Shown piece by piece: positions 1-35,153 of a stretch of 35,153 bases of DNA (its first letter is position 1; the number at the start of each line of letters is the position of its first letter). The notes beneath the pieces are model-generated. The model saw nothing but the letters and a program-made list of their open reading frames with translations, was not told the DNA's origin and did no database searches. The position numbers were made by a program, and so were the translations under genes. The stretch is from an uncultured Thiotrichaceae bacterium (GTDB lineage Bacteria > Pseudomonadota > Gammaproteobacteria > Thiotrichales > Thiotrichaceae), in assembly GCA_902727985.1 (NCBI GenBank), contig CACVAY010000071.1:25710-60862 (forward strand). The letters are read 5' to 3'.

Positions 1-284
1 CCTGCTACATCAGCGCCTGTTTTAGCCGCGTCCGTCGCACTGTCTGCAGAATCATCTACTGTATCGGTGGCAGTTTTAATCTCATCCATAGCGCTACCAG
101 CACTATTTATGACGGTATCTGCTTCCGCTTTTGCAGTGTCTGCGACGCTGTTGGCTGTTTGTTTAGTGCTATCAAGTAATCCAGTCTGACCGCCTTCAGG
201 TGCTTGTTGGCTGCATCTAAATCCGATTAGTAAAAGTAATAAAACAAGAATTACAAAAAGTATTATTCGTAATAGTCGTGACAT
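1..284 (-). CDS. Ala/Asp/Thr-rich membrane-anchored protein, partial (5' end only)
   Basis: The gene runs off the left edge of the window, so only the first 94 or so codons are present. The start is an ATG preceded by AAGGAG at 8-9 nt. An ATG six bases upstream is out of frame and stops after eight codons. The protein opens with Arg-containing residues and one strongly hydrophobic helix (about residues 5-22), followed by FRCSQQ. The Cys is preceded by Arg, which does not fit a lipobox, so a membrane anchor is more likely than a lipoprotein. After the helix the chain is low-complexity and rich in Ala, Asp, Thr and Ser, with repeated AD-T/S spacing such as VADTAKAEADTV. That suggests an extended helical periplasmic segment. 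I do not recognise the family; an OmpA-like C-terminal domain beyond the edge is possible but unseen. Confidence 0.6.
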   Translation of the reverse strand, partial: MSRLLRIILFVILVLLLLLIGFRCSQQAPEGGQTGLLDSTKQTANSVADTAKAEADTVINSAGSAMDEIKTATDTVDDSADSATDAAKTGADVA

Positions 285-659
285 TCCATGCTCTCCTTGA
301 GTGTAAAAATGTATTGTTATCAATGTACCATCGTATGAAATACGTGATATACAATGGCCTCAAAATTTATAAACCTCGTAATACCGTCGTTAGCTGTGAT
401 TATTAAGTTCATTGTTATCAGTCAAAGACGTATGTTTATACGATGTAAAGTGATGGTGTAGTTTTACTTGATACATTGCCATATGCCGCAATGCACAGGG
501 TTGTATTGCTGATAAGATGTACAGATTGATGGAATTACTTCAGTTTATAATTGATGGAATCTACCATAATGACCGTCCATTATCAGAATATTGTTTACAA
601 TTATAGAAGAACTTTTTCACTATATCCTGATGATAAGGGAGTCATTGACAATGAGTATG
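285..659. other. Gene-free stretch between mfd and the partial gene
   Basis: No convincing coding region is present. The + strand reading frame at 591-857 overlaps the end of mfd and has no SD, so it is a shadow. Just past the mfd stop lies a short dyad (ATTG-A-CAAT, 645-653) that is too small to be a terminator. On the minus strand a TTGACT box around 420 could be a distant -35 element for the left-edge gene, but no good -10 follows at 17 bp. The stretch is AT-rich and otherwise featureless to me. Confidence 0.5.
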
Positions 660-3600
660 TTACACAAGATCAGCATAAAGTCGTTTAACCCACTGAACGC
701 GTTCTTCAATATCTTCCTTAGCTTCATATTCAAATTTGAGCTTGTCTTGCCCATCCAGTTTGAATTCCCAAGGGCGTTTCTGAATAAGACTAATGAGCTT
801 GCCGATATCAATTTTTGGTGTTGCATGAAAAACGATTTGTCCACCGGATATTCCTAAGTCCAGTTTTTTGATGCCTAATGTTTGAGAGGCCAATTTTAGA
901 TCAGTCAGGTGGAATAGGTTGATAATCTGATCGGAAAGCATGCCAAAACGATCAATCATTTCGACCCTAAGTTCACGGAGTTTTTCTTTAGTTTCCGCAC
1001 TGGCTATGCGTTTGTACATGATTAAGCGGTTGTGTACGTCGGGTAGGTAATCATCAGGAATCAGAGCAGGTGTACTGAGGTCGACAGTCGTACTTTCAAT
1101 CGCGGGTTTTTCCAAGTCGGGTAGATGGCCTGCTTTCAGTGCATTAACAGCGCGTTCCAATAAGTCGTTATACATACTGAAGCCAATTTCCTGAATTTGA
1201 CCGCTTTGATCATCACCTAGCAATTCTCCAGCGCCACGAATTTCTAAGTCATGTGAGGCTAGTGTGAAACCGACGCCCAAGTCTTCGAGTGATTCAATGG
1301 CTTCCAAACGTTTTTTGGCATCTGCGGTTAGACCTTTGAAAGGCGGTGTTATCAAGTACGCATAGGCGCGATGATGAGAGCGTCCTACTCGTCCGCGTAG
1401 TTGATGAAGTTGTGCTAGTCCAAGCTTATCCGCTCGATTAATGAGGATGGTATTAGCAGTCGGAACGTCGATACCACTTTCGATAATGGTAGTGGCAACC
1501 AGCACATGGAAGCGTTGATGATAGAAGTCTTCCATGATGCTTTCGAGTTCACGTTCACGCATTTGTCCATGCGCGAAACGAACTTTGACATCAGGGAGGA
1601 TCTCAGAAAGCTCCTTAGTGATTTTTTCAATCGTCTTAACTTCATTATGCAAGAAGTAAACTTGTCCGCCGCGTGAAATTTCACGAGAGCAGGCTTCTTG
1701 GATGATGCTTTTATCCCACTCATTGACGAAAGTTTTAACAGCATGCCTGGCAACGGGCGGGGTTGCGATAATCGATAAGTCACGTAAGCCTGATAGTGAC
1801 ATATTCAGGGTTCTTGGAATGGGAGTTGCTGTAAGCGTTAGGAGGTCGACATTGGCTCGTAGCTTTTTTAATTGTTCTTTATGACGCACGCCAAAACGAT
1901 GTTCTTCATCAATGATAACCAAGCCCAAACGTTTAAAATCGACATCTTTTTGTAACAGTTTATGTGTGCCAATAACAATATCGAGTTTGCCGTTAGCCAG
2001 TTTTTCTAGGGCTTCTTTGGTTTGTTTTGGAGTGCGAAAGCGGGATAATGAATCAATGCTAAATGGCCAATCTGCAAAACGGTCTTGGAAATTTTGAAAA
2101 TGCTGCTGCACGAGTAAAGTTGTCGGTGCAATGATGGCGACTTGTTTTCCCGCATTCGCTGCAACGAAGGCCGCACGCATGGCGACTTCTGTTTTACCAA
2201 AACCCACATCGCCACAGACAACGCGATCCATTGGCTGTGTCGATTGCATGTCACTGACCACAGCTTCAATGGCAGTCAATTGATCAGGAGTTTCTTCAAA
2301 GGCAAAGGCATTAGAGAAGTGGTTGTACTCAATAAGGTCTAAAGCAAAGCTATGTCCTTTCTCGGCGGCTCGTCGTGCATGAATTTCTAATAATTCAGCG
2401 GCAGCATCATAAGCCTTTTGTGCGGCTTTTTTACGGGCTTTATCCCAATGGTCAGTGCCCAGTTTGTGTAGAGGAGCGTTTTCGGGGCTAGTGCCCGTAT
2501 AACGGCTGATGAGGTGTAGGGATGAAACAGGGACATATAATTTGTCACCGCCTGAGTATTCGAGGGTTAAATATTCGGACTCATTAGCGCCAGCTTGAAT
2601 TTTTTGCATGCCAATGTAACGGCCAACACCATGTTCTTCATGGACAACAGGAGAGCCTTCATTGAGATCTGTGAGGTTACGTACGATTGCATCTGCGTCG
2701 CGGGTTGGTTTGCGTCTACGACGTTGTTGCTGAACGTGTTGTCCGATGATTAGCGACTCTGGGATGATGGCTAGCTGTTCTTCTTTGAGCAGCATGCCTT
2801 CTTGCATCGGTGCTACAGTAACAGCAATTTTGTACTTTCGTTTAAGAAATTCTTGCCATGATTCAACCGTGTGAGGCGTGTAACCGCTGTTTTTTAATAA
2901 ACTGGTGAGTTCTTCACGACGTCCTGCTGACTCAGCGATAAATAAAACAGGCCCTTCATGCTCGGCCATAAATTGCTTAAGAAACAATAAGGGAGTTTCA
3001 GCACGGGGTTGAATGAGCAATGAAGGTAAAGGGCTTACGGGGTAGTTGTGGCAATTCCTTTCCTGTTTGAATGAGTGTAAGTGAATATTTGCCAGTGATT
3101 TAATTTTATCTTTTAGAGAATCTTCACTAATGAAGAGCTTTTCTGGTAGTAGAATAGGACGTTCAACATCATGTCTGCGTTGCTCATAGCGCTCCGCAAC
3201 TTTTGCAGTAAAGGTACTAAAGGCCTTATCGACTGACTCTTGTTGAATGACTAGGGTGTTTTTTGGCAGATAGTCAAAAAGGGTTGCAGTTTCTTCAAAA
3301 AATAAAGGTAAGTAGTATTCAATGCCTGCTGGAGCTATACCATTTTTGACATTTCCATAAATAACACTTTTGGTTAGATCACCTTCTAGTTGTGTTCGGT
3401 AATTTTGGCTGAATAGTTTAATACCAGCTTCCGTCATCGGAAACTCATGTGCGGGTAGCAATTCAATAGATTGATGTTGCTCAAGGCTACGTTGGTTTTC
3501 CGGGTCGAAACTTCGTATGGTTTCTATTTCATCATCGAAAAGGTCAATACGGAAAGGTTCTTTACTACCCATAGGGTAGAGGTCGATTAATGAACCGCGT

Positions 3601-4097
3601 GTTGCGTATTCCCCGTGCTCGAATACTTGGGTGACGTTACGATATCCAGCTCTTTCCAATTCATCTCGAAGCAGTTCTATATCCAGACAGTCACCTACAT
3701 TAAGAGTTAATGCATGTGCGGATACAAAAGAGCTAGGTGGCAATCGATGCATCAAGGTTGCAGAGGATACGATTAGTACGCCATGTTTATTCTTGGGAAG
3801 TAGAGATAAGGTTTTTAATCGATCTGAAATAATATCTTCTAAAGGTGAGAAAACGTCATAAGGCAGTGTTTCCCAGTCTGGAAAAATATGAATGTTTTGA
3901 TCTTTCGCGAAGAAGTTCAGTGCCTCTTCCATTTGATAGGCGCTATGCATATCAGGTGTGATGACAAGACTCACCCCATCATGAGATTCAAGCGTTTGTG
4001 CCAAGGCCAAAAATTGTGAGCAGCCATGAAGCTGACCCCAGCAAATATGGTCAGTTGTGTGTTTAGGGAGCAGTGGTTTGAGGCTTGAAAGAGGCAT
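660..4097 (-). CDS. mfd: Transcription-repair coupling factor Mfd
   Basis: Mfd is the ATP-driven DNA translocase that removes RNA polymerase stalled at lesions and recruits UvrA. The 1145-residue length is close to that of E. coli (1148). Visible in order: the UvrB-like N-terminal region; the CarD-like RNA polymerase-interacting domain at about 475-555 (HEEHGVGRY near 489, ending with YVPVSSLHLISRY); the RecG-like helicase core with Walker A GDVGFGKTE near 630, DEEH box (IIDEEHRFG) near 731 and TATPIPRTL; and the translocation motif HQLRGRVGRS near 900. The C-terminal Mfd domain follows. The start MPLSSLKPLL has only a weak upstream purine stretch, but the N-terminus aligns with family length. 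The sugar-transferase gene lies 123 bp upstream on the same strand. The gene is complete, with no frameshift. Confidence 0.98.
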   Translation of the reverse strand: MPLSSLKPLLPKHTTDHICWGQLHGCSQFLALAQTLESHDGVSLVITPDMHSAYQMEEALNFFAKDQNIHIFPDWETLPYDVFSPLEDIISDRLKTLSLLPKNKHGVLIVSSATLMHRLPPSSFVSAHALTLNVGDCLDIELLRDELERAGYRNVTQVFEHGEYATRGSLIDLYPMGSKEPFRIDLFDDEIETIRSFDPENQRSLEQHQSIELLPAHEFPMTEAGIKLFSQNYRTQLEGDLTKSVIYGNVKNGIAPAGIEYYLPLFFEETATLFDYLPKNTLVIQQESVDKAFSTFTAKVAERYEQRRHDVERPILLPEKLFISEDSLKDKIKSLANIHLHSFKQERNCHNYPVSPLPSLLIQPRAETPLLFLKQFMAEHEGPVLFIAESAGRREELTSLLKNSGYTPHTVESWQEFLKRKYKIAVTVAPMQEGMLLKEEQLAIIPESLIIGQHVQQQRRRRKPTRDADAIVRNLTDLNEGSPVVHEEHGVGRYIGMQKIQAGANESEYLTLEYSGGDKLYVPVSSLHLISRYTGTSPENAPLHKLGTDHWDKARKKAAQKAYDAAAELLEIHARRAAEKGHSFALDLIEYNHFSNAFAFEETPDQLTAIEAVVSDMQSTQPMDRVVCGDVGFGKTEVAMRAAFVAANAGKQVAIIAPTTLLVQQHFQNFQDRFADWPFSIDSLSRFRTPKQTKEALEKLANGKLDIVIGTHKLLQKDVDFKRLGLVIIDEEHRFGVRHKEQLKKLRANVDLLTLTATPIPRTLNMSLSGLRDLSIIATPPVARHAVKTFVNEWDKSIIQEACSREISRGGQVYFLHNEVKTIEKITKELSEILPDVKVRFAHGQMRERELESIMEDFYHQRFHVLVATTIIESGIDVPTANTILINRADKLGLAQLHQLRGRVGRSHHRAYAYLITPPFKGLTADAKKRLEAIESLEDLGVGFTLASHDLEIRGAGELLGDDQSGQIQEIGFSMYNDLLERAVNALKAGHLPDLEKPAIESTTVDLSTPALIPDDYLPDVHNRLIMYKRIASAETKEKLRELRVEMIDRFGMLSDQIINLFHLTDLKLASQTLGIKKLDLGISGGQIVFHATPKIDIGKLISLIQKRPWEFKLDGQDKLKFEYEAKEDIEERVQWVKRLYADLV

Positions 4098-4220
4098 ACA
4101 GTTTGGTGCTTTCTCGTTAGATAAAAAGAACGCGAATTGTAGCTTGTTTCGAACGTATGCGGAATTCTTTGTGTATATCCGAATTAGTCTCGAATATACC
4201 TCTGTTAGTGGGGTCGTTTT

Positions 4221-5546
4221 CTAGCCGTGGTTAGTGCGGTTCAAAAGACTTTTTGCTGTTTTCATGACAATCTTAAAGTACATAAAAATTGAATGATGCT
4301 TGATGTAATATAAGTCAAAAGCCAGCTTTTCTCTTGTTAAATCGACATCTGCCGTATGATGGGGGGCGCTCTCTTGCATGACTTGTGCCCATCCAGAAAG
4401 GCCCGGTTGGACAAGATGTCGCATTTGATAATATGGGATTTCTTTTTCGTATTTTTTTACCAGTGAAGGAATTTCTGGTCTAGGGCCAATGAAAGACATA
4501 TCACCTTTGATCACAGAGATCACTTGTGGGAGTTCATCAAGACCCGTTTTGCGCATGATTTCACCAATTCTAGTGACAACCTTTTTATGGTCTATCACAG
4601 CACTTTCGCCAACGGGGTCAGCACTCATGGATCTGAATTTTCTAATGGTAAAGACTTTTCCGCCTTTTCCAATACGTTCCATTTCAAAGAATATCTCACC
4701 ACCATCCTTTCTGATGATGTGGGCGAGTATTGGGTAAGCAATGGCGTAGATGATCAATACAGGTATCGAAAGGAATAGGTCGATGAAGCGTTTCATATAG
4801 GTAAACCAAGTATCTTCTCGTCCCTTTATGTTTTTAAGAAACCAAACTTCGTTAATTCTTTTAAGATCAATCTTTTCTACAATTTCTTCTTTTAGCATAT
4901 TTGCATCGTAGATGATGATGTTATTAAAGATAAAAGGGTACAGTAGATGAATATTAGGGTAATCATCGAAGGAGACGATTACCGCCTCAATCCTTTCTTC
5001 TTTAAGGATTTTTCCAATAGTTTCTGTGCTTTCAGTTTGTGGTAATTTGCTAACTACCCGCATATCCCAGAAGTTTGAACGAGAAAAAATTTCCTCTATT
5101 TCATGGTCATTACCAATCATCAGTGCTCGAACAGGTCGACTTTTCATGTGTTTCATTCTTAGCGTCTTCCAAGAATAAATAAAAATGAAAAGAAGTAAGG
5201 AGAATAGAAGTAAATTCGTCCTGGGGGTTATCTGGCTTGTTTCAAAAAATGAAAGGAAATAGAAGTATACAGCCAAGACTAATGTGGCGATTAAATGTGC
5301 TGGTAATAACACATCGAAAATACGCTTTGGGGTTTGTACGAATTTTTTGTCCAGAATTCCTGAAGTAAACAGAACGATTTCATAAATGAAGAATGCTGGT
5401 AAAAACTCAATAAAATGCACCCTAAGCGCTTCAGCGAAATCATTAGAAGAATAGCGAGCAAAGACGATGATTAGGATCGCTAAGAAGAAGAGTAAAAAGT
5501 CTCCTAGCAATACAATGGCAATGTTCTTGTTCAGTTTTGTATTCAT
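4221..5546 (-). CDS. Polyprenyl-phosphate sugar-1-phosphate transferase (WbaP/EpsZ-like)
   Basis: This is a membrane enzyme expected to transfer a sugar-1-phosphate from a nucleotide sugar to undecaprenyl phosphate, the first step in building a surface polysaccharide. I see four N-terminal membrane helices, a soluble mid-region, and a C-terminal bacterial sugar transferase domain from about residue 250. That domain carries KRFIDLFLS, a membrane-embedded segment, FTIRKFRSM, the catalytic TGLDELPQ and FIGPRPEIP, and ends with PGLSGWAQVM. The start is uncertain. An in-frame TTG at 5630 would add 28 residues rich in His, Asn and Lys that look non-coding, and neither start has a good SD. I chose the ATG at 5546, which places the first helix at the N-terminus. 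The enzyme is unaccompanied here: no glycosyltransferase, flippase or polymerase is nearby. Confidence 0.9.
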   Translation of the reverse strand: MNTKLNKNIAIVLLGDFLLFFLAILIIVFARYSSNDFAEALRVHFIEFLPAFFIYEIVLFTSGILDKKFVQTPKRIFDVLLPAHLIATLVLAVYFYFLSFFETSQITPRTNLLLFSLLLFIFIYSWKTLRMKHMKSRPVRALMIGNDHEIEEIFSRSNFWDMRVVSKLPQTESTETIGKILKEERIEAVIVSFDDYPNIHLLYPFIFNNIIIYDANMLKEEIVEKIDLKRINEVWFLKNIKGREDTWFTYMKRFIDLFLSIPVLIIYAIAYPILAHIIRKDGGEIFFEMERIGKGGKVFTIRKFRSMSADPVGESAVIDHKKVVTRIGEIMRKTGLDELPQVISVIKGDMSFIGPRPEIPSLVKKYEKEIPYYQMRHLVQPGLSGWAQVMQESAPHHTADVDLTREKLAFDLYYIKHHSIFMYFKIVMKTAKSLLNRTNHG

Positions 5547-5909
5547 ACAAATAGGTTGTTTGTTGTGATGGTTGTGTTTTTCGTTCTTATGATTTTTGGG
5601 GTTGAGAGGTAAGTCCAAACTTCTGCTCAAGTGCTATTCACATAACGTACATCAGTCTATATCGGTGTTACTTTTTTTTCTGATAGTTGGATCAGAATAT
5701 TAGATGAATTCTAGCATTCTAGCCCGAGTAAAAATTATGCAAATTATCAGGGGGTTAATTATTAAATAGTAGAGTATTGGGAGACTCATTTGTATGATAT
5801 CACTTTTTATGTGTGTTGAGCCCTGAATTTATTGGAGTTGTACTGCACTTATCATAAGAAACCCTCTAGCAACAGCTGAAAGGGTTCCTGAATTTTGAAT
5901 AAAACTTAC
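5547..5909. other. Gene-poor AT-rich spacer between dapD and the sugar transferase
   Basis: No coding region is supported beyond the possible 28-codon TTG extension of the sugar transferase. The stretch holds the candidate dapD terminator hairpin near 5860-5886. It is otherwise AT-rich sequence that presumably carries the sugar transferase promoter, which I could not pin down. Confidence 0.45.
5860..5886 (-). terminator. Candidate terminator hairpin after dapD
   Basis: On the minus strand, AACCCTTT pairs with AGAGGGTT (8 bp with one T-G pair) around an 11-nt loop, and TTTCTTAT follows. It lies 24 bp past the dapD stop. The stem is modest and the T-run interrupted, so this is a moderate call. 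Confidence 0.45.
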
Positions 5910-6809
5910 TTAGTCGTTGCTATGCAAACTACTGTTTAGACCACCCCATGTCGAGCCATCTGTTACAATAGCTTCAACAGCTCCTGTTTGGCTGTGTCTT
6001 CTGTATAAAAGGCCATTTTGACCGTTCAACTCACGGGCAGAAACCATGCTGCCATCTGGCATTTTTACTTTAGAGCCTGCTGTGAGATAAAGACCGGATT
6101 CAACAATACAGTCATCGCCAAGAGAGATGCCAAGACCAGCGTTCGCGCCTAGTAGGCTGCGCTGACCGATGGAGATAACCTCTTTACCTCCACCAGAAAG
6201 CGTCCCCATGATGGATGCGCCACCACCGATATCAGAGTTAGCACCCACCAAAACACCAGCACTAATTCGGCCTTCAATCATAGAGTTGCCTAAAGTGCCT
6301 GCGTTAAAGTTTACGAAGCCCTCATGCATGATAGTTGTACCAGGAGCTAGATGTGCGCCAAGACGAACGCGGTCTGCGTTACCGATACGCACACCTTCTG
6401 GAATTACGTAATCTGTCATGCGTGGAAATTTATCAATAGAGGTCACGTTGAGTTGATGTGTGCTTTCTGCCATTTTTTCGCGTAATTCTTCAATCATCGT
6501 TGGCAGTACTGGGCCTGCAGTTGTCCAGGCAACATTCGTAAGTAAGCCAAAAACACCATCTAAATTAATTTCATGGGGTTTATATTGGCACTCAGATAGC
6601 AAGTGCAGACGCAGATACGCCTCTTCAGCTGATTTAGGTGCATCATCAACAGATTCAATCTCAACGTCAACAAAGTCTCCCTTAATGATCCCCAGTTCCA
6701 TTGCTAGACAGTTTCTGGCAATCGCGGTGTTGGATCGTGGGAACCAAGTGTCCAGTGTTGCTCCGCTTTTCGCGTCAATATAACGATGTCCAATTCGCTT
6801 GATAGTCAT
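5910..6809 (-). CDS. dapD: 2,3,4,5-tetrahydropyridine-2,6-dicarboxylate N-succinyltransferase
   Basis: DapD succinylates tetrahydrodipicolinate in the succinylase branch of diaminopimelate/lysine synthesis, in the cytoplasm. The C-terminal half is a left-handed beta-helix of hexapeptide repeats. The segments RVRLGAHLAPGTTIMHEGF, FNAGTLGNSMIEGRISAGV and GGGASIMGTLSGGGK match the Pseudomonas/actinobacterial form of DapD, not the E. coli form. At 299 residues it is shorter than the roughly 340-residue Pseudomonas enzymes, with a reduced N-terminal region. The start ATG has AGGA seven bases upstream. The next step of the pathway, dapC, lies 123 bp upstream on the same strand. A 7-bp inverted repeat sits between them. 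Confidence 0.95.
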   Translation of the reverse strand: MTIKRIGHRYIDAKSGATLDTWFPRSNTAIARNCLAMELGIIKGDFVDVEIESVDDAPKSAEEAYLRLHLLSECQYKPHEINLDGVFGLLTNVAWTTAGPVLPTMIEELREKMAESTHQLNVTSIDKFPRMTDYVIPEGVRIGNADRVRLGAHLAPGTTIMHEGFVNFNAGTLGNSMIEGRISAGVLVGANSDIGGGASIMGTLSGGGKEVISIGQRSLLGANAGLGISLGDDCIVESGLYLTAGSKVKMPDGSMVSARELNGQNGLLYRRHSQTGAVEAIVTDGSTWGGLNSSLHSND

Positions 6810-6855
6810 TGCTTATTCCTAATGGTTTGGTTACTGCTTATTTGCTGGTTGTTAT

Positions 6856-6878
6856 GTTCGTTAGTAAATTGAACGAAC
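6856..6878. repeat. Perfect 7-bp inverted repeat upstream of dapD
   Basis: GTTCGTT and AACGAAC flank a 9-bp AT-rich centre, 47 bp upstream of the dapD start and 54 bp past the dapC stop. It could be a repressor-type operator or a weak RNA hairpin. No T-run follows on either strand, so it is unlikely to be a terminator. Confidence 0.4.
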
Positions 6879-6932
6879 TATCGGGCGATGTAAGCAGTTG
6901 TAAAATTACATAGATAAGTTTGTCCTGAAGCG

Positions 6933-8132
6933 CTAACGCGTTTCAAGGTAAGTTCTGATTCGATGTGCAGCTTCAACGCATTCCTCCACTGGTGCCACAA
7001 GAGCCATACGAATACGGCTTTGCCCCGGATTTAAGCCATCGACTGTTCGGGCTAAATAACTGCCTGGGACTACATTAATGTACTGTAGGCGATAAATCTC
7101 TTGAGTAAACGTTTCGTCATCTTGTGGTGTTTCTGGCCATAGATAAAAGCTTGCAGCTGGTCTGCTTACCTTCATAACAGGATCTAAGATATCGAGTACC
7201 GCATCAAATTTGCGGCGGTATTGTACCCGATTTTCGCGCACATGTTCTTCATCGTTCCATGCAACAATACTGGCTTTTTGCACGGGTAATGACATAGCAC
7301 ACCCATGATAAGTGCGATACAGCAGAAATTGTTTGAGAATGTCAGCGTCGCCAGCAACAAAGCCCGAGCGTAAGCCTGGTGCATTGGAGCGTTTGGATAA
7401 GCTATGGAATACTGCGCAGCGTTTGTATTCCGTGTTGCCCATTTCTGCTGCTGCCTGTAAAAGTCCCGCAGGTGGTGCATCTTCATCAAAATACAATTCG
7501 GAGTAGCACTCATCAGAAGCAACGATGAAATTATGCTTCTCGGCAAGTTCCAGTATCTGTTTTAACGCATCTAGACTAGCTACGCTGCCTGTTGGATTTC
7601 CTGGCGTACATAAATAAAGTAACTGGCAGTTGTTCCAGGTCGCTGTTGGTACGGCAGTGTAGTCAGGGCTATAGCCAGTTTCTTCGGTGCAGGGAAGAAA
7701 AATTGGTTCAGCTCCAGCAAGTATCGCAGCCCCTTCATAGATTTGGTAGAAGGGATTAGGCATCAGGACTTTTGCATGGTGTTGAGTGCGATCAACAACA
7801 CATTGTGCAAAGGCAAAAAGTGCTTCGCGTGTGCCATTAACAGGTAGAACATGTTTATCTTCATCAATCGAGCCGGCGGGCAAGTTGAAACGATTTTGCA
7901 ACCAGTTTGCAATGGTTGTTCTTAGCTCCACGGTACCCTTGGTCATTGGGTAATTTTCAAATTGAGACAAGTTTTCCGTGATTGCTGAGGTAATAATGTC
8001 CGGGCAAGGATGTTTCGGTTCACCAATGGATAATGAAATCATCGATAGATCATCCGGAGGTGTAATACCTGCTTTCAATTGTGCAATGCGCTCAAAAGGG
8101 TAAGGCTGCAGATTTGACAAGTCTGAGTTCAT
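6933..8132 (-). CDS. dapC: Succinyldiaminopimelate transaminase
   Basis: This is a PLP-dependent class I aminotransferase expected to convert N-succinyl-2-amino-6-oxopimelate to N-succinyl-LL-diaminopimelate with glutamate as amino donor, immediately after DapD. Family features seen: ISLSIGEPKHPCP near the N-terminus, the NPFYQIYEGAA substrate/cofactor segment, LCTPGNPTGSV, ASDECYSELYFD, the PLP lysine in SLSKRSNAPGLRSGF (near residue 246), and the terminal arginine region PGQSRIRMAL. The 399-residue length matches the gammaproteobacterial DapC type. Pairing with dapD supports DapC over a generic aspartate aminotransferase. Confidence 0.93.
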   Translation of the reverse strand: MNSDLSNLQPYPFERIAQLKAGITPPDDLSMISLSIGEPKHPCPDIITSAITENLSQFENYPMTKGTVELRTTIANWLQNRFNLPAGSIDEDKHVLPVNGTREALFAFAQCVVDRTQHHAKVLMPNPFYQIYEGAAILAGAEPIFLPCTEETGYSPDYTAVPTATWNNCQLLYLCTPGNPTGSVASLDALKQILELAEKHNFIVASDECYSELYFDEDAPPAGLLQAAAEMGNTEYKRCAVFHSLSKRSNAPGLRSGFVAGDADILKQFLLYRTYHGCAMSLPVQKASIVAWNDEEHVRENRVQYRRKFDAVLDILDPVMKVSRPAASFYLWPETPQDDETFTQEIYRLQYINVVPGSYLARTVDGLNPGQSRIRMALVAPVEECVEAAHRIRTYLETR

Positions 8133-8235
8133 ACAAGCTTATGTCGTGATTTTTGGAAGCGCGTAGTATATGTGGCGAGGCGGTTAGTAGCAAACACGTT
8201 CAAATTAAGGTGGTTCTCAAAGTTGTTGGCGAAAG

Positions 8236-8781
8236 TTATTTGATGAGGTTCAGGAACTCTTGGCGCGTTTCAATTTTGTCGCGAAAAGTACCAAGCATCA
8301 TTGAGGATACCGTTGATGAGTTTTGTTTTTCAACGCCCCGCATCATCATGCAAAAGTGTTGTGCTTCAATGACTACACCTACGCCGGCAGCACCTGTGAC
8401 ATCCTGAATGGCTTCAGCAATTTGCTTTGTTAAATTTTCCTGAATTTGTAAGCGGCGAGCAAACATATCTGAAATGCGTGCTACTTTTGAAAGGCCGATG
8501 ACTTTGCCTTTAGGGAGATAGGCAACATGAACTTTGCCCACAAATGGCAATAGGTGGTGTTCGCAGAGCGAGTAAAGCTCAATGTCTTTTACGATAACCA
8601 TCTGATCATTATCGGACTCAAAGACGGCGTCATTAAGTACTGTTTCTAGGTCTTGATGATACCCACGCGTCAAAAAATCCATGGCCTTCGCGGCTCGTTC
8701 AGGGGTTTTGACAAGTCCTTCACGGTTAATGTCCTCACCCAGATTTGTTAAAATCTGTGCATATAATTCACTGCTTTCCAT
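8236..8781 (-). CDS. folE: GTP cyclohydrolase I (type IA)
   Basis: FolE converts GTP to 7,8-dihydroneopterin triphosphate and formate, the entry step to tetrahydrofolate. The zinc ligands are visible: Cys73 and His76 in [10 protein letters not shown], and Cys145 in HFCMMMRGV. The loop [13 protein letters not shown] and the N-terminal [18 protein letters not shown] are characteristic. At 181 residues it is at the short end of the family (E. coli 222), lacking only N-terminal extension. AAGG lies 9 bp before the start ATG. It stands alone between dapC and the spermidine-synthase-like gene, with gaps of about 100 bp on both sides. Confidence 0.97.
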
Positions 8782-8881
8782 ACATGAAACCTTTTAGTTA
8801 TCTTTGATATTGTCAGGTATGTTACGTGAAAGGCAATTGTTAGGATAATTTTCTTACTTTTCGCCTGCTGCTTTTTTGCTG

Positions 8882-9715
8882 CTATATAATGGTTAATTGT
8901 TGAGCATGTTCAATGAAAGGGAAAGAGAACTGATGGTCAGCAGCAATCTTGTTGGCTGTCTCAATAAGCGCATGTAGAGGAGGGGAGGGAGTCTTTAACC
9001 CAAATAAGACATGGGTGTTTTCATCAGCAAAATAATAAACATAGGGAAATGAGTCTTGAAATTGAATGATTTTTAGGTCGGCTTCGCGATCTGATCCTGC
9101 AAGATATTGGACTGTCACTCCATGGGGTTGTATTTTTGATAGGCACAAATCGTAAAACTCAGGAGTGGTTATTGCTTCTGGATGATCTCCAGCCCCTGTA
9201 AAACAATCCAGTAATATGATGTCATAGTGTTGAGATGTCTGTGTCAAGTGTGAAACGCCATCTTGAGCGACCACACTGATACGTTCCGAGGGCGATAGCC
9301 CAAAAAGCATCTCATTTAATGCTAATACACGTTGATCTAGCTCAGAACCGGCAATATGTAGTTCGGGAAAGTGGTGATGAAATAGCATGGGGGTTCTGCC
9401 GCCACCAAAACCCATCATATACACGTGTTTGGGGGAAGGGCAAAACAGTAGGCTGAGCATCATGACTTGTGAGTACGTGCCCAGTAAATAAAGTGGTTGG
9501 TGGATGTCTATTCGAGACATGGCACCGCTAAGCGTAATTTCCTCAGAACCCGCTTTATGCTCAGCAAAAAAGAGCTGAATTTCTGTGCCTTCTTTAATAA
9601 CTACAATCGAATCTGTGCCATTGACATCTGTCATCAGTATTCCGTCAGGCTTTTTTTCAAGCCATGTCAGGTTTCTCTGAATATTTCGAAGGTTTTGTCG
9701 TTGCCAAGATGTCAT
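8882..9715 (-). CDS. Spermidine/spermine synthase-fold protein, function uncertain
   Basis: The 277-residue protein has a Rossmann-like methyltransferase fold of the polyamine synthase family. MGFGGGRTP (101-109) takes the place of the usual LGGGDG loop, SELDQRV (124-130) holds the acidic cofactor-binding residues, AQDGVSHL follows, and IILLDCF (166-172) sits at the catalytic Asp position. The segment after it (TGAGDHPEAITTPEFYDLC) resembles the family's DP-x-GP-x-LYT-x-EFY stretch but lacks its standard residues, so spermidine synthesis is unproven. An aminopropyltransferase with another substrate or a non-catalytic paralogue is possible. No speD is present. The ATG at 9715 was chosen over a TTG at 9736; neither has a clear SD. 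Confidence 0.75.
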   Translation of the reverse strand: MTSWQRQNLRNIQRNLTWLEKKPDGILMTDVNGTDSIVVIKEGTEIQLFFAEHKAGSEEITLSGAMSRIDIHQPLYLLGTYSQVMMLSLLFCPSPKHVYMMGFGGGRTPMLFHHHFPELHIAGSELDQRVLALNEMLFGLSPSERISVVAQDGVSHLTQTSQHYDIILLDCFTGAGDHPEAITTPEFYDLCLSKIQPHGVTVQYLAGSDREADLKIIQFQDSFPYVYYFADENTHVLFGLKTPSPPLHALIETANKIAADHQFSFPFIEHAQQLTII

Positions 9716-10151
9716 GTGAGTGCCAGAATATTCCAATACAATCTGTTTTTTATAGTTTTTTCCGTAAATATCCTAGCTTAAAGTTCTCAGAAAGGTAGTT
9801 GCCCGGATAATTGGTGTTTAGAGGGGGGCGTTTGAGGGAAATATGGCTTATTGGGGTGTTTTAAAGAGGTTTTTTCTTACTTTATCCTAACTATAAGTTT
9901 TTTCTATGAATATTTTCGCCCCTTGTGTGGTCTCACTATTTGGAGGTTTAGATGTTGTATGCGTATTTACATTCAGTTTGCAGTAAGAAATAACGTCATA
10001 TATTGGTGATAAGCAATTAGGAGAATGGGGTTTTAGAGTGATGTCTGTTCTCAAAAGCTATAGAATAATTTAATAAAAAGTTAGTGTATTTCCTAGTGTG
10101 TGCTTATTTTTCGCGCTATGTTTTTGCTACTGGAAAAAGGGGTTTTCTAGT
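9716..10151. other. Intergenic region upstream of the secreted CBM9-like protein
   Basis: This divergent 436-bp spacer separates the minus-strand synthase-like gene from the plus-strand secreted protein. It contains T-rich runs and G-rich patches (for example GAGGGGGGCG near 9822). It also holds one tiny open frame with a strong SD (9952-9993, listed separately). I could not identify a convincing promoter pair for either gene. A GTG at 10098 is in frame with the downstream gene but lacks an SD. Confidence 0.5.
9952..9993 (+). CDS. Possible 13-residue leader peptide
   Basis: ATG TTG TAT GCG opens a 13-codon frame, MLYAYLHSVCSKK, ending in TAA. It is preceded by TTGGAGG with a 5-nt spacer, one of the best SD matches in the window. 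It sits 158 bp before the secreted-protein start. No attenuator hairpin with a T-run follows, so a regulatory role is speculative and the frame may be fortuitous. Confidence 0.25.
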   Translation: MLYAYLHSVCSKK

Positions 10152-12452
10152 ATGAATAAAAAAAGTAAATATTGTCACTTGCCAAATGTATTTCTGGCAT
10201 TTCTTCTAGGTATGTTGTTGCTTGGGTCTAATATGGCCCTTGCTAATCAAAATATTTTGTCGCCACTGGGTATTAATACCAATGAGGCATTAGAGGTTGA
10301 TTCGAGTATTCCCTTTGTGGATTTATTTCGTTTGGCGCTGCCGTTTGATGAGGCGCGTCCGTGGTTTACCAAGGGTAATATTCGTTATGATCGTAATGGG
10401 TGGCCAATGCAATTGAATCGTGGGCAGGCAGGTACGCGTTTTCTCAGTCATATCCCTCCTGCTGCGTTGCCAAAGGGGAATTATACCGTGCTTTATGATG
10501 GGCAAGGAGAAATGACTTATGGTGCAAGTGCCAAGTTGGTTAAACGTCTTCCGGGAAAAGATGTGATTCGTTTTGAGCCGATGAAGAATGGTTTATTGAC
10601 CGCAACCTTGTTAATCAAAAAGAGCACTCCGGGGAATTATCTACGTAATATTCGAATTCTTATGCCTGGTGGCGTTTGTCGCAACAAGCCTTTTCAACAG
10701 GTGAGAAATCCCAAGCAATGTCCTAATAACTCTTTTATGTCATTTGAGAAGCATCACAAACAGCTCATATTTAATCCACAGTATTTGACGTTTATGCGTG
10801 ATTTTAAAGTGATTCGCTTTATGAATATGAGTGGTGTGACGCGCAACAATATCCGTAGTTGGAATCAACGACCTACCTTGCAAAAATCTACATGGGGTGG
10901 GAAAGAAGGTGTGCGTGGAGTGCCCATTGAGGTCATGGTGCAGTTGGCGAATACTTTAAATGCAAACCCATGGTTTAATATTCCGCATAAGGCTGATGAT
11001 GGGTATATCAATAATTATGCACGTTATGTGAAGCGGCACCTAAAGCCGCATTTGAAGGTGTATCTCGAATATTCTAATGAAACATGGAATGATGTATTTG
11101 TCCCACAAGCAGAGCATATGAAGCAAATGGGTGTTGCTCGGCGTTTAGATAAGGATCGTCGGGTTGCTGGAGCAAAGTTTTATTCCATGCAGAGTGTGCA
11201 TATTTTCAAAATATGGGAGCGGGCATTTGGGAATAATCAACGATTGATGCGAGTTATGGGGGGCTTGGCGACTAACTTGCAACTGAGCCATACTATTTTA
11301 GGATACAAGAATGCTTATAAATCGGTTGATGCACTTGCCATTGCGCCATACTTCCATATTAATCAGAGCCAGATGGGAGGGGTGCGCAGCGTGCAGCGCG
11401 TATTTCAGTTATTGAATGACGATAAGAATCGTTATTCTATTAATAACACTCTCAAAGCAGCAAAAGAACAGGCGCAAATCGCCCAGAGCTATGGTGTGCA
11501 GCTTGTTGCGTATGAAGGTGGCCAGCATTTGGTGCATAGTAAAACGCATAGCCTGAAGGAGGGGGCTAACCCCTACCTGGTGAAGGCGAATAAGCATCCT
11601 ATGATGGGGCAGGCTTATCAACGATTATTAAATGGTTGGAAGTTGGCTGGTGGTAATCTTTTCGTGGCTTTTTCAGCGCCTCGTCCGAGTACTTGGCATG
11701 GTAGTTGGGGAGTTAAAGAATATATCAATGAGCCTAATCACTTAGCACCAAAGTATGCGGCATTGATGTCTTTCAAGCGCGCGAATCGTTGCTGGTGGAA
11801 AGGCTGTACATCGCCAACGGTGGCGCGATTGAAGAAGCCGTCCAAGATTGCGGCGCATCTTGCCACTGGCAATCCCGCTATACCAAAAACACCGAATATT
11901 GTGACGATTCGTAAGACGGAGCGATCCAAAGGGCAGCGTATTTCAACGGTAATCAATGGCACGATTAATGATCCTCGTGATTTATCGGCGGTGTGGTATT
12001 CATCATGGGATGACGATAATTTGTATGTCTGGGTTAACGTACAAGATGACCGACATATCAAGGATTCTTCAAAACCATGGGCAGATGATTCTGTTGAGAT
12101 CTATATTGATGCGGATGCAAGTCGTTCTGCAACTTACGATGGTAAAAATGATTTTCAGCTCACTTACCGAATGCATGATAAACAGTTATCAGTCGGCGGT
12201 AATTCTGCGAGTAGAAATATGCGTGGAGTGAAGCAGGAAATGGTCAAAAAGGCGGATGGCTATCATTTGAAGACGGCTATTCCCTGGCAAGCATTAAATG
12301 TAAAGCCCGCGGCTGGGCGTCGTGTTGGTTTTGATGTACAGATCAATGATGATGATACGGGAAACAGTCGTGATGCAAAATTATCGTGGAATGCGAATGT
12401 TGATAAAGCGTGGAAGAACCCACAGATGTTTGGGCAATTAGTTTTGCACTGA
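10152..12452 (+). CDS. Secreted glycosidase-like protein with C-terminal CBM9-like domain
   Basis: The protein is 766 residues from the ATG at 10152, which has GGGG about 9 nt upstream. A cleavable signal peptide is clear: Lys-rich start, hydrophobic VFLAFLLGMLLLG, ending ALA before NQ. The middle resembles a clan GH-A glycoside hydrolase barrel. Glu310 follows Asn in VYLEYSNETWND (possible acid/base) and Glu455 lies in VAYEGGQHL (possible nucleophile), 145 residues apart. From about 582 to the end is a carbohydrate-binding family 9-like beta sandwich (WYSSWDDDNLYVWVNVQD, WADDSVEIYIDAD, AIPWQAL). Similar proteins are often named cellulose-binding. Substrate is unknown. A probable role is binding or cutting an extracellular polysaccharide. 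The hairpin at 12498 follows. Confidence 0.82.
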   Translation: MNKKSKYCHLPNVFLAFLLGMLLLGSNMALANQNILSPLGINTNEALEVDSSIPFVDLFRLALPFDEARPWFTKGNIRYDRNGWPMQLNRGQAGTRFLSHIPPAALPKGNYTVLYDGQGEMTYGASAKLVKRLPGKDVIRFEPMKNGLLTATLLIKKSTPGNYLRNIRILMPGGVCRNKPFQQVRNPKQCPNNSFMSFEKHHKQLIFNPQYLTFMRDFKVIRFMNMSGVTRNNIRSWNQRPTLQKSTWGGKEGVRGVPIEVMVQLANTLNANPWFNIPHKADDGYINNYARYVKRHLKPHLKVYLEYSNETWNDVFVPQAEHMKQMGVARRLDKDRRVAGAKFYSMQSVHIFKIWERAFGNNQRLMRVMGGLATNLQLSHTILGYKNAYKSVDALAIAPYFHINQSQMGGVRSVQRVFQLLNDDKNRYSINNTLKAAKEQAQIAQSYGVQLVAYEGGQHLVHSKTHSLKEGANPYLVKANKHPMMGQAYQRLLNGWKLAGGNLFVAFSAPRPSTWHGSWGVKEYINEPNHLAPKYAALMSFKRANRCWWKGCTSPTVARLKKPSKIAAHLATGNPAIPKTPNIVTIRKTERSKGQRISTVINGTINDPRDLSAVWYSSWDDDNLYVWVNVQDDRHIKDSSKPWADDSVEIYIDADASRSATYDGKNDFQLTYRMHDKQLSVGGNSASRNMRGVKQEMVKKADGYHLKTAIPWQALNVKPAAGRRVGFDVQINDDDTGNSRDAKLSWNANVDKAWKNPQMFGQLVLH

Positions 12453-12497
12453 TGATGACAAACTCTGAAGATCCCAAGTTGTTGCTAGGCTAAGCTT

Positions 12498-12522
12498 GGT
12501 TGGAGAGCGTAGTTCTCCAACC
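12498..12522. terminator. Hairpin between convergent genes, probable bidirectional terminator
   Basis: GGTTGGAGA and TCTCCAACC form a perfect 9-bp stem with a 7-nt loop, in the 82-bp gap between the convergent secreted-protein and rhodanese genes. T-rich sequence is present downstream on the + strand (TATTATTTA) but begins several bases after the stem, so efficiency is uncertain. Confidence 0.6.
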
Positions 12523-12534
12523 AGGGCCTATTAT

Positions 12535-12960
12535 TTACTTCTTAATGTAAGGGTTGTTTTCTAAATTAGGTTGAGTCATTGGCTTACCCGCACCTTTCCA
12601 AGCTGTAATACCGCCTTCAACGTTAATCACACTTTCAAATCCCATCATTTGTAGGCGATTAGTCGCCATAGCAGCACGCCCACCGCTTGCACAAAGCACC
12701 AACCATTTTTCATCGCGGCTGTCACGTAGAGCAGGGTTTGCATCAGGAAAGTTGCGATCCGCAGCAGCTTCTAGAAGGCCGCGTGGAACATGCAGAGACT
12801 GACCAATTGTGCCTGCTTCGTATTCTTCATGTTCTCTGATATCAAGAACACGGTAACCTTCATCGTTGATTAGTTGTTCTGCTGTATCAACATCCACTTC
12901 ATTAATACGAGACTTTGCTTCTTTGACGAAGTCCATCAAACCCATTTCTGCCATTTTCAT
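12535..12960 (-). CDS. Single-domain rhodanese-like protein
   Basis: This 141-residue cytoplasmic protein has one rhodanese domain. After a short helical N-terminus come VLDIREHEEYEAGTIGQSLH (Cdc25/rhodanese CH2-type motifs), the active-site loop CASGGR with Cys90, and the closing GGITAWKGAGKP. A catalytic cysteine is retained, so sulfur transfer from thiosulfate or a persulfide carrier is plausible; the physiological donor and acceptor cannot be told from sequence. Two start ATGs two codons apart are possible (12960 or 12954), with AGAG upstream of both. It is divergent from fbp and convergent with the secreted-protein gene. Confidence 0.88.
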   Translation of the reverse strand: MKMAEMGLMDFVKEAKSRINEVDVDTAEQLINDEGYRVLDIREHEEYEAGTIGQSLHVPRGLLEAAADRNFPDANPALRDSRDEKWLVLCASGGRAAMATNRLQMMGFESVINVEGGITAWKGAGKPMTQPNLENNPYIKK

Positions 12961-13000
12961 ATTCTCTAAATACGTAAAAAAGATGAAGTATATTATAATA

Positions 13001-13028
13001 TTTTAATATACTCAATTTTCTGTATAAT
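13001..13028 (+). promoter_or_regulatory. Probable promoter upstream of fbp
   Basis: A perfect TATAAT (13023-13028) is followed by an A/C start region (ACGCCCCC). A weak TTTTAA -35 lies 16 bp upstream. The leader to the fbp ATG would be about 110 nt and contains the inverted repeat at 13056-13084. Confidence 0.5.
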
Positions 13029-13055
13029 ACGCCCCCATTTGATGGGTTCTTCCTC

Positions 13056-13084
13056 TATAAATAGCGTTCAAACAACTATTTATA
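13056..13084 (+). repeat. 9-bp inverted repeat in the fbp leader
   Basis: TATAAATAG and CTATTTATA are perfectly complementary around an 11-nt centre. They are almost wholly A/T and lie about 30 bp past the predicted start of transcription. This could be a protein-binding dyad or an mRNA hairpin. No T-run follows. Confidence 0.4.
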
Positions 13085-13142
13085 AGGTTCATAGATCTCC
13101 GTCCTTAACGAATTTTTATCACAGACTTAGGAAATTTGTATT

Positions 13143-14165
13143 ATGGCTGCAGAGAAAATGGGGACAACGCTGTCTACCTTTATTATTGATGAGCAACGTC
13201 GTCTTGGTGATCAGGCAAGTGGGTTGTTTACAGGTCTTCTGAACGACATCGCTATTGCCTGTAAAGGTATTTCAAACCTAGTTAATAAAGGTGACCTAGC
13301 AGGTGTTTTGGGTACTACAGGTACTGAAAACACGATGGGGGATGCACAGAAGAAAATGGATTTGATCGCGAACGATCTGTTTATTGATGCGTTGGAAAAC
13401 AATGGTCATTGTGCGGGAATGGCATCTGAGGAATTAGATAACGTACTTTGTCTTCCAGAAGGTAAGCCTCGTGGCCCTTATCTTGTCACGTTTGATCCAC
13501 TAGATGGCTCATCAAACATGGATATCAATATGGACGTAGGTGCGATCTTCTCTGTATTGAAAGCGCCTGAGGGTGTTCAATGTCCTACCGCTGAAGACTT
13601 CTCACGTCCTGGTGTAGAACAAGTTGCTGCTGGATACTGTTTGTATGGCCCGTCATCTATGTTGGTACTTACAACAGGCAATGGTGTCAATGGTTTCACA
13701 CTATGTAGCTCTATCGGTGAATTCATCCTGACTCATCCTAATATGGAAATCCCGGAAGATACTTCTGAATTTGCAATTAATATGTCAAACCAGCGTTTCT
13801 GGGAACAGCCAGTTAAAGATTACATTGCTGATTGTATTCAAGGGGAAGAGGGGCCTTTAGGTAAGCGTTATAATATGCGTTGGGTTGCTGCGATGGTGGG
13901 TGAGATTCACCGTATCCTTATTCGCGGTGGTATTTTCATGTACCCAATCGATGAGCGTAATCGCGAGGCAGGCGGTAAGTTGCGTCTTTTATATGAAGGC
14001 AACCCAATGGCTATGATCGTTGAAGCTGCCGGTGGTGCTGCTTATACCGGTTACGAACGCATTCTTGAAGTTAAGCCAAATGGTGACCCACATCAACGCG
14101 TACCTGTCATCATGGGTTCTAAGAATGAAGTGGAAAAAGCGATGGATTACCATCGTAACGCTTAA
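13143..14165 (+). CDS. fbp: Class I fructose-1,6-bisphosphatase
   Basis: The enzyme hydrolyses fructose-1,6-bisphosphate to fructose-6-phosphate in gluconeogenesis, or in CO2-fixing or C1 cycles where present. The class I fingerprint is complete: metal ligands in ASEELDNV and FDPLDGSSNMDIN, NMRWVAAMVGEIHRIL, GGIFMYPIDER, and KLRLLYEGNPMAMIVEAAGG near the C-terminus. At 340 residues it is close to E. coli Fbp (332). The chosen ATG has only a weak TAGGA some 12 nt upstream. It has its own promoter and a strong terminator (14187), so it is probably monocistronic. No other Calvin-cycle genes are in the window. Confidence 0.97.
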   Translation: MAAEKMGTTLSTFIIDEQRRLGDQASGLFTGLLNDIAIACKGISNLVNKGDLAGVLGTTGTENTMGDAQKKMDLIANDLFIDALENNGHCAGMASEELDNVLCLPEGKPRGPYLVTFDPLDGSSNMDINMDVGAIFSVLKAPEGVQCPTAEDFSRPGVEQVAAGYCLYGPSSMLVLTTGNGVNGFTLCSSIGEFILTHPNMEIPEDTSEFAINMSNQRFWEQPVKDYIADCIQGEEGPLGKRYNMRWVAAMVGEIHRILIRGGIFMYPIDERNREAGGKLRLLYEGNPMAMIVEAAGGAAYTGYERILEVKPNGDPHQRVPVIMGSKNEVEKAMDYHRNA

Positions 14166-14186
14166 ACTTGCTACTACAATTCTGTC

Positions 14187-14225
14187 AATAATTCAGCCCC
14201 GCTTGTCGGGGCTGAATTATTTTTG
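14187..14225 (+). terminator. Strong rho-independent terminator after fbp
   Basis: AATAATTCAGCCCCG pairs perfectly with its complement (15 bp) around CTTGT, and the right arm runs into a TTTTT tract. It lies 21 bp past the fbp stop. Confidence 0.93.
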
Positions 14226-14289
14226 TCGTTCTGATAAATAAAGTTGTCTATAATCCGCGCTTTCTTATGGCAAGTTTGATCGAATACGA

Positions 14290-14317
14290 TTGGAATTGCT
14301 TTGATATTCCTTATAAT
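14290..14317 (+). promoter_or_regulatory. Probable promoter of the thrS operon
   Basis: TTGGAA (14290-14295), a 16-bp spacer and TATAAT (14312-14317) stand 57 bp before the thrS ATG. A second TATAAT at 14249-14254, with a poor -35, may form a tandem upstream promoter. Confidence 0.6.
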
Positions 14318-14374
14318 GCCTGCTCGTAAATAAACATGTGATCTTTAGTAAGGGTCACCACTGGAGATAATAAA

Positions 14375-16303
14375 ATGCCTACTATTTCATTACCTGATGG
14401 TTCTCAGCGTTCATTTGATGCCCCTGTTACTGTTTTTCAAGTCGCCGAAGATATTGGCCCCGGTCTTGCAAAAGCTTCATTGGCTGGAAAAGTTGATGGA
14501 CAAATGGTTGATACTTCTTTTTTGATCGAGAATGATGCTGAGCTTAGCCTCATCACTGCTAGAGATGAAGAAGGTTTGGATGTTATTCGTCATTCCTCAG
14601 CGCATTTAATGGCTCAGGCAGTAAAACAGCTTTACCCAGAAACTCAGGTAACAATAGGTCCTGTGATTGAAAATGGTTTTTTCTACGACTTCGCTCGTGA
14701 AGAATCCTTTACCCCTGAAGATTTGAAAAAAATCGAAAAGAAAATGCAGGAGTTAGTGAAGCAGAATATACCTGTTGAGCGTAGTGTCATGTCTCGAGAT
14801 GAAGCCGTAACATTCTTTCGTGATATGGGTGAGGAATATAAAGCAGAAATTATTGAAGATATTCCCGAGGATCAGGAACTGTCGCTTTATAAGCAAGGTG
14901 ACTTTATAGATCTTTGTCGTGGCCCTCATGTTCCAAGCACTGGGAAAATTCCTGCTGTTAAGATTATGAAACTTGCAGGGGCTTATTGGCGTGGTAATTC
15001 AAATAATGAAATGCTTCAACGTATTTATGGTACCGCTTGGGGTAACAAGAAAGATTTAAAAAGCTATTTGCATCGCCTTGAAGAGGCTGAGAAGCGTGAT
15101 CATCGTAAGCTTGGTCGTCAGTTAGACTTATTCCATTTTCATGAAGATGCGCCTGGTGGCGTATTCTGGCATCCCAAAGGCTGGAGTATGTTCCAAGGAC
15201 TTCTAGGGTATATGCGCATGCGTCAGGATAATGCGGGCTATGTTGAGGTGAATACACCAGATGTCATGGATCGTAGTTTGTGGGAGGTCTCTGGTCACTG
15301 GGGCAATTACCGCGAGAACATGTTCACGACTACGACTGAAGATGAACGTGTTTTTGCACTAAAGCCAATGAACTGCCCTGGTTCAGTGTTGATGTTCGCA
15401 CAAGGTTTGAAAAGCTATCGTGATTTACCATTACGTATGGCTGAATTTGGTAAGGTGCATCGTTATGAGCCATCAGGTGCATTGCATGGTTTGATGCGTG
15501 TTCGTCACTTTACACAAGATGATGCACATATCTATTGCACTGAAGATCAGATGGAGCAAGAGTGTAAAGATGTTGTAGCGCTTGTTTTGGATATTTATAA
15601 AGATTTTGGTTTTGAAAATGTCGTTATCAAATTATCGACGCGTCCTGAGAAGCGGATTGGTTCAGATGAGGTTTGGGATAAATTAGAAGGTGCTCTAGAA
15701 GGTGCTTTAAATAGTATGGGATTAGATTTTGTACTCTATCCAGGTGAGGGTGCATTCTATGGTCCGAAACTAGAATTTGTTTTACGTGATGCAATCGGTC
15801 GTGATTGGCAGTGCGGGACATTACAAGTAGATATGAATCTTCCGGAGCGTTTTGATATTAGTTATGTCGGTGAAGATAATAATCGTCAGCGTCCCGTTAT
15901 GTTGCATCGTGCATTGTTCGGATCATTGGAGCGTTTTATCGGAATTTTGATAGAACATTACGAAGGAAAGTTTCCGACATGGTTATCTCCTGAGCAGGCC
16001 GTGGTGATGAATATCACAGATAAACAATCCGAATATGTGACAAATGTAGTAGAATCTTTAAAGAAAGCGGGAATTAGAGCAATTTCGGACTTGAGAAATG
16101 AGAAGATTGGCTTTAAAATCCGCGAGCATACTCTTCAACGTGTACCTTATCTTTTAGTAGTAGGTGGACGTGAAATGGAAGAGGATTTAGTTGCTGTGCG
16201 GACTCGCACGGGTGTCGACCTCGGTACCATGTCAATTGATGCGTTTATTGACAAGATGCATGAACAAATCGAGAGTCGTTCTATAGCCTTATTGGAGGAA
16301 TAA
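14375..16303 (+). CDS. thrS: Threonyl-tRNA synthetase
   Basis: ThrRS charges tRNA-Thr. The 642-residue length equals that of E. coli ThrRS. Visible in order: N-terminal TGS domain (residues 1-62), editing domain with the HSSAHLMAQ motif near 73-81, the class II catalytic core with NCPGSV carrying zinc ligand Cys334 (same number as in E. coli), [34 protein letters not shown], and the C-terminal anticodon-binding domain. The ATG has GGAGA nine bases upstream. infC follows after 3 bp, and its SD overlaps the end of thrS, the usual arrangement in proteobacteria. Autoregulation by leader RNA structure, as in E. coli, is possible but I did not find the operator. Confidence 0.98.
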
Positions 16304-16309
16304 CACATC
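16294..16309 (+). promoter_or_regulatory. infC ribosome binding site and non-canonical start
   Basis: GGAGG (16294-16298) lies inside the last codons of thrS, with 8 nt between it and the ATC codon. This is the best SD in the region and decides the start of infC, where no ATG, GTG or TTG is available at a suitable place. Confidence 0.85.
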
Positions 16310-16843
16310 GCTGTAAAGAAAAAGAAGCATCTGATAAATGAAAATATCCTTTCGAAGGAAATACGTCTCATTGATGCTGAAGGTGAAAATAGAGGAGTCG
16401 TTCCATTTACTGAAGCAATGGCATTGGCTACAAGTGCAAGTTTGGATTTGGTTGAAATCGTTCCAAACGCAAAGCCGCCAGTTGCGCGAATCATGGATTA
16501 CGGGAAATTCAGGTTCGAAGAAAGTAAGAAAAAGGCAAGCTCCAAAAAGAAAACCAAAAAGACTCAGGTCAAAGAGATTAAGCTTAGACCGGGTACTGAT
16601 ATCGGCGATTACAATATTAAGCTTCGAAAGCTCAAAGAGTTTTTAGAAGATGGCGATAAGACTAAAGTTACGGTAAGATTCCGTGGTCGTGAAATGGCTC
16701 ATCGTGAATTGGGCATGGATATGCTGAAACGTATTGAGAAAGACCTTGAAGAATACGCAAATGTTGAGCAATACCCAAAGATGGAAGGCCGTCAGATGAT
16801 GATGGTTCTCGGTCCAATTCCGACAGAAAAGAAAACGAATTAA
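16307..16843 (+). CDS. infC: Translation initiation factor IF-3 (ATC start codon)
   Basis: IF3 binds the 30S subunit and rejects non-canonical start codons and initiator mispairing. The first in-frame ATG (16418) would remove the conserved N-terminal domain, which clearly continues upstream: [20 protein letters not shown] corresponds to the E. coli NRINGEIRAQEVRL region. The frame extends to ATC at 16307, preceded by GGAGG with an ideal 8-nt gap, giving 178 residues (E. coli 180). E. coli infC starts at ATT and Myxococcus infC at ATC; rare starts allow IF3 to repress its own translation. Core motifs are present: [20 protein letters not shown] and [10 protein letters not shown]. rpmI is 101 bp downstream. 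Confidence 0.96.
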
Positions 16844-16877
16844 TTAAGCCGCTCTTTTGGCTGCTGTTTGTACCGTC

Positions 16878-16904
16878 CTCGTAAGGTAAAGGCACTCTTA
16901 CGGG
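16878..16904 (+). promoter_or_regulatory. Hairpin in the infC-rpmI spacer, possible L20 control site
   Basis: CTCGTAAG pairs with CTTACGGG (8 bp, one wobble) around an 11-nt loop, about 40 bp before the rpmI start. In E. coli, L20 represses rpmI-rplT by binding RNA structures in this part of the operon. The analogy is from position only. Confidence 0.3.
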
Positions 16905-16944
16905 ATGTTGAAATAACCAACTCGCGAAAGCGACAGGAGATAAG

Positions 16945-17142
16945 ATGCCTAAGATGAAATCTAATAGCGGCGCAGCAAAGCGTTTCCGCAAGCGTGCCAA
17001 TGGCAGCTACAAATGTAAGCAATCACACTTGCAACATATCCTTACTAAGAAGTCGACTAAGCGTAAACGTCATCTACGTAAAGCAGACACTATTGAAAAG
17101 TGCGATACTCCAGCAGTTCGCAAAATGTTACCGTATAGCTGA
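16945..17142 (+). CDS. rpmI: 50S ribosomal protein L35
   Basis: The 65-residue very basic protein matches bacterial L35 in full: [14 protein letters not shown] at the start, the central [12 protein letters not shown] and the end RKMLPYS. AGGAG lies 5 nt before the ATG. L35 is a late-assembling component of the large subunit. It is followed by rplT after 12 bp, as in nearly all bacteria. Confidence 0.98.
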
Positions 17143-17154
17143 GGAGATTGAGTA

Positions 17155-17511
17155 ATGGCAAGAGTTAAACGTGGTGTTACAGCACGCGCAAAACACAAAA
17201 AAGTACTAAAGAAAGCTAAAGGTTATTACGGTGCACGTAGTCGCGTATATCGCGTTGCTACCCAAGCGGTAACTAAAGCAGGTCAATATGCATATCGTGA
17301 CCGTCGTCAAAAGAAACGTCAATTCCGTCGTTTATGGATTGCGCGTATCAATGCTGGTGCACGTATGTTTGATCTTTCATACAGTCGTATGATTGACGGT
17401 TTGAACAAAGCTAATATCGAAGTTGATCGTAAGATGCTTGCTGATCTTGCAGTACATGATATTGATGCTTTTGGTAAGTTAGCAGAACAAGCAAAGGCTG
17501 CCCTGGCTTAA
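17155..17511 (+). CDS. rplT: 50S ribosomal protein L20
   Basis: L20 binds 23S rRNA early in assembly and, in E. coli, represses its own operon. The 118-residue protein shows the family sequence [20 protein letters not shown], the [17 protein letters not shown] segment and [13 protein letters not shown] near the end. AGGAGA precedes the ATG. It closes the thrS-infC-rpmI-rplT part of the cluster, because a strong terminator follows 63 bp downstream. Confidence 0.98.
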
Positions 17512-17573
17512 TTCGCAACTTACACATCTCATTACATCTATTAGATGATGGGGTGCATATCAGATGAAACGAG

Positions 17574-17608
17574 ACGGGGATAGGCTTTTGCCTATCCCCG
17601 TTTTGTTT
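17574..17608 (+). terminator. Strong terminator between rplT and pheS
   Basis: ACGGGGATAGGC pairs perfectly with GCCTATCCCCGT (12 bp) around a TTTT loop. TTTTGTTTG follows. It separates the ribosomal-protein genes from pheST. No Phe-rich leader peptide is found, so it does not look like an E. coli-type pheST attenuator. Confidence 0.9.
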
Positions 17609-17649
17609 GTGGAAAATGAAGAATATATTGTGAGAGTTAGCTTTGCTGA

Positions 17650-18726
<1,077 letters not shown>

Positions 18727-18741
18727 CGGAGTTAATAATTT

Positions 18742-21132
18742 ATGAAAGTCAGTGAGCAGTGGTTACGTGAATTAGTTAACCCAGAACAAGATATAGCAAG
18801 CATTGGCGAGCGTTTGACGTTTGCGGGTGTTGAATTAGATGGTGTTGAGTCGGTAGCAAGTGATTTTACGAATGTCGTCGTAGGTCAGATTACCAAGGTT
18901 GAGCCACATCCTGATGCAGATCGTTTACGTGTCTGTCAGGTAGATGTTGGTGCTGAAGAGTTGATTCAGATTGTCACGAATGTTGCAGGTGTTACGCCAG
19001 AAATGTTAGTGCCTGTTGCGATGATAGGTGCAAAGCTACCAGAAAAAGATGGCTCAATTTTTAAAATCAAAAAATCCAAGTTGCGTGGTGAGCTTTCACA
19101 GGGAATGTTCTGTGGTGCGGAAACACTCGGTATAGATGATGACTCAGAGGGGCTATTAGAGATTCCTGCGAATGCCAAACCTGGTGAGGATGTAAGAGAG
19201 TTATTGTCACTCAATGACGCCGTTTTAGAATTTGATATCACACCTAATCGTGCAGATTGTTTGAGTATGGCAGGTATAGCGCGAGAAGTTGGCGTGCTTA
19301 CCAAAACTGATTTGATGCCAGTGACGCAAGCTAGTGTCATTGCAGTCGCTAATGATGTTTTTCCTGTCACAATTGATGCTGTTGATGGATGCCCTCGTTA
19401 TGTAGGCAGAATTATTAAGAATGTTAACGCTGCGGTAAAAGCTCCTCGGTGGATGCGTGAAAAACTAAGACGTGCTGGTATTCGCAGTCTTAGTGCAATC
19501 GTTGATGTTACCAATTATGTGCTACTCGAAATGGGTCAGCCTATGCATGCCTTTGATCTTGATAAGCTATCAGGCGGTATTCAGGTGCGTAGAGCAGAAT
19601 CTGGAGAGAAATTAGAGTTGCTTGATGGGCAAATCATCGAATTGCGAGACGATTCTATGGTGATTGCTGATGAAAATTCTGCTGTTGCATTGGCGGGAAT
19701 CATGGGTGGGTTACCGACATCCGTAACTGATGCGACCACGAATATTCTGCTTGAAAGTGCGCATTTTAAACCTGTGCAAATTGCAGGTAAAGCGAGAAGC
19801 TATGGATTGCATACTGATTCATCTTATCGATTTGAGCGAGGAGTATCTCCAGAGATTCAGGTTCGGGCTATCGAAAGAGCAACCGAACTGATTGTTGAAA
19901 TCTGTGGTGGTGAACCAAGTGTCATCGTTGATGAGGTTGCCGATAAAACTGTTTTGGAACAGCGTGTTATTAAGCTTCGGAGAGAGCGTGTGTCGCGAGT
20001 TCTGGGGCTAGAAATTGATGATGCAGAGATCGAAAATATCTTAACAAGATTGGGGTGTGTATTATCTAAGGAAGATGATGGCTGGCAAGTTACTGCCCCA
20101 TTATTTCGCTTTGATATGCAGATTGAAGTTGATCTGATAGAGGAGCTAGCAAGGATTTATGGATATGATCAAATCCCAGCAACCTTGAGAAAACTATCTC
20201 CGATGAAAGTCGTAGATAGTGAAGCGGAAATACAATTAGATGCCTTTCATAAGCTATTGACTTCACGAGACTATCAAGAAGTGATAAGCTACAGCTTTGT
20301 AGATGCTGAGATTGAGTCGTTGCTAACGCCAGAGATGCAAGCAGTTGCCCTTGCAAATCCGTTGTCAGCGGAGTTAGCGGTGATGAGAACGACATTATGG
20401 TCGGGCCTATTGAAGGTCGCTTCGCATAATTTAAAACGTCAGCAGAGTCGGCTACGTCTCTTTGAAACGGGTCTTACCTTTGTTCAAACAGACGAGGGGT
20501 TGGTTCAACGCAAGAAATTATCGGGCTTGATTACCGGTAGTTTACAACATGCGCAATGGGCGAGTTCAGCTCAGAACGTTGATTTTTATGATATAAAAGG
20601 CGACGTTGAAGCGTTGTTGGGTGTTGCAAGTGGTCAAGATTTTGTATTTGAAGTGGGAACTGTTGACTGCTTACATCCTGGACAATCTGCAAATATAATA
20701 AATACTGGTGGTGAAGTGATTGGACATGTAGGTGCACTTCATCCCGGTATAGAAAAACAACTATCTTTGGGGCAAAATGTTTTCATTTTTGAATTAGATG
20801 TAGAGCGAATCAAGCATTGTGAGATTCCCGTCTATAAAAAAGTTTCTGCATATCCTGCGATACAGAGAGATTTAGCATTGCTTGTATCGGATGATGTACA
20901 GTTTTCTCAACTTGAAGAAGTGCTAAAAAAATCTGAAATAGTGCAGCTGATTGACTATCATTTATTTGATAGCTATGTTGGTCAAGGTGTTCCCAAGGGG
21001 CATAAAAGCCTTGCGATGAACCTCACTTTTCAGGATGTAGAGCGCACACTAGAAGAGGCAGAAATTAATTCATTAATAGAAAAGTTGGTTAACCTGTTAG
21101 CAAAGCAAACTGGTGCGAGTCTAAGAATATGA
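18742..21132 (+). CDS. pheT: Phenylalanyl-tRNA synthetase beta subunit
   Basis: PheT provides tRNA binding and editing of misacylated Tyr-tRNA(Phe). The 796-residue length matches E. coli (795). Domains in order: EMAP/OB-type tRNA-binding domain (about 40-150, with [15 protein letters not shown] and [12 protein letters not shown]), the B3/B4 editing region ([19 protein letters not shown]), B5 (ALAGIMGG onward), the catalytic-like domain, and a C-terminal ferredoxin-fold anticodon-binding domain ([12 protein letters not shown] to the end). The ATG has GGAG 10 nt upstream. The stop overlaps the ATG of the next gene, implying translational coupling to ihfA. Confidence 0.98.
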
Positions 21133-21446
21133 GTGGAGCAGACAAAAACATGACGCTTACAAAAGCAGATATTGTTGAAAATTTATACGAAGAAGTTGGA
21201 TTGAATAAACGTGAAGCTAAAGATTTAGTGGAAATGTTTTTTGAAGAAATAAAAGGTGCCCTTGAAGAAGGGGTTAATGTGAAATTCTCTGGTTTTGGTA
21301 ACTTTATGTTACGTGATAAAAGTGAGCGTCCGGGAAGAAACCCTAACTCTGGTGAAGAAATTCCGGTAAGTGCGAGACGTGTTGTTACTTTTAGGCCGGG
21401 GCAGAAATTAAAGCATCGAGTAGAAGCCTATGCTGGAACCGAGTAA
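21129..21446 (+). CDS. ihfA: Integration host factor subunit alpha
   Basis: IHF-alpha pairs with IHF-beta to bend DNA sharply at specific sites. The sequence matches the family: [31 protein letters not shown], the beta-arm tip [16 protein letters not shown] with the intercalating proline, and [13 protein letters not shown]. The ATG at 21129 overlaps the pheT stop (ATGA). A second ATG at 21150 begins MTLTKADI, which aligns exactly with the usual N-terminus and has GGAG 11 nt upstream, so the mature start may be seven codons later. The location after pheT is standard in gammaproteobacteria. Confidence 0.96.
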
Positions 21447-21789
21447 CAATAACGAACTACCCGCAATACCTGGAAAACGGTATTTCACCATAGGTGAAGT
21501 CAGTAAACTCTGTGGTGTTAAGTCTCACGTTTTGCGCTATTGGGAGCAGGAATTTCCAAACCTGAAGCCGATGAAGCGTCGAGGTAATCGACGATATTAT
21601 CAGCGTCAAGATGTGCTCTTAATTCGTCAAATTCGTAGTTTGCTTTATGATAATGGTTATACCATTAGTGGTGCTCGGTTAAAGTTAAGTGGTGATGCTG
21701 CTGAAGACGATCATGCGCAGTCTCATATGTTAGTGAAGCAACTTATTGCTGAACTTGAAGAGATCTTAGTTGATTTAAAGCGCGCTTAA
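21430..21789 (+). CDS. MerR-family transcriptional regulator
   Basis: The 119-residue protein has an N-terminal winged helix-turn-helix of MerR type (residues 17-85: [36 protein letters not shown]) and a short C-terminal helix for dimerisation. It has no Cys metal-binding pattern or large ligand domain. It overlaps the end of ihfA by 17 bp in another frame. A MerR-like gene in this position is conserved in gammaproteobacteria, but its targets are not established to my knowledge. A perfect terminator follows 21 bp after the stop. Confidence 0.92.
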
Positions 21790-21810
21790 GCGGAAAATTA
21801 GTTACCTCGA

Positions 21811-21845
21811 GAAAGGCTATCCCATGGGATAGCCTTTCTTTTGTT
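21811..21845 (+). terminator. Strong terminator of the thrS-ihfA-merR cluster
   Basis: This is a perfect 28-bp palindrome, with arm GAAAGGCTATCC folding around CATG and followed by TTTTGTT. It ends the cluster. Confidence 0.93.
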
Positions 21846-22197
21846 AAGGATGACCATATACTAGTAGATGAATGTTATTCGATGTAATTGAATGGTATTG
21901 ATAAGTATTAAATCAACACATCAGGCCTGATTGTTTCTATTCTTAGATACAGTTTTAAATGATTGTTATATAAAAAATATTAGCTTCTCAGGTGGCGGTG
22001 TGAATGCAAGTGGAGCTTTAGATGTTCTATGTGTGACTGATATCTAAAGTATTGATAATGAAAGTTCAGTTGCTATTTGCGATAAACAATACTCACATGA
22101 GTTGAATTGCATTTGCTATCGTAAGGATGGATGCATACAATTGGCGAGTTTTCTGTTGCAGCTTTGCAACGACATTAAATAAAGATGGAGACAACCT
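21846..22197. other. Intergenic region between the MerR-like gene and hflK
   Basis: No open frame with an SD is supported here and no tRNA is visible; I looked because a tRNA follows this gene pair in some relatives. The stretch contains a 12-bp perfect palindrome ATCAGGCCTGAT (21920-21931), a promoter-like pair at 22113-22141, and a small hairpin GTTGCA/TGCAAC (22155-22170) in the hflK leader. hfq, hflX and miaA, which often precede hflK, are absent. Confidence 0.5.
22113..22141 (+). promoter_or_regulatory. Candidate promoter for hflK-hflC
   Basis: TTGCTA (22113-22118), a 17-bp spacer and TACAAT (22136-22141) lie 56 bp before the hflK ATG. Confidence 0.45.
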
Positions 22198-23328
22198 ATG
22201 CCCTGGAATGAACCGGGCGGGGATAAAGACCCCTGGAGTGGTAATAAAAAGAAATCTACCGATAATAATCCGGCAGATAAAGTAACAGAACTATTCTCGA
22301 ATATGTCGAAAGGTGGTGGGGGCGGCGGAAAGCTGTTGTATTTCTTACCACTCATTGCCTTGGCTATCTGGGCATTCTCAGGCGTGTACCAGTTAGAGTC
22401 TGGTAAGCAGGGGGTTGTTCTTCAGTTTGGTAAGTTTAAAGAAATAACAACACCTGGTTTACACTGGATTGCACGTCCTATTCAAACGGTTGAAATCGTG
22501 GATATGCAGCGAAACCGTTCTGCAAATGACCAAACAACCATGTTGACAATGGACGAAAACATTGTTGATCTTGAAGTCGAAGTTCAGTATCTGGTTGACG
22601 ATGCGAAAGCGTATCTGTTCAATGTCATGTTACCTGATTTCGAACGAGATCAATCACAAGGTGTTTTGTACCAAGTGATGCGAAGTGCTATTCGTGAGGT
22701 GGTTGGCGCTAGTGATATGGATTTCATTATAAAAGAAGGTCGTACTGAGATTGAAGAAAAAACTAAAGAGTTGATGCAGTCCATTTTGTCAGAGTATAAA
22801 ACGGGTTTACAGATTGTGAAGGTTAACTTGACCTATGCAGAGGCACCTAAAGAAGTAAAAGATGCTTTTGATGATGCCAACCGTGCTCGAGAGGACTTTA
22901 ATCGTTCTAAGAACCGTGCAGAGACTTATTCGAACAAGGTAATTCCTGATGCTCGTGGTAAGGGTGCGCGTCTGGTTGAAGAAGCGAAAGCGTATAGAGA
23001 CCAAGTGATTGCAAAGTCTGAAGGTGATGCGTCGCGCTTTAGTAACTTAGTTGCTGAGTATCAAAAAGCTCCAGAAGTAACAAGACAGAGACTTTATCTT
23101 GATACCATGGAGAAAGTTATGTCTGGTAGTAAGAAGATCATGATGGATACAACTTCTGGTAATAATATGTTTTATTTACCTCTAAATACAGATGGTGGTG
23201 CGTCAGAACAAGGTTCTGTACCTCCTCCTGTTAGTCCTAGTGTTCTAGAACGTTTGAAGAGGGAAAAGGACGCGGCTGAAGCGAATCGTCAAGCTGCATC
23301 AAGAACGACACTTCGGGAGGGGCGTTAA
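22198..23328 (+). CDS. hflK: HflK, FtsH protease modulator
   Basis: HflK and HflC form a large SPFH-domain assembly around the FtsH membrane protease and restrict its access to membrane substrates. The 376-residue protein has a Gly/Pro/Asn-rich cytoplasmic N-terminus (PWNEPGGDKDPW, six-Gly run near 40), one transmembrane helix (about 46-66), then the SPFH/band 7 domain (GVVLQFGKFKEITTPGLHW, REVVGASDMDFII) and a long helical region (ARLVEEAKAYRDQVIAKSEGDASRF). GGAG precedes the ATG. hflC starts at the next base after the stop. Confidence 0.97.
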   Translation: MPWNEPGGDKDPWSGNKKKSTDNNPADKVTELFSNMSKGGGGGGKLLYFLPLIALAIWAFSGVYQLESGKQGVVLQFGKFKEITTPGLHWIARPIQTVEIVDMQRNRSANDQTTMLTMDENIVDLEVEVQYLVDDAKAYLFNVMLPDFERDQSQGVLYQVMRSAIREVVGASDMDFIIKEGRTEIEEKTKELMQSILSEYKTGLQIVKVNLTYAEAPKEVKDAFDDANRAREDFNRSKNRAETYSNKVIPDARGKGARLVEEAKAYRDQVIAKSEGDASRFSNLVAEYQKAPEVTRQRLYLDTMEKVMSGSKKIMMDTTSGNNMFYLPLNTDGGASEQGSVPPPVSPSVLERLKREKDAAEANRQAASRTTLREGR

Positions 23329-24198
23329 ATGAAAGTCTCACAAGGATTGTTTATTGCGATTGCGGTCGCAATATTTATTGTCTTTACTTCCATCTATACA
23401 GTTGATGAACGAGAAAAAGCACTTAAGTTTCGCTTTAAAGAAATTGTTCAAGCTGATATTGGCCCAGGTCTACATTTTAAATGGCCTACGAACTTAGTTG
23501 ACAATATTAAAAAGTTTCCTGCGCAAGTGTTGGTTTTGCAGGTTGATAAAAAACGTTTTCTGACAGGCGAAAAGAAATATGTGTTAGTTGATTTCTTTGT
23601 TGAGTGGAAAATCAAGGACGTGACACGCTATTATGTTGCAACCCGAGGTGATTATGCTACTGCTAATCGTCGTTTAGAGAGTATTATGACGGCGGGTCTT
23701 CGTGGTGAGTTTGGTAAACGAACTATCCAAGAAGCGATATCTGGCCAACGTGGCGAGATTATGCAAACGCTCCAAGAGAAGTCGAATATTGCTGCTAATG
23801 AACTTGGCGTGCAAGTTGTTGATGTTCGAGTAAGTCGTATTGATTTCCCTGACAGTGTTAGTGAATCTGTATACGATCGTATGCGTTCAGAACGGATGCG
23901 TGTTGCTCAGGACTTCCGTTCTCGGGGTGAAGAAGAGGCGGAAAAGATCAAAGCTGCTGCAGACCGTCAATCTACAGTAATTATGGCTAACGCCTATAAA
24001 GAAGCTGAGACTGTACGTGGTGAAGGTGATGCTAAAGCTTCAGCTATTTATGCGCAGGCCTATCAACAGGATTCTGAGTTCTATTCGTTCTATCGTAGTT
24101 TGAATGCTTATAAAAACTCGCTGGGTCAAGAGGGTGACGTAATGGTACTTGAACCGAATTCTGAGTTCTTTGAGTTCTTCAAAAACAAAGGTAAATAA
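23329..24198 (+). CDS. hflC: HflC, FtsH protease modulator
   Basis: This is the partner of HflK. One N-terminal transmembrane helix (about 5-22, IAIAVAIFIVFTSIYTV) precedes the SPFH domain (ALKFRFKEIVQADIGPGLHF, TAGLRGEFGKRTIQEAI) and a helical region with AEKIKAAADRQSTVIMANAYKEAE. The 289-residue length is slightly under E. coli HflC (334), which carries an insertion. The gene abuts hflK with zero spacing, with GGAGGGG inside the end of hflK as SD. The DUF2065 gene follows 8 bp downstream. Confidence 0.97.
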   Translation: MKVSQGLFIAIAVAIFIVFTSIYTVDEREKALKFRFKEIVQADIGPGLHFKWPTNLVDNIKKFPAQVLVLQVDKKRFLTGEKKYVLVDFFVEWKIKDVTRYYVATRGDYATANRRLESIMTAGLRGEFGKRTIQEAISGQRGEIMQTLQEKSNIAANELGVQVVDVRVSRIDFPDSVSESVYDRMRSERMRVAQDFRSRGEEEAEKIKAAADRQSTVIMANAYKEAETVRGEGDAKASAIYAQAYQQDSEFYSFYRSLNAYKNSLGQEGDVMVLEPNSEFFEFFKNKGK

Positions 24199-24206
24199 GA
24201 TCGTTT

Positions 24207-24398
24207 GTGAATATTGATTGGAACGATTTACTGAATGCCCTCGCTTTGGTGTTAATCATTGAGGGCATTATGCCTTTTGCCAGTCCCGGCACTGTTAAAC
24301 AAACCTATCGGAAAATTACTGAACTATCCGAAGAAACGCTTCGAATGATTGGCTTGGGTAGCATGGTGGTGGGTTTGTTGGTTTTATTCTTACGATGA
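24207..24398 (+). CDS. DUF2065 family small membrane protein
   Basis: This 63-residue protein has two hydrophobic segments (LLNALALVLIIEGIMPF and MVVGLLVLFLR) flanking a polar turn with FASPGTVKQTYR. It matches the small YjeT-like DUF2065 proteins that sit between hflC and hisZ or purA in many gammaproteobacteria. Function is unknown; a role beside HflKC or FtsH is inferred from position only. The start is GTG with a weak SD. The stop overlaps the hisZ ATG by four bases (ATGA). Confidence 0.85.
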   Translation: MNIDWNDLLNALALVLIIEGIMPFASPGTVKQTYRKITELSEETLRMIGLGSMVVGLLVLFLR

Positions 24399-25600
24399 GC
24401 TACTCTGAAATGAAAGATAATCAAAACTGGTTATTGCCTGACGGTATTTATGAATCCTTACCTGAGGAAGCTCAGCGTTTAGAAAATTTGCGGCGAGATT
24501 TATTAAATCTTTATGCAGCTTGGGGATACCAGTTAGTCTTACCACCTATCGTTGAGTTTATGGATTCTCTATCGACTGGCACGGGTACGCAACTTGATCT
24601 GCAAACCTTCAAAGTGACAGATCAAATGACCGGTCGTGTAATGGGGATTCGTGCAGATATTACTCCGCAGGTGGCGCGTTTGGATGCTCATCAGATGGGA
24701 AAAGCATTACCCAACCGCCTGTGCTACGCAGGCCCTGTTTTGAGAACGCGCAGCAATCACTCGAATCGTGGTTCACGTTCTCCCTACCAGATTGGTGCTG
24801 AGTTATTTGGTCATGCTGGTTTGGATAGTGATCTTGAGGTTATAGCATTAGCGCTTGCGTCTATTGATAAATGCCATGCTGGTGATGTCGTCCTTGATCT
24901 TGGGCATGTCGGTATTTTTTCTGCGTTAGCTAAGGCATTGTCATTTGATGCAGTGACAAAGGCAAATGTGTCAGATATGTTAAGTCGCAAATCTATTCCA
25001 GAGTTAAGTGAATGGGTTGCCTCGCAAGATCTGGATCCTGCTTATGCCGATATTTTGCTGAAATTACCCGAATTCAATGGCGATATATCAGTAGTTGCTG
25101 AAGCGAAGGTGGCAATAGGTGACAGCAATACTAGAATGACGGAGATTCTTGACTCTCTAGAGCAGACCTCAATACGTTTAGCTAAGCGATTCCCAGACGT
25201 AACCATTCATGTTGATCTATCAGAATTGCGTGGTTATGCTTATCACACGGGGATGGTTTTTGAGATCTATGCTGCAGGAATGAGACGTGAAATCATCAGA
25301 GGCGGGCGTTACGATGGTATCGGCGCGGCTTTTGGTAATTCTAGACCAGCTACTGGTTTTTCAACAGATTTGCGAATACTCGCTGATATCAAAAATGCGG
25401 CTGATACTGATACTGTGCAAGAAAAAATTCTTGCCCCGGTTGGCGAAGACTTGGAGCTGGTGCAGGTAATTGATGCGCTACGCGCAGATGGCTGTCACAT
25501 AGTCAAACAATTGGATGGACAACAATACTTAGCACGAGAGTTGGGTTGCCAGAAGCAACTTGTCAAACAAGATAATGACTGGGTCATTGTCCCAGTATAG
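24395..25600 (+). CDS. hisZ: HisZ, regulatory subunit of ATP phosphoribosyltransferase
   Basis: HisZ is a histidyl-tRNA synthetase paralogue that lacks charging activity and activates the short form of HisG, the first enzyme of histidine synthesis. The class II-like core is clear: GIRADITPQVARLDAH, RLCYAGPVLRT, YQIGAELFGHAGLDSDLEV, and a late RGGRYDGIGAAFG segment. The C-terminal anticodon-binding domain of true HisRS is missing. The 401-residue length fits HisZ. The overlapping start with the DUF2065 gene suggests coupling. An internal ATG five codons later is an alternative start. hisG itself is not here. The neighbour order hflC-DUF2065-hisZ-purA is typical for gammaproteobacteria. Confidence 0.94.
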   Translation: MSYSEMKDNQNWLLPDGIYESLPEEAQRLENLRRDLLNLYAAWGYQLVLPPIVEFMDSLSTGTGTQLDLQTFKVTDQMTGRVMGIRADITPQVARLDAHQMGKALPNRLCYAGPVLRTRSNHSNRGSRSPYQIGAELFGHAGLDSDLEVIALALASIDKCHAGDVVLDLGHVGIFSALAKALSFDAVTKANVSDMLSRKSIPELSEWVASQDLDPAYADILLKLPEFNGDISVVAEAKVAIGDSNTRMTEILDSLEQTSIRLAKRFPDVTIHVDLSELRGYAYHTGMVFEIYAAGMRREIIRGGRYDGIGAAFGNSRPATGFSTDLRILADIKNAADTDTVQEKILAPVGEDLELVQVIDALRADGCHIVKQLDGQQYLARELGCQKQLVKQDNDWVIVPV

Positions 25601-25615
25601 GAAAGGAGAGTATAG

Positions 25616-26911
<1,296 letters not shown>

Positions 26912-26929
26912 ACTTTCGATCTAAAGTTG

Positions 26930-26958
26930 CTGCCTGGATACTTCGGGTATTCAGGCAG
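26930..26958 (+). terminator. 12-bp hairpin after purA, possible terminator
   Basis: CTGCCTGGATAC pairs along its whole length with GTATTCAGGCAG (one wobble), with a TTCGG loop. No T-run follows, so it may need a factor or protect the 3' end of the mRNA. Confidence 0.5.
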
Positions 26959-27037
26959 GCTACCGATACACATCATTCTTTGACCTCGTTACTTAGTCAG
27001 CATACAATCCAGAGAATAATTATAATGAGGTGATGTT

Positions 27038-27862
27038 ATGGGGATTTTCTCAGGCAAACCATTGTTTAGTCTGCTTACGGCGTTACCCGTTTTATTGGGT
27101 GTCATAACCATAATGTTTGTCTTCTTTAGTGATAAAAGCACACGGCTTAGTTACTCAATATCTATTCCCCTATTTTGGTTTTCCCTGTTTCTCCTCATCA
27201 GCGCTGTAATATCAGGCATCATAGTTTTTATGATCATGAGAAATCAATTGAACCGAAGTAAACGTCTATCAAATAGAGACGAATTAACGGGGTTGTACGG
27301 TGCTAGGGAAATAAACCGTTTCTTACGTTATGATGTTGAACGGTTGTATAGATACAATGGAGACCTATCGCTTATCCTACTTGATATAGATAATTTTTCT
27401 GCCTTAAACGATGAGTATGGTGTTAAAAACGGCGATGTTTTGCTGCAACAACTGAGTCGGTTACTTTTAAAAGGCATTAAATATGTGAATAAGGAAGAAA
27501 AAGAATTTCACGGAATCCGTAATTCAGATATTGCTTTTCGCTATGAAAATCAGGGGCGGATTTTGATTATCCTTCCCGAGACACATGCTAAAGGTGCCTA
27601 TATCGCTGCAGAAAGGATTAGAGAGGCGATTATGTTTACGGAGTTTACTATGCACAGTAGTGATAAAAAGCTTCGCACAACCGTTAGTGCCTCTGTTGTG
27701 AGTTTTAGGACGCAAGATGACACGGTTGAATCGTTGTTATCACGAGCTGGCACGTTATTACAGAAAGCTAAGATCACACAAAATAGCATCGTAATGGAAA
27801 ACCCTCTGAGTACCATAGGTACGCCTTATGATGTTACTTTAACCGAATCAACTGCAGTTTGA
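27038..27862 (+). CDS. Membrane protein with degenerate GGDEF domain
   Basis: The 274-residue protein has two transmembrane helices (about 10-30 and 44-67) and then a diguanylate-cyclase fold. NRDELTGLYGARE (79-91), LLDIDNFSALNDEYG (114-128) and the C-terminal ERIREAI to SRAGTLLQKAK are typical. The signature itself is lost: residues 170-174 read ENQGR where GGDEF belongs (RYENQGRILIILP), so synthesis of cyclic-di-GMP is very unlikely. A longer charged insert (KGIKYVNKEEKEFHGIRNSD) precedes it. It may act as a nucleotide sensor or scaffold. No EAL domain is attached. GAGGTGATGTT upstream supplies the SD. Confidence 0.88.
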   Translation: MGIFSGKPLFSLLTALPVLLGVITIMFVFFSDKSTRLSYSISIPLFWFSLFLLISAVISGIIVFMIMRNQLNRSKRLSNRDELTGLYGAREINRFLRYDVERLYRYNGDLSLILLDIDNFSALNDEYGVKNGDVLLQQLSRLLLKGIKYVNKEEKEFHGIRNSDIAFRYENQGRILIILPETHAKGAYIAAERIREAIMFTEFTMHSSDKKLRTTVSASVVSFRTQDDTVESLLSRAGTLLQKAKITQNSIVMENPLSTIGTPYDVTLTESTAV

Positions 27863-27918
27863 GTCGCAAGATGTTTAATATGCGATTGTTACATTGTTAG
27901 TTTGCTTTTTCTTATTGA

Positions 27919-27969
27919 CACATATCTTATGCACAAACGGCCCTTGTGCAAGCAAAACAATAAGATGTG
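27919..27969. repeat. Nested inverted repeats downstream of the GGDEF-like gene
   Basis: The outer arms are CACATATCTTAT and ATAAGATGTG (complementary with two unpaired bases). An inner pair, GCACAA/TTGTGC, lies around ACGGCCC. The region is structured but lacks a clear T-run. It may act as a terminator for the upstream gene or as a regulatory structure. Confidence 0.4.
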
Positions 27970-28046
27970 ATTCTAAGCATGGAGATTGATCTTAGGTGAT
28001 TTCACTATTTAAAGTAAGTTTTCAACAAAATGCTATAAAATATTAA

Positions 28047-28075
28047 TAGATAACTGTTAATTTTTTTCTTATACT
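28047..28075 (+). promoter_or_regulatory. Candidate promoter with tandem repeats before the SPOR gene
   Basis: TAGATA (28047-28052), a 17-bp spacer and TATACT (28070-28075) lie 31 bp before the SPOR ATG. The 10-bp repeat ACTGTTAATT occurs at 28053-28062 and 28073-28082, exactly 20 bp apart, one copy next to the -35 and one overlapping the -10. Confidence 0.45.
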
Positions 28076-28106
28076 GTTAATTAAATCGTTCATCAGGAGA
28101 AATAAA

Positions 28107-29045
28107 ATGGAAAAAACAGTTATCAGAAGAGGCATAGGCGCGATTGTTCTTGCGCTTGTAGCCGCTTTATTACTGGGTTATTTATTAAAAGATAAAGGCC
28201 CTCAACGCAAGGAAGTGGTGGATATGAAGTTATCTCCTGAACCTATCAGAATTTTCCCTGGTGGAAGTTCTGAAGAGGCAACTGCGGAAGGGAATTCTAC
28301 AGGAGAAGAGTCTACAGGCAATGTAGCAACGGCCGCAGCAGCTACCGCCGCTGTAGCAACTGCTGCTGCAGTTGCAGGTTCTGCAACAAAGGATACAGCT
28401 GGCAACGCCATGGCTAATGTCAAAGACAGAGTGGTAGATCCCGTAACAGGTAATCCATCTGTGGCTAATGGTAATGTTACCAAGGATGGTGCAGGGCAGG
28501 CTGTTTATGGAAGCAATTCTGCAGGCCCGAAAGATACGCCAGCTGGTTTTGCTGTAAGAGCGCCCAAGCAAGGTGAAGTTCGCCCGATTGTCGATGATGC
28601 GAGCACAGTTGCACGAAAAGCAACACCTAAGTCAAATGCACGGCTTGTTGGCGAAAAAAAATTACCGCCTGTAACATCAAGCAAAAAATCAACGTCTGAG
28701 CCTTCAACATCAAAGAAGGTCGCGAGTACTAGAAATAGCACATCCACACAGAGCAGAGCAAGCACTCCTACAGTCGCGTCTACAAATGCAACGGGTCGTA
28801 ACAAGTATGTTGTACAATTGCTCGCAACATCAAATTCAACGAAAGCTAAGAATTTACGAAATACAATGAAAAGCGAGGGTTATCCTGCCTTCATTAGTAC
28901 AGTACAGAGTTCTGGAAAAACATTGTATCGTGTGCGAGTTGGTGGATATGCTGGTAGATCGGTTGCGATGAAAAAGCAAAGTTCTATGAAGCGCCGTTAC
29001 CTGAAGAACAAGTACGTACAAAGTAGTATTGTGGTTAGGAATTAA
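28107..29045 (+). CDS. SPOR-domain membrane protein (DedD-like)
   Basis: The 312-residue protein has one N-terminal transmembrane helix (about 9-27), a long low-complexity periplasmic stretch rich in Ala, Thr, Ser and Lys (about 60-230), and a C-terminal SPOR domain (about 232-312, starting KYVVQLLATSNSTKAKNLRN and including LYRVRVGGYAGRS). SPOR domains bind denuded septal peptidoglycan. E. coli DedD has the same layout and lies before cvpA, which is also the case here, so a division-related DedD function is likely. The linker is longer than in E. coli. AGGAG precedes the ATG. The stop overlaps the cvpA start (TAATG). Confidence 0.9.
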   Translation: MEKTVIRRGIGAIVLALVAALLLGYLLKDKGPQRKEVVDMKLSPEPIRIFPGGSSEEATAEGNSTGEESTGNVATAAAATAAVATAAAVAGSATKDTAGNAMANVKDRVVDPVTGNPSVANGNVTKDGAGQAVYGSNSAGPKDTPAGFAVRAPKQGEVRPIVDDASTVARKATPKSNARLVGEKKLPPVTSSKKSTSEPSTSKKVASTRNSTSTQSRASTPTVASTNATGRNKYVVQLLATSNSTKAKNLRNTMKSEGYPAFISTVQSSGKTLYRVRVGGYAGRSVAMKKQSSMKRRYLKNKYVQSSIVVRN

Positions 29046-29626
29046 TGGATCTAAATTATATTGATATAGGTATTGTTGTTCTGACATTGTTGTCAGCCCT
29101 TGTTGGTTTTGTGAGAGGCTTTGTAAGGGAAGCAATATCATTAACAACATGGGTTGCGGCGATTGCTCTAGCATTTATTTTTGCAGAGACGTTATCAGCA
29201 AAACTACCTTTCAATATATCGCATGATTTGGCGCGAATGGGGGTGTCTTTTCTCCTGATCTTTATTGGCGTTATCGTGTTGGGTTCCATCATCAATTATC
29301 TATTTACGAAAGCAATCAGCGCTATCGGTCTTGGTGCTGTTGACAGAGTTCTGGGGGGAGCCTTTGGGGTTCTCCGAGGTGCTTTGATTGTTACTCTAGC
29401 TGTTCTACTTTTGGGTCTGGGATTGACGCCGATCACAGAAATGGATCTTTGGAAAACATCGCAATTGATTCCCCATTTCTCGGATGCTGCTGAGTGGTTG
29501 AAGGAATCTATTCCAGAAAATGTCGCCGAACAAATCAAAGCTCTGGGTGAACGTCTTGGGATTTCTGCGGAAGATATTCCTATAAATTCCGAATCTGCCG
29601 TTACCACACCCGCTAAACCAGAATGA
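29045..29626 (+). CDS. cvpA: CvpA family membrane protein
   Basis: This 193-residue inner-membrane protein begins DLNYIDIGIVVLTLLSALVG, the CvpA hallmark, followed by GFVRGFVREAISLTTWV. Four hydrophobic helices cover about 8-165, with VDRVLGGAFGVLRGALIV before the last. CvpA was named for colicin V export; its general role is unclear and links to envelope stress are reported. In most gammaproteobacteria purF follows, but here an unrecognised gene does, joined by a four-base ATGA overlap. It also overlaps the SPOR gene by one base. Confidence 0.93.
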   Translation: MDLNYIDIGIVVLTLLSALVGFVRGFVREAISLTTWVAAIALAFIFAETLSAKLPFNISHDLARMGVSFLLIFIGVIVLGSIINYLFTKAISAIGLGAVDRVLGGAFGVLRGALIVTLAVLLLGLGLTPITEMDLWKTSQLIPHFSDAAEWLKESIPENVAEQIKALGERLGISAEDIPINSESAVTTPAKPE

Positions 29627-30030
29627 TCCCGAATTTTCCACAGCAGACGTTAAATGTTGCAGATCGGAAGCTTTTAAAACACTTTCATGCATTATCTTCA
29701 GCAAACCGTGAGACGCTTCTCCGGTTTGCTGAATTTCTAGTTATTGATAGTGCTGCAGATAATGAAGAATCATTGAAACGTTCAGAGAAACCATCTTCTC
29801 CCCAAGCGCCTGAGGTTATAGAACGTCCAGCTGAGGAGAGTGTTATTAAAGCTATTAAGCGCCTTTCTGCTACGTACCCAATGGTGGATAAGTCTACCAT
29901 GTTAAATCAGACTTCAGACCTTATGACAAAGCATTTGATTCATGGGCAATCCGCATCTGAAGTCATTGATCAATTAGAAAAGCAGTTCGAGGAAGCCTAT
30001 CAAACGTATTGTGCTGAATTTACAATATAG
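29623..30030 (+). CDS. Hypothetical 135-residue protein coupled to cvpA
   Basis: I do not recognise the family. The protein is soluble, with no signal peptide or membrane segment. It has two predicted helical parts: residues 10-45 (ADRKLLKHFHALSSANRETLLRF), resembling a short helical bundle, and 70-135 (VIKAIKRLSATYPMVDKS and a long C-terminal helix). An acidic, Pro-rich linker (about 50-70) joins them. The ATGA overlap with cvpA shows co-translation, so it is a real gene and may work with CvpA. Codon use looks like that of its neighbours. It occupies the place of purF. Confidence 0.8.
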   Translation: MIPNFPQQTLNVADRKLLKHFHALSSANRETLLRFAEFLVIDSAADNEESLKRSEKPSSPQAPEVIERPAEESVIKAIKRLSATYPMVDKSTMLNQTSDLMTKHLIHGQSASEVIDQLEKQFEEAYQTYCAEFTI

Positions 30031-30087
30031 CTACTGCCAATGTTGGTGTCTTGTTAACAGAGCGTCTGGTTATTTCAACCCATAAAT

Positions 30088-31185
30088 CTAGGCTATATCA
30101 GACAAGCGAATCTCTTCTAATAGTTCATAGGGATCTTGGTTTCTGTTATCAGTAACTTTATCAGTAACTTCCGAGCAAATACGTTGCATGATGGGTAAAA
30201 GCTCAAAGAACAGCTCAAGAAGTTCAGGGTCTAGCGAACGTCCCGACATTTCCTTCATTAGTTTGGTCACAACGTCTTCAGAGAAAGCTTTTTTATAGAC
30301 GCGTTCATGGATGAGAGCATCATATTTATCAACAATACAGACAATCCTGGCGGTTACGGGAATTTCTTTTTCTCTGAGTCCATGAGGATACCCTTGACCA
30401 TCCCACCGTTCATGGTGGCACAAGGCAATGGTAGAAGCCATATTTAGCACAGGAATGTTGCTATCTCCCAATAAGTTGGCTCCAATCTCGGTATGTTGTT
30501 TCATTATTTCAAATTCTTCGTCAGTGAGTTTGCCTTTTTTAAGAAGAATTTTATCAGGGATTCCTATTTTTCCGATGTCATGCATGGTCGCGGCTATACG
30601 GATATCATCAATACGTTGTTCATCCCACCCCAATGCTTTTGCCATAGCGGCCGCATATAAACCGATACGTTTGACATGAGCCTCGGTTTCCTCATCACGA
30701 TAGCTGGTCAAACTAACAAGCTTTATAGCGATCTGTTCTTTCTGCTGTTGTACATGTCGTGTACGTTTTGCAATTTCGTTTTCAAGTTTTTCCTGAGAAA
30801 GTAGCCCTTCTCGAAGAGATTGTAACCGTTGTACTTCTTGTCGGTATTTCTCACCAAGGTTTTGTAAGAGAAGTATATCCTCGCCATCAATTTTTATGGC
30901 ACTTGCTTCTAGCGCTAACTCATGACCTTTTTCATCCGCTTCAACCCATGGCCCCGAAGTAAGAGCCTCTATTTTTCCCGATTTCCAATGGCGTTCTGCT
31001 TCATCGATAAAGCACCCTAGGTAAGGAAAATATTGAGTTAACCGGTAAGTGCCTTCACTGTTATGGTTGAGAAAAAAAAGAAGCCAATCAGTTGGTCTGG
31101 AATGAATAATAAATTTGCCGTTAGTGTCTTTTTTAAAGACCACCACATCAAATGAGTTATATATGAGTTCTTCTAGTTTATCCAT
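30088..31185 (-). CDS. HD-GYP phosphodiesterase-like protein with unassigned N-terminal domain
   Basis: The C-terminal HD-GYP domain (about 158-320 of 365) is complete by motif: SYRDEETEAHVKRIGLYAA, MHDIGKIGIPDKIL (His202/Asp203), and CHHERWDGQGYPHGL with the GYP triad, then DKYDALIHERVYKKAF. Cyclic-di-GMP hydrolysis is therefore likely. Residues 1-115 form a separate domain (DVVVFKKDTNGKFIIHSRP, WVEADEKGHELALEASAI) that may be PAS-like or a novel sensor. A coiled coil (about 115-155) joins them. The start ATG at 31185 lies within the last codons of the GTPase gene (8-bp overlap). A TTG at 31260 would extend it across the GTPase frame and is rejected. Confidence 0.92.
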   Translation of the reverse strand: MDKLEELIYNSFDVVVFKKDTNGKFIIHSRPTDWLLFFLNHNSEGTYRLTQYFPYLGCFIDEAERHWKSGKIEALTSGPWVEADEKGHELALEASAIKIDGEDILLLQNLGEKYRQEVQRLQSLREGLLSQEKLENEIAKRTRHVQQQKEQIAIKLVSLTSYRDEETEAHVKRIGLYAAAMAKALGWDEQRIDDIRIAATMHDIGKIGIPDKILLKKGKLTDEEFEIMKQHTEIGANLLGDSNIPVLNMASTIALCHHERWDGQGYPHGLREKEIPVTARIVCIVDKYDALIHERVYKKAFSEDVVTKLMKEMSGRSLDPELLELFFELLPIMQRICSEVTDKVTDNRNQDPYELLEEIRLSDIA

Positions 31186-31681
31186 GATGTTGTAGCAGTT
31201 GCCCCCCCAGGTTACTGAATATTGAATCGACGCTTTGACCAGACTTTGCGCTGGTCTCAAAAACAGGATAATCGGTTCTCTTAAGTTGTGAGAATTGTTC
31301 CTCTGTTACTTCCCACTCATGCTTGATATCTGCTTTATTAATCGCAAATACCACAGGAATCTCACCACAAGACTCGACGACCTTTTGGTGTATTGATAAT
31401 GCCTTGTGGACTGTTGAATTACGTGATCCATCGATGACGATAATATAGCCATCTAGTCCACGTAAATAAGCAGGACGAATGTTCGTAAAATCATCTTCAC
31501 CGGCAATATCCCAAATCATCAGTGATAGTTGTTTACCATCAATTTCAAACACTGCTTTGTCTATTTTAACCCCAACCGTTGTTAAATATTTGTCACTAAA
31601 CAGACTATTAATGTGCTGTTGGATCAGGCTGGTTTTCCCCACGGCAAAAGAGCCAAGCAAGCAAATTTTTTTTTGTATCAT
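31178..31681 (-). CDS. Ras/Rab-like small GTPase
   Basis: This 167-residue single-domain GTPase has all five G motifs: P-loop GSFAVGKTS (10-18), switch I TTVGV with Thr35, G3 WDIAGEDD (57-64), NKAD (115-118) and ETSAKS (142-147). The overall pattern is closest to eukaryotic-type Rab/Ras and not to Era, EngA or MglA. Glu62 stands where Ras has the catalytic Gln61, so intrinsic hydrolysis may be slow or need a partner. No C-terminal Cys for lipidation is present (it ends LLQHHG), so membrane association would need the neighbouring OmpA-like protein. GGGAG lies 11 nt before the ATG, overlapping the previous stop. Gap 15 bp. Confidence 0.94.
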   Translation of the reverse strand: MIQKKICLLGSFAVGKTSLIQQHINSLFSDKYLTTVGVKIDKAVFEIDGKQLSLMIWDIAGEDDFTNIRPAYLRGLDGYIIVIDGSRNSTVHKALSIHQKVVESCGEIPVVFAINKADIKHEWEVTEEQFSQLKRTDYPVFETSAKSGQSVDSIFSNLGGQLLQHHG

Positions 31682-31696
31682 ATGCGTTATTTCTCC

Positions 31697-33412
31697 CTAA
31701 TAAACGCGAATTTGAAAACGAATACTTCGTTCGTTCTCGATGTTTATTTCTTGTTGGTTGTACTGACTTTGCGACACTAGAATAAAACTTGGCACACCTG
31801 ATTGGATCAGCGCATGTTTAATATAAGTTTCGCGTTTTGTTCTTAATTTTCTGTTTTCTTGAAGGCTCCCGGTTTGGTCGGTATTGCCAATGATTTGTAT
31901 TTGAAGTGATTGTTGCAAGCTATTCGTAAGACGCAGTAGCTCAATGATAGACTGGGCTAACTGCTGAATTTGATGTTCTTGATTCGCTAAAGCTGTCGCT
32001 TTGACATCAAAAAAGAACTTTGATTGTTCAATGCCACGAATAAGAGCTTGAGATTGTTGAGAGCGAGTATCTACAACAACGGCCACTTCAGCTGGAATTA
32101 CTTTAAGTTGCTCAGTATTAATACCCTTCAAGCCTGCGACGAATCGCCAATTCTGGTTTAATTGATCAACCCATGTTTCATGTGCAGTACCTCTAATGTA
32201 CAAAATTGCATCATCATGAAGTGTACTAAGCACTCCATCGGGAGGGATCAGTTTTTGCTTTGCGCGTCGAGATAGCATTTCCTTATCCATTGATAAATAG
32301 GGAGCTAGATTAAGCGTGGTTATGTCTCGTGTAATGTCGTGCTGTTGAATGATTTTTTTTGGATCATCAGCTAAGGGGTCAATCAAAGCATCGATTTTAT
32401 ATCCATTGTAAGTTTGGGCCTTATCGAGAATCACCAGACCAGGTGTTTGTTCAAGCTCATTGAGAACAGTTTCCCATTGTTGCTGCTTTTGATAATTTTG
32501 GTAAAACGAAAAGGCTGCTAATCCCAAAAAAGCCGCAATGATGATATATAAGAATTTTGGCGATGATTTCTTCGTCGCTGTTCGCTGTTCCTGTTTGATC
32601 AGGCAACTTCTTAACCACGACTCCGACCTAGAGAAGGCTGCTGTATCGCCATTGTAGCCTTCGAATTCCTGACCAAAATTCTGATGGATTTCTTCTAATG
32701 TATCGCTTAATAAATCATTGAAGTAATTAGGAACATGGCCACGTATCACGCAGGCAATGACAGCTCGGGGGCCATGCTCCATTTGTACGGTCAATTCGCC
32801 CAAGCGCATCTGGCGTAGGTTATCATCATGATCAACATCGAAGGAGTCTTTGATGAAATCTTGAATGGCAGTGAGCATCCCTGACACCATATCAGGGTCA
32901 TTGGTTAAAGCATGCTCGGCTTGTAGGTGTTGAAGCAATAAGCCATTATCTTTATGAATCAAAAATACCTGTTCAACCTGATATTCCAGAGTGTTCATCA
33001 TCATAATGTGTGCATAGCTTTGCCCAGTACGCCATGCATCGAAACGCCAGCGCAAAGCGCGAATTGACAAACTATGTTCCAGCATCTGATTTAATTGAGC
33101 CATGCTATCTGCGAGTGTTTGGTAAATAGACTTACGAATAGCAGGCCCCATAACAGGGTAGAGCACGTCTGCGATTTTTTTAGGATTATTATAAATGGAT
33201 TCGATGAGCATCTGCTCAATCAGAGGGCTTAAGGTTTTTGGAAATGATTGATCTGTATCGAGGCGTTTTTTAATGGCCTCTGAAATGACCTGAGAAACAT
33301 GTGTACTGAACGCTTCATGGTCTTCATAACGCTCACGTAGTTGCAATAATGCATCATAATTATCGCCGAAAAGAAGTTTTCGTAATTGTATTATGTCAGC
33401 AGAGCCCGTCAC
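31697..33412 (-). CDS. OmpA-like membrane protein with cytoplasmic roadblock/longin-like domain
   Basis: The 571-residue protein starts with GTG (weak SD TAGGG). Residues 10-50 carry the helical LRKLLFGDNYDALLQLRERYED. About 143-228 (VEQVFLIHKDNGLLL, GMLTAIQDFIKDSF, LGELTVQMEHGPRAVIACV) reads as a roadblock/LC7 or longin-type alpha-beta fold. A single membrane helix lies at 287-305 after a basic KKSSPK. From about 466 is an OmpA-like domain with Asp512 and Arg527 at the 15-residue spacing of the peptidoglycan-binding Asp271/Arg286 of A. baumannii OmpA. The layout predicts an N-terminus in the cytoplasm facing the GTPase and a C-terminus on the cell wall. No signal peptide is present. Tandem with the GTPase gene. 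Confidence 0.85.
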   Translation of the reverse strand: MTGSADIIQLRKLLFGDNYDALLQLRERYEDHEAFSTHVSQVISEAIKKRLDTDQSFPKTLSPLIEQMLIESIYNNPKKIADVLYPVMGPAIRKSIYQTLADSMAQLNQMLEHSLSIRALRWRFDAWRTGQSYAHIMMMNTLEYQVEQVFLIHKDNGLLLQHLQAEHALTNDPDMVSGMLTAIQDFIKDSFDVDHDDNLRQMRLGELTVQMEHGPRAVIACVIRGHVPNYFNDLLSDTLEEIHQNFGQEFEGYNGDTAAFSRSESWLRSCLIKQEQRTATKKSSPKFLYIIIAAFLGLAAFSFYQNYQKQQQWETVLNELEQTPGLVILDKAQTYNGYKIDALIDPLADDPKKIIQQHDITRDITTLNLAPYLSMDKEMLSRRAKQKLIPPDGVLSTLHDDAILYIRGTAHETWVDQLNQNWRFVAGLKGINTEQLKVIPAEVAVVVDTRSQQSQALIRGIEQSKFFFDVKATALANQEHQIQQLAQSIIELLRLTNSLQQSLQIQIIGNTDQTGSLQENRKLRTKRETYIKHALIQSGVPSFILVSQSQYNQQEINIENERSIRFQIRVY

Positions 33413-33424
33413 TGAATTACCCTA

Positions 33425-34009
33425 CTAGCTACTTTCGAGCTGTTTTGCAAGTTCAGCAAAGGTATTAGCTAATAGTTCGCGATCCGCTTTATCTTTCTTA
33501 AGCTTTGCATGCTCTTCTTCAAAGAGATTCATCAGGTCTTGTTGTTCTTGAGCAAATTCTTTTCTTAGTGCAGCGATTTCTGATGTCATTTTTGTTGATA
33601 GTTGTGTAAACATTTTTTGCATGTTTTCACTAAGCACAAGATGTTGCTGAGATATTTCCTTGAAACGTTTCTGATGCTGAATGTTATCATCAAGACGTGC
33701 TTTGTTTTCATCAGACAGTAACTGATTGAGCAGGCGAATCTCGGTATGCAGAATGTCAAAATCATTCGACATATCGTATCGGATCTTCTGGTCGTGATTA
33801 TCAATCAAAAGCTCAAGATCAATAATGCGCTGATCATGCTCGCGCTTTTGTTCACCGAACAAAATGTCGCGAACCATACTTAAGCTATTATCTTCTGCCT
33901 GTGACTCTGAATGAGTGTGGTGATGATTTTCCGCATTGATCGTTTCAGGGGTTTGCTGAGAAGGCTTATCATCAAGCTGCGAGGGGTTCTCTATAGTGGT
34001 ATTTGTCAT
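33425..34009 (-). CDS. Coiled-coil protein, first gene of the GTPase cluster
   Basis: This 194-residue soluble protein is not a recognised family. The first 45 residues are polar, with a short His run (NHHHTHS). SMVRDILFGEQKREHDQRI (44-62) resembles the N-terminal LFG motif of the next gene's product. The rest (about 55-190) is a charged, Gln/Leu/Glu-rich coiled coil. It lies 12 bp before the OmpA-like gene. No SD is evident; the leader is A/T-rich with a tandem ATTATAAAA repeat. It is likely a cytoplasmic scaffold for the OmpA-like protein or the GTPase. Expression probably starts at the promoter at 34047-34075. Confidence 0.82.
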   Translation of the reverse strand: MTNTTIENPSQLDDKPSQQTPETINAENHHHTHSESQAEDNSLSMVRDILFGEQKREHDQRIIDLELLIDNHDQKIRYDMSNDFDILHTEIRLLNQLLSDENKARLDDNIQHQKRFKEISQQHLVLSENMQKMFTQLSTKMTSEIAALRKEFAQEQQDLMNLFEEEHAKLKKDKADRELLANTFAELAKQLESS

Positions 34010-34046
34010 GATTTTTATAATTTTTATAATTTGATCTGACTAAAAT

Positions 34047-34075
34047 ATCATAGGGTGTGTGTAAAATACCAACAA
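34047..34075 (-). promoter_or_regulatory. Candidate promoter of the GTPase/HD-GYP operon
   Basis: On the minus strand, TTGTTG (34070-34075), a 17-bp spacer and TATGAT (34047-34052) lie 38 bp upstream of the coiled-coil gene start. This agrees with one transcript covering the four genes down to 30088. Confidence 0.45.
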
Positions 34076-34164
34076 ATTAGATGTGCGGGCGAGAGAAGCA
34101 TCGAGACGCCAAAATAATAGAACTCGCTATGTCTGGTTCAATCAAGGTTTTTAGAAATTAAGAA

Positions 34165-35070
34165 CTACTGCTTAGAAAGCCAGTCGGTTATTAAGGCAAA
34201 CACTTGTTTTGGGGTTTCTTCTTGCGGCATATGTCCCGCATCACGAATCAGTTTGAGGGTGCTATTGGTAAGGTCATTATGTAAGCGTTTCGCATTACGG
34301 CGATGAATGACAACATCATGATAACCCCAGATGATTAAAGTGGGTTGTTGGATTTGTGCGTATTGTTGGGATACTGCTTCTATATCTTCAGGAATTAATT
34401 GCTTGGTTGATTGTAGAAACACATACCGAGAACGAGGGCGTAATAAATTGCGTGCATATTCTTTGACCCCTTCAGAGGGAATCTTCATATCATTGTAAAA
34501 TGAAAACTTATAAGCCTGTTTGGCCTGCTTTGTGGGGGAGACTACGTAGATACCGATGTCTCCAACAACAGGTTTTGATAAATCACGTAGCATGGAGGGT
34601 AGGTTTTGTTTGTAGGCTGCTGCATCAATTAAAACAAGACGCTCGATATCCCATGTTTCTTGTTCTGCCATTAAGGTTAATGCGAGAGCGACTCCGCCCC
34701 CTAGAGAGTGCCCAACCAGGGTAAACTTGTCTAACTGCTGCTGCTCTATAAATTGTTTAACAACGATGGCTTGATCATAAATGGAATAGCGGCCATCTCT
34801 TGGCTTAGGTGATTTTCCAAAGCCTTTCATATCCAGACTAATCACTCGGTATTGCTTAGCAAGATCATCGACAAGATAGCGCCAGGTAAAACTGCTTTCT
34901 CCTAAACCATGCAGTAATAACAGTGTTTCGCCAGTACCTTGTTCTTCATAGTGTAGTTGGGGGATGATTTGAGCGGGTTTTCGCTCGACGCGCTCTTTCC
35001 ATGTGACCGGTGAAACCGCAGTGCAACCTGTGAGGCCTAGTAGTGCCAAGAATGCCCAAAATGCTTTCAT
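34165..35070 (-). CDS. Lipoprotein alpha/beta hydrolase
   Basis: The 301-residue protein starts with a lipoprotein signal: MKAFWAFLALLGLTGC, with LTGC lipobox and Cys16, then Thr and Ala, which favours the outer membrane. The alpha/beta hydrolase core shows the oxyanion HGLGESSFTW (54-63), nucleophile Ser122 in VGHSLGGGVA, Asp252 in WGYHDVV and His280 in DAGHMPQEE. A cap region lies between. Substrate is unknown; ester or epoxide hydrolysis, or lactonase-like action, all fit the fold. GGACG lies before the ATG. It is separated by 155 bp from the coiled-coil gene and is not clearly part of that operon. Confidence 0.9.
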   Translation of the reverse strand: MKAFWAFLALLGLTGCTAVSPVTWKERVERKPAQIIPQLHYEEQGTGETLLLLHGLGESSFTWRYLVDDLAKQYRVISLDMKGFGKSPKPRDGRYSIYDQAIVVKQFIEQQQLDKFTLVGHSLGGGVALALTLMAEQETWDIERLVLIDAAAYKQNLPSMLRDLSKPVVGDIGIYVVSPTKQAKQAYKFSFYNDMKIPSEGVKEYARNLLRPRSRYVFLQSTKQLIPEDIEAVSQQYAQIQQPTLIIWGYHDVVIHRRNAKRLHNDLTNSTLKLIRDAGHMPQEETPKQVFALITDWLSKQ

Positions 35071-35153
35071 TGTCGTCCTTTAAATACAGCTGGAATACTA
35101 TAGATGATATTGTAACTGAAAGGCGTCCATCGGCTGATAGGTACTTCAGCTTT

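Follow-up and report, generated by a model that had tools for sequence, protein, structure and literature searches.

A predicted longin-type domain in the membrane-spanning, OmpA-like protein of a bacterial Rup GTPase cassette

Background

Which fold does the cytoplasmic part of a wall-associated bacterial protein adopt, and does that fold connect the envelope to a small GTPase encoded beside it? The question is raised by a 35,153-nucleotide stretch of a contig from an uncultured Thiotrichaceae bacterium (hereafter the window), in which an OmpA-like protein, P0001, is encoded next to a Rab-like GTPase of the Rup kind. Rup proteins have been described as the closest prokaryotic group to the Rab/Rho/Ras/Ran GTPases (PMC4915359; similarly PMC4316618), and no Rup had been experimentally characterised when PMC4316618 was written. 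A preliminary description had placed a roadblock/longin-like domain on the cytoplasmic side of P0001 and suggested that it would provide direct envelope-to-GTPase signalling.

Results and discussion

The window carries a Group 1 Rup cassette

P0001 is the second of four same-strand genes, with the following features.

33425..34009, minus strand: P0003, coiled-coil-like cytoplasmic protein, 194 aa, first of the four genes (ORF; coiled coil as described in PMC4316618)
31697..33412, minus strand: P0001, 571 aa, GTG start, predicted longin domain, membrane helix and OmpA-like part (ORF and translation)
32990..33412, minus strand: N-terminal helical region of P0001, residues 1-141 (alignments; model helices, pLDDT blocks of 62-87)
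32585..32989, minus strand: predicted longin-type domain of P0001, residues 142-276 (AlphaFold2, Foldseek against the PDB, VIA-align 2, conservation)
32498..32560, minus strand: single membrane helix of P0001, residues about 285-305 (hydropathy)
31727..32011, minus strand: OmpA-like domain of P0001, residues 468-562 (Pfam OmpA; D512 and R527, 15 apart)
31178..31681, minus strand: P0002, Rab-like small GTPase of the Rup kind, 167 aa (Pfam Ras, 2.5e-32)
30088..31185, minus strand: output protein with PAS domain, coiled-coil-like linker helix and HD-GYP-type domain (Pfam HD_5, 1.3e-35; model and fold search)
30856..31185, minus strand: predicted PAS domain of the output protein, model residues 1-110 (pLDDT 94.6; PAS matches with Z up to 8.8)
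30811..30822, minus strand: LQxxR motif in the linker helix (Gln at 30820-30822, Arg at 30811-30813)

Gaps of 12 and 15 bases separate the first three genes, and the output gene then overlaps the end of the GTPase gene by 8 bases; such short spacing and overlap on one strand make a single operon likely. The ATG of the output gene at 31185 is inferred, the mechanical ORF opening at 31260. P0003 has no convincing Pfam family (best E 0.021) and no membrane segment by hydropathy. The best PDB sequence matches of P0002 are Sec4, Rab23 and Rab35, and its G3 motif, WDIAGED, is without Gln; among 72 aligned Rup sequences, 59 have Glu and 4 have Gln at this point. A sequence check of P0002 found neither a membrane segment nor a CAAX-like end.

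The cassette is that of the Group 1 Rup neighbourhood described by Wuichet and Sogaard-Andersen (PMC4316618), with which it shares a coiled-coil-like gene, a gene joining an unknown domain to a membrane helix and OmpA, a Rup without the G3 Gln, and an output module with an invariant Gln. That study left the 'conserved domain of unknown function' unassigned; it is this domain for which a longin fold is predicted here.

P0001 consists, in order, of a cytoplasmic N-terminal region, one membrane helix and the C-terminal OmpA-like part. With a 19-residue window, hydropathy reaches 1.89 at residues 287-305 and at best 0.9 elsewhere in the chain. The claim that the segment of interest lies before a single membrane helix therefore holds, there being only one strong hydropathic segment, and so does the pattern of three strings on which the domain was first proposed: VEQVFLIHKDNGLLL is residues 146-160 (32933-32977), GMLTAIQDFIKDSF residues 178-191 (32840-32881) and LGELTVQMEHGPRAVIA residues 204-220 (32753-32803), all in the minus-strand ORF 31697-33412. 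Residues 1-141, a helical region without a Pfam match in the window protein, carry the very conserved motifs YPVMGPAIRKSI and WRFDAWRTG; across the alignments PVMGPAIRKSI and WRFxAWRTG are strongly conserved within this region (32990-33412).

Relatives are patchily distributed and mostly keep the gene order

At E <= 0.001, P0001 has matches in 19 of the 57 related genomes, counting its own, and in one of these (G010) the match lies in the OmpA part only. Presence is patchy: all five further genomes of the genus lack the protein, and 16 of 30 genomes from other genera of the family match in the domain region. Searches by blastp of 17 fetched neighbourhoods detected the coiled-coil gene and the GTPase in 16 each and the HD output in 15. 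A scan of genome contigs with P0001 alone gave no confirmed locus; with alignment A1, 132 loci were confirmed, of which 80 were kept. The sequence records of these 80 name Gammaproteobacteria, Cyanobacteria, Desulfobacterota-type organisms, MAGs of Planctomycetota, Latescibacterota and Bacteroidetes, Blastocatellia, Mesorhizobium and others.

The coiled-coil gene lies directly upstream in 77 of the 80 loci, and the GTPase lies directly downstream in 65 and somewhere in the fetched stretch in 71. The 15 loci without an adjacent Rup comprise nine with none in the fetched stretch (L061, L065, L070, L079, L094, L107, L113, L119 and L123), five with a Rup nearby on the other strand, and L122, where a Rup ORF of 599 aa overlaps the longin gene and is read as another frame. 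Three of the nine (L094, L107 and L123) end at a contig end within about 700 bases. The 80 relatives come from one probe and share ancestry, and gene adjacency need not mean binding. No natural longin-Rup fusion was seen among the listed loci L027-L123.

The cassettes also vary in content. A Blastocatellia MAG carries two tandem rup genes (L068:7783-8274 and 8409-8915). In cyanobacterial cassettes and some others, rup and the output gene are separated by an additional gene of about 133 or 330 aa (L059:8205-8606, L062:8191-9189 and L078:8244-9221, among others); those of L059 and L062 have no Pfam family at E <= 0.001.

The cytoplasmic domain is predicted to be a longin

We modelled residues 1-286 of P0001 with AlphaFold2, without templates, from an alignment of 76 sequences. 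The alignments A2 and A3 hold the window sequence and 75 relatives; of the 80, L047, L064, L116 and L121 were dropped as more than 95% identical and L119 for its aligned segment of 354 residues, against 276-299 in the others. Mean pLDDT is 81.8 and pTM 0.55, with block means of 90-97 over residues 201-270, 79-94 over 141-200 and 83 over helix a1. The modelled elements are b1 142-153, b2 159-164, a1 173-190, b3 201-204, b4 207-213, b5 217-225, a2 230-251 and a3 258-268. This order, b-b-a-b-b-b-a-a with an extra helix at the C-terminal end, is in the prediction the arrangement of a longin.

Fold comparison points to the same family of folds by two routes. First, a Foldseek search of the PDB returns 26 matches at E <= 0.001, all of them entries of longin or roadblock assemblies, including the longin-like subunits of clathrin and COPI adaptors. 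The best (2.3e-5) is a TRAPP chain; MglB (4.1e-4) and Ragulator are also matched, and longin and roadblock rows are interleaved. Second, the top 50 rows of VIA are likewise all entries of such assemblies, with longins ranked first: TRAPP chain 2j3t_D, which we take to be Trs23, with Z 13.4 over 125 residues at 2.7 A, followed by Sec22b (13.3), VAMP7 (13.2), the CPLANE chain 7q3d_C, which we take to be Fuzzy (13.0), and Ykt6 (12.8). These top longins (Z 12.8-13.4) align over 117-125 residues at 2.5-2.9 A. MglB reaches Z 10.5-10.8 (106-108 residues) and Ragulator 10.3-10.6 (98-106), at 2.3-2.6 A, and further longins and adaptor subunits tie with them at Z 10.2-11. By the guide of the VIA tool itself, models without a clear match usually reach a best Z of 7 to 8. 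The identities given for several matched PDB chains are provisional.

What separates the two types here is coverage: longin alignments reach residues 271-279 and so span the C-terminal helix 258-268, whereas MglB alignments end at 250-252, which argues that the arrangement is that of a longin rather than a roadblock. There is thus little doubt, as far as a predicted fold can decide, that residues 142-276 form a longin domain. The domain had been described as roadblock/LC7-type or longin-like; the longin part of that description holds and the roadblock/LC7 part is corrected. A comparison of the predicted structure with MglB, LC7 and longins had been set beforehand, and an unrelated fold, the outcome that would have refuted the claim, did not appear. 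The coordinates first given, 32700-33060 (approximately residues 118-238), were too short for the modelled domain at 142-276 (32585-32989): they end about 38 residues before it does, and so leave out one of the C-terminal helices entirely and the other for the most part.

Conservation across the 76 sequences, as mean identity to the commonest residue, is 86.6% over b1 (142-153) and 81.5% over a1 (173-190), where 12 of 18 positions stand at 80% or more; it is low on a2 (44.0%) and a3 (41.2%). When positions of a1 and of a2 plus a3 were shuffled, the observed difference was reached in 0 of 20,000 trials, which is a guide only, since positions within a helix are not independent. With strand and helix conserved in 76 sequences, the three strings are not random sequence. 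Roadblock proteins dimerise through their central helix (PMC10933270). That Rup docks on the a1 face is a possibility, inferred and without binding data.

Sequence searches assign the domain to no family

A Pfam scan of the window domain returned no family up to E 10, and hence no match to PF03259, and a scan of the 76 sequences showed no longin or roadblock among the 25 families displayed of 64. Pfam and NCBIfam scans of P0001 gave no family for the longin region, OmpA being the only Pfam match up to E 1. The domain profile against PDB sequences gave one unrelated match (E 1.4). Comparison by hhalign with six MglB relatives of the same group yielded a probability of 0.8%; the sole local match (score 16, not significant) sets b4-b5 of the domain against an apparently equivalent MglB hairpin. 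As a contrast, hhalign against the PAS domain of the cassette found nothing either. PF03259 does find one separate MglB in the same genome (G000:C39). A profile search of the segment alone, the second check proposed at the outset, thus recovered neither longin nor roadblock, and as no curated longin sequence model matches, we call the domain a longin by fold and do not file it in a Pfam longin family.

Domain and strong Rup co-occur genome by genome

We searched 274 genomes of the class with a longin profile (E <= 1e-10) and a Rup profile, for which a strong match was set at 1e-50. The longin profile matches 22 genomes, each at 7.8e-38 or better, and the Rup profile 33, of which 21 are below 1e-50. 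Both occur in 21 genomes, longin only in one (G211), strong Rup only in none and neither in 252 (Fisher, 1.6e-30). In 20 of the 21 genomes with both, domain and strong Rup are on the same contig, the exception being G302. In the remaining 12 genomes matched by the Rup profile, where the Ras-like matches are all weaker (about 1e-29 to 1e-11), the longin profile finds nothing.

Two reservations apply to these figures. First, the 1e-50 cut was chosen after the data had been seen, at a gap between 1e-52 and 1e-29. Second, the Rup profile was built from longin-bearing loci (alignment A7 combines P0002 with 32 of the 64 Rup ORFs no longer than 190 aa), so that the lack of genomes with strong Rup alone partly reflects how the profile was made. 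We consider it probable that the partner of the domain is Rup, but this is an inference, supported by neither binding data nor a model of the complex.

The wall end is common but not universal

The OmpA match of P0001 scores 24.9 bits against a Pfam cut-off of 27.2, and for this reason we call its C-terminus OmpA-like. OmpA proteins that bind peptidoglycan carry Asp and Arg 15 residues apart. In alignment A6, which holds P0001 and 73 of the 80 relatives (L107 and L123 are excluded because they are truncated or split, and L080, L092, L119, L120 and L121 because of a limit on residues), 65 of the 74 full-length sequences, P0001 included, match OmpA at E <= 0.001 and nine do not; equivalents of D512 and R527 are both present in 59 of the 74 aligned rows. 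The hydropathy of the membrane segment is under 1.6 in 14 of the 80 relatives. Given these nine sequences without an OmpA match and the 14 with a weak membrane segment, wall anchoring is not universal. Wall binding, itself inferred from OmpA similarity, is in all likelihood common among the relatives without being required.

Some Leucothrix-type members (L033-L035 and L040; L053, L055 and L082) keep the longin domain and the membrane helix and end before any OmpA.

The output protein

Of the 69 loci with an ORF downstream of rup, 55 have a gene there with a shared N-terminal output domain. The output alignment has 57 rows from 56 ORFs; alignment A4 holds 52 of these and the window, L087 (X residues) and L104, L111 and L122 (short) being left out. 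The model from these 53 sequences (pLDDT 94.6) is a PAS-like domain followed by a long helix and matches PAS, LOV and PYP entries, among them the PAS/HD-GYP protein 9rc0 (Z 8.4). The PAS match is weaker than the longin match, with Z up to 8.8 and a Foldseek E no better than 2.2e-3. In the LQxxR motif, Gln is present in 52 of 53 aligned rows and Arg in all 53, although the output-domain profile itself contains the residues scored with it.

The Gln was noted earlier and proposed to complete the Rup active site (PMC4316618). What is added here is the prediction that the N-terminal part of the output protein is a PAS domain, and the invariant Arg three residues after the Gln; this Arg is a new observation whose role is unsettled, and it might equally serve helix-to-helix signalling.

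Typical outputs in PMC4316618 are diguanylate cyclase/phosphodiesterase fusions or histidine kinases, whereas here the output is of the HD-GYP type. Ten chosen downstream proteins gave, by Pfam, one GGDEF-EAL, one HD, one histidine kinase with receiver, three adenylate/guanylate cyclases, one sigma-54 activator and three with nothing. The adenylate/guanylate cyclase genes follow rup in Mesorhizobium and others (L112:9389-10459, L103:8313-9536 and L086:8764-9756) and the sigma-54 activator gene does so at L109:3050-4429. With a cyclase or an activator after rup in some loci, the output half of the cassette looks exchangeable. When the output gene was compared with plasmids by blastn, the only match was a short one, in a gene for an HD-domain phosphodiesterase. 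The window also encodes, on the other strand and about 2 kb beyond the HD-GYP-type gene, a GGDEF protein (27038-27862).

A putative route from wall to GTPase

The computed support comprises gene order, co-occurrence, the membrane helix, OmpA similarity and the predicted longin and PAS folds. On this basis we propose that P0001 serves a Group 1 Rup signalling cassette as its transmembrane scaffold. Peptidoglycan would hold the C-terminal OmpA-like domain, one helix would span the inner membrane, and the cytoplasmic part would end in the longin domain, probably a dimer, on which the Rup from the next gene would dock. Docking would bring Rup, which has no visible membrane anchor, to the inner membrane beside the wall. 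The state of the envelope would then alter the hold of this platform on Rup, through nucleotide exchange or sequestration. Rup-GTP would engage the output protein at its PAS-linker region; in this cassette that protein is a putative phosphodiesterase of HD-GYP type and would set c-di-GMP. The LQxxR helix of the output may in turn supply the Gln (perhaps also the Arg) missing from Rup, ending the signal.

Dimerisation, Rup binding and the direction of the signal are inferred, as are the choice between a GEF and a tether role and the HD-GYP activity, and exchange, tethering and sequestration cannot be distinguished from these data. With those reservations, a path that starts at the wall and passes through the longin domain and Rup to the output protein is the single account that we favour, with moderate confidence. 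The direct envelope-to-GTPase signalling first suggested for this protein remains an inference: the gene for a Rab-like GTPase adjoins and tracks the domain, but binding data are lacking.

Alternative explanations

One alternative is that the fold is a longin but does not bind Rup, serving instead for dimerisation or to hold the coiled-coil protein, with Rup acting only on the output protein. In its favour, some longin domains, such as those in SNAREs, work outside small-GTPase regulation (PMC10933270), and the coiled-coil gene is directly adjacent more often than Rup (77 against 65 of 80). Against it, 21 of the 22 genomes with the domain also have a Rup of the strong clade, and the domain is absent from the 12 genomes with weaker Ras-like matches only. 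We consider this explanation unlikely.

Somewhat less likely still, in our view, is that the domain is a roadblock, an MglB-type GAP that would promote GTP hydrolysis in Rup just as MglB promotes it in MglA. Roadblock and longin have one core in common (PMC10933270, PMC3521125) and are related by circular permutation (PMC3521125); MglB is among the best Foldseek rows (4.1e-4), and MglB and Ragulator chains match well in VIA (Z 10.3-10.8 over 98-108 residues at 2.3-2.6 A). A rule based on helix position nevertheless separates the two (PMC10933270). MglB alignments start at MglB residue 27, leaving the first MglB helix unmatched and the model helix 258-268 over. In the model, helix 133-141 runs straight into b1, and the first MglB helix is without an aligned partner, although the packing of the helices was not inspected. 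Moreover, hhalign against six MglB relatives finds nothing, though PF03259 recovers the separate MglB of the genome, and none of 121 Rup genes was coupled to MglB (PMC4316618).

Least likely of all is some other PAS-like alpha/beta sandwich (PAS, GAF or profilin) given its longin look by prediction: the longin has been described as a PAS-like fold (PMC3521125) and sequence assigns no family, yet the PAS domain of the cassette, modelled likewise, matches PAS, LOV and PYP entries with no longin in the rows shown, and the rows shown for the P0001 domain are of longin and roadblock types.

Comparison with known systems

As a longin that may dock Rup, P0001 resembles the longin platforms for Rab GTPases (TRAPP Trs23/Bet5, Mon1-Ccz1 and Fuzzy-Inturned) in its predicted fold and in having a Rab-like GTPase as partner gene. 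It differs in being a single chain that is membrane-spanning, putatively wall-anchored and bacterial; there is no detectable sequence similarity, and exchange activity is hypothetical. With MglB, the roadblock GAP of MglA, it has in common a related core fold and a small-GTPase partner in bacteria, but MglB is small and soluble, has the roadblock helix order and serves MglA, whereas P0001 is predicted to have the longin order, contains a membrane helix and an OmpA-like part, and putatively partners Rup.

Asgard archaeal longin/roadblock proteins (PMC10933270; 8yqg) also present a prokaryotic longin fold, with Rab-like GTPases in the same cells. In MK-D1, however, GTPase and longin genes reportedly do not as a rule share an operon (PMC10933270). 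The present pairs usually do, in 65 of 80 loci, and they occur in bacteria of several phyla. The actinobacterial conservons likewise are four-gene cassettes joining a signal protein and a small GTPase, as is generally known and as PMC4316618 describes, but these are of the MglA/MglB type with a histidine kinase, and no OmpA or longin part is described there.

'Longin/Roadblock' has been tabulated jointly as present in bacteria (PMC4917890). In the open-access literature covered by our search, which was not exhaustive, no earlier longin assignment of a P0001-type domain was found.

Conclusions

Longin domains of the kind predicted here handle Rab GTPases in human cells. Naming the unknown domain of the cassette a longin gives the Rup system its first mechanistic handle, enables a direct binding and exchange assay, and bears on the origin of the Rab-longin partnership; P0001 would offer a physical route from peptidoglycan to a Ras-type switch. 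A bolder reading is that bacteria of several phyla carry a true Rab-longin pair, in which the wall-anchored longin is an exchange factor or membrane receptor for Rup. The balance of evidence tips slightly against this reading as matters stand. If it were correct, the Rab-longin pairing would not be an Asgard or eukaryotic invention, being either older or exchanged between domains, and the bacterial pair would report the state of the envelope to c-di-GMP, cyclic-nucleotide, kinase and transcription outputs.
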